64,000 bases of DNA from Gemmatimonadaceae bacterium. Its GTDB lineage: Bacteria; Gemmatimonadota; Gemmatimonadetes; Gemmatimonadales; Gemmatimonadaceae. This document shows, in pieces, positions 1 to 64,000 of the stretch. The stretch is from the NCBI GenBank assembly GCA_013813715.1, contig JACCRF010000177.1:1-64000 (forward strand), in the 5' to 3' direction. The first letter of the stretch is position 1. Each line of letters begins with the position of its first letter. The notes beneath the pieces are model-generated. The model did no database searches, had not been told where the DNA came from, and was given only the letters and a program-made list of their open reading frames with translations. The translations under genes were made by a program, and so were the position numbers.

Positions 1-45
1 TGGTTTGCAACCAGGAGGTCGCAGGTTCGATCCCTGTACGCTCCA
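1..45 (+). tRNA. tRNA-Ala(TGC), 3' part only
   Basis: The window opens inside the anticodon arm. The loop TTTGCAA, closed by TGG/CCA, gives anticodon TGC (bases 6-8). The variable loop AGGTC, a 5-bp T stem around TTCGATC, the 3' acceptor strand ACGCTCC and discriminator A45 follow in normal order. The base corresponding to position 70 is T, compatible with the G3:U70 identity pair of alanine tRNAs, but position 3 is outside the window. CCA is not encoded. The 5' half lies upstream. Confidence 0.9.
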
Positions 46-182
46 TACACTTACACTAGGCTGGCCTGGCTTTGCGCGCCCCACTTTCGCCCCGCTGGCA
101 TCGCCTTTCCCGCCTCGCTGTTCGAGCCTTGACGATGCGTGCCCCGACCGGCAATGTAGGGGTCCAACCTCAAGGAAAAATC

Positions 183-791
183 ATGCGGATTCGTCCAGGA
201 CTCGTGTTTCTCTTGCTGGCCACGGCACCTGTCCTTCCCCACACCGTGGCGCAAGGACAGTCAAACCCGGCGCCCGCGATACCCGGGGCGGGTGCGGACC
301 TCCAGTCGGCGCGAACGGCGCTCGAGAAATATCGCGACCCCTTCGCTGCGGTGAGGGATGGCTATTTCTCCACTCTCGCCTGCGTCGATTTTCCCGAGGG
401 AGCGGTCGACGGACCTGTGGAGTACCCTCCGGGTGCCATGGGAGTGCATTTCCTCAACCCCGGCAACATCGGTCCAACGCTTGACCCGGCGAAGCCGCAG
501 GTGTTGATCTATGAGCCCGTGAAGGGGAAACTCTCTCTCGTGGCGGCCGAGTGGTTCGTGCCGGTCGCGGCGGCGGGCTCCGCCATTCCTGAGATTTTCG
601 GGCAGAAGCTCGCGGGGCCGATGGACGGACACGAGCCGATCATGCCCGCAACTCTGCGCCACTACGATCTCCACGTCTGGCTATGGAAGGACAATCCGCG
701 CGGCGTCTTTACATCAACGAACGCAAGGGTCAAATGCCCGAAGGGAGACGCGTATACCGTCGCGGTGGGCGGAAAACACACCAAACACTAG
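183..791 (+). CDS. Secreted conserved hypothetical protein
   Basis: A 202-residue protein starting at ATG 183, chosen because an AAGGAAAAA purine run precedes it and because translation from there opens with a signal peptide (MRIR followed by a Leu/Val/Ala-rich core, ending near AQGQS). An in-frame ATG at 72 would put this signal inside the protein. The mature part has a region around GAMGVHFLNP, a YEP motif and a C-terminal HYDLHVWLWKDNP stretch, with two cysteines. I recognise no catalytic motif, and it is most likely periplasmic or exported. It converges on the gene on the opposite strand 84 bp away. Function unknown. Confidence 0.75.
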   Translation: MRIRPGLVFLLLATAPVLPHTVAQGQSNPAPAIPGAGADLQSARTALEKYRDPFAAVRDGYFSTLACVDFPEGAVDGPVEYPPGAMGVHFLNPGNIGPTLDPAKPQVLIYEPVKGKLSLVAAEWFVPVAAAGSAIPEIFGQKLAGPMDGHEPIMPATLRHYDLHVWLWKDNPRGVFTSTNARVKCPKGDAYTVAVGGKHTKH

Positions 792-874
792 GTCGCGGCT
801 GTACGGGCCTGCAGCCGGCAGCGCACGACCCAGCCGGCGGCAGGCAGCCCAGTGTTCAGCTCCGTTAGACCACC

Positions 875-3091
875 TTACCTCCATTTCAGAATCTCGACGA
901 CGTTCGAGAAGTCGTCAGTCCATGTCTCCACGCCTTTCCGTGTACGCGGCGTGACCCACCGTGCATGGGCGGCGATCCTTCCCAGATCTTTTTCGGCGCG
1001 TGCCAGCACGACCCACTCTGACGGCGCTCTTCCCGTGGTTACCTGGGTGGTCGCCGTAATCGCAACATCGCTGCGAATCCGCGTCGCGAGGCCAAGCTCG
1101 CGAGCGGCTACGGCGACGACGGGCTCGATCTCCATGTAGTGGTTGCTTATGTGAATCGCGATAACGCCTCCCGGCGCGAGCGCATTCAGATATAGCTTCA
1201 GTGCCTCGCGGGTCAGCAGATGCACGGGAATCGCATCGGAGCTGAATGCATCCAGGACGAGAATATCGAAAGCCGCGGGGGGAATCCTCGCCAGCGACAG
1301 CCGCGCGTCGCCGAAAACGACCCGCACCGCCGGAGCGCATCGTGTCAAGAAAGTGAACAGCTTCGGATCGCTCGCCATTTTTCCGACGAGCGGATCTATC
1401 TCGAAGAACACCCACCGCTCACCGGGCCGGCCGTAGCACGCCAGGGTTCCAGCGCCGAGCCCGACAATTCCGACACGGCGCCGGGCAAGGGCCGCGACGG
1501 CGCTCAGGCTGAAAACGTCGCCCGCTGGTCCGTCGCGATGATAGTAGGTGAGCGGCTCGAGGGCTTTCGATGGCGCGAGCCGTTGCGCCCCGTGTAAAGT
1601 CGTTCCGTGCCGCATCGTTCGAACGGTTCCGTCGGTCCCGTCCGCCACCCGCAACACGCCGAAAAAGCTGCGCTCCGTCGCTACCGGGCGGGTGCCGCCG
1701 ACGGTACTTGTGGCTCTGAGATGACCGACCGCGAAAAGTGCGGCGAGGCCCAACCCAAGCCTCACCGGCCGGTTCCGAAAGCTGAACAGCGACACACCGG
1801 CAGCGAGCATCATCAACGTCAGCCCGAGCTGTAGCGGCATCCCACCCTGGCTTACCGCGATAGCGAGCGTGATTCCAAGGATCGCCGGGAGCAGCAGGTC
1901 GGCCGTACGGTTGAGCCTCGATCCACCGCGCGGTCCGGGCCGGAGGAAGGCGGCCGCGATCAACGCGATCGGATACTCGCGGATCTCATTAAAGAGGAGC
2001 GGCGCCGCGAGCGCATTGAATACTCCCCCAGCCAGCCCGCCGACCGCAATCCAGAGAAAAAACTCGGTGAGGTGTTCGGCCCCGGGCCGCTTCCTCGCAA
2101 GCTCGCCATGGCACACCATCGCGATAATGAACAATGCGCCTACGTGGAGCGCGATCGACGTGAGGCCCGGTAACCTGACTCCCCAGAACAGAGCGAGTGG
2201 GAGTACGACAAGAAACTGCGACTGCGCGAGAACCATCCAGCGATGCTGCATCGGTGCCCGCGCCGCGAACACGAGCACGAACGTGAGAAGGTAGAGCGCG
2301 AGCGGAATGACCCACAGCAGGGTGATCGCTCCAACATCTGTCGAGATATAGGACGTAACGCCCATCAGCAGGCTCGACGGAACGGCCGAGTATGCGATCC
2401 ACCTCATTCGATCGCGGGTAGTGACGGTCGGGCTGCTGCTCGCCCTGGGAATGCCCGGATGAACGCTCACGGCGGAATCGTTCGACACCCCCCGTGTGGT
2501 GAGCCAGGCGCTGAAAGCGACGAGTGCGGCGGCGAACGCGTAGCCGAGCGACCAAGTCATGCGTTGCGCGACGAGCGGAAGCTGGGGCTCGATCAGGAAC
2601 GGATACGCAAGCAGGGCAAGCATGCTGCCGAGGTTGCTCGCCGCATAGAGGAAATACGGATCGGACGATCGAACATGGCCGCTGGCGGCGAACCATCGCT
2701 GCGCGAGGGGCGCTCCGCTCGCGAGGAGAACGAACGGGACGCCCAGCGATCTCGTGAGAAGTATGAGGAGCCACACCACGCTGCTCGAGCCGGCCGGGGG
2801 AGAAGAAGCCGTCCGCAGTTGGAGCGGCAAAGCTGCCAGCGAGAGCGCGAGAAGGGCGACGTGCAGCATCGCCTGCCGCCGCGGGCCAAGGAGCCGGACA
2901 GAGAAATGCGCGTACGCGTAGCCGGCAAGCAGCGCAGCCTGAAAAAATACGAGACACGTGTTCCACACAGCGGGTGTTCCGCCCAGGAGGGGAAGCGCCA
3001 GCTTCGAGAACATCGGCTCGACGCTGAACAGGAGGGCGGCGTTGAGAAAGACGGCGAGCGTGAGGACGGCGACGACGAGCGTTGGCCACAT
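875..3091 (-). CDS. Fused MFS-type membrane domain / spermidine synthase-like protein
   Basis: About 738 residues. The N-terminal two thirds consist of many hydrophobic segments like the membrane half of fused MFS/spermidine-synthase proteins. The C-terminal third is a class I methyltransferase-like spermidine-synthase fold: a glycine-rich GIVGLGAGTLACYG loop, an acidic FFEIDP strand end, GDARLSL, and LDAFSSDAIPVHLLT. Real polyamine synthesis is not assured, because many members of this fused family lack a known substrate. ATG 3091 is taken as the start. A TTG nine bases upstream (3100) is also in frame, and neither has a clear Shine-Dalgarno site. The gene is divergent from 3291, and an imperfect inverted repeat lies in the spacer. 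Confidence 0.82.
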   Translation of the reverse strand: MWPTLVVAVLTLAVFLNAALLFSVEPMFSKLALPLLGGTPAVWNTCLVFFQAALLAGYAYAHFSVRLLGPRRQAMLHVALLALSLAALPLQLRTASSPPAGSSSVVWLLILLTRSLGVPFVLLASGAPLAQRWFAASGHVRSSDPYFLYAASNLGSMLALLAYPFLIEPQLPLVAQRMTWSLGYAFAAALVAFSAWLTTRGVSNDSAVSVHPGIPRASSSPTVTTRDRMRWIAYSAVPSSLLMGVTSYISTDVGAITLLWVIPLALYLLTFVLVFAARAPMQHRWMVLAQSQFLVVLPLALFWGVRLPGLTSIALHVGALFIIAMVCHGELARKRPGAEHLTEFFLWIAVGGLAGGVFNALAAPLLFNEIREYPIALIAAAFLRPGPRGGSRLNRTADLLLPAILGITLAIAVSQGGMPLQLGLTLMMLAAGVSLFSFRNRPVRLGLGLAALFAVGHLRATSTVGGTRPVATERSFFGVLRVADGTDGTVRTMRHGTTLHGAQRLAPSKALEPLTYYHRDGPAGDVFSLSAVAALARRRVGIVGLGAGTLACYGRPGERWVFFEIDPLVGKMASDPKLFTFLTRCAPAVRVVFGDARLSLARIPPAAFDILVLDAFSSDAIPVHLLTREALKLYLNALAPGGVIAIHISNHYMEIEPVVAVAARELGLATRIRSDVAITATTQVTTGRAPSEWVVLARAEKDLGRIAAHARWVTPRTRKGVETWTDDFSNVVEILKWR

Positions 3092-3106
3092 GCGGAACAA
3101 AGGTCA

Positions 3107-3220
3107 ACATAGAACGACGGAGTTGCGAGAGATCGGAGGCGTAGCGGCGGGATACGAGGTTCGTGTTCTCGAAGCTCGCGACTAAGCCCTCTGGCAACTC
3201 GCAGCTGTGTTGTTCTATGT
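3107..3220. repeat. Imperfect inverted repeat in a divergent intergenic spacer
   Basis: The 23-bp arms at 3107-3129 and 3198-3220 match at 19 of 23 positions when one is reverse-complemented (shared ACATAGAAC and TGCGAG ends). They are 68 bp apart, between two divergent genes. No T-run follows either arm. It could be a hairpin-forming leader, a pair of operator half-sites, or a decayed small inverted-repeat element. Confidence 0.55.
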
Positions 3221-3290
3221 TTGCATATTCCTCAGGCGGCACGTCGTCTGCATTCGTACGTCTCCCGGCCCATCCCTCTCTTCTCAGCCT

Positions 3291-3545
3291 ATGAAGCTCC
3301 CAAACCCGTTCGAGGTAGTAAAAGGCGCCGCGAGCGGATCCGGAAGCAAGCCGCTGATCCGAGCGCTCCAGATCGGCGCCGGTGCCGCATCAGCCATCTG
3401 GATAGCGCTCCGGCTCCGCCGCGAGTTGTACGGGCCGGGCGGCACGAGGTTGAATCGCTATTCGCCCAGCGAGGAGATCGCCGCTTTTGAGAAGGAGCGT
3501 CGGGCAATCCGGGCCAAGAAGCTGGAACAGCGCAAGGGCGGCTGA
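3291..3545 (+). CDS. Small hypothetical protein with one possible membrane segment
   Basis: From ATG 3291 this is an 84-residue protein, MKLPNPFEVVKG onwards. It has one weakly hydrophobic stretch (around LQIGAGAASAIWIALRL) followed by a charged tail rich in Glu, Arg and Lys (EKERRAIRAKKLEQRK). The frame is open further upstream to about 3207, but that part overlaps the inverted repeat and looks non-coding. No family is recognised. It may be a small inner-membrane or membrane-attached protein. Confidence 0.5.
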   Translation: MKLPNPFEVVKGAASGSGSKPLIRALQIGAGAASAIWIALRLRRELYGPGGTRLNRYSPSEEIAAFEKERRAIRAKKLEQRKGG

Positions 3546-3590
3546 GACACGCTCGATGGCGCGTCGGTCGCGATGTAGAATCCCGTGCTA

Positions 3591-4049
3591 ATGCGGATCG
3601 TTCTGGCCGGCCTTCATCTCGTCGCGCTAGGCCTTGGGCTGGGCGCCGTCCTGGCGCGAGGCGCGGCGCTGCGTGACGAGCTGGATGCGACCTCGCTCAG
3701 GCGCGCCTTCCGGGCTGATACGATGTGGGGCATTGCGGCGGCCCTCTGGATCAGCACTGGTTTGTGGCGCGCATTGGCTGAGACTGAGAAGTCACTCGGC
3801 TACTATCTCTCGAATCACGTTTTCCTGGGGAAGATGGCGATGCTTGGCGTCATCCTGCTGCTCGAGATATGGGCGATGGCCGCACTGATCAGGTGGCGCA
3901 GGGCACTTGCTCGCGGCGTGCCGCCGGCGGAAGTCGCGGACCCGGCGGTCGCGCGCCGAATCGCGACGATAAGCCACGTCCAGGCGTTGGTCGTAGTAAT
4001 GATGGTGTTCGCAGCAGTCGCTATGGCAAGGGGCTACGGCGCCCGTTAG
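3591..4049 (+). CDS. DUF2214-like integral membrane protein
   Basis: A 152-residue protein with four predicted hydrophobic helices: the N-terminus (AGLHLVALGLGLGAVLA), the middle (GIAAALWISTGLW and GKMAMLGVILLLEIWAM) and the C-terminus (VQALVVVMMVFAAVAMA). Helix placement and the repeated short loops resemble the DUF2214 family of small bacterial membrane proteins, whose function is unknown. GTG 3585 is an alternative start two codons upstream. It lies 42 bp ahead of the nucleotidyltransferase gene and may share its transcript. Confidence 0.7.
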   Translation: MRIVLAGLHLVALGLGLGAVLARGAALRDELDATSLRRAFRADTMWGIAAALWISTGLWRALAETEKSLGYYLSNHVFLGKMAMLGVILLLEIWAMAALIRWRRALARGVPPAEVADPAVARRIATISHVQALVVVMMVFAAVAMARGYGAR

Positions 4050-4091
4050 CCCTCCTGATTTTTCTGCGTCGGACCTGCCGGGTTGCCCGTC

Positions 4092-4922
4092 ATGACTGAG
4101 AATGCGAGGCCGGCCGTAACGAAGGTCGTGATTCTCGCGCGCGGGCTCGGAACGCGCATGCGAAAGGCCGATCCGCGCGCTCAAGTGGCGCCGGAACAAG
4201 CGGCCGCGGCCGACTCAGGAGTGAAGGCGATGATCCCGGTCGGCCGTCCTTTCCTGGATTTTCTGCTGAGCGCCGCGGCCGACGCGGGGTTCACACGAGC
4301 GTGCCTCGTCATCGGAGAGGAACACAGCTTTATCAGGTCACACTATGGCGAGGCGCATCCGCCGACGCGCATCGAGGTGAGCTTCGCGCTTCAGGTGAAG
4401 CCGCTCGGAACCGCCGATGCCGTCCTCGCGGCAGAGAGCTTCGTGGAGTCAGACGACTTCGTGGTTCTCAACTCAGACAACTATTATCCCGTGAGCGCCC
4501 TCGCGGCACTGCGCGTTGCACCGCCACCCGCGCTCGTCGCGTTTGAAAGGGATGCGCTGGTACAAGGCGGCAACGTGCCACCCGGGCGCGTTGAGAGATT
4601 TGGTGCCCTCGAAATCGATGGAAGGGGGATGCTCGAGCGCATTCTTGCGCGGCCCGATGCGTCGAGGGGCGCCGGCGAGGAGGTCGTCTACGCGAGCATG
4701 AACTGCTGGCTCTTCACCCCTGGGATATTCAGGGCTTGCCGCGAAGTTCCCTATTCGGCTCGGGGTGAACTCGAGTTGCCGCAGGCGGTGCAGCTTGCCA
4801 TCGATCGCCACGGCGCCGAGTTCACCGCGTTGCGCGTTGCGACGCCAGTGCTGGATTTGTCGAGTCGTGCCGACATCGCGTCAGTCACCGAGCGACTGCG
4901 GGATATTCGCGTGGTGCTCTGA
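4092..4922 (+). CDS. Sugar-phosphate nucleotidyltransferase (NTP_transferase family)
   Basis: A 276-residue single-domain nucleotidyltransferase. It carries the nucleotide-binding signature near the N-terminus in the form LARGLGTRMR, a conserved lysine in VKAMIPVGRPFLDFLL, and the metal-binding region VVLNSDNYYPV. Such enzymes activate a sugar-1-phosphate with an NTP to give a nucleotide sugar. Which sugar cannot be told from sequence. There is no C-terminal hexapeptide domain, so it is not a GlmU-type fusion. The first residue after LA in the signature is Arg where Ala or Gly is usual. ATG 4092 is preferred over an in-frame TTG at 4083. Confidence 0.8.
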   Translation: MTENARPAVTKVVILARGLGTRMRKADPRAQVAPEQAAAADSGVKAMIPVGRPFLDFLLSAAADAGFTRACLVIGEEHSFIRSHYGEAHPPTRIEVSFALQVKPLGTADAVLAAESFVESDDFVVLNSDNYYPVSALAALRVAPPPALVAFERDALVQGGNVPPGRVERFGALEIDGRGMLERILARPDASRGAGEEVVYASMNCWLFTPGIFRACREVPYSARGELELPQAVQLAIDRHGAEFTALRVATPVLDLSSRADIASVTERLRDIRVVL

Positions 4923-5016
4923 GCCTCGAGCGCCGAGCGCGTCCGCTCGGAGCGGAATGTCAACGGACACGCGGCCAGCATGGGGTCAGCAAAGCGAACC
5001 GTGAGCGACGAATTTT

Positions 5017-5487
5017 TCAGGCGAGAGTAGTCGCGCGCTCCAGCAATGATGCGAGGGTCTGATAGGGAACGGCGCCGCTCTGCCTCGCGATTTCCTTCCC
5101 GCCTTCGAAGACTATGGTAGTCGGGATGCCGCGCACCTGAAACGACTGGGACGTTGTCTGCGCCGCGTCGGTGTCGAGCTTTGCCACTATTGCGCGCCCC
5201 GAATAGTTCGCGGCCAGCTGGTCAACGGCTGGCGCCATCATCTTGCACGGGCCGCACCAGTCGGCGTAGAAATCCACGATCACCGGCACCGCGCTGTCGG
5301 CGATCGTTCGCGCAAAGCTGTCGTCGTCGAGGTGAATCGGGCGGTCGAGAAGCATCGGCTTGCTGCAGCTGCCGCACTTCGGCCGGTCGGCGGCGCGCGT
5401 CACGTCGACCCGATTCCAGCTCCCGCAAAACTGGCAGCGAATCGTCGTCTTTCTTGCCGTTTCCGCCTGCCCGGATGTCGCGCCCAT
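5017..5487 (-). CDS. trxC: Thioredoxin 2
   Basis: A 156-residue cytosolic disulfide reductase with the TrxC layout: an N-terminal zinc ribbon with two CxxC pairs (C18/C21 and C38/C41), then a thioredoxin fold with active site WCGPC at residues 77-81 and the cis-proline loop GIPTT. TrxC proteins reduce oxidised protein thiols and are typically tied to oxidative stress. The start lies 33 bp from the divergent peroxiredoxin start, so the two probably share a control region. Thioredoxin reductase is also in this window at 34244. Confidence 0.93.
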   Translation of the reverse strand: MGATSGQAETARKTTIRCQFCGSWNRVDVTRAADRPKCGSCSKPMLLDRPIHLDDDSFARTIADSAVPVIVDFYADWCGPCKMMAPAVDQLAANYSGRAIVAKLDTDAAQTTSQSFQVRGIPTTIVFEGGKEIARQSGAVPYQTLASLLERATTLA

Positions 5488-5520
5488 GGTTTCGCTCCCG
5501 GCGATGTTAGTTTTTTTCGG

Positions 5521-6000
5521 ATGACCCTTTCACAGATGCAAAAAGTGCCGCAGCCCGGAGATCAGGCGCCTGAGTTCACGGCGCGTTCAACTTCCGGAGA
5601 AAACGTCACACTCTCGTCATTCCGCGGCAAGCGCAACGTTCTGCTCGCGTTCTTTCCCCTTGCATTCACCAGTACGTGCACCGAGGAGCTCTGCGATTTC
5701 TCGCGGGCCCAATTCGACTTCGGTGAGGCCGACGTCGAAATTGTCCCCATCTCCGTCGATTCGGTGGATTCGCTCAGGGCATTCAAGAAGCTCGAGTCAC
5801 TCTCGATGGACCTGGTCAGCGACTTCAGGCGGGACATATCGCGCGACTACGGCGTTCTTAACGAGGAGAAATTCTATTCGCGCCGCGCGTACTTCCTCGT
5901 CGACCGCGAAGGAATCGTGCGCTGGTCGCACGTCGAGGCGCACGGCGGCCTCAAGCGGGACAACGCGGAAATCCTTTCCGAGATAGCGAAGCTGCGCTGA
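5521..6000 (+). CDS. Peroxiredoxin (AhpC/TSA family)
   Basis: A 159-residue thiol peroxidase that reduces peroxides using thioredoxin-type donors. The peroxidatic cysteine is C53 in the canonical PxxxTxxC context (PLAFTSTC). A second cysteine, C58, five residues later gives the CTEELC spacing seen in PrxQ/BCP-like and some AhpE-like enzymes. ATG 5521 is chosen because the fold (VPQPGDQAPEFT) begins right after it. The longer frame upstream overlaps trxC on the other strand. Divergence from a thioredoxin gene makes a functional pair likely. Confidence 0.9.
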   Translation: MTLSQMQKVPQPGDQAPEFTARSTSGENVTLSSFRGKRNVLLAFFPLAFTSTCTEELCDFSRAQFDFGEADVEIVPISVDSVDSLRAFKKLESLSMDLVSDFRRDISRDYGVLNEEKFYSRRAYFLVDREGIVRWSHVEAHGGLKRDNAEILSEIAKLR

Positions 6001-6172
6001 ACAAGGGCTAAACAGACGTAGACGGGCCAAACTGCGGCCGTGCGGTGACTCATTGTGACTCACTTCGCGGCCGTTCGTCATTGTGGTGCATCGCTGGGCT
6101 GCGACTCCCCGTGTTCCGGTGTCACAGCGCGCGATGACTGGTTTGAGGCAATGGTCCTGGCCCCGGGAGCCT

Positions 6173-6301
6173 ATGCGCGAGAGCTTCGCGGGCGCACCCC
6201 TCGGCCGTAGCGCCGCCCCCCGGCGCAAGCAGGGGTTCAGCATGCTCGAGATGCTGGTGGTACAGAGACACCGAGACACTGAGAACTGCGCGGTTGGTTG
6301 A
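6173..6301 (+). pseudogene. Truncated type IV prepilin-like gene start
   Basis: This 42-codon frame contains RRKQGFSMLEMLVV, which matches the prepilin peptidase site (basic leader, Gly|Phe cleavage, Glu at +5, then the start of a hydrophobic helix). The helix breaks off after six or seven residues, exactly where the left arm of the inverted-repeat element begins (6258). The remaining codons (QRHRDTEN...) are encoded by that arm. A complete pilin or pseudopilin needs about 100 or more further residues. The rest of the gap from 6001 shows no convincing gene. The signature is short, so chance similarity is possible. Confidence 0.4.
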
Positions 6302-6473
6302 ATTGATAGGAAGCCTGGGGATCGACTCGATTCCTGGGTTTCCTTTTTTTCGGGGAACGACAACTGCGAGGTCAGCCCGAGGCGAGATGGGCGGACCACT
6401 CATCAGCCCGCTGCCGGCGCAATTCCCAAATTCATTGTAGTTGCCTTCCTCTGTGCCTCGGTGCCTCTGTGGC
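6258..6473. repeat. Inverted-repeat element, about 216 bp, ACAGAG-type ends
   Basis: The left arm (6258-6285) and right arm (6446-6473) are inverted copies of about 28 bp with roughly six mismatches. Each is built of 8-bp units of the type CACAGAGR (left: TACAGAGA, CACCGAGA, CACTGAGA). The interior holds a strong terminator-like hairpin. No transposase gene is inside or nearby, so it would be a non-autonomous (MITE-like) or REP-like element. A longer-armed element of the same style is at 19084-19343. Confidence 0.65.
6309..6350 (+). terminator. Rho-independent terminator-like hairpin with T7 tract
   Basis: A long stem starting GGAAGCC and ending GGGTTTCC, continuous when G-U pairs are allowed and closed by a short loop around 6323-6329, is followed directly by seven Ts (6344-6350). 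It reads on the + strand, so it could end transcription coming from the peroxiredoxin side. It lies inside the inverted-repeat element. Confidence 0.65.
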
Positions 6474-6562
6474 AACCGCCCTCATCTCAGCTGGCACTGG
6501 TTCCGACCCCCGGCCGCCGGTGAAACGCGCACGTCTTTTCGGATCTCCGTAGATTTTTCGGG

Positions 6563-7252
6563 ATGAGGATTCTCGTCATCGAGGACGACCCGACGGTGGG
6601 ACGGTTCATCAAGCGGGGACTCGAGGAACACCGCTGGAGCGTTGACCTCGTGGCCGGGGGTGACGAAGGCGAGCAGCTTGCGCGTTCCGGCGGCTACGAC
6701 CTCATCATTCTCGACATGCGGCTCCCCGGAAAGCCGGGCATCCGCGTTCTCAACGATCTCAGGGCGGGTGGTTTCGAAAGGCCGGTGCTCGTCCTCACCG
6801 CCCAGGATGCGATTGACGCGAAGGTCGAGACGCTGAGAGCGGGTGCCGACGACTATGTCACCAAGCCGTTCGCTTTCGAGGAGCTGCTCGCGCGGGTCGA
6901 GGCTCTCTCTCGCCGCCCTCGCGTACTCGCATCTCCGGCTCTCAAAGTATCCGACCTCGAGTTACACCTCGACACCCGCGAGGTGAGACGCAAGGGCACG
7001 CCGATCGAGCTGACGCCGAAGGAATACACCGTCCTCGAGTACCTCATGCGGCACGCCGGCCGGGTGATGAGCCGCACGCTGATTACAGAGTACGCATGGG
7101 GATATCACTTCGATCCTGGCACCAACATCGTGGATGTCGTGATCAACCATCTGCGCAAGAAGATCGACGCCACCTATTCGACAAAGCTCATTCACACCAT
7201 TCGCGGCGTTGGATACGTGATTCGCGCCAACGGCGCTGCGGCAAAGGTCTAG
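6563..7252 (+). CDS. OmpR-family response regulator
   Basis: A 229-residue two-component regulator. The receiver domain spans about residues 1-115 with acidic pair D8/D9, phospho-acceptor D51 in LDMRLPG, and K101 in the TKPF loop. A winged-helix OmpR/PhoB DNA-binding domain spans about 128-223, with LTPKEYTVLEYL and the terminal IRGVGYVIR hairpin. It is separated by only six bases from the sensor kinase gene, so the two form a cognate pair. The signal and regulon are not deducible. The gap upstream (6474-6562) shows no further gene. Confidence 0.94.
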   Translation: MRILVIEDDPTVGRFIKRGLEEHRWSVDLVAGGDEGEQLARSGGYDLIILDMRLPGKPGIRVLNDLRAGGFERPVLVLTAQDAIDAKVETLRAGADDYVTKPFAFEELLARVEALSRRPRVLASPALKVSDLELHLDTREVRRKGTPIELTPKEYTVLEYLMRHAGRVMSRTLITEYAWGYHFDPGTNIVDVVINHLRKKIDATYSTKLIHTIRGVGYVIRANGAAAKV

Positions 7253-7258
7253 CCGCCG

Positions 7259-8704
7259 GTGGCATCCACCCGGACCAACCTCACGGCGGCGTTCGTGATG
7301 GGCCTCGCAGTAGTGACGGCGGCCGTCGAGCTTACGGTCTGGACCGTCCGTAGCTCTTCGGTTTACAGCGATATCGCGCGGTACGCCACGTCGCAGGCTG
7401 ATCTCGCGGCTAGCCTGATTGCCGAGAGCGCGGAAGGGGCACAGCCGGTTGTAATCGGACCAGACACCGCGGCTCAGGCGCTCGTAATCACCACGCGTCT
7501 GGGCGCAATGCTCAGCGCCTTCCCCGACTACGTCACGGTGCTCGATCGTGGCGGCACGCCGATATACCGCTCGCCCGCAAGCCTGCGCCTGAGTTCCGAC
7601 GACGCCACGTTGCTCGACGAGCAGATCGCCAATCTGCCCACGGGCGGCCCGCCCGGCCTGCTCTCGCTAGGCCGACTCGACGAGCGACTCCTGCTAATCG
7701 CGCGCACTCTGTCGCGCCCGGGAGGAATGACGGTCGGACGCGTAGTAGTCGGCGTGCCAACTGTCGCGGCGACGAGACTGCCGCGCCAGGTCTCAATTGT
7801 GTTTTTCATTGTCGTCCCAGTGATGATTCTCGTCGCGGGATGGATCGCGTGGATGGCGTTCGGTCAGACAGCTCAACGGCTCGCCAGAATTTCGCACGAC
7901 GTCGCGGCGGTAAGTGACGGCCGCAGTCTGCATCGGCGCCTGAGCATGGATCACGCGGGCAAGGAGTTCGAGTCGCTCGTCTCGACGCTGAACGAAATGA
8001 TAGAGCGTCTCGAGACATCGTTCATGGGTCTGCGACGATTCACCGCCGACGCGAGCCACGAGTTGAAGACACCGCTGGCGGTGCTGAGGGCCGACGTCGA
8101 GCGCGCTATGACCGAGACCTCACACAACGAGCGGCTCGTCGCACTCGAGGAAGCGCTGCACGAAACGACGCGGATGGCCGACCTCGTCGAGAGTCTGCTC
8201 ACTCTCGCGCGCGCGGACGAAGGACGCTTTGACATCCATCGCGAGCCCGTCGAGCTGAGGCCGCTCGTTCAGGACGTATACGAAACGGCCCTCATCCTAG
8301 GCGAAGGGGCAGGCGTCGCTGTAAACTTTCCGTTCACCGCCGACGTGACCGTGATGGGCGACCCGACACGACTCAGGCAGCTCTTCCTCAACCTCGTCAC
8401 CAACGCGATCAAGTACACGCCTGCGGGGGGCAAGGTGGACATCGGGCTCGGCCTGCATCCCGACAACGTTACGTTCGCCGTGCGCGACACCGGCATCGGC
8501 ATCGCGGCCGCCGATGTGCCGCACATCTTCGAGCGTTTCTGGCGAGCCGACCGGGTGAGGTCACGCATGTCGGAGCGCGGCGGATTCGGCCTCGGCCTGG
8601 CCATCGGCCAGTGGATCGCCCAGGCACACGGCGGCACTCTTACTGCATCATCGAGACTTGGCCGGGGAAGTCTTTTTACGGTGACGCTCCCTCTCGCCAG
8701 ATAA
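7259..8704 (+). CDS. Membrane sensor histidine kinase
   Basis: A 481-residue kinase partnered with the regulator just upstream. It has an N-terminal membrane helix (about residues 6-26), a periplasmic sensor segment of about 150 residues, a second helix (around VSIVFFIVVPVMILVAGWI), HAMP, a HisKA domain with phospho-acceptor H267 in DASHELKTPL, and HATPase_c motifs: the N box at LVTNAIKYTP, VRDTGIGI, and the G2 box at GGFGLGLAI. It starts at GTG 7259. The sensor region has no recognised ligand domain. Confidence 0.93.
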   Translation: MASTRTNLTAAFVMGLAVVTAAVELTVWTVRSSSVYSDIARYATSQADLAASLIAESAEGAQPVVIGPDTAAQALVITTRLGAMLSAFPDYVTVLDRGGTPIYRSPASLRLSSDDATLLDEQIANLPTGGPPGLLSLGRLDERLLLIARTLSRPGGMTVGRVVVGVPTVAATRLPRQVSIVFFIVVPVMILVAGWIAWMAFGQTAQRLARISHDVAAVSDGRSLHRRLSMDHAGKEFESLVSTLNEMIERLETSFMGLRRFTADASHELKTPLAVLRADVERAMTETSHNERLVALEEALHETTRMADLVESLLTLARADEGRFDIHREPVELRPLVQDVYETALILGEGAGVAVNFPFTADVTVMGDPTRLRQLFLNLVTNAIKYTPAGGKVDIGLGLHPDNVTFAVRDTGIGIAAADVPHIFERFWRADRVRSRMSERGGFGLGLAIGQWIAQAHGGTLTASSRLGRGSLFTVTLPLAR

Positions 8705-8746
8705 GAACGACATAGCGACGCGGGGCGCTGATCATCCACAATGCTC

Positions 8747-8795
8747 AGTCTTTTGCGTCTCTTCGTGACACAGCCAGATGCGTCTCTGCGTTTTT
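8747..8795. repeat. GCGTCTCTGCG-type dispersed repeat remnant
   Basis: The gap between the kinase and tonB holds two copies of a GCGTCTC word (8755, 8780) flanking a CAGCCAGATGC segment. Read on the other strand, this gives ACGCAGAGACGC, the same word type as in the gaps at 24291 and 44448. CAGCCAGATGC also occurs in the 24291 copy. No inverted partner is visible, so this may be a single decayed unit. Confidence 0.4.
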
Positions 8796-8878
8796 CATGG
8801 ATTCTTAATCTTGCCGGCATTACATCGGCGGTCGGCTCAGAATAAGCTATACGTCACCAACCATTCCCCGGTGATTCA

Positions 8879-9592
8879 ATGTTCAATCAACTGATCGAGT
8901 CGAAGCCCAAGAAGCAGAAGATGGCAGGCGGAACTGTGTTCAGCATGGTCCTCCATGGCGGACTCATCACTGCCGCCGTCATCGCGACGGCCTCCGCCGG
9001 TATCGCCGACGACAAGACGAAGGCGGAGAAGATCCAGTTCGTCGAAATGAAGAAGGAGCCGCCGCCGAAGCCGAAAGAGCCGCCTCCGCCTCCGCCGAAG
9101 GAGGTCGTAATGAAGGCGCCCCCGCCGAAGGGCTTTCAGGTGCTTCGCGCTCCTGTCGACATTCCGATCAAGATTCCTGATATCGATCTGAGCAAGAAAG
9201 TGACTGACGAGGCCGACTTCAGCGGAAAGGGCGTGAAGGGCGGAATCGCCAAGGGCGTCGAGGGCGGCACACCCGTAAGGCTCAGCGACGAGCCGTACTT
9301 CGACTTCCAGGTGGAGAAGCCCGTCGCGCAGATCCCGGGAACAGGCGCCCCGCGCTACCCCGACGCACTCAGGTCTTCCGGCGTGGAAGGCGAGGTTCAG
9401 GCGCAGTTCGTGGTGAACGAAGATGGCAGGGCCGCGACGAGCACGTTCAAGGTTCTCAAGGCCACCAACGAGTTGTTCGCGAGCTCCGTTCGCGCGGCGC
9501 TGCCAAACATGAGGTTCTATGCGGCTGAAGTCGGCGGGAAGAAGGTGAAGCAGCTCGTGCAGCAGAGTTTCCAGTTCAAGCTCGACAGATAA
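8879..9592 (+). CDS. TonB-family energy transducer
   Basis: A 237-residue protein with the TonB plan. A short cytosolic N-terminus is followed by one membrane helix (about residues 17-40, with the His of VLHGG as in TonB/TolA anchors), a Pro/Lys-rich periplasmic spacer (about 58-90, PPPKPKEPPPPPPKE), and a C-terminal TonB domain with the YPDALRSSGVEGEVQAQF core. It spans the periplasm and passes proton-motive energy to outer-membrane receptors. First gene of a five-gene operon with exbB, two exbD genes and a second tonB. Confidence 0.9.
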   Translation: MFNQLIESKPKKQKMAGGTVFSMVLHGGLITAAVIATASAGIADDKTKAEKIQFVEMKKEPPPKPKEPPPPPPKEVVMKAPPPKGFQVLRAPVDIPIKIPDIDLSKKVTDEADFSGKGVKGGIAKGVEGGTPVRLSDEPYFDFQVEKPVAQIPGTGAPRYPDALRSSGVEGEVQAQFVVNEDGRAATSTFKVLKATNELFASSVRAALPNMRFYAAEVGGKKVKQLVQQSFQFKLDR

Positions 9593-9619
9593 AAACCCAC
9601 TCACGGAGAACACGCATCC

Positions 9620-10360
9620 ATGCAACTCTCGCTTATCGATCTTTGGTCCGAAATGGGCGGTTTCGCCAAAGGAATCGTGTACGTCCTCGCCATCATGTCC
9701 ATCTGGTCTCTCTCGATCACCATCAAGAAGTGGTGGGACCTTCGCAAGGCGCAGTCCGAGACGCGCAAGTTCGCGCCCGAGTTCTCCCAGTTTCTCGAAG
9801 AGGACAACCTCAATGAGGCGGTAAGCCTCTCCGAGAAGTACAAGAAGTCACACGTTGCGCGCGTGCTCGGCGGGGCCCTTGGTGAGATCAAGCCGCTGAT
9901 CCAGGATGGCACTGTCAGCGTCGGCGACATCAATTCGGCGGAGCGTGCGATCGAGCGCGAGATGCTCATGACGATCACGGAGCTCAAGCGCGGCCTCGCG
10001 ATTCTCGCGACGGTGGGCGCCACGGCGCCATTCGTCGGCCTGCTTGGTACCACCATGGGAATCGTGAACTCGTTCGTAGGCATGGCGGCGTCCGGATCGG
10101 GCGGCCTGTCGGCGATCTCGGCCGGTGTCGCCGAGGCGCTCATCACGACGGCTTTCGGTCTTCTCGTCGCCATTCCGGCCGTGTGGTCCTATAACTACTT
10201 CCAGACCAAGATCGACAATCTCACCGCCGAGATGACCTACACCTCCAAGGAAATGATCGATTACATGATCAAGAACGTAAGCGGCGAGTTCGGCCGGTCG
10301 CGCTTCACTCGCGAGTTCAACACGACCGCATCGAGCGGATCCGCGCCGATCTCGCAGTAA
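9620..10360 (+). CDS. exbB: MotA/TolQ/ExbB proton channel protein
   Basis: A 246-residue inner-membrane protein with three membrane segments: one near the N-terminus (GIVYVLAIMSIWSLSITI) and two in the conserved MotA/TolQ/ExbB domain (ATVGATAPFVGLLGTTMGIV, and EALITTAFGLLVAIPAVWSY). With ExbD it forms the proton-driven motor that energises TonB. The same family includes TolQ, but the tonB genes on both sides favour ExbB. The preceding tonB stops 27 bases upstream, and an ACGGAGAA purine stretch sits ahead of the ATG. Confidence 0.92.
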   Translation: MQLSLIDLWSEMGGFAKGIVYVLAIMSIWSLSITIKKWWDLRKAQSETRKFAPEFSQFLEEDNLNEAVSLSEKYKKSHVARVLGGALGEIKPLIQDGTVSVGDINSAERAIEREMLMTITELKRGLAILATVGATAPFVGLLGTTMGIVNSFVGMAASGSGGLSAISAGVAEALITTAFGLLVAIPAVWSYNYFQTKIDNLTAEMTYTSKEMIDYMIKNVSGEFGRSRFTREFNTTASSGSAPISQ

Positions 10361-10378
10361 GAGCCAGGGGGATCTAAC

Positions 10379-10897
10379 ATGGCAATGTCAGTTGGCGGCA
10401 GCGGCGGTGGCGTAAAGGCCGAGCCGAATGTCGTGCCGATGATCGACATCATGCTGGTGCTTCTGATCATCTTCATGCTTGTCGTTCCCGCCATTAGCGC
10501 GGGGTTCGTGGCTGTCCCGCCGCAGGGAGTAAATCTTAAGCCGCATCCTGAAGAGGAACGCGACCAGGTGCTTGGTATAGACGCGGACGGCCAGTATTTC
10601 CTTAATAAGGCGCCAATTCCGAACGCCGAGCTGGGCCAGCGGCTGAAGGCGATTTACGCGGCCCGCGAAGAGGACAAGCTGCTTTACGTCAAGGCGCACA
10701 AGGACCTCCTTTATGGAAAGGTGATCGATGCTCTCGACATCGCGGCCAAGAACGATGTGCGGGTGACCGGCATGATCACCGATCAGCGGCCGGGCACGAT
10801 GTCGCTGGTTGCAACCGATAACCTCATGGGGCCGGCCGCGACGCCGGGTGCCGCACCGGCGGCACCGGCAGCACCTCCACCTGGAGGACAGCCCTGA
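10379..10897 (+). CDS. exbD: ExbD/TolR biopolymer transport protein (first copy)
   Basis: A 172-residue ExbD with a short cytosolic N-terminus, one membrane helix beginning at the conserved NVVPMIDIMLVLLIIFM (the Asp is the proton-carrying residue of the family), and a periplasmic domain. It is longer than the second copy by an Ala/Pro-rich tail (AAPAAPAAPPPGG) of unknown role. Stop and start of the next exbD overlap as TGATG at 10895-10899, implying coupled translation. The paired exbD genes may form a heterodimeric motor subunit. Confidence 0.92.
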   Translation: MAMSVGGSGGGVKAEPNVVPMIDIMLVLLIIFMLVVPAISAGFVAVPPQGVNLKPHPEEERDQVLGIDADGQYFLNKAPIPNAELGQRLKAIYAAREEDKLLYVKAHKDLLYGKVIDALDIAAKNDVRVTGMITDQRPGTMSLVATDNLMGPAATPGAAPAAPAAPPPGGQP

Positions 10898-11313
10898 TGG
10901 CAGGAATGACCGCTGGCGGAGCCAAGGGGCTCACGAACGAGCCGAACGTCGTTCCAATGATCGACATTCTGCTCGTGCTGCTGATCATCTTCATGCTCGT
11001 TGTTCCGATGTCGCGGAAGGCAATCGACCTTCAGCTTCCGGATCCCACCGAAACAACGCAAAGCTCCAATCCGCCGCCGCAGATCGTGCTCGAGGTTCTG
11101 CCCGGCGACAAGTTTCTGCTGAACAAGGAGCCTCTCACCAAGGCGACGCTGGCGCCCCGTCTTAAGGAGATCTACGACGGGCGTCCTGAGAAGATCATCT
11201 TTGTCAAGGGTGATCCCAAGGTGAAATATTCGGAGGTCATCTACGCCATGGATGTGTCCCGTGGAGCAGGTGTGAAGGTCATCGGCGTGTCGCCGAAGGA
11301 CGCGTCGACATAG
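10897..11313 (+). CDS. exbD: ExbD/TolR biopolymer transport protein (second copy)
   Basis: A 138-residue ExbD paralogue with the same NVVPMIDILLVLLIIFM membrane helix and conserved Asp, and a compact periplasmic domain (LEVLPGDKFLLNKEPL onwards) without the Pro-rich tail of its neighbour. It begins in the stop codon of the first exbD. Its last codons contain the GAAGGA that could serve as the ribosome binding site for the following tonB-like frame. Confidence 0.92.
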   Translation: MAGMTAGGAKGLTNEPNVVPMIDILLVLLIIFMLVVPMSRKAIDLQLPDPTETTQSSNPPPQIVLEVLPGDKFLLNKEPLTKATLAPRLKEIYDGRPEKIIFVKGDPKVKYSEVIYAMDVSRGAGVKVIGVSPKDAST

Positions 11314-12071
11314 AGGCGAAGTATCGGCCTCCGGTCGGGATACCGAGCAAGAGAGAGAGACGGTGGACGGGTGTCGCCGCCTCTCTTTTTGCGCATGGAC
11401 TGATAATCCTGCTCATTATCTATCCGGTGGCGCGCACCAGTTTCGACGGGACGCCAACGGTGGGCGGCGGCGGAGCGGGACCCGCTGGCGGCGGTGGCGG
11501 CGGATCTGGCGGAGATGCGGGCGAGCAGCGGCTCCGCTACGTGCGGCTCACGCCCACGTTGCCCGACGCTGCGACGCAGGTCGCGCCGCCGCCCAAACCC
11601 GTCGAGCCGCCGAAGCCGGTTCCGTCACTATTGACGCCTGCGCCGGTTACCGCGCCTCCGGTTGCTTCGGCCACCGGATCCGCGGTTACGGGGACCGGCA
11701 CCGGGACAAGCGGCACCAGTGGCGCTGGTCCCGGCAGCGGTGGCGGTATCGGTTCGGGAACAGGCACCGGCACGGGCACCGGAAATGGTCCAGGCACCGG
11801 AGGAGGTCCGGGCACCGGCTTTCCGCCAACTCCCACCCAGTTCTTCCTGCCGCCACTTCCGGCACCGGCATCGGTGCGCGGGTACCATCTCATCGCATAC
11901 TTTGACGTCGACGACAAAGGCCAATCGACCTTGCTCGGCTTCAATCCGTCGCGCGACGGCGGTTACAACCGACGACTGCGCGATGTGCTGATGGCGTTGA
12001 GATTTCGCCCCGGTGTGCGGCCAGACGGAACGCCGGTGCGCGATACGGTGGATATTCAGTTCATTTTCTGA
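11310..12071 (+). CDS. Second TonB-like transducer with Gly-rich linker; start codon unusual
   Basis: The frame has a GTG at 11427, but starting there removes the membrane anchor. Translation upstream in the same frame reads EAKYRPPVGIPSKRERRW followed by a hydrophobic helix (GVAASLFAHGLIILLIIYPVA) with the typical TonB-anchor His. No ATG, GTG or TTG occurs in frame between 11250 and 11427. An AUA at 11310 lies nine bases after GAAGGA (11295-11300) and overlaps the exbD stop. The product would be about 253 residues: anchor, a Gly/Thr-rich linker of roughly 70 residues rich in GTGTG repeats in place of the usual Pro/Lys spacer, and a TonB_C-like end (FDVDDKGQSTLLGFNPS to DTVDIQFIF). Start choice is uncertain; the coding identity is firmer. 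Confidence 0.72.
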   Translation: MEAKYRPPVGIPSKRERRWTGVAASLFAHGLIILLIIYPVARTSFDGTPTVGGGGAGPAGGGGGGSGGDAGEQRLRYVRLTPTLPDAATQVAPPPKPVEPPKPVPSLLTPAPVTAPPVASATGSAVTGTGTGTSGTSGAGPGSGGGIGSGTGTGTGTGNGPGTGGGPGTGFPPTPTQFFLPPLPAPASVRGYHLIAYFDVDDKGQSTLLGFNPSRDGGYNRRLRDVLMALRFRPGVRPDGTPVRDTVDIQFIF

Positions 12072-12166
12072 GGGCTATCTGGCGGCGTCACGCCCACTTG
12101 CGTTAAATTCCGCGCGCCTGATCACCGGGCACGATGCGGTGTCCCCTCAAGCCTGCGGAGACGTGG

Positions 12167-13663
12167 ATGAGCAGCATGCCCGGCCCTGGAGATGCCCAAG
12201 CGTCTTCGGGCGGATTCGTAAAGGCATTAACGCTGACAGACGCAACGATGCTCGTCGCCGGATCCATGATCGGGTCCGGGATCTTCATCGTCTCCGCCGA
12301 CATCGCCCGAACCGTCAACTCGCCCCTCTGGCTGCTGCTAGCCTGGGTCGCCGCCGGCGTGATCACTATGCTCGGCGCACTTGCATACGGCGAGCTTGCG
12401 GCGATGTATCCGCGGGCGGGCGGCCAGTACGTCTTTCTTCGAGAATCCATGGGCCCACTCATGGGTTTTTTGTATGGATGGACGCTCTTTATCGTCATTC
12501 AGACCGGCACCATCGCGGCTGTTGCGGTGGCGTTCGGCCGGTTCCTTGGAGTGCTGTGGCCCGACATCACGCCTGATCGGTTCGGATGGTTCCCGCAATT
12601 CGACGTGATGACTCCGGGCGGCAAGATCGAGCTCGGGCTGACGCCCCAGCGGCTCGTCGCGCTGACCACAGTGTGGATCCTGACGTGGATCAACCTGCGC
12701 GGCGTGCGGGAAGGGAAGCTCGTCCAGACGACACTGACGATTGTGAAGACGGGCGCGCTCGCGGCGCTGATCCTGCTCGGTCTCACCATCGGGAGGAACG
12801 CCGATGCACTCGCGGCCAACTTCGGCCCCGGGAGATTCGTGGGCGACATCGACGTCACGTCGGTCTTCCTGATCGGCTTCGGCGCTTCGCTCGTCGGCTC
12901 TCTCTTTTCGGCCGACGCCTGGAACAACGTGACATTTGCCGCGGCGGAAGTTCAGAATCCGAAGCGCAACCTTCCCCTCGCGCTGCTGCTGGGGACGGGG
13001 CTGGTCAGCACGCTCTACATTCTCGCCAACGTCGCCTACCTGAACGTCATCCCGCTTGACGGCACGGCGGACGCAGCAACGGTCATCGGGCGCGGCATTC
13101 AGAACGCGACGCAGGACAGAGTGGGCAGCGCTGCGGCGGAAGTGATCTTCGGCCCCATTGGCGGAACGATAATGGCGTCGGCGATCCTGATATCCACCTT
13201 CGGCTGCAACAACGGGTTGATTCTGGCCGGCTCCCGGGTTTACTACGCGATGGCGCGCGACGGACTCTTCTTCAAGGGCGCCGGCATTCTCAACAGAAAT
13301 CATGTTCCGGCGACGGCGCTCATCGTGCAGGCGATCTGGACGAGCCTGCTCTGTCTCACCGGCACGTACGGGCAGCTCCTCGACTACGTGATCTTCGCGG
13401 CGCTGATATTCTACGCGCTGACGACGATAGGTTTATTCATTCTCAGGTCGAAGCGCCCGGACGCCGAGCGTCCATACCGCGCGATCGGCTATCCCGTCCT
13501 GCCGGCACTCTACATCGTGCTGGCTTCGACGGTCGCGGTGATCCTGCTGATCGCGGAGAAGACTCGCGCGCAGGCCATCTCTGGCCTCGTTCTTGTCGCG
13601 ATCGGAATTCCCGTCTACTTCGTGTGGCGCAAGGCGGGCACGCAGTCCGGGGACGCCGTCTAG
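12167..13663 (+). CDS. APC-superfamily amino acid permease
   Basis: About 498 residues from ATG 12167, preceded by CGGAG. Roughly twelve membrane helices, with the APC signature in helix 1 (MLVAGSMIGSGIFIV) and the helix-6-region motif AAAEVQNPKRNLPLA. The pattern is closest to the LAT/asc-type branch that exchanges or co-transports neutral amino acids. The substrate is not deducible. It is the first of four transport genes in a row on this strand. Confidence 0.88.
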   Translation: MSSMPGPGDAQASSGGFVKALTLTDATMLVAGSMIGSGIFIVSADIARTVNSPLWLLLAWVAAGVITMLGALAYGELAAMYPRAGGQYVFLRESMGPLMGFLYGWTLFIVIQTGTIAAVAVAFGRFLGVLWPDITPDRFGWFPQFDVMTPGGKIELGLTPQRLVALTTVWILTWINLRGVREGKLVQTTLTIVKTGALAALILLGLTIGRNADALAANFGPGRFVGDIDVTSVFLIGFGASLVGSLFSADAWNNVTFAAAEVQNPKRNLPLALLLGTGLVSTLYILANVAYLNVIPLDGTADAATVIGRGIQNATQDRVGSAAAEVIFGPIGGTIMASAILISTFGCNNGLILAGSRVYYAMARDGLFFKGAGILNRNHVPATALIVQAIWTSLLCLTGTYGQLLDYVIFAALIFYALTTIGLFILRSKRPDAERPYRAIGYPVLPALYIVLASTVAVILLIAEKTRAQAISGLVLVAIGIPVYFVWRKAGTQSGDAV

Positions 13664-13756
13664 CACCATCAGCATTTCGTTTCACAACCATCCGTAATAC
13701 TTCGCCGAGTTGGGCGCTGCAACGGGCGTCTACCGGTTACCCTCAGGAGATTTTCG

Positions 13757-16246
<2,490 letters not shown>

Positions 16247-16252
16247 ACAATC

Positions 16253-17764
16253 ATGTCACTTTTCGCCCGGAAGCCGATCGCTGACCTTCTCGTGGAGGAG
16301 GGCCATCCCAACGCGCTGAAGCGCGCGTTGGGTGCCGGTGATCTGATCATGCTTGCCATCGGCGCCGTGATCGGGGCAGGCATTTTCTCGTCGATCGGCA
16401 CGGCTGCGGCCGGCGAGATTCTGCCTTCGGGCGTCGTCGTCCGCTACGGCGCTGGCCCGGCACTGGTGGTCTCGTTCATCCTGCTCGGTGCGGTGTGCGG
16501 CCTCGCTGCGCTCTGCTACGCCGAGCTGGCCTCGATGATTCCGCAGGCCGGAAGCGCCTACGCGTACTCCTATGCCACGCTGGGCGAGATCGTGGCGTGG
16601 ATCATCGGGTGGGATCTGATACTCGAATACGCCGTGGGCAACGTGGCCGTCGCGGTAGCCTGGGCCGGGTATTTCTCATCGTTCCTGTCGGCGTTCGGGA
16701 TATCGTTTCCCGAGTGGGCGACGCACGGGTACCGGGCGGTGACGCTCAGCTCCGATCCCGCGGTGCAGAGTCTACTTCAAACTGCGCCGCGCGTCGCGGG
16801 GGTTCCGATACTGGTGAACATCCCGGCGTTCGCGATCGTAATGGCGATCACCTGGCTTCTCCTGCGCGGCGTGCGTGAGAGCGCGCGGGCGAACAACATC
16901 ATGGTGGTGGTAAAGCTGCTCGTGCTCGGGCTGTTCGTCGTCGTTGGCGCCATGAACATCGACACATCCAACTACGTGCCCTTCGCGCCGAACGGCTGGC
17001 GCGGAATCCATCAGGGCGCGGCGATCGTGTTCTTTGCGTATATCGGGTTCGATGCGATCTCGACGGCGGCCGAAGAGACGAAGAACCCGCAACGCAACAT
17101 GCCGATCGGAATACTCGGCGGGCTCGCCATCTGCACCGTCATCTATGTCATCGTCGGGGCGGTGGCGACGGGAATCGTTCCATATGCGGAGCTCAAAGCG
17201 GCTGACCCGCTGTCGAAGGCGCTGACGATGGCCGGTCTGGAGACCGCGAGCTGGATCGTCGCCTTCGGCGCCGTGGTTTCGCTCACCGCGGTGCTGCTCG
17301 TGTTTCAGTACGGGCAGCCGCGAATCTTCTATGCGATGGGACGTGACGGACTGCTGCCGCGTTGGGCGTCGAAAGTCCATCACAAGTCTCGCGTGCCGCA
17401 CATCACAACTCTGGTAACCGGCGTGGCGGTGGCGCTGGGGGCGCTGTTCGCGGACGAGAACGAGATCTACGACCTCACTAACATCGGGACGCTGTCGGCG
17501 TTCGCGATTGTCTGCATCGGCGTGCTGGTGCTGCGCTATACCGACCCTGACCGGCCGCGGCCATTCCGGGTGCCCTTTGTGTGGCCGGTGACCGTTATCG
17601 GCGCCGGCTCGTGCATTTACATCATGACCGGCCTGCCGGTACGCGCGTGGGAGCGCTTCGGGATCTGGCTCGCCATTGGGATTGCGTTGTATTTCGTGTA
17701 CGGTTTCAGGAACTCGACGCTCAGACGGGGTGTCCGCCCTGAGCGCATCCCTCCGCCGCAATAG
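16253..17764 (+). CDS. APC-superfamily amino acid permease (cationic amino acid transporter type)
   Basis: A 503-residue permease with twelve or so helices. Helix 1 has the APC motif (MLAIGAVIGAGIFSSIG), an extended loop leads into AALCYAELASMIPQAGSAYAYSY, and IGFDAISTAAEETKNPQRN is the helix 6-7 signature of CAT/YfnA-like proteins. Probably imports amino acids with protons. It begins four bases after the pyrophosphatase stop, so the two are co-transcribed. Confidence 0.88.
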   Translation: MSLFARKPIADLLVEEGHPNALKRALGAGDLIMLAIGAVIGAGIFSSIGTAAAGEILPSGVVVRYGAGPALVVSFILLGAVCGLAALCYAELASMIPQAGSAYAYSYATLGEIVAWIIGWDLILEYAVGNVAVAVAWAGYFSSFLSAFGISFPEWATHGYRAVTLSSDPAVQSLLQTAPRVAGVPILVNIPAFAIVMAITWLLLRGVRESARANNIMVVVKLLVLGLFVVVGAMNIDTSNYVPFAPNGWRGIHQGAAIVFFAYIGFDAISTAAEETKNPQRNMPIGILGGLAICTVIYVIVGAVATGIVPYAELKAADPLSKALTMAGLETASWIVAFGAVVSLTAVLLVFQYGQPRIFYAMGRDGLLPRWASKVHHKSRVPHITTLVTGVAVALGALFADENEIYDLTNIGTLSAFAIVCIGVLVLRYTDPDRPRPFRVPFVWPVTVIGAGSCIYIMTGLPVRAWERFGIWLAIGIALYFVYGFRNSTLRRGVRPERIPPPQ

Positions 17765-17768
17765 TCCG

Positions 17769-19025
17769 ATGTTCATCATCTCACAGCTCCGCAGGATCTC
17801 GCTGACCAAGTGGATCCTCATCGCGATGTTCATCGGGGTGTTGATCGGCTACTTCGCGCCCGAATTCTCAGCGTCGCTAAAGGTCTTCTCCAACGTGTTT
17901 CTGAGGATGATCAAGTCCATCATCGTGCCGATCATCTTCGGTACGCTGGTGGTCGGAATCGCCGGTCACGGCGACGACATGAAGCGAGTCGGGCGCCTCG
18001 CCTTCAAGTCGATCATCTACTTCGAGATCGTGACCACGCTGGCATTGTTCATAGGTCTCGCGGCCGCGAACATCACGAGGCCGGGAGACGGAGTGGTGCT
18101 GGCGGCGTCGGCTGAGCAGGGAAAGCAACTCGCAGGCAACACGCCGACCGCATCCGGCTTCATCGAACATGTCGTCCCGACCAGTTTTTTCGAGGCAGCA
18201 ACCAAGAACGACGTCCTCCAGGTAGTCTTCTGGTCGATCCTCTTTGCCGTTGCGCTGTCGCAGGTCCGCGGGCGCCCGAAGGAGATCGTTCTCGCCGGGG
18301 CGGAGGGCATCGCCGAGGTGATGTTCAAGTTCACCGGGATAGTCATGCGATTTGCGCCGATCGGAATCGGCGCGGCGATGGCGGTTACGGTGGGACACAG
18401 CGGCATCGGAGTGCTGGTCAACCTCGGCAAGCTGATACTGACTCTGTACGGCGCGCTGGTCGTGCTCGTCCTGTTCGTGCTGGTGCCAATCGCCTACTTC
18501 TTCAAGGTTCCGATCAGACAGTTTCTGCGGGCGGTGAAGGAGCCGGCGCTGATCGCGTTTTCGACGACGTCGTCAGAAGCCGCGCTGCCGCGGGCGATGC
18601 AGGCGATGGAGTCGATCGGGGTGCCACGGCGCATCGTCGCCTTCGTAATGCCCACCGGGTACTCGTTCAACCTCGACGGAACGACCCTCTACCTTGCAGT
18701 GGCTTCGGTTTTCGCCGCGCAGGCGGCAGGTGTCGACATGACACTGGGGCAGCAGCTCGTGATGATGTTGACGCTGATGCTGACGAGCAAGGGGGTCGCC
18801 GCCGTGCCGCGTGCTTCGCTCGTGATTCTTTCCGGTACACTTGCGTCGTTCGGGCTGCCGCTCGAGGCCGTCGCTCTGATCCTCGGTGTGGACGAACTGA
18901 TGGACATGGCGCGCACGACTGTGAATCTGGTGGGGAACTGCCTTGCGACGGTGGTTATGGCGCGGCTGGAAGGGGAGTTCGTCCCGGTGCCGGATGAGGC
19001 TGCTGTGGAGTCGCTGGCGGCGTAG
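17769..19025 (+). CDS. Dicarboxylate/amino acid:cation symporter (DAACS family)
   Basis: About 418 residues from ATG 17769, two bases after the preceding stop TAG. It has the glutamate/C4-dicarboxylate symporter signatures: the serine-rich re-entrant loop FSTTSSEAALPRAM and the transport-core motif FVMPTGYSFNLDGTTLYLA. The last helix carries MDMARTTVNLVGNCLATVVM. Members take up glutamate, aspartate or C4 acids with H+ or Na+. The frame extends upstream into the permease gene, but the family N-terminus fits the ATG at 17769. Confidence 0.92.
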   Translation: MFIISQLRRISLTKWILIAMFIGVLIGYFAPEFSASLKVFSNVFLRMIKSIIVPIIFGTLVVGIAGHGDDMKRVGRLAFKSIIYFEIVTTLALFIGLAAANITRPGDGVVLAASAEQGKQLAGNTPTASGFIEHVVPTSFFEAATKNDVLQVVFWSILFAVALSQVRGRPKEIVLAGAEGIAEVMFKFTGIVMRFAPIGIGAAMAVTVGHSGIGVLVNLGKLILTLYGALVVLVLFVLVPIAYFFKVPIRQFLRAVKEPALIAFSTTSSEAALPRAMQAMESIGVPRRIVAFVMPTGYSFNLDGTTLYLAVASVFAAQAAGVDMTLGQQLVMMLTLMLTSKGVAAVPRASLVILSGTLASFGLPLEAVALILGVDELMDMARTTVNLVGNCLATVVMARLEGEFVPVPDEAAVESLAA

Positions 19026-19041
19026 CTCTAAGAGCGAGCTG

Positions 19042-19082
19042 GATCAACAGCGGTACTGATCAACAGCGGTACTGATCAACAG
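19042..19082. repeat. Short tandem repeat, 16-bp unit, 2.6 copies
   Basis: The unit GATCAACAGCGGTACT occurs at 19042-19057 and 19058-19073 with no mismatch, followed by a partial third copy GATCAACAG at 19074-19082. It abuts the left arm of the inverted-repeat element starting at 19084 and may mark repeated slippage or insertion at this spot. Confidence 0.85.
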
Positions 19083-19083
19083 C

Positions 19084-19343
19084 TTTACCACAGATGGCAC
19101 AGATGGTCGCAGATGACACAGATGATGAGCGGAACTACAACTGATTCATGGGGAACAACGGAACGTCCTAGTGACCACGGCCGAACAGAAGGCCAGTTCG
19201 ATTTGCTTTACCCGATGGGGCCTGTTGCTTGGAAAGCGTCCCAGCCCGTTTCACAGCCCGCGGTGCTGTCGTTCCTCCTAGTCTATCTGTAGTTCCGCTC
19301 TTCATCTGTGTCATCGGCGACCATCTGCGCATCTGTGGTGAAA
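19084..19343. repeat. Inverted-repeat element, 260 bp, with 56-bp ends
   Basis: The left arm (19084-19139) and right arm (19288-19343) are inverted copies that agree at about 90% with one single-base indel in each. Each arm begins TTT(C)ACCACAGATG, contains three or four ACAGATG-type units spaced 9-10 bp, and ends GAGCGGAACTACA. The 148-bp centre has no gene. The right arm overlaps the 3' end of the sugar kinase and encodes its last 18 or so residues. There is no transposase, and no clear target-site duplication is visible. Confidence 0.85.
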
Positions 19344-20296
19344 TCAGTTGTAGTTGTAGTTGCAATACTCCCGGTACGCCTAGCCAGAGCCGCCGCCCAC
19401 TTGACTGCCCCGCAACAGGGAACGATGTCTCCCTGACGGACCTGAGCGCCTGGCACGGCAGATCTGAGCCGTTGCTCGAGTCGCTTTCGGAGCAGCGATC
19501 CCTTCTGCATCAATCCGCCAGCAAGGGCAACCGGCACGCTGGCGCGGTCATCGCCGAAGAGCCGCGTTGCAAGCGTCCTCACATGAAGCACCAGCTCTTC
19601 AACTGCGATTCCCACGAGGGCGTTGGCTCGCGCGTCGCCGTTTGCGGCCGCGTTCAATACAACCGGGGCGAGCGCCGCAACCTCCTTTCCCGTCGCCGCC
19701 AGCGCCCATGGGATGAGCTCGGTCGGGTCATTCAGCTGGGCGGCGGTGAGAATGGCCCCTGTAAGCTCCGTCGCCGGTTCTCGGCCGTCCGAGGCGGCCG
19801 CAACAATCGCCAGCGCGCGGCGTCCGATCCAACGTCCGCTTCCTTCATCACCCACCGCGGGACCCCAGCCGCCGCAACGCGCGGAAATCCCGGAAGGCCC
19901 ACGCCCATGGGCAATCGAGCCCGTGCCCGAGATCAGAAGGACGCCGGGTCCATTGCCGAAGGCGTCGTAAAGTGCAATCTCGCCGTCGCCGACGACAATG
20001 ATCTGGTCCGCGATCTCGCGATCCTCGAGTGCGGCGACGAGCGCGCGCTGTACGGCGGGGCGGCCGACGCCGGCGACTCCCGCCACGAGCACGCGCGGAC
20101 GCGCTGCTTCGTGCCCCGCCGCGGCAATGGTCTGCCTCACGAGAGCGGCGATCACTTCAGCCGATTCATCGGTGAGGTCCGGAGCAGTAGCTGAACCGGC
20201 TCCAGTCATCTCAGCGACAACATCTCCATCGGCGCCGGCAACCATCACGCGAGTCTTCGAGCCGCCTCCATCGACCCCCGCAACGAGTTGAATCAA
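19283..20296 (-). CDS. BadF/BadG-family sugar kinase (N-acetylglucosamine or MurNAc/GlcNAc kinase type)
   Basis: A 337-residue member of the ASKHA fold. Phosphate-1 motif GVDGGGSKT is at residues 7-15, the second phosphate loop is LISGTGSIAHG, and the adenosine motif is VALAGGLMQKG. Related kinases phosphorylate GlcNAc or MurNAc. It overlaps the upstream symporter gene by four bases (ATGA), so transport and phosphorylation are probably coupled. The natural family end is near AVKWAAALARR. The remaining tail of about 30 residues ends in sequence encoded by the right arm of the inverted-repeat element, so the C-terminus appears to have been replaced or extended. Confidence 0.85.
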   Translation of the reverse strand: MIQLVAGVDGGGSKTRVMVAGADGDVVAEMTGAGSATAPDLTDESAEVIAALVRQTIAAAGHEAARPRVLVAGVAGVGRPAVQRALVAALEDREIADQIIVVGDGEIALYDAFGNGPGVLLISGTGSIAHGRGPSGISARCGGWGPAVGDEGSGRWIGRRALAIVAAASDGREPATELTGAILTAAQLNDPTELIPWALAATGKEVAALAPVVLNAAANGDARANALVGIAVEELVLHVRTLATRLFGDDRASVPVALAGGLMQKGSLLRKRLEQRLRSAVPGAQVRQGDIVPCCGAVKWAAALARRTGSIATTTTTDFTTDAQMVADDTDEERNYR

Positions 20297-21807
20297 TGCT
20301 CAGCCGCGCGGGAGTCGGCGTGCGTTAAGGACGACAGGATGCCGACCGTCATCGTGATCGACGTCCCGATGAGGACATACCATGGCCACGCTATTTTCGA
20401 GAACGGAGTGAGAATTCCCGCCAGGGACGGAAGCACGGGCAACAGCGCTTTCGAGAAGACGACGAATGTCATGACGATCAGTCCGGCTGCCATTCCCATA
20501 ATGGCATCTCGCTGGATTGCCCTTCGCCACAGCAAACCGAGGAAAAATCCCCCGAGCAGGGCGCCGTATGTGAACGATGCGATCGACAGTGCGACGACCA
20601 CCACCGGCGTGCCCTGCTGTCGGTAGAGAAGCGCCGCAATGAGGAGAATCGCACCCCAGACAAGCGAGAATCGGCGGGCGAGCCGGAACGTGCGGGCCTC
20701 GTCTGGCTTGTTTCTGCTGAGCGGAAGCCAGATATCGTGAACGGTTGCCGCGGCCAGCGAGTTGATGGATCCGGAGAGAGTGCTCATCGACGCAGCGAGA
20801 ATGGCGGCGACCACCAGACCCGTGAGGCCAGGTGGCATGACGTCGACGACAAACCTCGGGAAGATCGAATCGGGCACGGCGAAAGTGCGGCCCTGGTAAT
20901 ACGCGAACAATCCGAGACCAATCATCAGGAACAACCCGAACTGCACGAACACGGCGATTCCGCTGCCGATTAACGCCCGGCGCGCGTCCTTCAGGCTTCC
21001 CGACGCGAGCAGGCGCTGCACGATGAGCTGATCCGCGCCGTGCGATGCCATGGACAAAAAAGCTCCGCCGAGCAGGCCGGCAAACATCGTCTGCGCGCGA
21101 TCGAACCCCATGTACGTGTCTACCGCCTGAAGCTTTCCTGCCTGACCGACGGTGTCGAGGATCGATCCCCAGCCCCCGCTTACGCCGCGGCCGATGAGGA
21201 TCAGGGCGGCAACGCCTCCAGCGATGTAGACAACGGTCTGAATCACGTCAGTCCAAACGACGGCCTTCATGCCGCCGTGATAGGTATAAAGGAGCGTGAG
21301 CAGCCCAAGCATCAGGATCGAAACGGGCGTGACATACTCCCGCGGAACCGCCGGCCCGATTATCAGCGCGATCGGAATCGCAGTTGCGAATACACGAACC
21401 GAATCACCGAATGCGCGGGTGAACATGAACACCGTGGACGCGAAGCGGCGCGTCGGGAGTCCGAAGCGCCGCTCGAGCAGCGCGTAAGCCGTCACGAGCT
21501 CGCCCTCGTAGTACCGCGGCAGCAGCGTGTATGCGACGACGATGCGGCCGAGCACGTAACCGGCGGCGATCTGCAGAAATCCGAGGTTGGTCGTGTAGGC
21601 GAGCCCGGGAATGCTGATGAACGTGAGCGCGCTCGTCTCGGTGGCCACCACGGAAAAGAGGATGGCCCACCACGGAATCTTCCTGTCCGCTATGAAGTAG
21701 TCCTTCGCGTCCTTCTGATCTCTCCCGAGCCAGATGCCGAGTGCGGTGGTGCCGGCGAGGTAGAGAACGAGCACAAAAAAATCGAGGGCGGTGAAATTGG
21801 CCTTCAT
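20293..21807 (-). CDS. Sodium:solute symporter (SSS family)
   Basis: A 504-residue Na+-coupled transporter with about thirteen helices. SSS hallmarks are DYFIADRKIPWWAILFS in helix 2, FISIPGLAY, the GGMKAVVWTDVIQ loop, and a helix-8 region AAILAASMSTLSGSINSLA. The substrate is not fixed by sequence. The four-base overlap with the BadF/BadG kinase suggests an N-acetylated amino sugar or a related sugar. Confidence 0.88.
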   Translation of the reverse strand: MKANFTALDFFVLVLYLAGTTALGIWLGRDQKDAKDYFIADRKIPWWAILFSVVATETSALTFISIPGLAYTTNLGFLQIAAGYVLGRIVVAYTLLPRYYEGELVTAYALLERRFGLPTRRFASTVFMFTRAFGDSVRVFATAIPIALIIGPAVPREYVTPVSILMLGLLTLLYTYHGGMKAVVWTDVIQTVVYIAGGVAALILIGRGVSGGWGSILDTVGQAGKLQAVDTYMGFDRAQTMFAGLLGGAFLSMASHGADQLIVQRLLASGSLKDARRALIGSGIAVFVQFGLFLMIGLGLFAYYQGRTFAVPDSIFPRFVVDVMPPGLTGLVVAAILAASMSTLSGSINSLAAATVHDIWLPLSRNKPDEARTFRLARRFSLVWGAILLIAALLYRQQGTPVVVVALSIASFTYGALLGGFFLGLLWRRAIQRDAIMGMAAGLIVMTFVVFSKALLPVLPSLAGILTPFSKIAWPWYVLIGTSITMTVGILSSLTHADSRAAEH

Positions 21808-21846
21808 TTCACCACCCTCGAAGGGTGTACACGTGCGATCGGCAAA

Positions 21847-22203
21847 CTATGCGGTGAACGAGGTACCGCAGCCGCATCCGCCGGTGGCGTTGGGATTCTT
21901 GAACGTGAATCCCGAGCCCTGCATGGATGAGACATAGTCGATTGTCACCCCGGAGATGTACTGCGCCGAGAATGGATCCACAAAGACCTTGAAGCCTTCG
22001 TTGTCGAGCACAAAGTCGTCGTCGGCGCTCTTGTCCTCGATGACGAGGCCGTACTTGAAGCCGCTGCAGCCGCCCGGCTGCACGCTGACGCGGAGGCCAC
22101 CCTGTTCAGAAGTGACCCCTTCGGCTTCCATGAACTTCTTTACCTCGACGGCCGCGCCCGGCGTGACCGTGAGCTCGATATCCGATGTTGTCGATGACGA
22201 CAT
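21847..22203 (-). CDS. A-type iron-sulfur cluster insertion protein (IscA/ErpA family)
   Basis: A 118-residue HesB/IscA-family protein carrying the three conserved cluster-binding cysteines: C46 in GGCSGFKYGL, and C110 and C112 in the C-terminal GGCGCG. Such proteins accept and deliver Fe-S clusters to apo-enzymes. It lies 39 bp ahead of the symporter gene on the same strand. Given its function it may simply share a transcript by proximity. ErpA, IscA and SufA cannot be told apart here. Confidence 0.93.
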   Translation of the reverse strand: MSSSTTSDIELTVTPGAAVEVKKFMEAEGVTSEQGGLRVSVQPGGCSGFKYGLVIEDKSADDDFVLDNEGFKVFVDPFSAQYISGVTIDYVSSMQGSGFTFKNPNATGGCGCGTSFTA

Positions 22204-22300
22204 TCATGACCTCCTGTGCCTGCCCATAAAACTAGGGCGACGACAGCGTGGATGGTAGGGCGGCCGAGTTTGTCCATTTCTGGCACCCCTCCCACTCTTA

Positions 22301-22306
22301 ATTGTA
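22301..22306 (-). promoter_or_regulatory. Possible -10 box ahead of the iron-sulfur carrier gene
   Basis: On the minus strand the spacer 22204-22399 contains TACAAT, about 100 bp ahead of the iron-sulfur carrier start, in an AT-richer patch of otherwise GC-rich DNA. No convincing -35 partner is seen. Nothing else in this spacer looks like a gene. Confidence 0.22.
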
Positions 22307-22399
22307 TTGCGCGAATTCGGGAACAGAGGTACCGTCTGCGTCGCCCAGGGTTGCAGAGAGTGGAACGACCGTCGCGCGATCGTCCGGGGCAGCCTTGAA

Positions 22400-24253
<1,854 letters not shown>

Positions 24254-24290
24254 GGCGGGTCCGGGTGTCTGACTGTTGATGTCAAGAACG

Positions 24291-24350
24291 CGAGACGCGG
24301 AGGAATACAGCGAGGCGCAGCCAGATGCAGAGAGACGCAGAGAAACGCAG
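24291..24350. repeat. GACGCAGAG-type dispersed repeat remnant
   Basis: The divergent spacer holds a run of related words: GAGACGCGGAGG, AGGCGCAGCCAGATGCAG, GAGACGCAGAG and AAACGCAG. These match the word type seen in the gaps near 8747 and 44448. No inverted partner is present. The rest of the 24254-24452 spacer has no other recognisable feature. Confidence 0.5.
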
Positions 24351-24452
24351 CATGCTCAGCCCGGCGCGTCAGCGCGCGCGAGCAGTGGGGAACGCCGACA
24401 CGTATCATTATGTATCAGTGCTCACAATCGTCAACTTACGAGAACGGTGGCA

Positions 24453-25748
24453 ATGGCGCGACACTTCGGTTTGATCTCAGGAATTCTGCTCGTACTAACC
24501 GGCTGCACTGTGACGAGCAACCGGCTCGACCCCAACAACGAGCTCGCCCAGGAACGGGTCAGGCCGGGGATAACCGTCCTGCTCGGGGACAGCGTGAGTC
24601 TCATCCGGGAAAAACGGATCGGGCTGCTCACCAATCAGACAGGCATCAACGAGAAGGGCGACTCCGACATTGATCTTCTCCGTGGCGACCGCGCGAAGCG
24701 AGCGAAGGTCTCGCTCGTCATGCTGTTTTCCCCGGAACACGGCATTCGGGGCACGGAGGACCGGCAGAACATCGCTAACGCGGTGGATAGGCGCTCCGGC
24801 CTGCCCATAGTATCGCTGTACGGAACTGAGACCACCGCGCCACCAGACAGTCTGCTGCGCGGCCTCGACGCTCTCGTGGTCGATCTTCAGGACATCGGTA
24901 CACGCACGTGGACGTACGTCGGCGCGATGGTGTACTCGATGAGGGCTGCGGCACGCACGGGCAAGATGATCATCGTGCTCGACCGGCCGAATCCGATCAC
25001 CGGATTCATCGTCGAAGGTCCCATGCTCGACAGTGCGCTCGCAAACCCGGCCGATCCGGCACCCGGGCGTCCGGGTCTCGCGTATGCGCTATATCCGACA
25101 CCTCTTCGTCATGGGATGACCATGGGAGAGCTCGCGCTCTTCTTCAACGAAGAGCTCGGCATCAAGGCGAACCTCAAGGTTGTTCCGATGCAAAACTGGC
25201 GGCGCGAGCTGTGGTTCGACCGGACCGGACTTCCGTGGGTCAAGCCTTCGCCCAACATGCCGTCGCTTCAGAGCGCCATCCTTTATCCCGGTCTGGTGGC
25301 GTTCGAGGGATCCAATCTGTCAGTGGGACGCGGCACACAAACGGCATTCCAGATTGTCGGGGCGCCATGGCTGAAAGCGGCGGAAACGGTCGCCCTCCTC
25401 AAGGATCGCGAGCTTGGCGGAGTCAGATTCGTCGCCGAGGATTTCACGCCCGAGGGCCCGACCGACGGCAAGTACGGCGGCCAGCGAATTCCCGGAATCC
25501 GCATCCTAATAACGAACCGGAGCGCGGTACAATCCGCTCGCGTTGGCGCGGCGCTGCTGTGGGCGATCACGAAGACGTCGGGCGATGGTCTCAAGATCAA
25601 CGAGCGCGTGTTCGACCTGCGCTTCGGCGCGCCGCGTGTGAGGGAGGCCCTCGTTCGCGGCGAGGACCCCGATGCGGTGATCGACCGGGAGTACCGGCCG
25701 GCATTTGAGTTCAGAGAGAGAACCCGTCGATATCTGCTTTACCGGTAA
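24453..25748 (+). CDS. namZ: Exo-beta-N-acetylmuramidase NamZ-like (DUF1343) lipoprotein
   Basis: A 431-residue protein from ATG 24453, starting with a lipoprotein signal (VLTGC lipobox). The body is the DUF1343 family: RIGLLTNQTG, LFSPEHGIRGTEDRQN, VDLQDIGTRTWTYVGAM, and IVLDRPNPITG. DUF1343 includes B. subtilis NamZ, which removes MurNAc from the non-reducing ends of peptidoglycan fragments. A lipid anchor would place it at a periplasmic membrane face. Genes for a Na+ symporter and an amino-sugar kinase lie just across the divergent spacer. An earlier in-frame start at 24276 would bury the signal and run through repeat DNA, so it is rejected. Confidence 0.85.
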   Translation: MARHFGLISGILLVLTGCTVTSNRLDPNNELAQERVRPGITVLLGDSVSLIREKRIGLLTNQTGINEKGDSDIDLLRGDRAKRAKVSLVMLFSPEHGIRGTEDRQNIANAVDRRSGLPIVSLYGTETTAPPDSLLRGLDALVVDLQDIGTRTWTYVGAMVYSMRAAARTGKMIIVLDRPNPITGFIVEGPMLDSALANPADPAPGRPGLAYALYPTPLRHGMTMGELALFFNEELGIKANLKVVPMQNWRRELWFDRTGLPWVKPSPNMPSLQSAILYPGLVAFEGSNLSVGRGTQTAFQIVGAPWLKAAETVALLKDRELGGVRFVAEDFTPEGPTDGKYGGQRIPGIRILITNRSAVQSARVGAALLWAITKTSGDGLKINERVFDLRFGAPRVREALVRGEDPDAVIDREYRPAFEFRERTRRYLLYR

Positions 25749-25877
25749 GGATCACGATCGGTTGCCGTGAGACTCGTAGTATTTAGCCGCGGCCCCGAAT
25801 TCCGGTCAAGACCCTTCGCATATCTCTTGCAAGGCCTCCCGCAGAAGGGCATCGCTGGACCAACCGGAGGTAGGCAA

Positions 25878-26216
25878 ATGAAAGCCATGATCGCGTCCCT
25901 CGCGCTCGTCCTCGTTGCGACCACGTCGGGTTGCGCCGGCCGCCAGGTCGAGGTGACGACTGGCCCTGAGCCAGCTGCCGATGTGAGCATCCGCTTTACG
26001 AACAATCTGACACAGGCGGTCAACCTTTACGTCGCTAGCGGCGGCACCGACGTGTTCCTCAAGCAGGTATCGTCGAACTCCGTCGAAAACGTTCCCGTCC
26101 GCGGGATTACTGCTGGTGCCACAGTCACCCTCAGAGCGCGGACGGTGGATGGAACGCGCACCTACACACGCGACAACATCTCTCTCGCCGCTAACTATGA
26201 ATGGCGAGTTCCGTGA
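25878..26216 (+). CDS. Small hypothetical lipoprotein
   Basis: A 112-residue protein from ATG 25878, preceded by a strong GGAGGT site. It opens with a lipoprotein signal (MKAMIASLALVLVATTSGC, acylated Cys at 19), followed by a small beta-rich domain (SIRFTNNLTQAVNLYV, then GATVTLRARTVDGTRTY) of an immunoglobulin-like look. No family recognised. The 154-bp gap that follows contains a weak AACGCCC/GGGCGTT stem at about 26222-26249 and a short TCCGGT/ACCGGA stem near 26324-26339. Neither has a T-run. Confidence 0.75.
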   Translation: MKAMIASLALVLVATTSGCAGRQVEVTTGPEPAADVSIRFTNNLTQAVNLYVASGGTDVFLKQVSSNSVENVPVRGITAGATVTLRARTVDGTRTYTRDNISLAANYEWRVP

Positions 26217-26370
26217 CGCAACGCCCGTAGCGGGAGCGTGGGGCGTTCTGGCAATAAGCGCCGTATCCGGATAGCTTTACGCGTCGAATCGACAGCCGGT
26301 TCGGCCACGTCCTGCTGCTCGTTCCGGTGCTTACCGGAGTGGTAGGATTTTCTTTCGCGCCCGGTCTGGC

Positions 26371-27063
26371 ATGCAATCATTCTGGGAGTCCGCAATCAAG
26401 GCGTACCTCCGGCTAATCGAGCCGGTCGCCACGCTCCTGATACGGCTTCGGATCAGTCCCAATACGCTCACGACGATCGGCACAGTTTGCACTGTCGCCG
26501 GGGGACTTGCCTACGGGCTTGGGCACATCCGCACGGCGGGCTTCATCATCGGCGCGACCGCGATCTTCGATGTCCTCGACGGAACCGTCGCGCGGCGGAC
26601 GGGGCAGTCAACCGTGTTTGGCGCTTTCTACGATTCGACGCTGGACCGCGTTGCGGACGGCGCGCTACTCGGCGGAATCGCCTACTTCTACGCCACCAAC
26701 CCGGTGCACGCCAGCGCCCCGATGCTGGTGATCAGCATCATCGGCATCGTCGGGACGTTCCTCGTCAGCTACACCCGCGCCCGCGCCGAGTCGCTCGGCA
26801 TCAACGCAAAAGTGGGAATGATGCAGCGGCCCGAGCGTGTCGTGATGCTATCCGTTCCGCAGGCGTTTTTCGGGCTCGCGCTCGGCGGCTGGGTGCTCGC
26901 CACGGTCGTGACAGTACTCGCGGTCACCGCATGGATCACCGCCTTGCAGCGCATCGCCTTCGTCCGCCGCGCGTCTGAGACCACGGTGCCGACTCCGCTA
27001 CTCGTCCTCAACGACAAGTCATCGCCGACGGCGCGTACGGCCCCGAGGCGTGCGCAATTCTAA
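26371..27063 (+). CDS. CDP-alcohol phosphatidyltransferase, probable phosphatidylinositol-phosphate synthase
   Basis: A 230-residue membrane enzyme with the complete CDP-alcohol phosphotransferase motif D67-x2-D70-G71-x2-A74-R75-x8-G84-x3-D88-x3-D92, which binds the metal and CDP-diacylglycerol. About six membrane helices. It ends three bases before the inositol-3-phosphate synthase gene. In bacteria that make inositol lipids this pairing yields phosphatidylinositol phosphate from CDP-DAG and inositol-3-phosphate. The family also includes PgsA, so the acceptor is inferred from context only. Confidence 0.87.
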   Translation: MQSFWESAIKAYLRLIEPVATLLIRLRISPNTLTTIGTVCTVAGGLAYGLGHIRTAGFIIGATAIFDVLDGTVARRTGQSTVFGAFYDSTLDRVADGALLGGIAYFYATNPVHASAPMLVISIIGIVGTFLVSYTRARAESLGINAKVGMMQRPERVVMLSVPQAFFGLALGGWVLATVVTVLAVTAWITALQRIAFVRRASETTVPTPLLVLNDKSSPTARTAPRRAQF

Positions 27064-27066
27064 CGG

Positions 27067-28404
27067 ATGGAGAATCGCCGTTTGCCCGCGCCAGCTGACG
27101 TCCGACCCCCCGCTCCCGCCACCGGAAAACTGGGTATCCTCACGCCCGGACTCGGTGCGGTGGCGACAACCTTTATGGCGGGTGTGGAAAGCATCCGTCG
27201 CGGCCATTCGAAGCCGATCGGATCGCTCACGCAGATGGCGACGATTCGGCTCGGGAAACGCACCGACCACCGGTCGCCGCTGATTCGCGACTTCGTTCCG
27301 CTCGCCGGCCTCGACGACATTGTGTTCGGCGCGTGGGACCCGATACCGGACGACGCATACACCGCGGCGCGCAAGGCGGGTGTGCTCGAGGAGAGAGACC
27401 TCGACCGCGTCGCTGATTTCCTCAAGCGAATCGTTCCGATGCCCGCCGTGTTCGACAACAAATACGTGACGCGCATCACCGGAACGAACGTCAAGCAGGG
27501 CAAGACCAAGCGCGACCTCGCCGAGCAGCTGCGTCACGACATCCGCGACTTCAAGACGCGCAACAAGCTTGACCGCGTCGTGATAGTGTGGTGCGCGTCG
27601 ACGGAGATATTCATTCGTCCCGGCCCCCAGCACGCGACGATCGAGCAGTTCGAGAAAGCGATGGAACGGAACGACGATGCCATCGCCCCGTCCATGCTCT
27701 ACGCCTACGCGGCGATCATGGAGGGGGTCCCGTTCTGCAACGGCGCACCCAACCTGTGCGTGGACACTCCGGCGCTCACCCGGCTCGCGAACGACCGCGG
27801 CGTCCCCATCTCGGGGAAAGACTTCAAGACCGGCCAGACGTGGATGAAGACAGTCATCGCGCCCGGCCTCAAGGCGAGAATGCTCGGGCTTGCCGGCTGG
27901 TATAGCACGAACATCCTCGGGAATCGGGACGGCGAGGTTCTGGACGACCCGGCGTCGTTCAAGACCAAGGAGGAGTCCAAGCTCTCCGTACTGCACACGA
28001 TCCTTCAGCCGGAGCTATATCCCGAGCTCTACAAGGATTTCACGCACGTAGTGAGGATCAACTACTACCCGCCGCGCGGCGACAATAAGGAAGGGTGGGA
28101 CAACATAGACATCGTCGGATGGATGAATTATCCGATGCAGATCAAGATCAACTTTCTCTGTCGCGACTCGATTCTTGCGGCGCCGATCGTACTCGATCTC
28201 GCGCTGTTCTCCGATTTCGCCCAGCGGGCGGGCATGAAGGGCATTCAGGAGTGGCTTTCCTTCTATTACAAGAGCCCGATGGCGGCGCCCGGGCTTCAGC
28301 CCGAGCACGACCTGTTCATTCAGCAGACCAAACTCAAGAATACCCTTCGGCACCTTCTGGGCGAGGATCAGATTACGCACCTGGGATTGGAATATTACGC
28401 GTGA
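27067..28404 (+). CDS. ino1: Inositol-3-phosphate synthase
   Basis: A 445-residue NAD-dependent enzyme converting glucose-6-phosphate to 1L-myo-inositol-3-phosphate. The family pattern is clear: an N-terminal Rossmann turn (GILTPGLGAVATTFMAGVE), DFVPLAGLDDIVFGAWDP, the catalytic-core stretch GKDFKTGQTWMKTVIAPGLK, the NILGNRDGEVL segment, and SYP-like lysine and asparagine positions beyond it. Length is in the normal range for bacterial and eukaryotic forms. It follows the phosphatidyltransferase by three bases, and its stop overlaps the next start by one base. Confidence 0.94.
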   Translation: MENRRLPAPADVRPPAPATGKLGILTPGLGAVATTFMAGVESIRRGHSKPIGSLTQMATIRLGKRTDHRSPLIRDFVPLAGLDDIVFGAWDPIPDDAYTAARKAGVLEERDLDRVADFLKRIVPMPAVFDNKYVTRITGTNVKQGKTKRDLAEQLRHDIRDFKTRNKLDRVVIVWCASTEIFIRPGPQHATIEQFEKAMERNDDAIAPSMLYAYAAIMEGVPFCNGAPNLCVDTPALTRLANDRGVPISGKDFKTGQTWMKTVIAPGLKARMLGLAGWYSTNILGNRDGEVLDDPASFKTKEESKLSVLHTILQPELYPELYKDFTHVVRINYYPPRGDNKEGWDNIDIVGWMNYPMQIKINFLCRDSILAAPIVLDLALFSDFAQRAGMKGIQEWLSFYYKSPMAAPGLQPEHDLFIQQTKLKNTLRHLLGEDQITHLGLEYYA

Positions 28405-28835
28405 TGCCTGCCAGTTCCACATTGAGAAGGGTGTCAGCCCTTGTCGCGATCGCCGGAGTCGTCGCGAGCTGCTCGCAGAAGCGGGAGCGGGCCCTCGACA
28501 ACCGGCAATGGTCGGACACCTACGCCTTCCGTATTTCGGTAGAGCCGACCCCGCCGCGGGCGATCGAGGACGCGGTCTACAAGATCGTCGTGCAGGACAA
28601 GAAGACGGGTGAGCCCATCGAAACGGGGCAGGGTCGTATCTTCGCGTCGAGCAGAGATGGAGCGAGCACGGACGACGGACTGGCGAAGGGCAAGGAAGTC
28701 GGTACCTACTACGGACGCCTCTTTTTCCCGACAACGGGCGACTGGGCGATGGCGCTCCAGTTCCGGAGGGATTCCACGCAGCGGCTGGAGCGCGTGGACT
28801 GGCTCCAGGGTGTAAGAGAAGCCACTGGACAATGA
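28404..28835 (+). CDS. Hypothetical lipoprotein with FixH/YtkA-like beta domain
   Basis: A 143-residue product from ATG 28404, sharing its first base with the ino1 stop. The lipobox VVASC places the acylated Cys at residue 23. The mature domain (FRISVEPTPPRAIEDAVYKI, KDKTG-like turn, then RLFFPTTGDWAMALQFRRD) resembles the small beta-sandwich of FixH/YtkA-type proteins, but similarity is judged by eye. Last gene of the inositol lipid transcript; role unknown. Confidence 0.7.
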   Translation: MPASSTLRRVSALVAIAGVVASCSQKRERALDNRQWSDTYAFRISVEPTPPRAIEDAVYKIVVQDKKTGEPIETGQGRIFASSRDGASTDDGLAKGKEVGTYYGRLFFPTTGDWAMALQFRRDSTQRLERVDWLQGVREATGQ

Positions 28836-28899
28836 CCGAAACGTGATCGCCCCGTCCCTGATCGGTTCAATCCGTCCGGTCGTTTTTCAGCGATAGCCG

Positions 28900-29193
28900 A
28901 TGCGGCATTTCTTCAGGACGCAGCTCACTCCCGTCGAAGTTCTGAGCGTGGCGGACGAATTCTTTCCGACTCTCCCGCTCGAGCGCAGCGCGCACACCGC
29001 GCGGTCGCGCACTTTCTCCGGACTGCTTGGCACCCTTCAGCTCTCGGTCAGAAAGGAGGGCGGGCACTACACGTTCGTCGAGGTGCACACCGATCAGATG
29101 GGCGAGAGCCGGCTCGACCGGAACGCAAAGCGGTATTTCGTCGAGCTGCACCGCAAGGCGGATCCCTCGCACGCGCTCGAAGCGGCCTATTGA
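28900..29193 (+). CDS. Small conserved-looking hypothetical protein
   Basis: A 97-residue soluble protein, MRHFFRTQLTPVEVLSVADEFFP onwards, with no signal peptide. It has an alternating charged and aromatic pattern (HYTFVEVHTDQMGESRLDRN) and an alpha-beta look. No motif recognised. It lies 64 bp after the lipoprotein gene and 61 bp before the E1 remnant, and may be the first gene of the 2-oxoacid dehydrogenase transcript. Confidence 0.65.
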   Translation: MRHFFRTQLTPVEVLSVADEFFPTLPLERSAHTARSRTFSGLLGTLQLSVRKEGGHYTFVEVHTDQMGESRLDRNAKRYFVELHRKADPSHALEAAY

Positions 29194-29254
29194 AGCCGGA
29201 CGCGGCCTTCTCAGGGCGACCGCGACAACCACCTGTGCGGAATCAAGACGGCAA

Positions 29255-29449
29255 ATGACAGGAATTACGAATCCAGCGCGCGCCCCCGGGGACTCATCGG
29301 CGCTCGACGGAGGCGCGCAACACGCGCTGACGCGCGAGCAGAAGCTGGAGCTCTACTATTACATGCGTTTCACGAGGTCGCTCGAGGACTACGTGCTTCC
29401 TCAGACGGCGGACATCGTCAAGGCCGTACGGCGCCTCGCGGCCTACTGA
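29255..29449 (+). pseudogene. Internally deleted 2-oxoacid dehydrogenase E1 gene (alpha start joined to beta end)
   Basis: A 64-codon frame. Residues from LTREQKLELYYYMRFTRSLED match the conserved opening helix of E1-alpha subunits. The remainder, LEDYVLPQTADIVKAVRRLAAY, matches the usual last residues of E1-beta subunits. The join falls at a shared LED (CTCGAGGAC, 29391-29399). A fused alpha-beta E1 is expected to be about 650-700 residues and to sit directly before the E2 gene, as this frame nearly does. The catalytic thiamine-diphosphate region is entirely missing. This is either a real deletion or an assembly collapse. Confidence 0.6.
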
Positions 29450-29724
29450 TGACCGAAGGGCCGCCGGACGAGTACCGGACGACGCGATGGGTCGGAGTCG
29501 GCTGCATTACGGCGATCGCAGGCTTTTTCAGCGGCGCGATGATCGGTGTGTTCGTCGCGAAGGCCGTCGGAAGTTTTCGGGGCTGCAAGCCGCCGGCGGG
29601 GCTTCCGGCGTGCGATTGGCACCTGTATGCAGGTGTCGGTATGTTGATTGGAGTTCTGACGTTGCCGGTCCTCGCGCTCAGCCGTTTGCGGAGCTCCGAC
29701 TCGGCGGCCGGCAAATCGAACTGA
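29449..29724 (+). CDS. Small membrane protein between E1 remnant and E2
   Basis: A 91-residue protein whose ATG overlaps the stop of the E1 remnant by one base. It has two membrane helices (GVGCITAIAGFFSGAMIGVFVAKAV, and LYAGVGMLIGVLTLPVLAL) joined by a loop with two cysteines, and a short polar C-terminus. Function unknown. Its close coupling to the E1 and E2 genes suggests co-expression only. Confidence 0.6.
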   Translation: MTEGPPDEYRTTRWVGVGCITAIAGFFSGAMIGVFVAKAVGSFRGCKPPAGLPACDWHLYAGVGMLIGVLTLPVLALSRLRSSDSAAGKSN

Positions 29725-29734
29725 GGAGAACGCG

Positions 29735-31144
29735 GTGGCGCCAGTAGACATCATCATGCCCCAGATGGGCGAGTCAATAGCGGAAGGGACGCTGTCGAAG
29801 TGGCTCAAGCGCGTCGGCGACGAGGTGAAGCGTGACGAGCCGATCTTCGAGATATCCACCGACAAGGTGGATGCCGAGATTCCCGCGCCCTCGGCCGGAG
29901 TGATCAGCGAGATCCTGGTGAAGGAGGGCGAGACGGTGGCTGTGCAGACGGTCGTCGCTCGTCTGGAGACGGCGGGGGGAAAAGAGACGAGAGAGGGAAG
30001 CGGGGAGACGACAGAGACGGGATCCACCGAGAAGAGATTTGGAGGGAAGGGGCTCACGCAGCGAAGCACGGACAGCGTCGACGGGGTGGCGGCGGCCTCG
30101 GTAGCGACGGGGGGGCCCCCCAAGAGCGAATCTATGTTAGCTCCGGCCGCGACGCATAAGCCTTCTCCTGCGCCAGCAACCGCTCAGCCGCGCACCAACG
30201 GCAACTCCTTCGAAGACCGCGTGCGAACAAGGTCGTCCCCGCTAGTGCGCAAGATCGCCGCCGAGCACGGCGTCGACATTGCCGCCCTTCAGGGAAGCGG
30301 CATCGCCGGGCGCGTAACGAAGAAAGACCTGCTCGGCTTCATCGAATCGGGCGCCGCCGCCGACGCGGGTCCTTTCGCAAATGCTCCCGGTGGAACGGGC
30401 ATCGACCTCGCGCACGGACCGCCGCCTCAAGCCTGGCCCGGCGACAGAGTCGAACCCATGTCCAGGATGCGCGCGCTCATCAGCGAGCACATGGTCGTGT
30501 CGCGACGCACATCCGCGCACGTCACCTCGTTCATCGAAGTGGACTTCACCCGCGTTGCCCGCATTCGCGCCCGCGAGCGCGGCGAGTTCGAGGCGTCCAC
30601 CGGACAGAAGCTGACGTACATGCCATTCATCATCGCCAGCGTAGTCAAGGGAATTCAGGCTTTCCCGATCATGAACTCGTCAGTCGCCGGACGCGACGTT
30701 ATCTACCGCAAGCCGATCAACATCGGGATAGCCGTAGCGCTCGACTGGGGACTCATCGTACCGGTGATCAAGCGTGCCGAAGACCTTTCGGTCGCCGGCA
30801 TCACCCGCGCGCTCAACGATCTCGCCGCCCGTGCCCGCGCCAAGAAGCTGGGGCCCGAAGAGGTGCAGGACGGCACCTTCACAATCACCAACCCCGGCGT
30901 CTTCGGATCGCTGATGGGAACGCCCATCATCAACCAGCCGCAGGTCGCCATCATGGCCATCGGCACGATCGAGAAACGGCCAAAGGTAACTTCCGGCGCC
31001 GATGGAGAGGATACCATCGCGATCCGCACCTGCGCCTACTTCTCGATTTCCTTTGATCACCGCGTGATCGACGGCGCCGTCGCCGACCAGTTCCTCGCGT
31101 TCGTGAAGAAAACTATCGAGGAGTACCCGGAGACCGGAGTCTAG
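29735..31144 (+). CDS. 2-oxoacid dehydrogenase E2 (dihydrolipoamide acyltransferase)
   Basis: A 469-residue E2. It has one lipoyl domain (about residues 1-80) with lipoylated K44 in STDKVDAE, a low-complexity linker rich in Thr, Glu and Gly, a peripheral subunit-binding domain (about 170-205, SPLVRKIAAEHGVDIAALQG), and a catalytic acyltransferase domain ending with the DHRVIDGA active-site motif. It moves acyl groups from E1 to CoA in pyruvate, branched-chain or 2-oxoglutarate dehydrogenase complexes. It starts at GTG 29735 after a GAGGAGA site. E1 next door is apparently broken, and no E3 gene is in the window. Confidence 0.93.
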   Translation: MAPVDIIMPQMGESIAEGTLSKWLKRVGDEVKRDEPIFEISTDKVDAEIPAPSAGVISEILVKEGETVAVQTVVARLETAGGKETREGSGETTETGSTEKRFGGKGLTQRSTDSVDGVAAASVATGGPPKSESMLAPAATHKPSPAPATAQPRTNGNSFEDRVRTRSSPLVRKIAAEHGVDIAALQGSGIAGRVTKKDLLGFIESGAAADAGPFANAPGGTGIDLAHGPPPQAWPGDRVEPMSRMRALISEHMVVSRRTSAHVTSFIEVDFTRVARIRARERGEFEASTGQKLTYMPFIIASVVKGIQAFPIMNSSVAGRDVIYRKPINIGIAVALDWGLIVPVIKRAEDLSVAGITRALNDLAARARAKKLGPEEVQDGTFTITNPGVFGSLMGTPIINQPQVAIMAIGTIEKRPKVTSGADGEDTIAIRTCAYFSISFDHRVIDGAVADQFLAFVKKTIEEYPETGV

Positions 31145-31405
31145 ATGCCTCGCTCTCTGACCATCCAGCGAACGACAGTCCCGACGTTCGAGCGCGAGAA
31201 TTACTTCCAGCGCCTTCGGACGTCGAAGATTCACTACACCGCCGCCAACTGCCGCTTCTGGGTGTTCGAGGAAAGCGCGTTGTCCGGTGCTTTCATCGAG
31301 TTCACCGAAGCGGACGACGAGACGACGCTGACAGTGGCGCACTCCAATGCGCCGCACAGAATGCTCGATCCTACCCGCGTCTATCATGAAACGGAGATCG
31401 CGTAG
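31145..31405 (+). CDS. Small hypothetical protein downstream of E2
   Basis: An 86-residue soluble protein whose ATG follows the E2 stop immediately. It contains FERENYFQRLRTSKIHYT, NCRFWVFEE and a C-terminal DPTRVYHETEIA. It looks like a compact alpha-beta domain with no signal or membrane helix. No family recognised. Strict adjacency suggests it is expressed with the acyltransferase. Confidence 0.65.
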   Translation: MPRSLTIQRTTVPTFERENYFQRLRTSKIHYTAANCRFWVFEESALSGAFIEFTEADDETTLTVAHSNAPHRMLDPTRVYHETEIA

Positions 31406-31406
31406 C

Positions 31407-31673
31407 ATGCCCGCCAGACTCATCAGCGTCGATGGCATCAACTGGGCGGTGTTTCCATCGGGGTATATAACGCAGTACGATCAGGACGAGTTCGGTCTTT
31501 TCTTTGCCCGCGGACAGGGCGACGACCGCGAAGTCAGAGTGACCCGCTACTCGCCCCAGGGTTCGCGCTCGCGCGAGCAGTCGTTCGCGGAGCTGTCCGA
31601 CGAGCGGCTCGGCGAATTGCTGGCTCAATCACAGCCGAGCTTCACTTCGCCCGAGGCCGGCTACACCGGGTGA
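31407..31673 (+). CDS. Small hypothetical protein
   Basis: From ATG 31407, one base after the previous stop, this is an 88-residue soluble protein: MPARLISVDGINWAVFPSG, then DQDEFGLFFARG and VRVTRYSPQGSRSREQSF. An acidic C-terminal helix (ELSDERLGELLAQSQ) ends it. It overlaps the next gene by four bases (GTGA). No family is recognised; lineage-specific companion proteins are common in such overlapping strings. Confidence 0.65.
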   Translation: MPARLISVDGINWAVFPSGYITQYDQDEFGLFFARGQGDDREVRVTRYSPQGSRSREQSFAELSDERLGELLAQSQPSFTSPEAGYTG

Positions 31674-32533
31674 CCGCTCCGAGGGCGGCCCTGCCGCCGG
31701 GCGAGGTCGATCTGCACATGCACTCGACCGCCTCGGACGGTTCGCTTCCGCCCAGCCAGGTCATCGCCGCCGCGAGCGCCGCTCGGCTGGCCGCCGTGGC
31801 GCTCACCGATCACGACACGATGGCAGGCGTTGCCGAGGCTGCGGAGACGGGGCGACGGCTCGGCGTGCGGGTGATACGCGGTGTCGAGCTGAGCGCGCAT
31901 CACGGCGCGCGCGAGATTCACGTTCTTGCCCTGCACATCTCGCGTCCGGCGATCATCGAGTCACGCCTCATCGAATTCCGTGAGGCGCGGGAGCGGCGCG
32001 CCGTGTTGATCGTCGGCCGACTGCGCGCTCTCGGCGCGGCTGTCGATGTCGACGCCGTGATGCAGGAGGCGGCGGGGGGTGCCGTGGGCCGGCCGCACAT
32101 TGCCCGCGCGCTCATTCGGGGTGGATTCGTTCGCGATTCGCGCGAGGCGTTTGAGCGGTATTTGGGAGCTGGGCGCGCCGCGTTCGTGCCCAAGCAGCGT
32201 CTCGAGGTCCGCGACGCGATCGCGCTCACCCATTCGGCCGGCGGGCTCGCGGTATGGGCACATCCGGGAGCGGAATGTCGCCGGGCGCGGCTGGAGCCAC
32301 TTGTCGGGATGGGGCTCGACGGCGTCGAGGTCAGGCATCCGGGTCACCTCGCGGAAGACGTAAGCCGAATCGCGGCGCTCGCCGATTTCTTGGGACTGTT
32401 GCCGAGCGGAGGATCTGATTGGCATGGCTCTCTTGAGGGGCCGCGGTCGATCGGAAGCATGCACATTCCGGCGCACTGGCTCGAGCGCCAGGATGAGGCG
32501 GCCGCGAAGAGAATCGCGGCCGAAGTCGCGTGA
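31670..32533 (+). CDS. PHP-domain phosphoesterase (TrpH/YciV-like)
   Basis: A 287-residue PHP-fold metal-dependent phosphoesterase. Metal-binding motifs in order: DLHMHSTASDGSL near the N-terminus, LTDHDTMAG, GVELSA, the AHPGAE region in the second half, and GGSDWHG near the end. Relatives such as YciV/RNase AM and other TrpH-type proteins act on nucleoside 3',5'-bisphosphates and short RNA 5' ends. GTG start overlaps the previous stop, and its last bases overlap the next start. Confidence 0.85.
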   Translation: MTAPRAALPPGEVDLHMHSTASDGSLPPSQVIAAASAARLAAVALTDHDTMAGVAEAAETGRRLGVRVIRGVELSAHHGAREIHVLALHISRPAIIESRLIEFREARERRAVLIVGRLRALGAAVDVDAVMQEAAGGAVGRPHIARALIRGGFVRDSREAFERYLGAGRAAFVPKQRLEVRDAIALTHSAGGLAVWAHPGAECRRARLEPLVGMGLDGVEVRHPGHLAEDVSRIAALADFLGLLPSGGSDWHGSLEGPRSIGSMHIPAHWLERQDEAAAKRIAAEVA

Positions 32534-33258
32534 AGCTCGTCGGCCGCACAGCCCTCGTCACCGGTGCCGGCCACCGCCTCGGTCGCACGCTGGCCGTGGC
32601 GCTCGGGCGCGAAGGCATGCGGGTGGCGGTTCACTTTAACGCTGCGAGCGAAGGGGCGGACGAAACGCGCGAGTTGGTTGAGAAAGCCGGTGGGAGTGGG
32701 AAGCTGTTTCAGCGCGACCTCACCGAGGCTGATGGCCCGAAGGGGCTTGTCAAAGCGGTGGCCGACGAGATGGGCGGTCTCGCAGTCGTGATTAACTCGG
32801 CAGCGGTGATGTTGAGAACGCCCATGGGAGAAGTCACTGTCGCGGATTGGGACGCCATGTTTGCGCTCAACCTCAGGGCGCCCTTTTTCATCGCGCAGGC
32901 AGCGGCGAAGTTCATGCCGGATGGTGGAACGATCGTGAACATCGCGGACCTGGCTGCATTCGAATCGTGGCCAGCGTACGTGCCTCACGCGATATCCAAG
33001 GCCGGAATCGTGAAGATGACGGCGGCTCTTGCCCGCGTGCTCGCGCCGTCCATTCGTGTTAACGGTATCGCTCCGGGAGCGGTGCTACTGCCCGCCGACT
33101 GGAACGACGAAGCGTCGGTGAGACTTGCGGCAACAACGCCGCTCGGCCGGCTCGGCGATCCGCAGGATGTAGTCGAGGCGATGCTGTACCTGCTGCGCGC
33201 AGATTACGTGACCGGTGAGACGCTGATTGTCGACGGCGGCCGGCACATTCGGAAATGA
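32530..33258 (+). CDS. Short-chain dehydrogenase/reductase, pteridine-reductase-like, with altered active site
   Basis: A 242-residue SDR. The cofactor motif is TGAGHRLG (residues 11-18), the TGxxxRxG form typical of PTR1/FolM-type pteridine reductases, and the position of the usual catalytic Ser is D140 (VNIADLAAFE), again as in PTR1. The expected YxxxK reads H153-A-I-S-K157, so the catalytic Tyr is His. The fold otherwise ends normally (GETLIVDGG). It could be a reductase with changed chemistry or a binding protein. GTG start overlaps the PHP gene, and its stop overlaps the next ATG. Confidence 0.83.
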   Translation: MKLVGRTALVTGAGHRLGRTLAVALGREGMRVAVHFNAASEGADETRELVEKAGGSGKLFQRDLTEADGPKGLVKAVADEMGGLAVVINSAAVMLRTPMGEVTVADWDAMFALNLRAPFFIAQAAAKFMPDGGTIVNIADLAAFESWPAYVPHAISKAGIVKMTAALARVLAPSIRVNGIAPGAVLLPADWNDEASVRLAATTPLGRLGDPQDVVEAMLYLLRADYVTGETLIVDGGRHIRK

Positions 33259-34043
33259 CCGGCGTGGCGGGGGCGATGCCGGCCAGGACCGGTCATGACT
33301 ACGGAACGATCGTGATCGTCGGCGGCGGATGCTATGGTTCACAGTACGTGCGCCAGCTGGGACGCGCGAGCCTGGCCGGGGTCGTGACCTGGAAGCGAAT
33401 GCTCGTCGTTGATCACGACCCCGACTGCCGGGTTGCCCGGTCGGCAGACCTCGATCCAAAGTGGTTCGAGTCGGCCGCGCCGGAGCTACGATGCGATCAC
33501 TGGACGTCTTTTTTCGCGGATTACCTTTCGCGGTGGGCAACCGCGACGGATTCCAATCCTTCCGATGCAATCGTGCCGTCGCCCCTCATGCCACACCTGA
33601 TGTATCAATGGCTCCGCGACAGGGCAGTCGAGCGCTGGCCGGGGCGTTCGATCAGTACAGCGCCGCTCGACTCCCCGCTTCCGACGCCGTGGCAGCGTGC
33701 ATCGCCCGACGGAACACATTACGCGAGCTTCGCTGAGTGGACATGTCCCGTGAACTGCATCGAGCCCGACCGCTGTCCGCACACGCGAGGTGCCAGAACA
33801 TGGACGATGCCGCGCGCGATCGAGGACTATGCGCATTCGCGGCGGGCGGCGGGCCAGGATTTGACGGGGCCCTTCGTGTTCCACTGCACGCACCGGGCGT
33901 ACGGCGTTGGGATGCTCGACACGTCGGCGGTGATCGCCGCAGACGCCGCCGTGCGTGAGCGCGGTGACCGAGGGGCAGCCGACGTGCTCGTGGGCACCGT
34001 GTCCCATTGTCACGGTGCGCTTAACCTGTTGAGCATCCGTTGA
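33255..34043 (+). CDS. Unknown protein with Rossmann-like start and Cys/His clusters
   Basis: A 262-residue soluble protein. It opens with a dinucleotide-binding-like strand and turn (GTIVIVGGGCYGSQYVRQL). Its second half has an unusual set of Cys and His residues: WTCPVNCIEPDRCPHTRG, then FVFHCTHRAYG and VSHCHGALN near the C-terminus. These could bind a metal or Fe-S cluster. I do not recognise the family. The start overlaps the SDR stop by four bases, so it ends an overlapping string beginning at the E2 gene. The following 200 bp (34044-34243) shows no gene. Confidence 0.7.
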   Translation: MTGVAGAMPARTGHDYGTIVIVGGGCYGSQYVRQLGRASLAGVVTWKRMLVVDHDPDCRVARSADLDPKWFESAAPELRCDHWTSFFADYLSRWATATDSNPSDAIVPSPLMPHLMYQWLRDRAVERWPGRSISTAPLDSPLPTPWQRASPDGTHYASFAEWTCPVNCIEPDRCPHTRGARTWTMPRAIEDYAHSRRAAGQDLTGPFVFHCTHRAYGVGMLDTSAVIAADAAVRERGDRGAADVLVGTVSHCHGALNLLSIR

Positions 34044-34243
34044 TTGGGACGAGGGGATGACGGCGCTGGCGGGCGCCGTGACAGTGCTCGGTTGCCGGAA
34101 GGAAGACGCGCACGAGGGCCTTGCCGCCATGTGGGCACGTCGACTTGTGCCGGTAGGATGGATACTACCCCGATGGCCGGTACCAGCCGTCCCAGGTTAG
34201 GATTCATCCACGACCACCACCCCCTCCAGCGAGGCCTCTGATA

Positions 34244-35254
34244 TTGTCCCAAAGTCGTGATTTCGGCGAAACCTACGACGTGATCATCGTCGGTGCGGGT
34301 CCGGCGGGCATGACGGCCGCCATGTACGCCGGCCGCTCAATGCTCAGGACGATTGTCCTGGAGCGCGGGGTGTCCGGAGGCGAGCTGCTCAACACCGAGA
34401 TCATCGAGGACTACCCCGGGTTCGAGCACATCGAAGGGTGGGACCTTGCCCAGAAGTTCGAGAGTCACGCGAAAAAGTTCGGAGCCGAGTTCGTGCAGGA
34501 GACGGTACTCACTCTGACGAAGCTGACCGACGGGGCGTTCAAGGGATTGTTCGAGGCTGCGACTGAGAGCGGCAACTCATACCTTGCGCGAACCGCAATC
34601 GTCACGTCGGGCGGAACGCCGATAAAGTTGAACGTGCCGGGCGAGCTCGAGTACGCAGGCAAGGGAGTCAGTTACTGCGCGATATGCGACGGCGCCTTCT
34701 TCAAGGGGCACACTCTCGCGGTCGTCGGCGGCGGCGACGCGGCGGTCGAAGAGAGCGACTTCCTCACCCGCTACGGCCAGAAAGTCTATCTGATTCACCG
34801 TCGTGAGGAGCTTCGCGCCTCGAAGATCCTTCAGAAGCGGCTATTCGAGAATCCCAAGATCGAGGTGATCTGGAACTCCGTCGTCGAAAAGATCGAGGCG
34901 GACGAACAAGGGCTCGTGAACAACATCGTTCTGCGCGATGTGAATACGCATGCGGCTCGTAACCTCGCGGCGACCGGTATATTCGTCTTCATCGGTTTCA
35001 GGCCGAACACCGGCATCATCGTTGGTCACGTGGATCACGACGAGATGGGCTACGTGCGGACTGACATGAACATGGAAACGTCGATCAAGGGTCTGTTTGC
35101 CGCGGGAGACGTCCGGGTTCAGCTTACGCGGCAGATCACGACCGCGGCCGGCGACGGAACGACCGCAGCGATTGCTGCGGAAAAGTATCTGGCGGCGATG
35201 CGGCGGCAGGGAGACGAGCCGGAGATAGTCGCGACCGGGGGGTACGCGGTTTGA
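34244..35254 (+). CDS. trxB: Thioredoxin-disulfide reductase
   Basis: A 336-residue FAD/NADPH flavoprotein that reduces thioredoxin. FAD-binding GAGPAGMTAAMYAGR is near the N-terminus, the redox-active pair is CAIC at residues 145-148, the NADPH fold has GGGDAAVEESDFL, and the second FAD motif is GLFAAGDVR. A TTG start at 34244 is used because homology begins just after it. Together with trxC and the peroxiredoxin it completes a thiol-peroxidase chain within the window, though not in one operon. Overlaps the next start by four bases. Confidence 0.93.
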   Translation: MSQSRDFGETYDVIIVGAGPAGMTAAMYAGRSMLRTIVLERGVSGGELLNTEIIEDYPGFEHIEGWDLAQKFESHAKKFGAEFVQETVLTLTKLTDGAFKGLFEAATESGNSYLARTAIVTSGGTPIKLNVPGELEYAGKGVSYCAICDGAFFKGHTLAVVGGGDAAVEESDFLTRYGQKVYLIHRREELRASKILQKRLFENPKIEVIWNSVVEKIEADEQGLVNNIVLRDVNTHAARNLAATGIFVFIGFRPNTGIIVGHVDHDEMGYVRTDMNMETSIKGLFAAGDVRVQLTRQITTAAGDGTTAAIAAEKYLAAMRRQGDEPEIVATGGYAV

Positions 35255-35895
35255 TAGTCACCCAGATCACGGTCGGCGCGTTCCAGGAGAACTGCTACGT
35301 GGTGGCGGACCCCGATGGCGAGGCCACGGCGATCGTCGATCCCGGCAGTGAGGGCGACCGGATCATCGCCGAGGTGGAGAGGATGGGCCGGCATCCCGAG
35401 GCGATCTGGATCACGCATGCGCACGTCGACCACATCGGTGCGATCGCCGCTGTGAAGCGGCGATGGGATGTTCCTGTATATCTGCACCCACTCGACAAAC
35501 CCCTGTACCGCGTCGGGGGCCGCCAGGCGCAGTTGTACGGTGTCCCCTACGAGGAGCCGCCGGATGCCGACCGGGAGTTTGCGGATGGCGAAACGCTGCG
35601 GCTCGGCGGCCTCGAATTGTCGGTGATGCACGTCCCAGGACACGCCCCTGGTCACGTCATGATTCACGGACATGGCAATGCGATCACCGGCGACTGCCTG
35701 TTCGCCGGTTCCATCGGAAGGACCGATCTTCCGTTTTCCAATCCGGCGCATCTCGAGGCATCGCTCAAGCGGATCGTGGCACTTCCCCCGGAGACCGTTG
35801 TGCATCCCGGTCACGGAGACATCACCACGATCGGCGAGGAGCGCGTCTCGAATCCCTTCATCAATGGCACGGCACGGATCGTCCGGCCGACATGA
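35251..35895 (+). CDS. Metallo-beta-lactamase-fold hydrolase (glyoxalase II-like)
   Basis: A 214-residue MBL-fold protein with the dinuclear metal motif THAHVDHIGAI, a later HVPGHAPGHVMI, GDCLFAGSIGRTD, and HPGHGD near the C-terminus. The layout is that of short YcbL-type glyoxalase II-like thioesterases. The C-terminal helical substrate domain of full glyoxalase II is lacking. Start TTG 35251 overlaps the trxB stop. Confidence 0.88.
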   Translation: MIVTQITVGAFQENCYVVADPDGEATAIVDPGSEGDRIIAEVERMGRHPEAIWITHAHVDHIGAIAAVKRRWDVPVYLHPLDKPLYRVGGRQAQLYGVPYEEPPDADREFADGETLRLGGLELSVMHVPGHAPGHVMIHGHGNAITGDCLFAGSIGRTDLPFSNPAHLEASLKRIVALPPETVVHPGHGDITTIGEERVSNPFINGTARIVRPT

Positions 35896-35911
35896 CTTCG
35901 GAATTCAGCCG

Positions 35912-37339
35912 ATGACAGAGACCACACGTTTGGAGAAGGATCCGCTCGGAGACCTTGCCGTACCGGGCTCGGCCCTCTACGGAGTCCAGACTTTGCGGGC
36001 AGTCCAGAACTTTCCGATCAGCGGGCTGAAGCCGCTGCCGGCGTTCGTCGACGCGACGGTGCGCATCAAGAGGGCGGCTGCGATCACGCACAAGCAGACA
36101 GGACGACTCGACGCCGGGCTCGCCGACGCGATCGTCGCCGCCGCTGACGAAATACTGGGCGGCCAGCATCGCGACCAGTTCGTCGTTGACGTGTTTCAGG
36201 CGGGGGCTGGCACGTCGCACAACATGAACACCAACGAAGTGCTCGCGAACCGCGCCAACGAGATCCTCGGCAAGCCGCGCGGCGAGTACAGGCCGGTGCA
36301 TCCGAACGATCACGTCAACATGGCGCAATCGACTAACGACGTGATACCGACTGCGATCCGCCTCGCGTGCGTCACCGAGCTGCCCAAACTGGTATCCGCG
36401 TTCGACAAACTGGCCTCGGCGTTCGAGAACAAGGGGCGCGAGTTCGACGATGTGATGAAGGCTGGCCGCACGCACCTTCAGGACGCGATGCCGATCAGGC
36501 TCGGCCAGGAGTTCAAGGCGTACGCGGGCTCGCTCCGCCGGTGCGTCCGCCGTGTGGAGCAGGCGGCCGACTACCTTCGCGATCTCGGAATCGGGGGGAG
36601 CGCCGTCGGCACCGGCGTCAATGTCGAGCCTGACTATCCGGCGCTGATGGTTGCCTCCCTTCGTGAGATGACCGGTGTCGAGCTGCGCGAGGGCGAGGAT
36701 CGCATCCAGTTGATGCAGAGCATGGGCGACGCGGCCGCATTCAGCTCACAGCTCAAGGTTCTCGCGCTTGACCTCAGCAAGGTCGCGAGCGATCTCCGCC
36801 TGCTGGCGAGCGGACCGCGTACCGGGCTCGACGAAGTACGCCTGCCGGCGGTTCAGCCGGGCTCCTCCATCATGCCCGGCAAGGTCAATCCGTCAATTCC
36901 GGAGATGGTCAACCAGGTCTGTTTTCAGGTGATCGGAAACGACGCGTGCGTGGCCATCTCGGCGGAACACGGACAGCTCGAGCTGAACGTGATGATGCCG
37001 GTGATCGCGTACAACGTACTGCTCTCGATGCAGATCCTCACGAACGCGGCGGAGACATTCACGGAGCGATGCGTGCGTGGGATCGAGGCAAACGCTGCTC
37101 AGTGCGCGTACTGGGTCGAGCGCTCCGCTGCGCTGGCGACCGCGCTCGCTCCTCAGATCGGCTACGCCAGGGCGGCCGATCTCAGCAAGCAATCGGTGAA
37201 GGAGAACGTGCTCATCCGCGAGTTGGTGAAGCGCGAGCAGGTGCTGCCGGAGGCGGAGATCGACAAGGTGCTCGATCTTCGGAAGATGACCGAGATTGGG
37301 GTTCCGGGCGGCACGCACGGGGGCGTCGCGGGGGGGTAG
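35912..37339 (+). CDS. aspA: Aspartate ammonia-lyase
   Basis: A 475-residue member of the fumarase/aspartase superfamily, which deaminates aspartate to fumarate. The superfamily signature GSSIMPGKVN is at residues 317-326. What follows it, PSIPEMVNQVCFQVIGND, has the aspartase-type sequence rather than the fumarase C type (which has TQCEA). Other motifs are AGTSHNMNTNEVLANRA and GRTHLQDAMPIRLGQEF. Start ATG 35912; a longer open frame upstream overlaps the hydrolase gene. Confidence 0.9.
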   Translation: MTETTRLEKDPLGDLAVPGSALYGVQTLRAVQNFPISGLKPLPAFVDATVRIKRAAAITHKQTGRLDAGLADAIVAAADEILGGQHRDQFVVDVFQAGAGTSHNMNTNEVLANRANEILGKPRGEYRPVHPNDHVNMAQSTNDVIPTAIRLACVTELPKLVSAFDKLASAFENKGREFDDVMKAGRTHLQDAMPIRLGQEFKAYAGSLRRCVRRVEQAADYLRDLGIGGSAVGTGVNVEPDYPALMVASLREMTGVELREGEDRIQLMQSMGDAAAFSSQLKVLALDLSKVASDLRLLASGPRTGLDEVRLPAVQPGSSIMPGKVNPSIPEMVNQVCFQVIGNDACVAISAEHGQLELNVMMPVIAYNVLLSMQILTNAAETFTERCVRGIEANAAQCAYWVERSAALATALAPQIGYARAADLSKQSVKENVLIRELVKREQVLPEAEIDKVLDLRKMTEIGVPGGTHGGVAGG

Positions 37340-37430
37340 CCGCCGGGAAAGACAAGCCTGTACTTCGTGCTTGGCCCGTTCCACCACGGTCGCACTTGTC
37401 GTTGGCGATCACTCTCCGTATCCTCATAGC

Positions 37431-37889
37431 ATGCGCATCACCACCTGGGCCGAGTACGGCGTTATATGCGCGCTGCATCTGGCGCGCCGGACGACCGAGG
37501 GGCCGGTGACGGGACGCGAAATCGCGGCGAGGGAGCGGCTTCCCGCCGATTACGTCGAGCAGATACTGCTTCGCATGCGGCGCGCTGGCGTGATAAAGAG
37601 CACGCGTGGTGCCCGCGGGGGGTATATGCTGGCCCGAGCGCCGGAAGAGATATCGATTCGCGCCGTGATTCACGCATCGGAGTTGGAGACGTTCGATCTC
37701 CATTGTGTCAGCCATCCTGTCGAAACCGACAGGTGCGCCGCTTCGCACAACTGCAGCATTCGCCCGGTGTGGGTGCTTCTCCAGACGAAGATTGACGATG
37801 TCCTGGAAAGCGTCTGCCTCGCCGACCTGCTGCACGATGAGCCGGCTGTCCGGGTGAAAGTCGGACTGCCGATACTGGAGCACGTCTAG
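37431..37889 (+). CDS. Rrf2-family transcriptional regulator, probable Fe-S sensor
   Basis: A 152-residue Rrf2 winged-helix protein: MRITTWAEYGVICALHLAR, IAARERLPADYVEQIL, and RGARGGYMLAR match the family. Three cysteines follow in the region where IscR and NsrR bind a cluster (HCVSHP, RCAASHNC), with wider than usual spacing between the first and the second. A typical role is repression of iron-sulfur, redox or nitric-oxide stress genes. It sits alone between aspA and a secreted protein, which it may or may not control. Confidence 0.88.
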   Translation: MRITTWAEYGVICALHLARRTTEGPVTGREIAARERLPADYVEQILLRMRRAGVIKSTRGARGGYMLARAPEEISIRAVIHASELETFDLHCVSHPVETDRCAASHNCSIRPVWVLLQTKIDDVLESVCLADLLHDEPAVRVKVGLPILEHV

Positions 37890-37898
37890 CCGGACGTG

Positions 37899-38987
37899 AT
37901 GTCGCGGCGGGGAGCGACGTTCGCGCGTTTCACCGTCCTTGGCTTCTGCATCGCTGCGGCTGCGCCCGATGCTGGCGCGCAGGGCTCGGCACGACAGACG
38001 GCGGTGATTCGCGGAAGGATCGTCTCCGCCGACGGGCGCGCTCTTCCGTTCAGCACGGCATCCATCGAAGAAACCGGCCACGCCCGGTTCAGCAACGACG
38101 CGGGCGAGTTCGTGCTCGGCATTGCGTCGCCAGGAACGTACCGGCTGCGGTTCCGCCAACTCGGCTTCGCGCCTTTCGATACGCTCGTTGCCGTCTCGGC
38201 CGGCTTGCAGGCGCCGCTCCACATCGTCCTCAAGCCGATTGCGTTCCGGCTGGCAACGGTGACAGTGAGGAGCAGGCCAGGATGCTTCGTCCCGGGCGAG
38301 GGCCTGCCCCCGCCCGGATCAGAGTTCGCGCTGGTTTTTGACGAGCTCCAGAAGAACGCCGAGCGCGAGCGACTGCTCGTGCGTGAGTATCCGTTCGAGT
38401 ATCGGCTGACTCGCTCCACCTATTCCGACAACAACCGCGTCGCCGACCCGCCGAATGACGTCGATACTTCGACGTATCGGAGCGATGCGCGGCCGAGATA
38501 CGTTCCTGGCCGGATCGTCCGCCTGGACACAATACGGGTCAACGTCGAAGCGCGGTTGATGTTGATTCCCGTGCTCGCCGATCTCGCCGACACCGATTTT
38601 CTGCGCACGCACTGCTATTCGTACCGCGGTCTGGTACGCGTCAAGGGGGTCTCGGTTCACCGGGTGGATTTCCGTCCGACTGCGGCGATCCAGGACCCCG
38701 ACGTCGAGGGCTCGGTGTTTCTTGACCCGGCGTCGTTCGTGATCCGGCGCGCGGTGTTTCGTTTGACCCGGCCGGATCGGGTAAGCCCGCCGGTGAGCGG
38801 GCTCGAAATGACGACCACGTACCGCGAGATCTTTCCCGGCGTGACTGTCGTCGGGGAAGTGAACTCGGGGCAGCGGGTGTCGTCTCGAGGTATCTCGGGG
38901 ATGACGGCCTTCGTGACCGAGCGTCAGAAGCTCGTGGATTTTCGCTTTCTGCGGGGACAGCCGGGTGACAGCGTGGCGCGGCGGTGA
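37899..38987 (+). CDS. Secreted protein with carboxypeptidase-regulatory-like domain
   Basis: A 362-residue exported protein. A signal peptide ends near AGAQG. It is followed by a carboxypeptidase-regulatory-like beta domain (about residues 33-110: AVIRGRIVSADGRALPFSTASIEE, then GTYRLRFRQLGFAP), and a C-terminal domain of about 240 residues rich in beta strands and Arg/Asp. The N-terminal domain type is often seen in surface proteins and TonB-dependent receptors, but no receptor barrel follows. A GTG three bases upstream (37896) is also in frame. Function unknown. Confidence 0.75.
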   Translation: MSRRGATFARFTVLGFCIAAAAPDAGAQGSARQTAVIRGRIVSADGRALPFSTASIEETGHARFSNDAGEFVLGIASPGTYRLRFRQLGFAPFDTLVAVSAGLQAPLHIVLKPIAFRLATVTVRSRPGCFVPGEGLPPPGSEFALVFDELQKNAERERLLVREYPFEYRLTRSTYSDNNRVADPPNDVDTSTYRSDARPRYVPGRIVRLDTIRVNVEARLMLIPVLADLADTDFLRTHCYSYRGLVRVKGVSVHRVDFRPTAAIQDPDVEGSVFLDPASFVIRRAVFRLTRPDRVSPPVSGLEMTTTYREIFPGVTVVGEVNSGQRVSSRGISGMTAFVTERQKLVDFRFLRGQPGDSVARR

Positions 38988-39080
38988 TGCCAGGCAGCTG
39001 AAAGGCACACGCTCGTAGCTCACCCAGCGCTGCTACCGGCGTGTGCTCTTCTGCTGGTTCATCGCGGATCGGCTTGCAAC

Positions 39081-39113
39081 GAAAAACGGCGGACGAGACA
39101 CACTCGTCCGCCG
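39081..39113 (-). terminator. Rho-independent terminator of the tRNA-Leu transcript
   Basis: A perfect 11-bp stem CGGCGGACGAG / CTCGTCCGCCG (39087-39097 and 39103-39113) with a 5-base loop is followed, on the minus strand, by TTTTTC (complement of 39081-39086). It lies 37 bp beyond the 3' end of the tRNA-Leu gene on the same strand. Confidence 0.85.
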
Positions 39114-39150
39114 CCGTTATTCCGTCACGACTGCATCGTCTTGATAATAG

Positions 39151-39234
39151 TGCCGAAGGGGGGACTCGAACCCCCACGGGCTTGCACCCACTGGCTCCTG
39201 AAGCCAGCGCGTCTACCAGTTCCACCACTTCGGC
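39151..39234 (-). tRNA. tRNA-Leu(CAG)
   Basis: On the minus strand the gene begins GCCGAAG and ends CTTCGGCA, a 7-bp acceptor stem plus discriminator A. The anticodon loop TTCAGGA closed by CTGGC/GCCAG gives anticodon CAG (complement of 39198-39200). The 84-nt length with an extended variable arm (GTGGGTGCAAGCCC) is as expected for a class II leucine tRNA. The T loop is TTCGAGT. CCA is not encoded. Confidence 0.96.
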
Positions 39235-39329
39235 GGCGCTCTTTCCAACTTAGGCCGCGCCAATAGTGAAGTCAACGCGATGCCCCTTTCTCAATTTCGA
39301 TACCAGTTCTATGTTGCGCAGTAGGCGAA

Positions 39330-39800
39330 ATGGCAGAGACAGAGGCGAAGACCGAGAGAAAATCGATCGCGCGGAACAAGCGTGCGCGACACGACTATCA
39401 GATACTTGACACGTGGGAAGCGGGGATAGTGCTGACGGGCAGTGAGGTAAAGTCGTTGCGTGACGGGAAGGCGAATATCTCCGATGCGTACGGCATCGTG
39501 AAGGAAGGGGAGGTTCATCTTCTGAACCTGCACATCTCTCCATACGAGAAGGCGACCTACTTCAACCACGAGCCCACCCGGACGCGGAAGCTGCTGCTCC
39601 ACCGGCGTGAGATCCGGAAGATGATCGGCGCGGTAGAACGCCAGGGTCTCACCCTCGTGCCACTCGAGCTCTACTTCAAGAAGGGCAAGGCGAAGGTCGC
39701 GCTCGGACTCGGCCGCGGCAAGAAGCTATACGACAAGCGCGCTGACGAGAAGCGGCGGGATGACGAGCGGGACATGCAGCGCGCGGTGCGCACCAGATGA
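39330..39800 (+). CDS. smpB: SsrA-binding protein
   Basis: A 156-residue tmRNA partner for rescue of stalled ribosomes. Family features are clear: NKRARHDYQILDTWEAGIVL, GSEVKSLRDGKANISDAY, YFNHEPTRTRKLLLHRREI, and a basic C-terminal tail after GLGRGKKLYDKR. It starts a string of genes with four-base overlaps. The tmRNA gene itself is not seen in this window. Divergent from tRNA-Leu. Confidence 0.96.
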   Translation: MAETEAKTERKSIARNKRARHDYQILDTWEAGIVLTGSEVKSLRDGKANISDAYGIVKEGEVHLLNLHISPYEKATYFNHEPTRTRKLLLHRREIRKMIGAVERQGLTLVPLELYFKKGKAKVALGLGRGKKLYDKRADEKRRDDERDMQRAVRTR

Positions 39801-41017
39801 TCGGCTGTCTGTTGCTCTTTCTTCAGACCGCAGTCGGGGCGCCGCCGAATCTCGTCGTGCGGCATGGAGACGCGATCCGAACCGTGCCGGCCATCGCTAC
39901 GGTCGGCGGGCTGTACGTGAGAGCCGACCTGCTCGCCGTCGCTCTTGGCGGATCCACACACAACGTTGCCACCTCGCGCTACCGATTGACGCTGGGTGAC
40001 GCCAACTTCGAACTGAGCGAAGGGATTCCCTTCGTTCGGCGTGATACAATCGTGATTCCTTTGGGACTGCCGGCCCTCCGGTCGGGGCAGACATTCCTCG
40101 TTCCTTATCAGCTCGTGACTTCGGTGATTCCGCGGTTCGCGACCGGATTCAACTACGACGTCGAGGCGGGAGAATTCAGGATATTTTCGACCGCGGCGAG
40201 GCGCGTCGTCGAGCGGCCTGTCCCGCCGCCCGCCGCAGCGTTGCCGGCGCGCGAGAACGATGCGGCTTCGATGCCGCCCAGGCGACCGCGACAGAGGCGG
40301 CTCGTCGTGGTGGATGCCGGCCACGGTGGACCCGACGGGGGAATGTCTGGTCCGATCGGGCCTGGCCCGCGAATCGTCGAGAAGGAGGTCACGCTGGCAG
40401 TGTCGAAGCTGCTCGCGGAGGCGCTGCGTGACTCGGGTCTCAACGTGCTGATGACGCGCACGACCGATACGCTCATCGCGCTGTCCGACCGCGGCCGCAT
40501 CGCGAACCGGAACAAGGGCGATCTGTTCGTGTCGATTCACGTCAACGCGACCGGCGGGCGCGGCGCGGCAGCGGCACGCGAGCGCGGGTACGAGACCTAC
40601 TTTCTGGCCGAGGCGAAGACGGAAGAGGCGAGCCGCGTAGAGCGAATGGAGAACGAGGCGGTAAAGTTCGAGACCGGCGCCTACGCGCCGAAGGGCGATC
40701 CGCTGAGCTTTATCATAAACGACATGGCGCAGAACGAGCATCTCCGCGAATCGAACGATCTTGCAGAGACGATTCAGGGAGGGTTTCGGCGGTTCCATCC
40801 GGGGCGCGACCGCGGCGTGCAGCAGGCGAATTTCGCGGTATTGCGCGGCTCGTACATGCCGGCCGTGCTCGTCGAGATCGGATTCGGCACGAACGCCGAT
40901 GAGGCGGCGTATCTGACGGATCGCGTCCGCCAGCGCGAGATCGCAGCCAGTGTTGCGCGGTCGGTAATGGACTACCTGGATCATTACGAGGCGCGGGTCG
41001 GGGGCGGGACTCGTTGA
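39797..41017 (+). CDS. N-acetylmuramoyl-L-alanine amidase (Amidase_3)
   Basis: A 406-residue zinc amidase that cleaves stem peptides from MurNAc in peptidoglycan. A short signal-like start is followed by an N-terminal domain of about 120 residues and a Pro-rich linker. The Amidase_3 catalytic domain runs from about residue 170: VVVDAGHGGPDGG (Zn His), VEKEVTLAVSK (Glu), VSIHVNATG (His) and VLVEIGFGTNADEAAYL (catalytic Glu). ATG overlaps the smpB stop, and its end overlaps pyrD by four bases. Likely periplasmic, in daughter-cell separation or wall turnover. Confidence 0.9.
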   Translation: MIGCLLLFLQTAVGAPPNLVVRHGDAIRTVPAIATVGGLYVRADLLAVALGGSTHNVATSRYRLTLGDANFELSEGIPFVRRDTIVIPLGLPALRSGQTFLVPYQLVTSVIPRFATGFNYDVEAGEFRIFSTAARRVVERPVPPPAAALPARENDAASMPPRRPRQRRLVVVDAGHGGPDGGMSGPIGPGPRIVEKEVTLAVSKLLAEALRDSGLNVLMTRTTDTLIALSDRGRIANRNKGDLFVSIHVNATGGRGAAAARERGYETYFLAEAKTEEASRVERMENEAVKFETGAYAPKGDPLSFIINDMAQNEHLRESNDLAETIQGGFRRFHPGRDRGVQQANFAVLRGSYMPAVLVEIGFGTNADEAAYLTDRVRQREIAASVARSVMDYLDHYEARVGGGTR

Positions 41018-41949
41018 CGCGCGCCGCGTCGGCACTGAAGGTTTCCGCCGCATCGCTCGAATTCCAGAATCCCATTCTTCTCGCCGCCGGCACGGCCGCG
41101 TACGGACGCGAGCTTGCGGGCGTCATCGACCTCGAGATGCTCGGCGGGATCGTCACGAAAGCGGTGAGTGTAGAGCCGCGGAAGGGCGCGAGTGCACCGC
41201 GCGTGGCGGAGTTCGACGGGGGAATGATCAACGCTGTAGGTCTCGCCAATCCAGGGCTCGACGCGGTGAAGCGGGATGACCTCGCGTGGCTCGCGGCAAA
41301 TATGCGCGACGCGAGAGTGCTAGTGAATGTCGTCGGCAGCGGCGTGGAGGATTTCGCGGCGGTGGTCGAGGGGCTCGACGATCTCGAGCGAGTCGACGGC
41401 TACGAGCTCAACGTGAGCTGCCCGAACGTGCGGGCCGGCGGGATGGAATTCGGCGCCGATCGGAGCACGCTGTCCGCATTGATTGCGCGGGCACGGGCAG
41501 CGACGAAGCGGCCGCTGTTCGTGAAGCTTTCACCGATGCTGTCCGACATCACGGACACCGCGCGCGCGGCGGTGGGTGCGGGCGCCGACGGGCTGACGCT
41601 GGTGAACACCATCCCGGGGCTCGTCATCGACGTCGAGGCGCGGCGTCCCGCGCTGGGATTCGGAAGCGGGGGAGTGAGCGGCCCGGGCCTGCTGCCGGTG
41701 GGAGTGCTCGCGGTGTGGAAGGTGAGCCGCGCGGTAAGAGTGCCCCTGATTGGTGTTGGTGGCGTGAAATCGGGATCTGACGTCGTGCAGTACCTGCTCG
41801 CCGGCGCGTCGCTCGTCGGCGTCGGGACGGCGGTGATGATGGATCCGCGCGCGCCGGCGAGGATCCTCGCGGAGCTCGGCACCTGGTGCGTCGGGCACGA
41901 TATCGATTCGGTGGCTGAGATCGTCGGCGCTCTGGAGTGGCCGTCGTGA
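41014..41949 (+). CDS. pyrD: Dihydroorotate dehydrogenase, class 1B catalytic subunit type
   Basis: A 311-residue FMN barrel enzyme oxidising dihydroorotate to orotate. The active-site base is the Cys of ELNVSCPN, the mark of class 1 (cytosolic) enzymes. FMN-phosphate motifs GVGGVKSGSDVVQYLLAGAS are at the C-terminus. Class 1B enzymes use a PyrK partner; none is beside this gene. TTG start overlaps the amidase stop. Its last codons are part of a 15-bp direct repeat that recurs at the start of pyrF. Confidence 0.92.
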   Translation: MTRAASALKVSAASLEFQNPILLAAGTAAYGRELAGVIDLEMLGGIVTKAVSVEPRKGASAPRVAEFDGGMINAVGLANPGLDAVKRDDLAWLAANMRDARVLVNVVGSGVEDFAAVVEGLDDLERVDGYELNVSCPNVRAGGMEFGADRSTLSALIARARAATKRPLFVKLSPMLSDITDTARAAVGAGADGLTLVNTIPGLVIDVEARRPALGFGSGGVSGPGLLPVGVLAVWKVSRAVRVPLIGVGGVKSGSDVVQYLLAGASLVGVGTAVMMDPRAPARILAELGTWCVGHDIDSVAEIVGALEWPS

Positions 41950-41990
41950 CAGGCAACGGCGGATTTCAGAAGGGATGGCCGTCGTGACAG
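41938..41990. repeat. 15-bp direct repeat spanning the pyrD end and pyrF start
   Basis: TGGCCGTCGTGACAG occurs at 41938-41952, covering the pyrD stop, and again at 41976-41990, covering the first codons of pyrF. The copies are 38 bp apart, identical, and in different frames relative to their genes. This looks like a short tandem duplication that created or shifted the pyrF start. Confidence 0.8.
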
Positions 41991-42670
41991 CCATTCCTAT
42001 CGTCGCGCTCGATTTTCCCGATTCACAGCGGGCGATGACGCTCGTCCAGACGCTGGATGAGAAGTGCCGCTTCTACAAGGTTGGAAGCGAGCTCTTCACG
42101 GCGGTTGGGCCGGACGTGATCCAATGGCTACGCGACTTCGGTTGTGACGTTTTTCTCGATCTCAAGTTTCACGACATTCCCAACACAGTGGCGGGCGCTG
42201 TGCGCCGAGTGGCGGAAATGGGTGTCCGGCTGACCACGGTGCATGCGTCGGGGGGTTCGGGGATGCTGGAGGCGGCGGTGGAAGCCGCCGGCGCGCGCTG
42301 CGGAGTTCTCGCAGTGACGATCCTTACATCGATCGACGACGCGACGCTCGGCGAAGCTTGGGGACGACCCGGGGTTGAGGCGAGGGCCGAGGTGCTGCGC
42401 CTTTCGGACATGGCGCGAGCCGCTGGGGCTCATGGCATCGTGTGCAGCGGTCAGGAAGCGGGAGAGGTCCGCGCACGCCATGGCGACGCGCTCAAACTGC
42501 TCGTCCCGGGCATCAGGTTGCCCGGTGATCCGGCGGGGGACCAGGCGCGCGTCGTGACGCCCGAGGCAGCGGTCGCCGCAGGCGCAACTTACCTCGTTCT
42601 GGGTCGGGCAGTGACCGAAGCGAAGGATTCACGGGGGGCGATGGAAGCAGTGTTGGAACGCCTCGCGTAA
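41975..42670 (+). CDS. pyrF: Orotidine 5'-phosphate decarboxylase
   Basis: A 231-residue barrel enzyme making UMP, the last step of pyrimidine synthesis. The active-site signature DLKFHDIPNTV is present, with ALDFP at the first strand and LVPGIRLPG plus LVLGRAVTEAKD at the phosphate-binding end. ATG 41975 is used. GTG 41984, three codons in and matching the start of homology, could be the ancestral start, since the preceding bases are the second copy of a direct repeat. Expressed with pyrD. Confidence 0.93.
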   Translation: MAVVTAIPIVALDFPDSQRAMTLVQTLDEKCRFYKVGSELFTAVGPDVIQWLRDFGCDVFLDLKFHDIPNTVAGAVRRVAEMGVRLTTVHASGGSGMLEAAVEAAGARCGVLAVTILTSIDDATLGEAWGRPGVEARAEVLRLSDMARAAGAHGIVCSGQEAGEVRARHGDALKLLVPGIRLPGDPAGDQARVVTPEAAVAAGATYLVLGRAVTEAKDSRGAMEAVLERLA

Positions 42671-42683
42671 GGCGGGATGGACC

Positions 42684-42794
42684 ATGAAGTCGATATTCGC
42701 CCTTTTCAAAGGATTCACACTGATCCCTCGAAGTGCTACGCGACCGCCAGAGCGGACTTCGCTATTTCAACGCTACACAACGTCTCTCCGGTAG
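42684..42794 (+). other. Short frame with prepilin-like start (doubtful)
   Basis: A 36-codon frame reads MKSIFALFKGFTLIPRSATR and on. KGFTLI matches the cleavage region of type IV prepilins, but Pro replaces the essential Glu and no hydrophobic helix follows. It ends inside the palindrome at 42790. This may be a second broken prepilin start or simply chance. The rest of the 42671-42925 gap holds the palindrome and the leader of the ribosomal operon. Confidence 0.2.
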
Positions 42795-42825
42795 TGGGTC
42801 AACTGACCCACTACCCGTCTCTCCG
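42781..42825. repeat. 26-bp palindrome flanked by 10-bp direct repeats
   Basis: GGTAGTGGGTCA at 42790-42801 and its exact reverse complement TGACCCACTACC at 42804-42815 are separated by two bases. The palindrome is bracketed by identical CGTCTCTCCG at 42781-42790 and 42816-42825. Palindrome plus flanking duplication looks like a tiny insertion with a target-site duplication. The perfect symmetry would also suit an operator. No T-run follows, so it is not a typical terminator. It lies 110 bp ahead of rpmJ. Confidence 0.85.
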
Positions 42826-42925
42826 CGCCCATTGATTTCGATCCCCCGGCCGGGTATTTTCCAAGGCTAACTCTGAATTCCCTCTCCGCCCCCCGCGGGG
42901 ACTTTGCACGTCCACAGGAGCTTTT

Positions 42926-43042
42926 GTGAAAGTACGCAGCAGCGTCAAGCCGATCTGTGAGCACTGCAAGGTGATCAGGCGCCAAGGCGTGGTTCGCATC
43001 ATCTGCTCGAGGAACCCCAAGCACAAGCAGCGGCAGGGCTGA
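42926..43042 (+). CDS. rpmJ: Ribosomal protein bL36
   Basis: A 38-residue protein from GTG 42926, preceded by [26 protein letters not shown], ending KHKQRQG. It carries the zinc ligands of the C+ form (C11, C14, C27 and the following His). It heads the alpha operon and ends four bases before rpsM. Confidence 0.96.
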
Positions 43043-43045
43043 TAA

Positions 43046-43423
43046 ATGGCACGTATCGCCGGCGTGGATCTGCCACGCGAGAAGAAACTCGAGATCGGAC
43101 TCACCTACATCTTCGGCATCGGCCGGGCCACCGCCCAGCGGATCCTTCAGGACACCGGGGTGAACCCCGATCAGCGCGTCCGTGATCTGAACGACACCGA
43201 CACCAACCGCCTGCGTCAGGCGATCGAAAAAGACGTTCGCGTCGAGGGAGCCCTTCGCACCGAAGTTGCCATGAACATCAAGCGACTGATGGACATCGGC
43301 TCCTATCGCGGCAATCGCCATCGCCGCGGGCTGCCGGTTCGCGGCCAGCGCACACACACGAACGCCCGCACCAAAAAAGGGCCGCGCCGCGCGATCGCGG
43401 GCAAGAAGAAGGTTACGAAGTAA
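43046..43423 (+). CDS. rpsM: Ribosomal protein uS13
   Basis: A 125-residue small-subunit protein: [50 protein letters not shown] and a basic tail [15 protein letters not shown]. It binds the head of 16S rRNA and contacts P-site tRNA. Second gene of the alpha operon, followed three bases later by rpsK. Confidence 0.97.
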
Positions 43424-43426
43424 TCC

Positions 43427-43804
43427 ATGGCTACCGGAAAGAAGACAAAGCGCATCATCGAGGCGGAAGGCGTCGCCCATGTCAGCGCGACTTTCAACAA
43501 CACGACCATCACCATCACCGACGCACACGGGAACACGATCTCGTGGGGCTCGTCGGGAAAGGCGGGGTTCAAGGGCTCGAAGAAGTCAACTCCGTTCGCG
43601 GCGACGGTCGCCGGTGAGCAGGCCGGACGCGAAGCGGCGACGCTGGGCGTGCGCCGCGTTCACGTCCGCGTTCAGGGCCCTGGCTCGGGACGGGAGTCGG
43701 CAATCCAGGCGCTCGTCGCCGCCGGCCTCCAGGTGAAGTCGATCAAGGACGTGACGCCGATTCCGCACAACGGGTGCCGCCCCCCGAAGCGCCGGAGAGT
43801 CTGA
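43427..43804 (+). CDS. rpsK: Ribosomal protein uS11
   Basis: A 125-residue platform protein of the small subunit: [44 protein letters not shown] and the family end [19 protein letters not shown]. Three bases separate it from rpsM and three from rpsD. Confidence 0.97.
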
Positions 43805-43807
43805 CCG

Positions 43808-44440
43808 ATGCGTTATACGGGACCAAGCTGCCGCCAGTGCCGCCGCGAAGGAACGAAACTCTTCCTGAAAGGCACCAAATGCTTCACCGAGAAATGCCCA
43901 GTCGAGCGACGTCCGACGCCGCCCGGCCAGCACGGCGCGAGCACTGCCCGCCGCCGCAAGATGTCCGAGTACTCCAAGCAGCTCCGTGAGAAGCAGAAGA
44001 TCAAGCGCATCTACGGAGTGAGCGAAAAACAGTTCCGCAACACTTTCGAGCGCGTCGCGACGATGCCGGGCATCACCGGCCACAATCTCCTCGCCGCGCT
44101 GGAGAGCCGCCTCGACAATGTCGTCTACCGCATGGGTTTCGCGTCGAGTCGCAAGGCAGCCCGGCAGCTCATCCGGCACCGCCACGTCGAGATCAACCAG
44201 AAACCGGTAGACATCCCGAGCTTCCTGGTTTCGCCAGGAGCGGAAGTGCGCGTCCGCATGCAGTCGCGCGAGCAGGTTTCGGTAATGGTCGCGATGGACC
44301 AGTCCACGCGCGGCGCGCCGCTGTCGTGGATCGCGGTTGATCGCGACACGTTCAGCGGCAGGATGCTGGAACGTCCGACCCGTCCGAACATCCCGATTGC
44401 GGCGCAGGAGCAGCTCGTCGTGGAGTTGTACTCGAAGTAA
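43808..44440 (+). CDS. rpsD: Ribosomal protein uS4
   Basis: A 210-residue 16S rRNA-binding assembly protein. The N-terminus has the zinc-binding cysteines of the C+ form (C8, C11, C25, C30). The S4 RNA-binding domain begins at LESRLDNVVYRMGFASSRKAAR. In E. coli S4 represses its own alpha operon. Here a 222-bp spacer with a repeat and a hairpin separates it from rpoA, which is long for this operon. Confidence 0.97.
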   Translation: MRYTGPSCRQCRREGTKLFLKGTKCFTEKCPVERRPTPPGQHGASTARRRKMSEYSKQLREKQKIKRIYGVSEKQFRNTFERVATMPGITGHNLLAALESRLDNVVYRMGFASSRKAARQLIRHRHVEINQKPVDIPSFLVSPGAEVRVRMQSREQVSVMVAMDQSTRGAPLSWIAVDRDTFSGRMLERPTRPNIPIAAQEQLVVELYSK

Positions 44441-44447
44441 GCGGCTA

Positions 44448-44516
44448 GAGACGCTGCGGGCTTGGCGACGCAGAGCCGCAAGAAGGGAAACGCAGATCAG
44501 GAAACGCAGAGAAAGA
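44448..44516. repeat. GACGCAGAG-type dispersed repeat inside the alpha operon
   Basis: The rpsD-rpoA spacer contains GAGACGCTGCGGG, GCGACGCAGAGCCGC, AAACGCAGATC and GAAACGCAGAGAAAG, loosely tandem copies of one GACGCAGAG-like word. The word ACGCAGAGAAA is shared with the spacer at 24291. It lies within a transcribed region. Confidence 0.5.
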
Positions 44517-44522
44517 TGATCG

Positions 44523-44552
44523 CGTGAGCGCGGCCTCGAAACCGCGCTCACG
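44523..44552 (+). other. Strong hairpin between rpsD and rpoA
   Basis: CGTGAGCGCGG (44523-44533) pairs perfectly with CCGCGCTCACG (44542-44552), leaving an 8-base loop. No T-run follows, so it is not a standard intrinsic terminator. It could act as an mRNA processing or stability structure or a partial attenuator that lowers rpoA relative to the upstream ribosomal genes. Confidence 0.6.
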
Positions 44553-44662
44553 TTCACATATGAAGGGGCCGGCAGCTCGTGCCGGTCTCGCGTCGGGACC
44601 CTGACTCCCGTACGGGCTCACCGCGCGTCAGGGGCGAGGTGGGACGTGAGGAAACAACGGAA

Positions 44663-45736
44663 ATGGCACAAGCAATAGATCTCAAAGGACTTGTCCGCCC
44701 GCAGCTCGTCGAAGCGGCGAAGCGCGAAGACAATGGCAATGCAGCCGAGTTCCGGCTCCAGCCGCTGGAGCGGGGTTTCGGTCATACTCTCGGGAATGCG
44801 ATGCGGCGGATGCTGCTCTCGTCGCTCAGGGGTTCGGCAGTGTGGGGAATCCGCATCGACGGCGTGCTCCATGAGCACCAGACCATCCCGGGTGTCGTCG
44901 AAGATGTGCATCAGATTATCGGCAACCTGAAAAGCCTCACCCTGGCACTCGATGAAGGGCAGGAAGAGGCCATTCTCAGGATCTCGCGGAGCGAGTCGGG
45001 CGCAGTCACATCGGCCGACATCGAGGCCGGAGCCGGCGTCACGATCTTCGACCGCAACCATCACCTATTCACCATGCAGGACGACCGCGACATCAACGTC
45101 GAACTGTACGTGAACAAGGGCCGCGGCTACGTCGAGGCCGACCAGCACGTCATTGACAAGGCGCTGCCGGTGGACGTCGTGAGAATCGACTCGATCTACA
45201 ATCCCGTTCGCCGCGCAAATTTCTCGGTGGCCGAAACGCGCGTCGGGCAGCGCACCGATTACGACCGGCTGACGCTGAACGTCGAGACCAACGGCACGAT
45301 CACTCCCGAGGAAGCGGTGAGCTACGCCGCAGCGCTCGCGCAGACGCACTTCCAGTATTTCGCCGGTTTCGGGTCGCACTCTTCGGCGCCGCTTCTGGCT
45401 GGCACCGACGTCCAGGGCGGCGATGGCCAGCGGATGGCCGGCGACCTGCGCACACCGATCGACGATTTCGAGCTCTCCGTTCGATCGGTCAACTCACTGA
45501 AGAACTCGGGCATCCGGACGCTCGGCGACCTGGTCAAGATGACCGAGAGCCAGGTGCTTCAGGTCAAGAACTTCGGCAAGAAGTCACTCAACGAGATTGT
45601 TGACCTGCTGGAGAAGCACAAGCTGAATTTCGGCATGAAGTTCGAGGAGACTCCCGACGGTGTGCGTATCACCGATCCGGGCACTCCCCCCAACCGCAAC
45701 GTCGCCACGGCCGCGGCCGACGAAGACGAGGAGTAG
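44663..45736 (+). CDS. rpoA: RNA polymerase alpha subunit
   Basis: A 357-residue subunit. The N-terminal dimerisation domain (about 1-235) includes LERGFGHTLGNAMRRMLLSSL, GVVEDVHQIIGNLK and DRLTLNVETNGTITPEEAV. The C-terminal DNA-binding domain includes DFELSVRSVNSLKNSGIRTLGDL and VKNFGKKSLNEIV. ATG 44663 is used; an in-frame upstream ATG-like start would add a non-conserved segment. Confidence 0.97.
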   Translation: MAQAIDLKGLVRPQLVEAAKREDNGNAAEFRLQPLERGFGHTLGNAMRRMLLSSLRGSAVWGIRIDGVLHEHQTIPGVVEDVHQIIGNLKSLTLALDEGQEEAILRISRSESGAVTSADIEAGAGVTIFDRNHHLFTMQDDRDINVELYVNKGRGYVEADQHVIDKALPVDVVRIDSIYNPVRRANFSVAETRVGQRTDYDRLTLNVETNGTITPEEAVSYAAALAQTHFQYFAGFGSHSSAPLLAGTDVQGGDGQRMAGDLRTPIDDFELSVRSVNSLKNSGIRTLGDLVKMTESQVLQVKNFGKKSLNEIVDLLEKHKLNFGMKFEETPDGVRITDPGTPPNRNVATAAADEDEE

Positions 45737-45741
45737 GACAG

Positions 45742-46095
45742 ATGCGTCACCGGAAGGTGGGCCGCTCGCTCAAGCGAACAAGCGAGCAGAAACTGGCCCT
45801 CATGAGAGGTCTCGCCATGGCGCTGATCGAGCGAGGTGCCATCGAGACGACGGAGGCTCGGGCGAAGGAGCTGCGACCGTTCGTCGAGAAGCTGATCACC
45901 AAGGCGCGGTCGGGCACGCTGCACGACCGGCGTCTCGCCGGCCGCCACGTGCATGTCCGCGGCCTCAACGATAAGTTGTTCACGGAAGTGGGGCCGAAGT
46001 TCGCGACCCGCGCAGGCGGATATACCCGCATTCTCAAGACCGGACACCGTAAAGGCGACGGTGCTGAAATGGCCCGTATCGAGCTGGTGGACTGA
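45742..46095 (+). CDS. rplQ: Ribosomal protein bL17
   Basis: A 117-residue large-subunit protein: [43 protein letters not shown] and [20 protein letters not shown] are characteristic. Five bases after rpoA, the usual last gene of the alpha operon. Confidence 0.97.
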
Positions 46096-46096
46096 C

Positions 46097-46315
46097 ATGG
46101 CGATCAACAGAAGCCGCTGCCACATTTGCGACAAGGGTGTCGCATTCGGCAATAACGTATCGCACGCCAACAACCGGACGCGGAGAACGTGGAAGCCCAA
46201 CCTCCAGGTTGCCCGCATTGTGATCGAGGGAAAGATCACCAAGGTGAAGGTGTGCACCCGCTGCCTGCACGCCGGAAAGGTCCAGCGTGCTCCGCGCGGT
46301 GTCTCAGTCGCCTGA
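46097..46315 (+). CDS. rpmB: Ribosomal protein bL28
   Basis: A 72-residue large-subunit protein from ATG 46097, one base after the rplQ stop. The N-terminus has the zinc-binding type CHICDKGV, then [20 protein letters not shown], and a second Cys pair in [11 protein letters not shown]. In many bacteria rpmB travels with rpmG. Here it is attached to the end of the alpha operon, directly before a terminator. Confidence 0.95.
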
Positions 46316-46343
46316 GTCTTTCGTGAGATGGGCTGACAGAATG

Positions 46344-46371
46344 GGGGAGCGCGTCGCGTGCTCCCCTTTTT
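46344..46371 (+). terminator. Rho-independent terminator of the alpha operon
   Basis: A 10-bp stem GGGGAGCGCG / CGTGCTCCCC (one G-U pair) with a TCG loop is followed by TTTTT at 46367-46371. It lies 28 bp after the rpmB stop. Confidence 0.9.
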
Positions 46372-46414
46372 CTTGCGGCATCAGTTGTAGTTCCTATCCG
46401 CGACCGGCCTCCTG

Positions 46415-49400
46415 ATGCCAAGAAGGAACGACCTCCATCGCATCCTTCTGATAGGCTCCGGCCCGATAATAATCGGCCAGGGAGCCGAGTTCGACTACTC
46501 GGGAACCCAGGCCACGAAAGCGTTGAAGGAGGAGGGGTACGAGGTAATCCTCGTCAACTCCAATCCCGCCACGATCATGACCGACCCGGAGTTCGCCGAC
46601 CGGACGTACATCGAGCCGGTGACGCCTGAATTCGTCGAGCTGGTGATTGAGAAGGAGCGGCCGGATGCGTTATTGCCGACGATGGGCGGGCAAACCGCGC
46701 TCAACGTCGCGATGAAACTGCACGAGAAAGGCGTCCTCGAGAAATACGGCGTCGAGCTGATAGGCGCGGATGCGAGGGCGATCGCGATGGCCGAGGACCG
46801 CGGCCAGTTCGCCGAAGCAATGAAGCGCATCGGACTGAAAATCCCGCAGGGTGGTATCGCGACTTCGTTCGACGAAGCCCTCTCCATCGTCGACCTCGTT
46901 GGCTTCCCGGCGATCATCCGTCCCGCATTCACACTGGGCGGCACCGGTGGCGGCATCGCATACAACCGGGAAGAATACGAAGCAATCGTGCGCCGGGGGA
47001 TCGAGCTGTCGCCGGTAGGGCAGGTGCTCATCGAGCGCAGCGTTATCGGATGGAAGGAGTTCGAGCTTGAGGTGATGCGCGACGGCGCCGACAACGTCGT
47101 CATCGTGTGCTCGATCGAGAATATCGATCCGATGGGCGTGCACACCGGCGACTCCATCACCGTCGCGCCGGCAATGACGCTCACCGACCGCGAGTTCCAG
47201 GCGATGCGCGATGCAGCGGTCGCGGTGATCCGCGAAATCGGCGTCGAGGCGGGCGGATGCAACATCCAGTTCGCCATCAATCCGGTCAACGGCGAGATGC
47301 TGGTGATCGAGATGAACCCGCGCGTGTCGCGGTCGTCCGCCTTGGCGTCGAAGGCCACCGGGTTTCCGATCGCCCGCATCGGAACGAAGGTCGCCGTCGG
47401 CTATCGCCTCGACGAGATACCGAACGACATCACGAAGACGACGCCGGCGTCGTTCGAGCCCGTGCTCGATTATGTCGTCGTCAAGTGTCCGCGGTTTGCA
47501 TTCGAGAAGTTCACCGCCGCCAATCCCCAGCTCACGACACAGATGAAATCGGTGGGCGAGTCGATGGCGATCGGGCGCACGTTCAAGGAAGCATTCCAGA
47601 AGGGGCTCCGCGCGCTGGAGACGGGCCGCTCCGGGTGGGCGATCGGCGAGCGGCTCGCCGACGATCGTCTGGGCGACGATTCGCTCGAGACTCTGCGCGG
47701 CGCGCTCCGTCAGCCGACTCCCGAGCGCATCTTCCAGATCAAGCGCGCCCTCGAGAGCGGCGTCAGCGTGCAGGACATCAACGAGCTGACGCACATCGAC
47801 CCCTGGTTCCTCGCGCAGATGTCAGAGCTTGTCGAAGCCGAACGCGACTTTAGCGCGATCGAGACCGTCACCGCCGATGAGATGCGCCGCATGAAGCAAA
47901 TGGGATTTTCCGATCGGCAGCTCGCCGAGCTTCGTGGAACGTCGGAGGATGACATGCGGTCCGTGCGCTGGTCGTTCGGAGTGAGGCCCGCGTACAAGAT
48001 GGTCGACACCTGCGCCGGCGAATTCCCCTCCTCCACGCCGTACCTCTACAGCAGCTACGACGAGGAAGATGAAGCTCCCCGGACGGGCCGCGACTCGGTC
48101 GTGATTCTGGGCAGCGGGCCCAACCGCATCGGCCAGGGCGTGGAGTTCGACTACTGCTGCGTGCGCGCCGCGCTCGCGCTTCGCGAGCAGGGATACGAGA
48201 CGATCATGATCAACTCGAATCCCGAGACAGTCTCCACCGACTTCGACATATCGGACAAGCTCTACTTCGAGCCGCTCACTCTGGAACACGTGCTGGAGAT
48301 TGTCGAGCGCGAGAAGCCCCTGGGAGTGATCGTTCAGCTCGGGGGGCAGACTCCGCTCAAGCTGACGCACGCGCTCGAGGCTGCCGGCGTGAAGATCCTC
48401 GGAACGCCGCCCGATTCGATCGATGCCGCCGAGGACCGAAGGCGGTTCGACGCCATTGCCAGGCGCCTTGGCATCAGGCAGCCTCCCAACGGAACCGCGA
48501 CGAGCGTCGCCGAGGCAATCGAGGTCGCCGAACAGATCGGCTACCCGGTGCTGGTGCGGCCGTCCTACGTGCTCGGCGGGCGGGCGATGGAAATCGTCTA
48601 TGACGCACCGTCGCTCGAAGGCTATTTCGAACGCGCGGCGCGCGTCTCCGGCGACCGGCCGGTGCTCATCGACAGCTTTCTCGAGGACGCGTTCGAGGCG
48701 GACGTGGATGCCATCGCGGATGGCGAGCGCGTCGTGATCGGCGGCATCATGCAGCACATCGAGGACGCCGGAATCCACTCCGGCGATTCGGCGTGCGTCC
48801 TTCCTCCATATCTCATCGGGGAGAAGGACCTCGACACAATGCGCGCGCACACCGTTGCGTTCGCAAAGGAGCTCGGCGTCGTCGGACTGATCAACGTGCA
48901 GTACGCGATAAAGGACGGACAGGTCTACGTGCTGGAGGTGAATCCGCGGGCAAGCCGGACGGTGCCGTTCGTGTCGAAGACGATCGGCGTATCGCTCGCC
49001 GCGCTCGCGGCTCGCGTGATGCTCGGCGAAACCCTGGAGCAGATCGGGTTCACCGACGAAGTCGTTCCCGGGTACGTATCGGTGAAGGAAGCGGTGTTCC
49101 CGTTCTCGAAATTCCGCGAGTTCGATCCCATCCTTGGGCCAGAGATGCGTTCGACCGGGGAGGTGATGGGAATTGCCGGCTCGTTCGGAACCGCGTTCGC
49201 AAAGGCGCAGCTCGCGGCCGACAACCGCCTCCCGGAATCGGGAGCGATCCTTCTCACGGTTAACGATTTCGACAAGCAGGCGGTAACGCCCATCGCGCGG
49301 CGGTTCCACGAACTGGGGTTTCGTTTGTTGGCGACTGAGGGCACCGCGCGACATCTCAGGGGGAGGGGCATTCCCGTGTCGCGGGTGTTCAAGGTGCATG

Positions 49401-49657
49401 AGGGGCGCCCGCACGGCATCGACCTGATCGTGAACGGCGAGGTGCAGATGCTCATCAATACGCCGTTCGGAAAGCACGCGCAGCAGGACGACTATACGCT
49501 GAGACAGGCGGCGATCGCGCACGGCGTAGCGTACACCACGACGTTGTCGGCGGCGAACGCGGCGTGCGACGCGGTTCTCTCCTTGCGGAGCCGCGCGCCG
49601 TCGGTGCGCTCGCTTCAGGAATGGCACGCGGAGCTCGGCACTGAGGCGTCGGTATGA
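46415..49657 (+). CDS. carB: Carbamoyl-phosphate synthase large subunit
   Basis: A 1,080-residue full-length enzyme with the two homologous ATP-grasp halves, making carbamoyl phosphate for pyrimidines and arginine. The first half begins with [21 protein letters not shown] and the second with [23 protein letters not shown]-grasp motifs are [18 protein letters not shown] and [18 protein letters not shown]. The C-terminal allosteric domain starts near residue 950. The small subunit carA is not adjacent. The last four bases overlap the next gene. Confidence 0.97.
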
Positions 49658-50238
49658 GTGGCGCGGAGACTTTCATTCACGAGTCCGCGTGGGTGGACGA
49701 AGGCGCGAGGATCGGTGTCGGCACGAAGGTCTGGCACTTCTGCCACGTGCTCGGCGGGGCCGAGATCGGGGAGGGCTGCTCGCTCGGGCAGAACGTCGTC
49801 GTCATGAGCGGTGTGAGGATCGGAAACAATGTCAAGATCCAGAACAACGTATCCGTCTACGAGGGCGTCGAGCTCGAGGACGACGTGTTTTGCGGGCCCT
49901 CGATGGTGTTCACGAACGTCGTGAATCCGCGCGCCCATGTTTCCCGCCGGGATGAGTACCGGCGAACGCTGGTGAAGAGGGGAGCGAGTATCGGAGCCAA
50001 CGCCACTATCGTCTGTGGCGCGACGCTCGGCGAGTACGCGTTCATCGGCGCGGGGAGTGTGGTGACGGCCGACGTCGCGCCGTACGCGCTGGTCGTCGGC
50101 GTTCCCGGCCGCCGGATCGGGTGGATGTGCCAATGCGGGGAACGACTTCCGGACAATGGCAACGGCACATGCGCAGCCTGCGGAAGCCGCTACGAGTCGC
50201 GCGGCGAAACAATCGAAAGGATCGGCGCCATTGAGTGA
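49654..50238 (+). CDS. UDP-2-acetamido-3-amino-2,3-dideoxyglucuronate N-acetyltransferase (WbpD/WlbB-like)
   Basis: A 194-residue left-handed beta-helix acetyltransferase. Hexapeptide repeats run through [36 protein letters not shown] and [14 protein letters not shown]. The motif [15 protein letters not shown] is typical of the WbpD/WlbB group. A C-terminal CQCGERLP...CAACGSRYE extension forms a small zinc-ribbon-like end. It is followed by genes for the rest of the pathway, which supports the specific assignment. Confidence 0.88.
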
Positions 50239-51274
50239 CGAGAAGAGGAGCTTTCGGATCGCCCTAGCGGGATGCGGGCGGATCAGCGGCAACCACATCG
50301 ACGCGATCGCCCGCATTGACGGGCTGGATCTCGTGGCGGTGTGCGACGAGCGCCCCGACAAGGCGCAGGCCGTGGCTGAGCCGCTCGGGATTCCGTGGTA
50401 CACGGATTACGCGAAGATGGTGGGGGCGGGCGACTCGGACGTGGTCGCGATCGCGACGCCATCGGGTCTCCATTCGGCCCAGGGCGTGATGGCGGCGAAG
50501 GCAGGGAAGCACGTCGTGACGGAGAAGCCGATGGCGATCTCATTGCGCAGCGCCGACGAGCTCGTGCAGGCGTGCGACGCCGCGCATGTCCACCTTTTCG
50601 TCGTCAAGCAGAACCGGCTCAACGCTCCGATTCAGATGCTGAAGCGGGCAGTCGACAAGGGCCGTTTTGGCCGTCTCTACATGGCGAACTGCACTGTGCG
50701 GTGGACACGTCCGCAGGAGTATTACGAGCAGGCGCCGTGGCGCGGGACGTGGGAGTTCGACGGCGGCGCTTTCATGAATCAGGCATCGCATTACGTAGAC
50801 CTCATCCAGTGGGTGATGGGTCCGGTCGAGAGCGTGATGGCGAAGACGGCGACGATGGCGCGGCGGATCGAGACCGAGGACTCGGGGATCGCGATATTGC
50901 GCTTCCGCTCGGGGGCGCTCGGCACGATCGAGGTGACGATGCTGACGTATCCCAGGAACATGGAGGGGTCAATCACATTGCTGGGGGAGAAGGGGACGGT
51001 GAAGATCGGCGGCACCGCGGTGAACAAGGTCGAGCACTGGATTTTTGCCGACAGTGATCCCGACGACGAGGCTATCCACTCGCTCGACTCCAGCCCGCCG
51101 AACGTCTACGGGTTCGGTCACGAAGGCTATTACCGCAACGTTCTTGCGGTCTTGCGGGGAGACGCGAAGCCCGACACCGACGGCCGGGCCGGACGCAAGT
51201 CGCTCGAGCTCATACTCGGCATCTACGAATCGGCGAGAACGGGGCGCGACGTACCGCTCCCGCTGAAAGCCTGA
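50231..51274 (+). CDS. Gfo/Idh/MocA oxidoreductase, UDP-GlcNAc-uronate 3-dehydrogenase (WbpB/WlbA-like)
   Basis: A 347-residue NAD-dependent oxidoreductase. N-terminal Rossmann motif [13 protein letters not shown], the family catalytic lysine in [16 protein letters not shown], and the C-terminal domain with [21 protein letters not shown]. It would oxidise C3 of UDP-N-acetylglucosaminuronate. Start TTG 50231 overlaps the acetyltransferase stop; the frame is open to 50156, but homology starts after the TTG. Confidence 0.88.
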
Positions 51275-51311
51275 ACAAGGCATCTTTACAGGTTATGCAC
51301 CTACTGAAATA

Positions 51312-52424
51312 ATGGGCGTGGCGCTCCTGGATCTGCGCGCCCAGCACGCGACGATCCGTGACGACGTTGTCGCCGCGATGATGCGTGTGGTGGACGACCA
51401 GGCTTTCATCCTTGGCGAACCGGTCGAACGGCTCGAGCGCGCGGTCGCCGAACTTTCCAATGCGCGTTTCGCGATCGGCTGCGCCAATGGCACCGACGCG
51501 CTGCTGCTCGCGTTGCGTGCGCTCGACATCGGCGTGGGCGACGAGGTCGTCACGACGCCGTTCACCTTTTTCGCGACGGCGGGAGCGATCCACAACGCGG
51601 GCGCGCGCCCGGTGTTTGCGGACATCGATCCGGAGACGTTCAACCTCTCGCCGCAGGCGGCGACGGCAGCAGTGACTTCCCGGACGAGAGCGGTCATTCC
51701 GGTTGATCTATTCGGCCAGCTCGCTCCTGTGGACGCGATCGCGGCCGCATTGCCGGCGCTTCCGCTCATCGAGGATGCGGCGCAGTCGATCGGCGCGACG
51801 CGGTGCGTAGGCGAGCGCACGATTCGCGCGGGAGAGGCGGCCACTATCGGCACGTTCAGCTTCTTCCCGTCCAAGAACCTCGGCGGCTACGGCGATGGCG
51901 GGATGATCGTAACCCAGGACGAGACGCTCGCGACGCGCCTTCGCCGGCTCCGGGTGCATGGCGGAATGAAGACGTATCATCACGACGAAGTCGGATTCAA
52001 CAGCCGTCTCGACGCACTCCAGGCGGCGGTGCTGCACGCGAAGCTGCCGCACTTGGAATCGTGGAGTGAGGCCAGGCGCCGAAACGCCGCATATTACGAC
52101 GCGGCATTCGCCGATCTGCCCGACATCCAGACGCCAAGGATCGAACCGGGCAATGTATCGATCTACAACCAGTACACCCTTCGCGCGGCGCGCCGAGATG
52201 ACCTTCAGGCGCACCTCAAGGTGAAGGGAATCGGGAGCTCGGTCTACTATCCCCTGCCACTTCACCTTCAGCCGTGCTTCGCGTATCTCGGATATTCCGA
52301 CGGGGCGTTCCCGGAGAGTGAGAAGGCGGCAACGGAAGTGCTATCGCTTCCCATTTATCCGGAGCTCGCCACTGGGCAGCTCGACGAAGTAATCGGAGTG
52401 GTGAGAGAGTTCTATGGCCGCTGA
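51312..52424 (+). CDS. DegT/DnrJ/EryC1/StrS sugar aminotransferase (WbpE/WlbC-like)
   Basis: A 370-residue PLP-dependent enzyme that would add the 3-amino group in the diacetamido-uronic acid pathway. Motifs are GCANGTDALLLALRAL (phosphate cup), VVTTPFTFFATAGAI, IEDAAQSIGA, and SFFPSKNLGGYGDGGMI with the Schiff-base Lys. Its end overlaps the next ATG by 11 bases. The order acetyltransferase, dehydrogenase, aminotransferase, 6-dehydrogenase follows the pathway set. Confidence 0.9.
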   Translation: MGVALLDLRAQHATIRDDVVAAMMRVVDDQAFILGEPVERLERAVAELSNARFAIGCANGTDALLLALRALDIGVGDEVVTTPFTFFATAGAIHNAGARPVFADIDPETFNLSPQAATAAVTSRTRAVIPVDLFGQLAPVDAIAAALPALPLIEDAAQSIGATRCVGERTIRAGEAATIGTFSFFPSKNLGGYGDGGMIVTQDETLATRLRRLRVHGGMKTYHHDEVGFNSRLDALQAAVLHAKLPHLESWSEARRRNAAYYDAAFADLPDIQTPRIEPGNVSIYNQYTLRAARRDDLQAHLKVKGIGSSVYYPLPLHLQPCFAYLGYSDGAFPESEKAATEVLSLPIYPELATGQLDEVIGVVREFYGR

Positions 52425-53778
52425 GAAGAAGCAGCCGATGTCGATGAAGAATCGCCTTTTGTCCATGCTGGAGCGCAGGGAGGCCTGCATCGGGGTGGTT
52501 GGGCTGGGCTATGTCGGGCTGCCCCTCGCGCTGGAGTTCGCGAGAGCTGGATTCAAGGTGATCGGCTACGATGTGAGCGAGCGCGTGACTTCCGGACTGA
52601 TGGCGGGAACGTCGCACATCCAGGACGTGGCCGACGCGGACGTTGCCGCGGTGGTAGAATCCGGAAAATTCGAGGCAACCACCGACGAGTCGCGGCTTCG
52701 CGAAATGGATGCAATCTCCATCGCCGTCCCGACTCCGCTCGCGAAGACGCGAGATCCCGACATGACGTACGTGATCGCCGCGGCCGACGCGGTCGCGCGC
52801 AACTGCCACGCAGGACTGCTCATCGTGCTCGAGAGCACGACCTATCCCGGCACCACTCGAGAGCTGATGCAACCCGGGCTCGAGGCGGCGGGTCTGACAG
52901 TAGGCGAGGACGTGTTCCTCGCCTTCAGTCCGGAGAGAGTTGACCCTGGCAACAAGGCATGGAACACGAAGAACACACCCAAGGTGGTCGGCGGGATCAC
53001 GCCGGCGTGCACCGAGGTCGCTTCGGCTCTGTACGCGTCATGCCTGGACACCATCGTCCCTGTGTCGAGCACTGAGACGGCGGAGCTCGTCAAACTTCTC
53101 GAAAATACTTTCCGCTCGGTCAACATCGGCCTCGTGAACGAGATGCAGATCGTCTGCGACAAGCTCGGGGTGAACGTTTGGGAAGTGATTGACGCGGCGG
53201 CGACGAAGCCTTTCGGGTTCATGAAGTTCACGCCGGGGCCGGGGATCGGGGGCCACTGCATTCCGCTCGATCCCCACTACCTCGCGTGGAAGATGCGCAC
53301 ACTGAACTACAAGACCCGATTCATCGATCTCGCCAGTGAGATCAACAGCGAAATGCCCGCGCTCGTCGTCGAGCGCGTGGCGCAGGCGCTCAATGCGCGC
53401 CGCAAGCCGGTGAACGGCAGCCGTGTCCTGGTGCTCGGCGTTGCTTACAAGAAGGACATCGACGACATGCGCGAGAGTCCGGCCCTGGATGTCATAACGC
53501 TGCTCGAGGGTCAGGGTGCAGATGTCGTGTATCACGACCCGCACGTGCCCGTTTACCGCGATGACGGGCGCGAGCGGAGCAGCGTGCCGCTCACCGACTC
53601 AGAACTGGAGCGGGCCGATGCCGTCGTGATCATCACCGACCATTCGGGGCTCGACTATCAAAGAATCGTGGATCTCGCAGACGCAGTAGTCGATACGAGG
53701 AACGCTACTGCCGGGATGTCACGCGCGAGCGGTGAACGCCGTGGCGGGGACAAGCGTTCCAGTCTCGCAATCGCTTAA
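52414..53778 (+). CDS. UDP-N-acetylglucosamine 6-dehydrogenase-like nucleotide sugar dehydrogenase (WbpA-like)
   Basis: A 454-residue dehydrogenase oxidising a UDP-sugar C6 to the uronic acid. NAD-binding GLGYVGLPLALEFARAG, the active-site loop GPGIGGHCIPLDPHYLAWK with catalytic Cys, and the C-terminal substrate domain RVLVLGVAYKKDIDDMRESP. The GGHCIP loop is the form seen in UDP-GlcNAc/ManNAc dehydrogenases, against GGSCFPKD in the neighbour. It would be the first enzyme of the pathway formed with the three preceding genes. Confidence 0.9.
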   Translation: MAAEKKQPMSMKNRLLSMLERREACIGVVGLGYVGLPLALEFARAGFKVIGYDVSERVTSGLMAGTSHIQDVADADVAAVVESGKFEATTDESRLREMDAISIAVPTPLAKTRDPDMTYVIAAADAVARNCHAGLLIVLESTTYPGTTRELMQPGLEAAGLTVGEDVFLAFSPERVDPGNKAWNTKNTPKVVGGITPACTEVASALYASCLDTIVPVSSTETAELVKLLENTFRSVNIGLVNEMQIVCDKLGVNVWEVIDAAATKPFGFMKFTPGPGIGGHCIPLDPHYLAWKMRTLNYKTRFIDLASEINSEMPALVVERVAQALNARRKPVNGSRVLVLGVAYKKDIDDMRESPALDVITLLEGQGADVVYHDPHVPVYRDDGRERSSVPLTDSELERADAVVIITDHSGLDYQRIVDLADAVVDTRNATAGMSRASGERRGGDKRSSLAIA

Positions 53779-53793
53779 CCCAATAACCAGCCA

Positions 53794-55125
53794 ATGAATA
53801 TTTCAGTTATCGGTACCGGATACGTCGGTCTTGTCGTCGGCGCCTGCCTGGCCGAAACCGGCAACGATGTCGTGTGCGCCGACGTCGCGGCCGCCAAGAT
53901 CGAAGGGCTCAAGCGGAATGTCCTTCCGATATACGAGCCCGGCCTGGAGAATCTAGTCGAGCGCAACCAGCAGGACGGGCGCCTCGTGTTCACCACCGAC
54001 ATCGCGTCTGCGATCGCCTCGGCTGACGTGCTCTTCATCGCCGTCGGAACCCCGCCCGATGAAGACGGATCCGCCGACCTCCAGCACGTGCTGTCAGTGG
54101 CCCGGGCGGTTGGAAGGCACATGGCGCGCGAGATGGTTGTCGTCACGAAATCCACCGTGCCGGTGGGAACGGCGGGGAAGGTCGCCGCCGAGATCGGGAA
54201 GCACGCGCGCTTTCCATTCCAGATGTGCAGCAATCCCGAGTTTCTCAAAGAGGGTGATGCGGTCGACGATTTCATGAAGCCGGACCGCGTCGTGCTGGGC
54301 GTGGATGATCCGCGTGCGCGCGATGTCATGGCGGAGATCTACGCGCCATTCGTGCGGACGGGAAATCCAATAATCTTCATGGACATCGCCTCTGCGGAGA
54401 TGACGAAGTACGCCGCCAACGGAATGCTCGCGACGCGTATTTCCTTCATGAATGAGGTCGCGAATCTCTGCGAGCGTGTCGGCGCGAATGTCGATATGGT
54501 GCGCCGCGGAATCGGCAGCGACTCGCGCATCGGCTCGTCGTTCCTCTTTCCGGGGCCCGGATACGGGGGCTCGTGCTTCCCGAAAGACGTAAGGGCGCTG
54601 GTGCGCACCGCCGCCGACATCGGCCTCGACATGAAGGTGCTGGGCGCAGTCGAGGAGGTGAATGACGCACAAAAGCTTCGCCTGGCCGAGAAGCTGCGCG
54701 ATGCGCTGGGCGACGACCTCTCGGGAATGCACATCGCGGTATGGGGGCTGGCCTTCAAGCCGCAGACGGACGATATGCGCGATGCGCCTTCGCTGACGCT
54801 CATCGAGACCCTGCTGGAGGGTGGGGCGTCGATATGCGCTCACGACCCGGCAGCGATGAACGAGGCGAGGCACAAGCTCGGCGACCGGGTGTCATATGCC
54901 GAGACGAATTACGACGCCCTGACCGGTGCCGACGCCCTTGTCGTTGTGACTGACTGGAACGAGTATCGCCATCCCGATTTCGCGCGCGTGAAAGAGTCGC
55001 TCAAGCGGCCCCTCGTCATCGACGGACGCAACCTGTACGACCCGGAAAAGATGCAGGAGCTGGGCTTCAGCTACCATTCCATGGGCCGCGCCGGCGTCGA
55101 ACACCTGGTCTCGCTGAGGGTATGA
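53794..55125 (+). CDS. ugd: UDP-glucose 6-dehydrogenase
   Basis: A 443-residue enzyme converting UDP-glucose to UDP-glucuronate. NAD motif [18 protein letters not shown], catalytic Cys in [16 protein letters not shown], and C-terminal [17 protein letters not shown]. It supplies acidic sugars for surface polysaccharide next to the diacetamido-uronate genes. Its stop overlaps the bamD start as ATGA. Confidence 0.93.
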
Positions 55126-55886
55126 CGCAACGCATGAAGATGATGCGATTTCTGATGGTGGCGGGGGCGTTGCTTGGAGCGTGCAAGCCGGTGTTCAATG
55201 CGGCAAGCTATCCGACACCGGAAGCGCTGCAGGCGGCGGCGATGGTGGAGTACAATGCGCGGCGCTGGGACAATGCAGTCAAGGCGTTCGAGCGGCTCAC
55301 CGGCGAGCTGCCGCTGCGCGATCCGCGTGCGGCCGCCGCTCACTTCTACCTCGCCAAGTCGCAGGAGAAGCATGGAGACAACCTCCTCGCTGCGAAGTCG
55401 TTCAGCCGGGTGTACGAGCTGTATCCCCAGGACACGCTGGCCGATGACGCGCTCTTCGCCTCCGGGTTAGCTTACAAGAAGATGTGGCGGAAACCCGTAC
55501 TCGACGCTGAATACGGCGACAACTCGATTACGCAGTTCCAGACACTCCAGTCTCTGTATCCCAATTCTCCGATAGTGCCTCAAGCCATTGCGCAGCTTAA
55601 CCTGCTGGACGAGTGGTTCGCGACCAAGGATTACGAGACCGGGTATCATTATCTTCGCCGCAAGGCGTACGATTCCGCCATCATCTACTTCAAGGACGTG
55701 ATAAGGCTGCACCCGGCGGCGAAGAAGACCAAGGCGGCGTATCTCCGACTGCACGAAGCCTATCGAGCGATCAATTACAAGGACGACGCCCGCGAGCTCT
55801 GCGATGCGATGCGAAAGGCGTACCCGGCCGACCGCGAAGTTCTTGGCTCGTGCGGCGCGGCGCCGGTGACCGCCACGAGCCAGTAG
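55122..55886 (+). CDS. bamD: Outer-membrane assembly lipoprotein BamD
   Basis: A 254-residue lipoprotein with lipobox LLGAC (Cys at 21), followed by tetratricopeptide-like helical repeats. Typical BamD wording includes [39 protein letters not shown] and [19 protein letters not shown]. BamD joins BamA in inserting beta-barrel proteins. It is co-transcribed with ugd by overlap and with nadD six bases on. Confidence 0.87.
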
Positions 55887-55892
55887 GGCGCC

Positions 55893-56492
55893 TTGCGCCT
55901 CGGAGTGCTCGGCGGATCGTTCGATCCTCCGCATGCAGGGCACGTCATCGCGGCGGTGGACGCGTGCGAGTCGCTCGGGCTCGACCGCCTGGTGGTGATT
56001 CCGACCGCGACACAGCCGCTGAAGGTGCGGGCTCAGGGCGGAGCGACGCCAGGCCAGCGTCTCGAGATGGCGAGGCTCGCTTTCGGCGGCGATCCGCGGA
56101 TCGAGGTCAGCGCCATGGAAACGGACCGTGTGGGGTTATCTTACACCGTCGATACCCTCGAAGCGCTCGCGGCGGCCAATCCGGGGGCCGAGCTCGTGTT
56201 GCTGCTGGGGTCTGACGCCCTGAAGGATTTCGGGCGGTGGAAAAATCCCGACCGCATCAGGGACCTTGCACGGATCGCCGTTCTGGCGCGGGAGGGACTG
56301 GCGGCGACAGCGACTCCGGACGAGCGGGTCGCTACGAAGATGTCCGGCGGCGCCGAGATCGTGACGACGCGGCGGGTCGACGTGTCGTCCTCGGAGATCA
56401 GGGTGCGGGTCGCCGCCGGGAGATCGATTCGCGGGTTCGTGGCTGAATCGGTGGAGGAGTTCATCTCCACCGCGAAACTATACCGATCATAG
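55893..56492 (+). CDS. nadD: Nicotinate-nucleotide adenylyltransferase
   Basis: A 199-residue enzyme of NAD synthesis. HIGH-type motif GGSFDPPHAGH at the N-terminus, LLLGSDALKDFGRWKNPDRI, and the C-terminal ISSSxIR-type motif in VDVSSSEIRVRV. Start TTG 55893 is set by the motif being only a few residues in. Follows bamD directly. Confidence 0.93.
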   Translation: MRLGVLGGSFDPPHAGHVIAAVDACESLGLDRLVVIPTATQPLKVRAQGGATPGQRLEMARLAFGGDPRIEVSAMETDRVGLSYTVDTLEALAAANPGAELVLLLGSDALKDFGRWKNPDRIRDLARIAVLAREGLAATATPDERVATKMSGGAEIVTTRRVDVSSSEIRVRVAAGRSIRGFVAESVEEFISTAKLYRS

Positions 56493-56540
56493 TGGCGCGC
56501 GGCTAATTCGCGCGCCTACGGCGGGATCGAGGACACAGCA

Positions 56541-59500
56541 ATGCTCAAGGGGATGTTGGCGGGTGTATTCGGCACGCGGCATGAGCGCGAGCGGAAGCGC
56601 ATCCAGCCAATCGTTGACGAGATAAACAGCGAGTACGAGCGCCTCCACGACGTCAGCGAGGAGGAGCTGCGCGCACAGACCGAAAAGTTCCGCGGCCTCG
56701 TTCGCGAAGCCATCGGCGAACTCGAGTCGAAGATCGTCGACCTGAAGGAGGAGAAGCGGAGGACGGCTGACGCCGCCGAGCGCGAGCGCATCGATCTGGA
56801 GTTGAGCGGTGCCGATGGACGCGGTGGAGTGGAGGGCGAGCTGCGGACAGCTACCGCCGAAGTGCTCGACGAGCTCTTGCCTGAGGCGTTCGCCACCGTC
56901 CGCGAAGCCTGTCGCCGGCTGATGGGAACGACCGTCCGCGTCACGGGGCACGATCAGGAATGGAACATGATCCCCTACGACGTGCAGTTGATGGGCGGGA
57001 TCCAGCTGCACATGGGACGGATCGCCGAGATGGCGACGGGAGAGGGCAAGACGCTCGTCGCGACGCTCCCGCTTTACCTCAATGCGCTTCCTGGAAAGGG
57101 TGCGCACCTGATCACCGTCAACTCGTATCTCGCGCGCCGCGATTCCGAGTGGATGGGACACGTGTACCGGTACCTTGGCCTTGTCGTCGGCTGCATCGAC
57201 GACACCGAACCCGGCTCGGCTGAGCGCCACGCGGCGTACGAGTCTGACATCACCTACGGCACGAACAATGAGTTCGGGTTCGACTATCTGCGCGACAACA
57301 TGGTCGTCGCCAACGAGCAGCGCGTCCAGCGCGGCCACGTCTACGCGATCGTGGACGAAGTGGATTCGGTGCTGATCGACGAGGCGCGCACCCCGCTGAT
57401 CATTTCCGGACCGGTCGGCAACGAATCCGACGCTGAGTACGCGATGCACAATGCCGCGGTCGCGCGCCTTGTGAAGCGGCAGAGCGATCTCGCCAACACC
57501 CTCGTCGCCGAGGCGGAGCAGGCGTTCGAAGCGGACGACACCGAGACCGGTGCGCTCAAGCTGTACCAGGCGCGGCTCGGCGCGCCGAAGAACAAGCGAC
57601 TTCTCAAGGTGCTTCAGGAGACGGGGGCTAAGCAGCTCGTTCAGAAGAAGGAATTGGAGCACTTAGCCGACAGAAAGTTGCCCGCATCGAAGCAGCAATT
57701 CCGGGACACCGAGGAGAGTCTGCTCTACGTTCTCGACGAGAAGGGACACACAGTCCATCTCACCGACCGCGGCGTGGATTTCATGTCGCCGCACGATCAC
57801 GACGCGTTCGTGCTTCCGGACATCTCCCAGGATGTGCACCGGATAGATCACGACGAGGAGATGTCGCCGGAGGAGAAGCTCGCCACGCGCGCGCAGGTGA
57901 ACCGCGAGTACGCCGAGAAGAGCGAGACGCTGAACATCGTTCATCAACTGCTGCGCGCCCACGCGCTGTACGAGATCGACGTCAACTACGTGGTGCAGGA
58001 CGGGCAGGTTCTGATCGTGGATGAGTTCACCGGCCGCACGATGCCGGGCCGCCGCTGGTCGGAAGGTCTTCACCAGGCCGTGGAGGCGAAGGAAGGCGTC
58101 CAGGTGAAGGGCGAGACGCAGACGATGGCGACGATCACGATCCAGAACTACTTCCGCATGTACTCCAAGCTCGCCGGTATGACCGGCACCGCGGAGACGG
58201 AGGAGGGCGAGTTCCACGAGATTTACGGGCTCGGCGTGTCGGTTGTCCCGACCAATCGCCCCGTTATCCGCGACGACCGGCACGACTTCGTCTACAAGAC
58301 GCGGCGCGAGAAGTACAACGCCATTCTCGAGGAGACCGAACGGCTCCACAAGCTTGGCTATCCGGTGCTCGTCGGAACCGTGAGCGTGGACGTCTCGGAG
58401 ACGCTGGCGCGAATGTTCAAGCGCGCCGGAATAACTCACAACGTCCTCAACGCGAAGTACCATCAGCGCGAGTCGGAAATCGTAGCGAACGCGGGCCAGC
58501 CGGGCGCGGTAACGATCGCGACGAACATGGCGGGCCGCGGAACCGACATCAAGCTCGGCGAAGGTGTCACCGTGTCGAAGGATTCGATGGTGAAGGATCC
58601 GGAGAACAAGATGGTGGAGGTCACCGAATGCGGCGGGCTCCACATCATCGGATCGGAGCGTCACGAATCGCGGCGCATCGACCGGCAGCTTCGCGGACGC
58701 TCGGGCCGGCAGGGCGATCCGGGGTCGTCGCAGTTCTTCCTGTCGCTCGAGGACGATCTGATGCGGCTGTTCGGCAGCGACCGCATCGCCAAGTTGATGG
58801 ATCGAATGGGCGCCGAAGAAGGCGAGATGCTGACGCACCCCCTCATAACGCGCTCGATCGAGCAGGCGCAGAAACGTGTCGAGCTCCAGAACTTCCAGTC
58901 ACGGAAGCGGCTGCTCGACTACGACGACGTGATGAACCAGCAGCGAGAGGTGATATACTCGCTGCGGTCGTTCGCTCTGGACGGCGGCGAGGAGTTGCGC
59001 GGCGAAGCCGAGAAGATGATCGACAAGGGTGTCTCGCGCCGCGTCGAGAACACGCTCGCGATCTTCGATTCTATCGAGGAGTGGGACTACGGCCTCCTCA
59101 GGCAGGACCTGCTCATGCACTACCTGCTGAGCGTTCCCGCGTTCGAGGAGGAGGGTGACCATCCGTCCTCGCTGGCCGACGCGCAGCAGGATGCTGTGAA
59201 CGCGGCGAAGCAGGCGTTCACCGACAAGCTGGCCGGGCTCGGTGAGTACTCCGGCCAGCTGTTGTCGCTAATCATGCTCAACGTGCTGGACGAGAAGTGG
59301 AAGGACCACTTGTACGATCTCGACCAGCTCCGCAACGCGATCCACTACCGGTCCTGGGGCCAGAAGGATCCGCTCATCGAGTACAAGCACGAAGCGTACA
59401 CGATGTTCGTGGATCTGATGAACGACATCTATCACACGTTCACGGAGCGATTCCTCAGGGCCCAGATCAGCTTCGAACCGCGTCAGTTCGAGATGGATGA

Positions 59501-59840
59501 CGATGAGAGCGCGGGGCGTGGCGGTTCTCGCGGCGGCCGTCCCGCGAAGCCGGCGAAACGTTACAACGCGCTCGGGGTGCTCGAGGATGTATCTCCCGAC
59601 GCGGACCGCGTGAATGGCGAGGGAGAGCCGGAGGATGTCGTGGATATCGGGCCTGGCGAGCCTCCCTCGAAGAAACCCGCGGCGCGAGCCGAGCCGATCA
59701 TCACCGGCGCGGGGCGAGTGCGGTCGCTCAGCGCCGCGCAGAATGCGACGCCGGCAGACTGGAGTAATGTCGGACGCAACGATCCGTGTCCCTGCGGATC
59801 GGGGAAGAAGTTCAAGAAGTGTCACGGGGCGGGGGTCTGA
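56541..59840 (+). CDS. secA: Preprotein translocase ATPase SecA
   Basis: A 1,099-residue motor for the Sec export pathway. Walker A is ATGEGKTL, the DEAD-like box is VDEVDSVLIDEARTPLI, and helicase motifs TNMAGRGTDIKL and RQLRGRSGRQGDPG follow. Insertions after the N-terminus (about residues 65-110) and near residues 320-370 make it longer than the roughly 900-residue E. coli form. The C-terminal SEC-C zinc motif CPCGSGKKFKKCHG is intact. ATG 56541 follows nadD by 48 bases. Confidence 0.97.
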   Translation: MLKGMLAGVFGTRHERERKRIQPIVDEINSEYERLHDVSEEELRAQTEKFRGLVREAIGELESKIVDLKEEKRRTADAAERERIDLELSGADGRGGVEGELRTATAEVLDELLPEAFATVREACRRLMGTTVRVTGHDQEWNMIPYDVQLMGGIQLHMGRIAEMATGEGKTLVATLPLYLNALPGKGAHLITVNSYLARRDSEWMGHVYRYLGLVVGCIDDTEPGSAERHAAYESDITYGTNNEFGFDYLRDNMVVANEQRVQRGHVYAIVDEVDSVLIDEARTPLIISGPVGNESDAEYAMHNAAVARLVKRQSDLANTLVAEAEQAFEADDTETGALKLYQARLGAPKNKRLLKVLQETGAKQLVQKKELEHLADRKLPASKQQFRDTEESLLYVLDEKGHTVHLTDRGVDFMSPHDHDAFVLPDISQDVHRIDHDEEMSPEEKLATRAQVNREYAEKSETLNIVHQLLRAHALYEIDVNYVVQDGQVLIVDEFTGRTMPGRRWSEGLHQAVEAKEGVQVKGETQTMATITIQNYFRMYSKLAGMTGTAETEEGEFHEIYGLGVSVVPTNRPVIRDDRHDFVYKTRREKYNAILEETERLHKLGYPVLVGTVSVDVSETLARMFKRAGITHNVLNAKYHQRESEIVANAGQPGAVTIATNMAGRGTDIKLGEGVTVSKDSMVKDPENKMVEVTECGGLHIIGSERHESRRIDRQLRGRSGRQGDPGSSQFFLSLEDDLMRLFGSDRIAKLMDRMGAEEGEMLTHPLITRSIEQAQKRVELQNFQSRKRLLDYDDVMNQQREVIYSLRSFALDGGEELRGEAEKMIDKGVSRRVENTLAIFDSIEEWDYGLLRQDLLMHYLLSVPAFEEEGDHPSSLADAQQDAVNAAKQAFTDKLAGLGEYSGQLLSLIMLNVLDEKWKDHLYDLDQLRNAIHYRSWGQKDPLIEYKHEAYTMFVDLMNDIYHTFTERFLRAQISFEPRQFEMDDDESAGRGGSRGGRPAKPAKRYNALGVLEDVSPDADRVNGEGEPEDVVDIGPGEPPSKKPAARAEPIITGAGRVRSLSAAQNATPADWSNVGRNDPCPCGSGKKFKKCHGAGV

Positions 59841-59841
59841 C

Positions 59842-59861
59842 CGGTACTTCCCGAAGTACCG
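59842..59861. other. Hairpin just after secA
   Basis: A perfect 8-bp stem CGGTACTT / AAGTACCG with a CCCG loop begins one base after the secA stop. No T-run follows. It could be a weak or Rho-dependent end, or an mRNA 3' stability structure. The remaining 140 bp to radC shows nothing else definite. Confidence 0.55.
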
Positions 59862-60001
59862 TGATCGGGCGGTAGGCCGAAGACCCAAAAAATCGAAATT
59901 TCCCGCTGGCCGATCGCGCTCTCTTGATTATCCCTGCGGCCGGCGGATGAGAGCTGCCCGATCCTGATGCCATACCAATACGCATTCACCTATCGGAGAG
60001 A

Positions 60002-60691
60002 ATGCAAATGGCATCGGTCATACGAGAACTTCCCAATGGCGAGCGTCCCAGAGAGCGACTCAAGTCGCATGGAGTACACGCGCTCAGCTCGTCCGAGCTG
60101 CTCGCAATCCTCCTCGGCAGCGGCTCTCAGGGAATCTCCGCGATGCGGATCGGACACGACATCCTCGCCAGTTCGCACGGTTCATTGCGGCGACTGTCGT
60201 CACAACCGGTTGCTGCTCTGACGGCACTCACCGGCGTCGGAAACGCGCGGGCCGTCGCCATCCACGCGGCGCTCGAGCTCGGCCGACGGATGGCCGCCGA
60301 GGAGCGCGAGGATGGCATTCCAGTCCGAGGCCCGCGCGACGTCCACGAGATCTTCGGCCAGCGCCTGCAGGATCTGCCGGTCGAGGAGTTCCATGTCGCC
60401 ATTCTCGATTCGCAGCACCGGCTCGAGCGGGACGTCACTGTAACGCGGGGGCTGCTCAACTCGTCGCTCGTTCACCCGAGGGAAGTGTTTCGCGAAGCGA
60501 TCGCGGAGAATGCGGCTGCGATCATACTGATTCACAATCACCCGAGCGGCGATCCTACTCCATCGCCCGATGATCGCGTGACGACGGAGCAGTTGGTGCA
60601 GGCGGGGCGGGTACTCGACATACCTGTGCAGGACCACGTTATTATTGGAAGAGGGCGCTATCTGAGCTTCGCGGAGGCGGGACTGCTGTGA
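60002..60691 (+). CDS. radC: RadC-family JAB-domain protein
   Basis: A 229-residue protein with an N-terminal helix-hairpin-helix-like region (ELLAILLGSG, LTGVGNARAVAIHA) and the C-terminal MPN/JAB metalloprotease-like fold with the metal motif HNHPSGDPTPSPDD. Although named for DNA repair, the biochemical role of RadC is unsettled. ATG 60002 follows a GAGAG site; ATG 60008 is an alternative. Overlaps the next start by four bases (GTGA). Confidence 0.93.
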   Translation: MQMASVIRELPNGERPRERLKSHGVHALSSSELLAILLGSGSQGISAMRIGHDILASSHGSLRRLSSQPVAALTALTGVGNARAVAIHAALELGRRMAAEEREDGIPVRGPRDVHEIFGQRLQDLPVEEFHVAILDSQHRLERDVTVTRGLLNSSLVHPREVFREAIAENAAAIILIHNHPSGDPTPSPDDRVTTEQLVQAGRVLDIPVQDHVIIGRGRYLSFAEAGLL

Positions 60692-62859
60692 CCGCTGTCG
60701 AAACGCACGCTGTAATTCCTGGCTGGAACGACGATGGCAAGCGGCTTCCCGAGCGGCTGGATCATGAATTACTGGTGCGCGCCTACCGCTTCAGTGAGCA
60801 GGCGCATGTCGGACAGAAGCGGCTCTCCGGCGAGAACTTCGTCTCTCACTGCGTCGAGGTCGCGAAGATACTCGCCGATCTCCAGCTCGACACCGTCACT
60901 GTTGCGAGCGGCCTCATCCACGACGTCGTCGAGGATACCGCGATCTCGGTCACCGACATCGAGGCAGAATTCGGGAAGGAAATCGCCGAGATAGTCGACG
61001 GCCTCACCAAAATCGGGCACCTCCCGCTCAACTCGTCGCAGGAGCGGCAGGTCGAGAACTACCGCAAGCTGCTCCTTTCGATCGCGCGGGACGCTCGCGT
61101 AATCCTGATCAAGCTGGCCGACCGTCTCCACAACATGCGGACGCTCGATCATCTCCCGTCTGAAAAGCGGCGCCGAATCGCCCAGGAGACGCGCGATCTC
61201 TACGCGCCGCTCGCGCACCGCTTCGGAATGGCGCGGATGAGGTGGGAGCTCGAGGATTTGGCGTTCAAGCATCTGGAGACCGCCGAATACAAATCGCTGG
61301 CGAAACTCGTCGCGCAGCGCCGGGGCGAACGCGAGGTGACCATCGCCGAGCTCGGCGATCCGCTCCGGGACCTGCTCACCAGTGCGGCGATTCCAAACGT
61401 AGAGGTAACGGGCCGCCCGAAGCACCTTTGGTCCATTTACAAGAAGATGACCAAATTGGACAAGCCCTACGAGGAGATCTACGACCTCATGGCTATCCGC
61501 GTCCTCGTAGACACGGTGCCCGATTGCTACCACGCGCTCGGCGTCATCCACGAGCGGTTCACGCCCCTCCAGGAACGCATAAAAGACTACGTTGGCCAGC
61601 CGAAGTCGAACGGATATCAGTCGCTCCACACGACGATCTTCGGGCCGGCAAAGCAGATGTTCGAGATACAGATCCGGACGCGGGAGATGCACCGAACCGC
61701 TGAGTACGGAATCGCCGCCCATTGGCGATTCAAGGAGAACGCACGTAACGCCGACGAACTGGATCGCGCCCTGCACTGGTTCCGGCAGGTACTCGAGCTT
61801 CAACTCGACGCCAAGACGCCCGATGAGTTCCTCGAATTCCTCAAGCTCGATCTCTACCAGGACGAGATCTTCGTCTTCACTCCCGACGGCGACGTGATCC
61901 AGCTTCCGAAGGGCGCGACGCCCATCGACTTTGCCTTCGCCGTGCACACCGAAGTAGGATTGCATGCGCGCGGGGCGCGAATCAATGGCCGGCAGGCGAC
62001 GCTCGCCCGGGAGCTCAAGAATTCCGACACTGTCGAGATCGTTACCGACCCCGCCGCGCGTCCCAGTCGCGACTGGCTCTCCCACGTTCGCACGGGACGC
62101 GCCCGCCACAAGATCAGACAGCGTCTGCGGGTAGAGGAACAGACTACGTCGGCCAAGCTCGGCCGCGAGATTCTCAATCGCGAGGTGAAGCGGCGGCGGC
62201 TCGCGAAACCCGACGACGAGCAGCTCAAGCAGGCGGCGAGCGCACTCAACCTCAATGACATCAACCATCTCATAGCGTCAATAGGGCAGGGCGACATCGG
62301 CGTGATGCAGGTACTGAAACAGCTCTATCCGCAGGACGAGCCCCCGCCTCCCGTAAAGACCGGGCCGCTCGACTGGCTGGTCGACAAGGTCCGCGGAAGC
62401 CCGAAAGGTGTGCGCATCCAGGGCGTGGACGGCCTGATGGTCCGCTACGCGCAGTGCTGCCAGCCGGTCCCGGGCGATCCAGTGGTGGGGTACGTGACGC
62501 GCGGGCGCGGCGTGAGCATCCATCGCGGCGACTGCCCCAACCTGCTAATGCTCGACCTCGAGCCGGAGCGGCGGCTCGACATCGACTGGAAGGAGCTCGA
62601 GGGCGAGCGGTTTATGGTGCGCCTCGTCCTCGATGCGACCGACCGCCGCGGACTGTACGCTGACCTCGCGACCGCAGTCTCGGCGACCGACACCGACATC
62701 CGGAGTTTCGAGCTCCAGAGCGCGGACGGCCATGTCACCGGCGCGCTCGCTGTTGAGGTCGAGAACCTCGCGCATCTCCAGCGGATCCTCAAAGCCGCAA
62801 GGCGAGTCAAGGGAGTTACTGAGGTCACACGCAAGGAGCGGCTCGCCAGCGATAACTGA
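60688..62859 (+). CDS. RelA/SpoT bifunctional (p)ppGpp synthetase/hydrolase
   Basis: A 723-residue stringent-response enzyme. The N-terminal hydrolase has an intact HD site (H54 in SHC, and H78-D79 with E82-D83 in HDVVED), so hydrolysis is expected. The synthetase domain has YDLMAIRVLVDT, KSNGYQSLHTTIFGP and the EIQIRTREMHRTAEYGIAAHW motif. A TGS domain (FTPDGDVIQLPKGATPIDFAF), a conserved Cys-containing region (YAQCCQPVPGDPV) and a C-terminal ACT domain follow. Starts at GTG 60688 inside the radC stop. Confidence 0.95.
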   Translation: MTAVETHAVIPGWNDDGKRLPERLDHELLVRAYRFSEQAHVGQKRLSGENFVSHCVEVAKILADLQLDTVTVASGLIHDVVEDTAISVTDIEAEFGKEIAEIVDGLTKIGHLPLNSSQERQVENYRKLLLSIARDARVILIKLADRLHNMRTLDHLPSEKRRRIAQETRDLYAPLAHRFGMARMRWELEDLAFKHLETAEYKSLAKLVAQRRGEREVTIAELGDPLRDLLTSAAIPNVEVTGRPKHLWSIYKKMTKLDKPYEEIYDLMAIRVLVDTVPDCYHALGVIHERFTPLQERIKDYVGQPKSNGYQSLHTTIFGPAKQMFEIQIRTREMHRTAEYGIAAHWRFKENARNADELDRALHWFRQVLELQLDAKTPDEFLEFLKLDLYQDEIFVFTPDGDVIQLPKGATPIDFAFAVHTEVGLHARGARINGRQATLARELKNSDTVEIVTDPAARPSRDWLSHVRTGRARHKIRQRLRVEEQTTSAKLGREILNREVKRRRLAKPDDEQLKQAASALNLNDINHLIASIGQGDIGVMQVLKQLYPQDEPPPPVKTGPLDWLVDKVRGSPKGVRIQGVDGLMVRYAQCCQPVPGDPVVGYVTRGRGVSIHRGDCPNLLMLDLEPERRLDIDWKELEGERFMVRLVLDATDRRGLYADLATAVSATDTDIRSFELQSADGHVTGALAVEVENLAHLQRILKAARRVKGVTEVTRKERLASDN

Positions 62860-62991
62860 TCTCGGTTGTCGGCCTGAATCAGCGCGTTATCCGTCACGTG
62901 CCAGAGAGATTACAGTGGGCCCGAGGAGCTTGGATCGATCGCCGCCGAGCCGTCTACCGAAGAAATCCCGGCAATTTGCTATATTTCCTTC

Positions 62992-64000
62992 GTGGCCAAC
63001 GCCGAATTCAACCTCCAGGCCCCTTTCACCCCCGCTGGCGATCAGCCAAAAGCTATCGCCGAGCTTACGCACGGGCTCGAGCGAGGCGACCGATTCCAGA
63101 CGCTGCTCGGCGTCACCGGGTCTGGAAAGACCATGACCGTTGCCAACGTCATCCGGAATTTCGGGCGTCCGACGCTCGTCCTGTCGCATAACAAGACGCT
63201 GGCCGCACAGCTCTACGGCGAGATCAAGAGCTTCTTTCCGAACAACGCCGTCGAGTACTTCATCTCGTACTACGATTACTACCAGCCGGAAGCGTACGTC
63301 CCGACGACCGACACGTACATCGAGAAGGACGCGTCGATCAACGAGGACATCGACCGGTTGAGGCTGCGCGCGACGTCGAGCCTGATGGAACGGCCCGACG
63401 TCATCATCGTAGCGACCGTGTCGGCGATCTACGGGCTCGGCGATCCCCGGAGCTATCGCGACCAGATGGTGACTCTAACGAAGGGCCAGCGGATTGCCCG
63501 CGACGAAATCCTCCGGTCACTCGTGAAGATTCAGTATTCGCGGAACGACGTGATGTTCGATCGCGCCACGTTCCGCGTGCGGGGAGACACCGTGGAAATA
63601 CTCCCCGCCTACGAGGAGCAGGGCGTGCGGGTCGAGATGTGGGGCGATGAGATCGAGCGCATCTCGAAGATCAATCCGCTCACCGGCGAGGTCATCGCCG
63701 ACCTCGGCAAGGCGGCCATCTATCCCGCGAAGCACTTCGTGACCTCGCGGCCGACCATCCAGCGGGCGGTCGAGCTGATCCGGGCCGAGCTCGTGGGACG
63801 GCTGCAGGAACTCCGGACGACGGGCAAGCTGCTCGAGGCGCAACGCCTCGAATCGCGCACCAACTTCGATATCGAGATGATGCTCGAGATCGGAACGTGC
63901 GCGGGCATCGAGAACTATTCGCGCCACCTCTCGGGGCGGGAGAGCGGAGAGCGGCCTGCCTGCCTGTTCGACTACTTCCCCGAGGATTTCCTCGTCGTCG
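62992..64000 (+). CDS. uvrB: Excinuclease ABC subunit B, 5' part (runs off the window)
   Basis: The first 336 codons of UvrB, the helicase-like damage-verification subunit of nucleotide excision repair. The N-terminus [14 protein letters not shown], Walker [15 protein letters not shown], the beta-hairpin region [20 protein letters not shown], and [12 protein letters not shown] are all present. GTG 62992 is the likely start; no Shine-Dalgarno precedes it. A TATATT hexamer at 62980-62985 is seven bases upstream, so a leaderless message is possible. The 3' half lies beyond the window. Confidence 0.96.

Follow-up and report, generated by a model that had tools for sequence, protein, structure and literature searches.

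A palindromic interspersed repeat with word-array arms encodes the C-terminal tail of a BadF/BadG-type kinase in a Gemmatimonadaceae genome

In the window, the 64,000-nucleotide stretch of Gemmatimonadaceae DNA analysed here (positions 1 to 64,000 of contig JACCRF010000177.1, assembly GCA_013813715.1), a transporter gene and a kinase gene converge on an imperfect palindrome, of which they are the immediate neighbours (Table 1). Each arm of the palindrome has four 9-10-bp CACAGATG-type units and an inner part that is not iterated, with the units of the right arm reading ACCACAGATG-CGCAGATG-GTCGCCGATG-ACACAGATG on the minus strand. A repeat search resolves this symmetry into the inverted repeats I1 (19097-19164 with 19263-19330, 78%) and I3 (19084-19096 with 19330-19342, 92%), while blastn aligns the two outer arms with each other over 63 nt at 89%, in good agreement with the 56-bp inverted arms at about 90%, composed of 9-10-bp ACAGATG-type units, that a first-pass annotation of this DNA had described. 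The distance between the arms is greater here than elsewhere: from outer unit to outer unit the element measures 260 bp, whereas 13 further complete copies in the same genome measure 57-183 bp. The ends of the element are fuzzy and lack sharp definition. At its left edge the previously noted 16-bp tandem repeat is indeed present, as two copies at 19042-19073 and a third, 81% copy at 19074-19089 that extends into the beginning of the left arm, and it probably arose by slippage of the element's left end.

Table 1. Features of the repeat and its neighbouring genes (positions refer to the window).
Feature	Position	Strand	Basis
Palindromic interspersed repeat, whole element	19084..19343	.	Repeat search, fold z-scores, other copies in the genome
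Left outer arm with its array of four 9-10-bp units ACCACAGATG/GCACAGATG/GTCGCAGATG/ACACAGATG	19087..19124	+	Sequence, arm alignment A1
Left inner arm, not iterated, family consensus approximately GGAACTACAACTGATTTAGGGGGAACGACGGAACGTC	19125..19167	+	Arm alignment; model R1 match 19081-19167
Spacer between arms	19168..19262	.	Copy lengths
Right inner arm, holding the kinase stop codon	19263..19302	-	Model R1 match 19263-19340
Right outer arm, four iterated units, in-frame kinase C-terminus	19303..19339	-	Sequence, codon map
Second copy of inner-arm motif AACTACAACTGATT, directly outside right arm	19342..19355	-	Inverted repeat I2, 14/14; codon map
16-bp tandem repeat GATCAACAGCGGTACT, two units plus a degenerate third merging with the element's left end	19042..19089	+	Repeat search D1
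Kinase gene of the BadF/BadG/BcrA/BcrD type, 337 aa with a called TTG start	19283..20296	-	PF01869, E 9.6e-31, residues 7-301
Dicarboxylate symporter gene, convergent with the kinase gene; actual start probably internal, near 17770	17676..19025	+	PF00375, E 4.9e-115; synteny with relatives
Coding overlap, kinase residues 320-337 (TTDAQMVADDTDEERNYR) and TAG stop from the element	19283..19339	-	Codon map

The reading frame of the kinase terminates inside the right arm, and the codon map upholds the earlier proposal that this arm encodes the last 18 or so residues of the protein, namely residues 320-337 together with a TAG stop. As codons 312-319 (ATTTTTDF) overlap the second copy of AACTACAACTGATT, element-like sequence may begin as early as residue 312. 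The kinase domain is complete before this tail, as had been surmised, because the Pfam BcrAD_BadFG match (residues 7-301) covers profile positions 2-271 of 271 by residue 301. The tail itself is most likely a tolerated by-product that has no selected function.

The arm does recur across the genome, a point that the first-pass annotation had proposed to check. Following blastn, a model derived from the sequences of 16 arms (R1) was searched in the 3.73-Mb genome, a draft in 183 contigs, and returned 41 arm matches at E<=1, which were grouped by eye into about 25 places. Complete copies have inverted arms and span 57 to 260 bp between their outer units, and there are about five half-copies that lack a recognisable second arm. 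According to a simple codon-usage gene caller, 21 copies are mainly intergenic, lying between tandem (13), convergent (4) or divergent (4) gene pairs, while an overlap with the 3' end of a gene is apparent from these rough calls in three of the 21, the window's copy included; as the caller sets starts at the most upstream position possible, overlaps with 5' ends are uncertain. The notion that the element rewrites the end of a gene is supported at the kinase, but not as the usual effect of the family, most copies being intergenic. The outermost 10 nt vary among copies yet agree between the arms of a single copy (65.7% versus 45.0% when re-paired, p 4e-5), which suggests that copies are dispersed as entire palindromes; the test is weakened by the manual excision of these words. 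Agreement is confined to these outermost positions. Over 60 nt, the two arms of a copy in this genome resemble each other no more than they resemble the arms of other copies (p 0.13), so continual homogenising of the arms is not claimed and homogenising of whole arms within a copy was set aside. Of 18 congeners sampled, arm matches were found in G003 (20), G013 (12), G006 (6), G007 (4) and G015 (1), with none at E<=1 in the other 13. A pattern for the inner arm allowing up to three mismatches hit just two copies, neither of them outside this genome, and is little informative on spread.

The palindrome lies far above chance. Its minimum free energies on the two strands are -142.7 and -144.8 kcal/mol, compared with averages of -89.2 and -86.7 for shuffled sequences (z -10.7 and -11.8), and none of 200 shuffles folded as well, in line with the internal symmetry that had first drawn attention to it. 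So stable a hairpin on both strands would suit a functional RNA or DNA element at gene ends, either a bidirectional terminator or a stabiliser of mRNA ends, of local origin and never mobile, and a further point in its favour comes from copy C53c, where in the orthologous stretch of G003 and G011 a short G+C-rich hairpin (recognised by eye) takes the place of the repeat between the same convergent genes. We nevertheless regard this explanation as unlikely, since unrelated loci share the sequence and the copies show no bias towards convergent gene pairs, and since their folding energies are similar on both strands, with no consistent lead for the gene strand. A terminator identity was rejected because a scan for intrinsic terminators (a G+C-rich hairpin followed by a T run, with loops of 3-8 only) returned no site in 18900-19500. 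A structured RNA family was likewise rejected, given that none of ten loci matched Rfam 15 above the gathering score, the only match of the window being a sub-threshold one to sR2 (20.4 versus 42 bits). At the C53c locus (L119 and L121, as compared with L118), the repeat may have replaced a terminator, because the relatives have short hairpins between these convergent genes.

Kinase loci that lack the element, the existence of which the first-pass annotation had envisaged, occur in the genus. The kinase is present in 37 of 41 genomes sampled, and in the genus its matches, where they extend into the C-terminal part, break off at residue 297-305 of the 337-residue query, the orthologous proteins ending shortly afterwards with unrelated tails. 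In 10 congeners (G001, G002, G004, G005, G006, G009, G012, G013, G016 and G018) the kinase and symporter genes form a convergent, repeat-free pair with -131 to +50 bp between their stop codons, as opposed to 257 bp here, and the tail is common to no congener. The loci in G011 and G014 were left out of this comparison for a broken kinase frame, while that in G003 (L034) is an exception among congeners, its two stops lying 815 bp apart with other inserted sequence. Repeat-free orthologous sites are likewise seen for copies C53c and C174a, with the repeat found in no orthologue of C174a examined. As the gene pairs are tail to tail and repeat-free, and homology to the kinase ends at 297-305, the repeat was most likely inserted at the kinase gene, and an insertion in this lineage is the most likely, and the simplest, reading of the repeat-free sites. 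That the window instead preserves an ancestral repeat lost from the relatives seems to us highly improbable, for although some related genomes carry the same family and single losses are possible, the congeners share the compact repeat-free convergent layout, and many independent losses together with restored kinase ends would thus be needed.

The interpretation that we favour, and consider probable, is that a non-autonomous hairpin-forming repeat, with arrays of the CACNGATG word as its outer arms, inserted at the end of the kinase gene and supplies its last 18 (perhaps 26) codons and a new stop. Under this scheme, the element would have entered between the two convergent genes and displaced the original end and stop of the kinase, such that translation would continue 18 codons into the repeat before meeting the new stop. 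The copies would have spread as whole palindromic units, presumably mobilised in trans by an enzyme other than the Y1/RAYT transposase in these genomes, and if the mRNAs of the two genes are affected at all, this would be due to the long hairpin, as has been proposed for ERIC-type repeats.

Movement, which we infer from the dispersed copies and the repeat-free sites, is well supported, and to this extent the first-pass description of a mobile element stands, although neither a target-site duplication nor a mobilising enzyme was found. Across 14 copies no duplication was detected, the longest shared flank word being 5.14 nt versus 5.01 nt in re-paired flanks (p 0.32), a comparison in which short duplications would be missed given the fuzzy ends. 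Similarly, no long-spaced arm pair that might represent an autonomous partner with the same arms occurs among the matches in this genome, from which insertion sequences may be missing because the assembly is a draft in 183 contigs. A candidate partner in G049, an arm pair about 1.35 kb apart, was discarded as an IS3-type insertion with its own ends inside a palindrome. An insertion-sequence transposase acting in trans is a possible mover.

A more specific proposal is that of a REPIN or BIME, in which paired REP sequences are moved by a RAYT (Y1) transposase. The present repeats resemble REPINs (PMC3116915, PMC2817692) in being inverted doublets that form hairpins and are dispersed in extragenic positions, with singlets, here solo arms, in the same genome. 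However, each REP is defined by a GT(A/G)G head and a small G+C-rich palindrome (PMC2817692), whereas the arm consensus here (ACCACAGATGACACAGATGGACAC...) has no such head, and the arms are much longer and are arrays of words, not each a small palindrome. Searches for Y1_Tnp (PF01797) that recovered their positive controls gave no match in the genome of the window (G000), nor in the repeat-rich G003, G013 and G049. The Y1/RAYT transposase was found in 21 of 61 genomes, and because it is absent from the window's own and the repeat-rich genomes and present in the repeat-poor G006 and G015, a RAYT is not the mover here, leaving a REPIN or BIME a very improbable identity for the element.

Other short repeats offer closer or more distant parallels. 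Rickettsia palindromic elements (RPE) insert in protein-coding genes and lie within reading frames, unlike the present repeat, most copies of which are intergenic, and we know of no sequence relation between the two. What they have in common is a palindromic element forming a long stem-loop, RPE being palindromes of 105-146 bp (PMC2229807). As in bacterial MITEs such as Correia/NEMIS and RUP (PMC2229807), the repeat is non-autonomous, short and dispersed, has inverted repeats and is mostly intergenic, and the combination of short length, inverted repeats and several dispersed copies that is used to recognise MITEs is found here (57-260 bp, about 25 places). It differs from them in being mostly palindromic and not A+T-rich, and may differ further in that no TA ends were noted, no target-site duplication was detected at its fuzzy ends and no matching insertion sequence was found in the draft assembly. 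We thus describe it as a MITE-like short palindromic interspersed repeat, and claim membership in no named family.

The nearest precedent for the kinase tail is provided by the RU-1 (ERIC) repeats of Erwinia, where such repeats have been joined to enzyme genes at their 3' ends and the usual stop codon has been lost, the fusion genes including those for the amidase ECA3499 and the L-threonine 3-dehydrogenase ECA0168 (PMC2759123). There, as here, a conserved enzyme gene carries a short palindromic repeat at its 3' end that encodes a C-terminal tail, with shorter homologues elsewhere (PMC2759123). Published cases thus exist in which ERIC-type repeats add a C-terminus, so that events of this kind are known, and the kinase tail is a clean example of how short repeats can lengthen proteins. 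The two cases, compared by their descriptions, differ in phylum and in the arms of iterated 9-10-bp words, which the account does not appear to describe for ERIC (PMC2759123). What appears to be new is the family with iterated-word arms, for which no description was found in the open-licence papers searched, whether of the words or of such repeats in Gemmatimonadota, nor in Rfam.

Another view is that the words are DNA-uptake-like or protein-binding words, inverted clusters of which form hairpins by chance, and short words that differ between genomes would be consistent with it. Uptake words are mostly single, however, and outside the element the window holds 4 copies of ACAGATG versus 5.6 expected and 2 of CACAGATG versus 1.4, which amounts to no over-representation. 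Inverted uptake words do form repeat families, as in Hin-1, Nem-4 and Pam-1 (PMC2267715), but in the window, where counts were made, there is no excess of single words, and the idea was abandoned as scarcely credible for this element.

Related palindromes occur across the Gemmatimonadota with other words, including ACAGAGG, ACGGATG and ACTGAGG. We searched 298 genomes of the phylum for the pattern CACNGAKGNCACNGAKG, taking the same pattern reversed as control. Forward and reverse matches numbered 126 and 142 in G049 (control 0 and 0), 117 and 108 in G218 (control 0 and 1), 112 and 95 in G075 (control 0 and 0) and 82 and 77 in G303 (control 0 and 0), while many of the 298 genomes had none; copies in other genomes were looked at as examples. 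A plasmid search with a G049 repeat returns Gemmatirosa kalamazoonensis, whose plasmid NZ_CP007130.1 appears to correspond to a contig of G049, which points to G049 being this member of the Gemmatimonadaceae, with more than 250 word matches. Its repeats are nested palindromes, in which an inner array of the word ACCACAGAGGACACGGAGGACAC is often surrounded by an outer CCGCAGAGGG array. In the stretches viewed (L212-L221) such palindromes are dense, with CCGCAGAGGG outside and CACAGAGGA inside, and in L212 an IS3-type element of two ORFs sits within one of them. In G243 the word is CACGGATG. A copy in the congener G006 (L104, ~1500-1690) shows CACTGAGG in the units of its two arms but retains a recognisable inner part (GGAACTGCAATTAAGGGGAACTACG), which suggests that the word is altered as a block.

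Beyond the phylum, palindromes of the ACCACAGAGGACACGGAGGGCACAGAGG type are also present between genes on Bacteroides plasmids, and in those of Bacteroides ovatus and B. finegoldii (L222 and L223, ~1500-1580) these intergenic word-array palindromes are almost identical in sequence to those of Gemmatirosa. We tentatively raise the possibility, which we would place at somewhat below even, of an undescribed superfamily that crosses phyla and spreads by a non-RAYT route, the arms of which are tandem arrays of one 9-10-bp word (CAGATG, CAGAGG, CGGATG, CTGAGG and others) that differs by genome or family but is alike along both arms and across copies. The word-array palindromes may all have a common origin or may have arisen repeatedly from short words. 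Some Gemmatimonadota are rich in repeats with iterated-word arms, which also occur on Bacteroides plasmids, and the transposase of REPINs is missing from the repeat-rich genomes checked. The dense copies in the cultured, essentially complete genome of Gemmatirosa kalamazoonensis make both the mover and the likeness of the words directly testable.

One-sided arrays of such words were also encountered. An exact pattern scan of genome contigs returned solely a one-sided array in a Patescibacteria MAG (L061, 5840-5950), composed of CATCTGTGGT/CATCTGTGTC units and with no inverted partner in that stretch. Word arrays were seen at 94 matches in viral contigs (L225-L304), 77 of which show no inverted partner in the 600 nt downstream. 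In 41 the array is directly preceded by a possible start codon, giving N-termini such as TTEDTEGTE, with only 18 of these frames reaching at least 60 codons; alternatively, the viral arrays may be the ends of genes encoded by the opposite strand.
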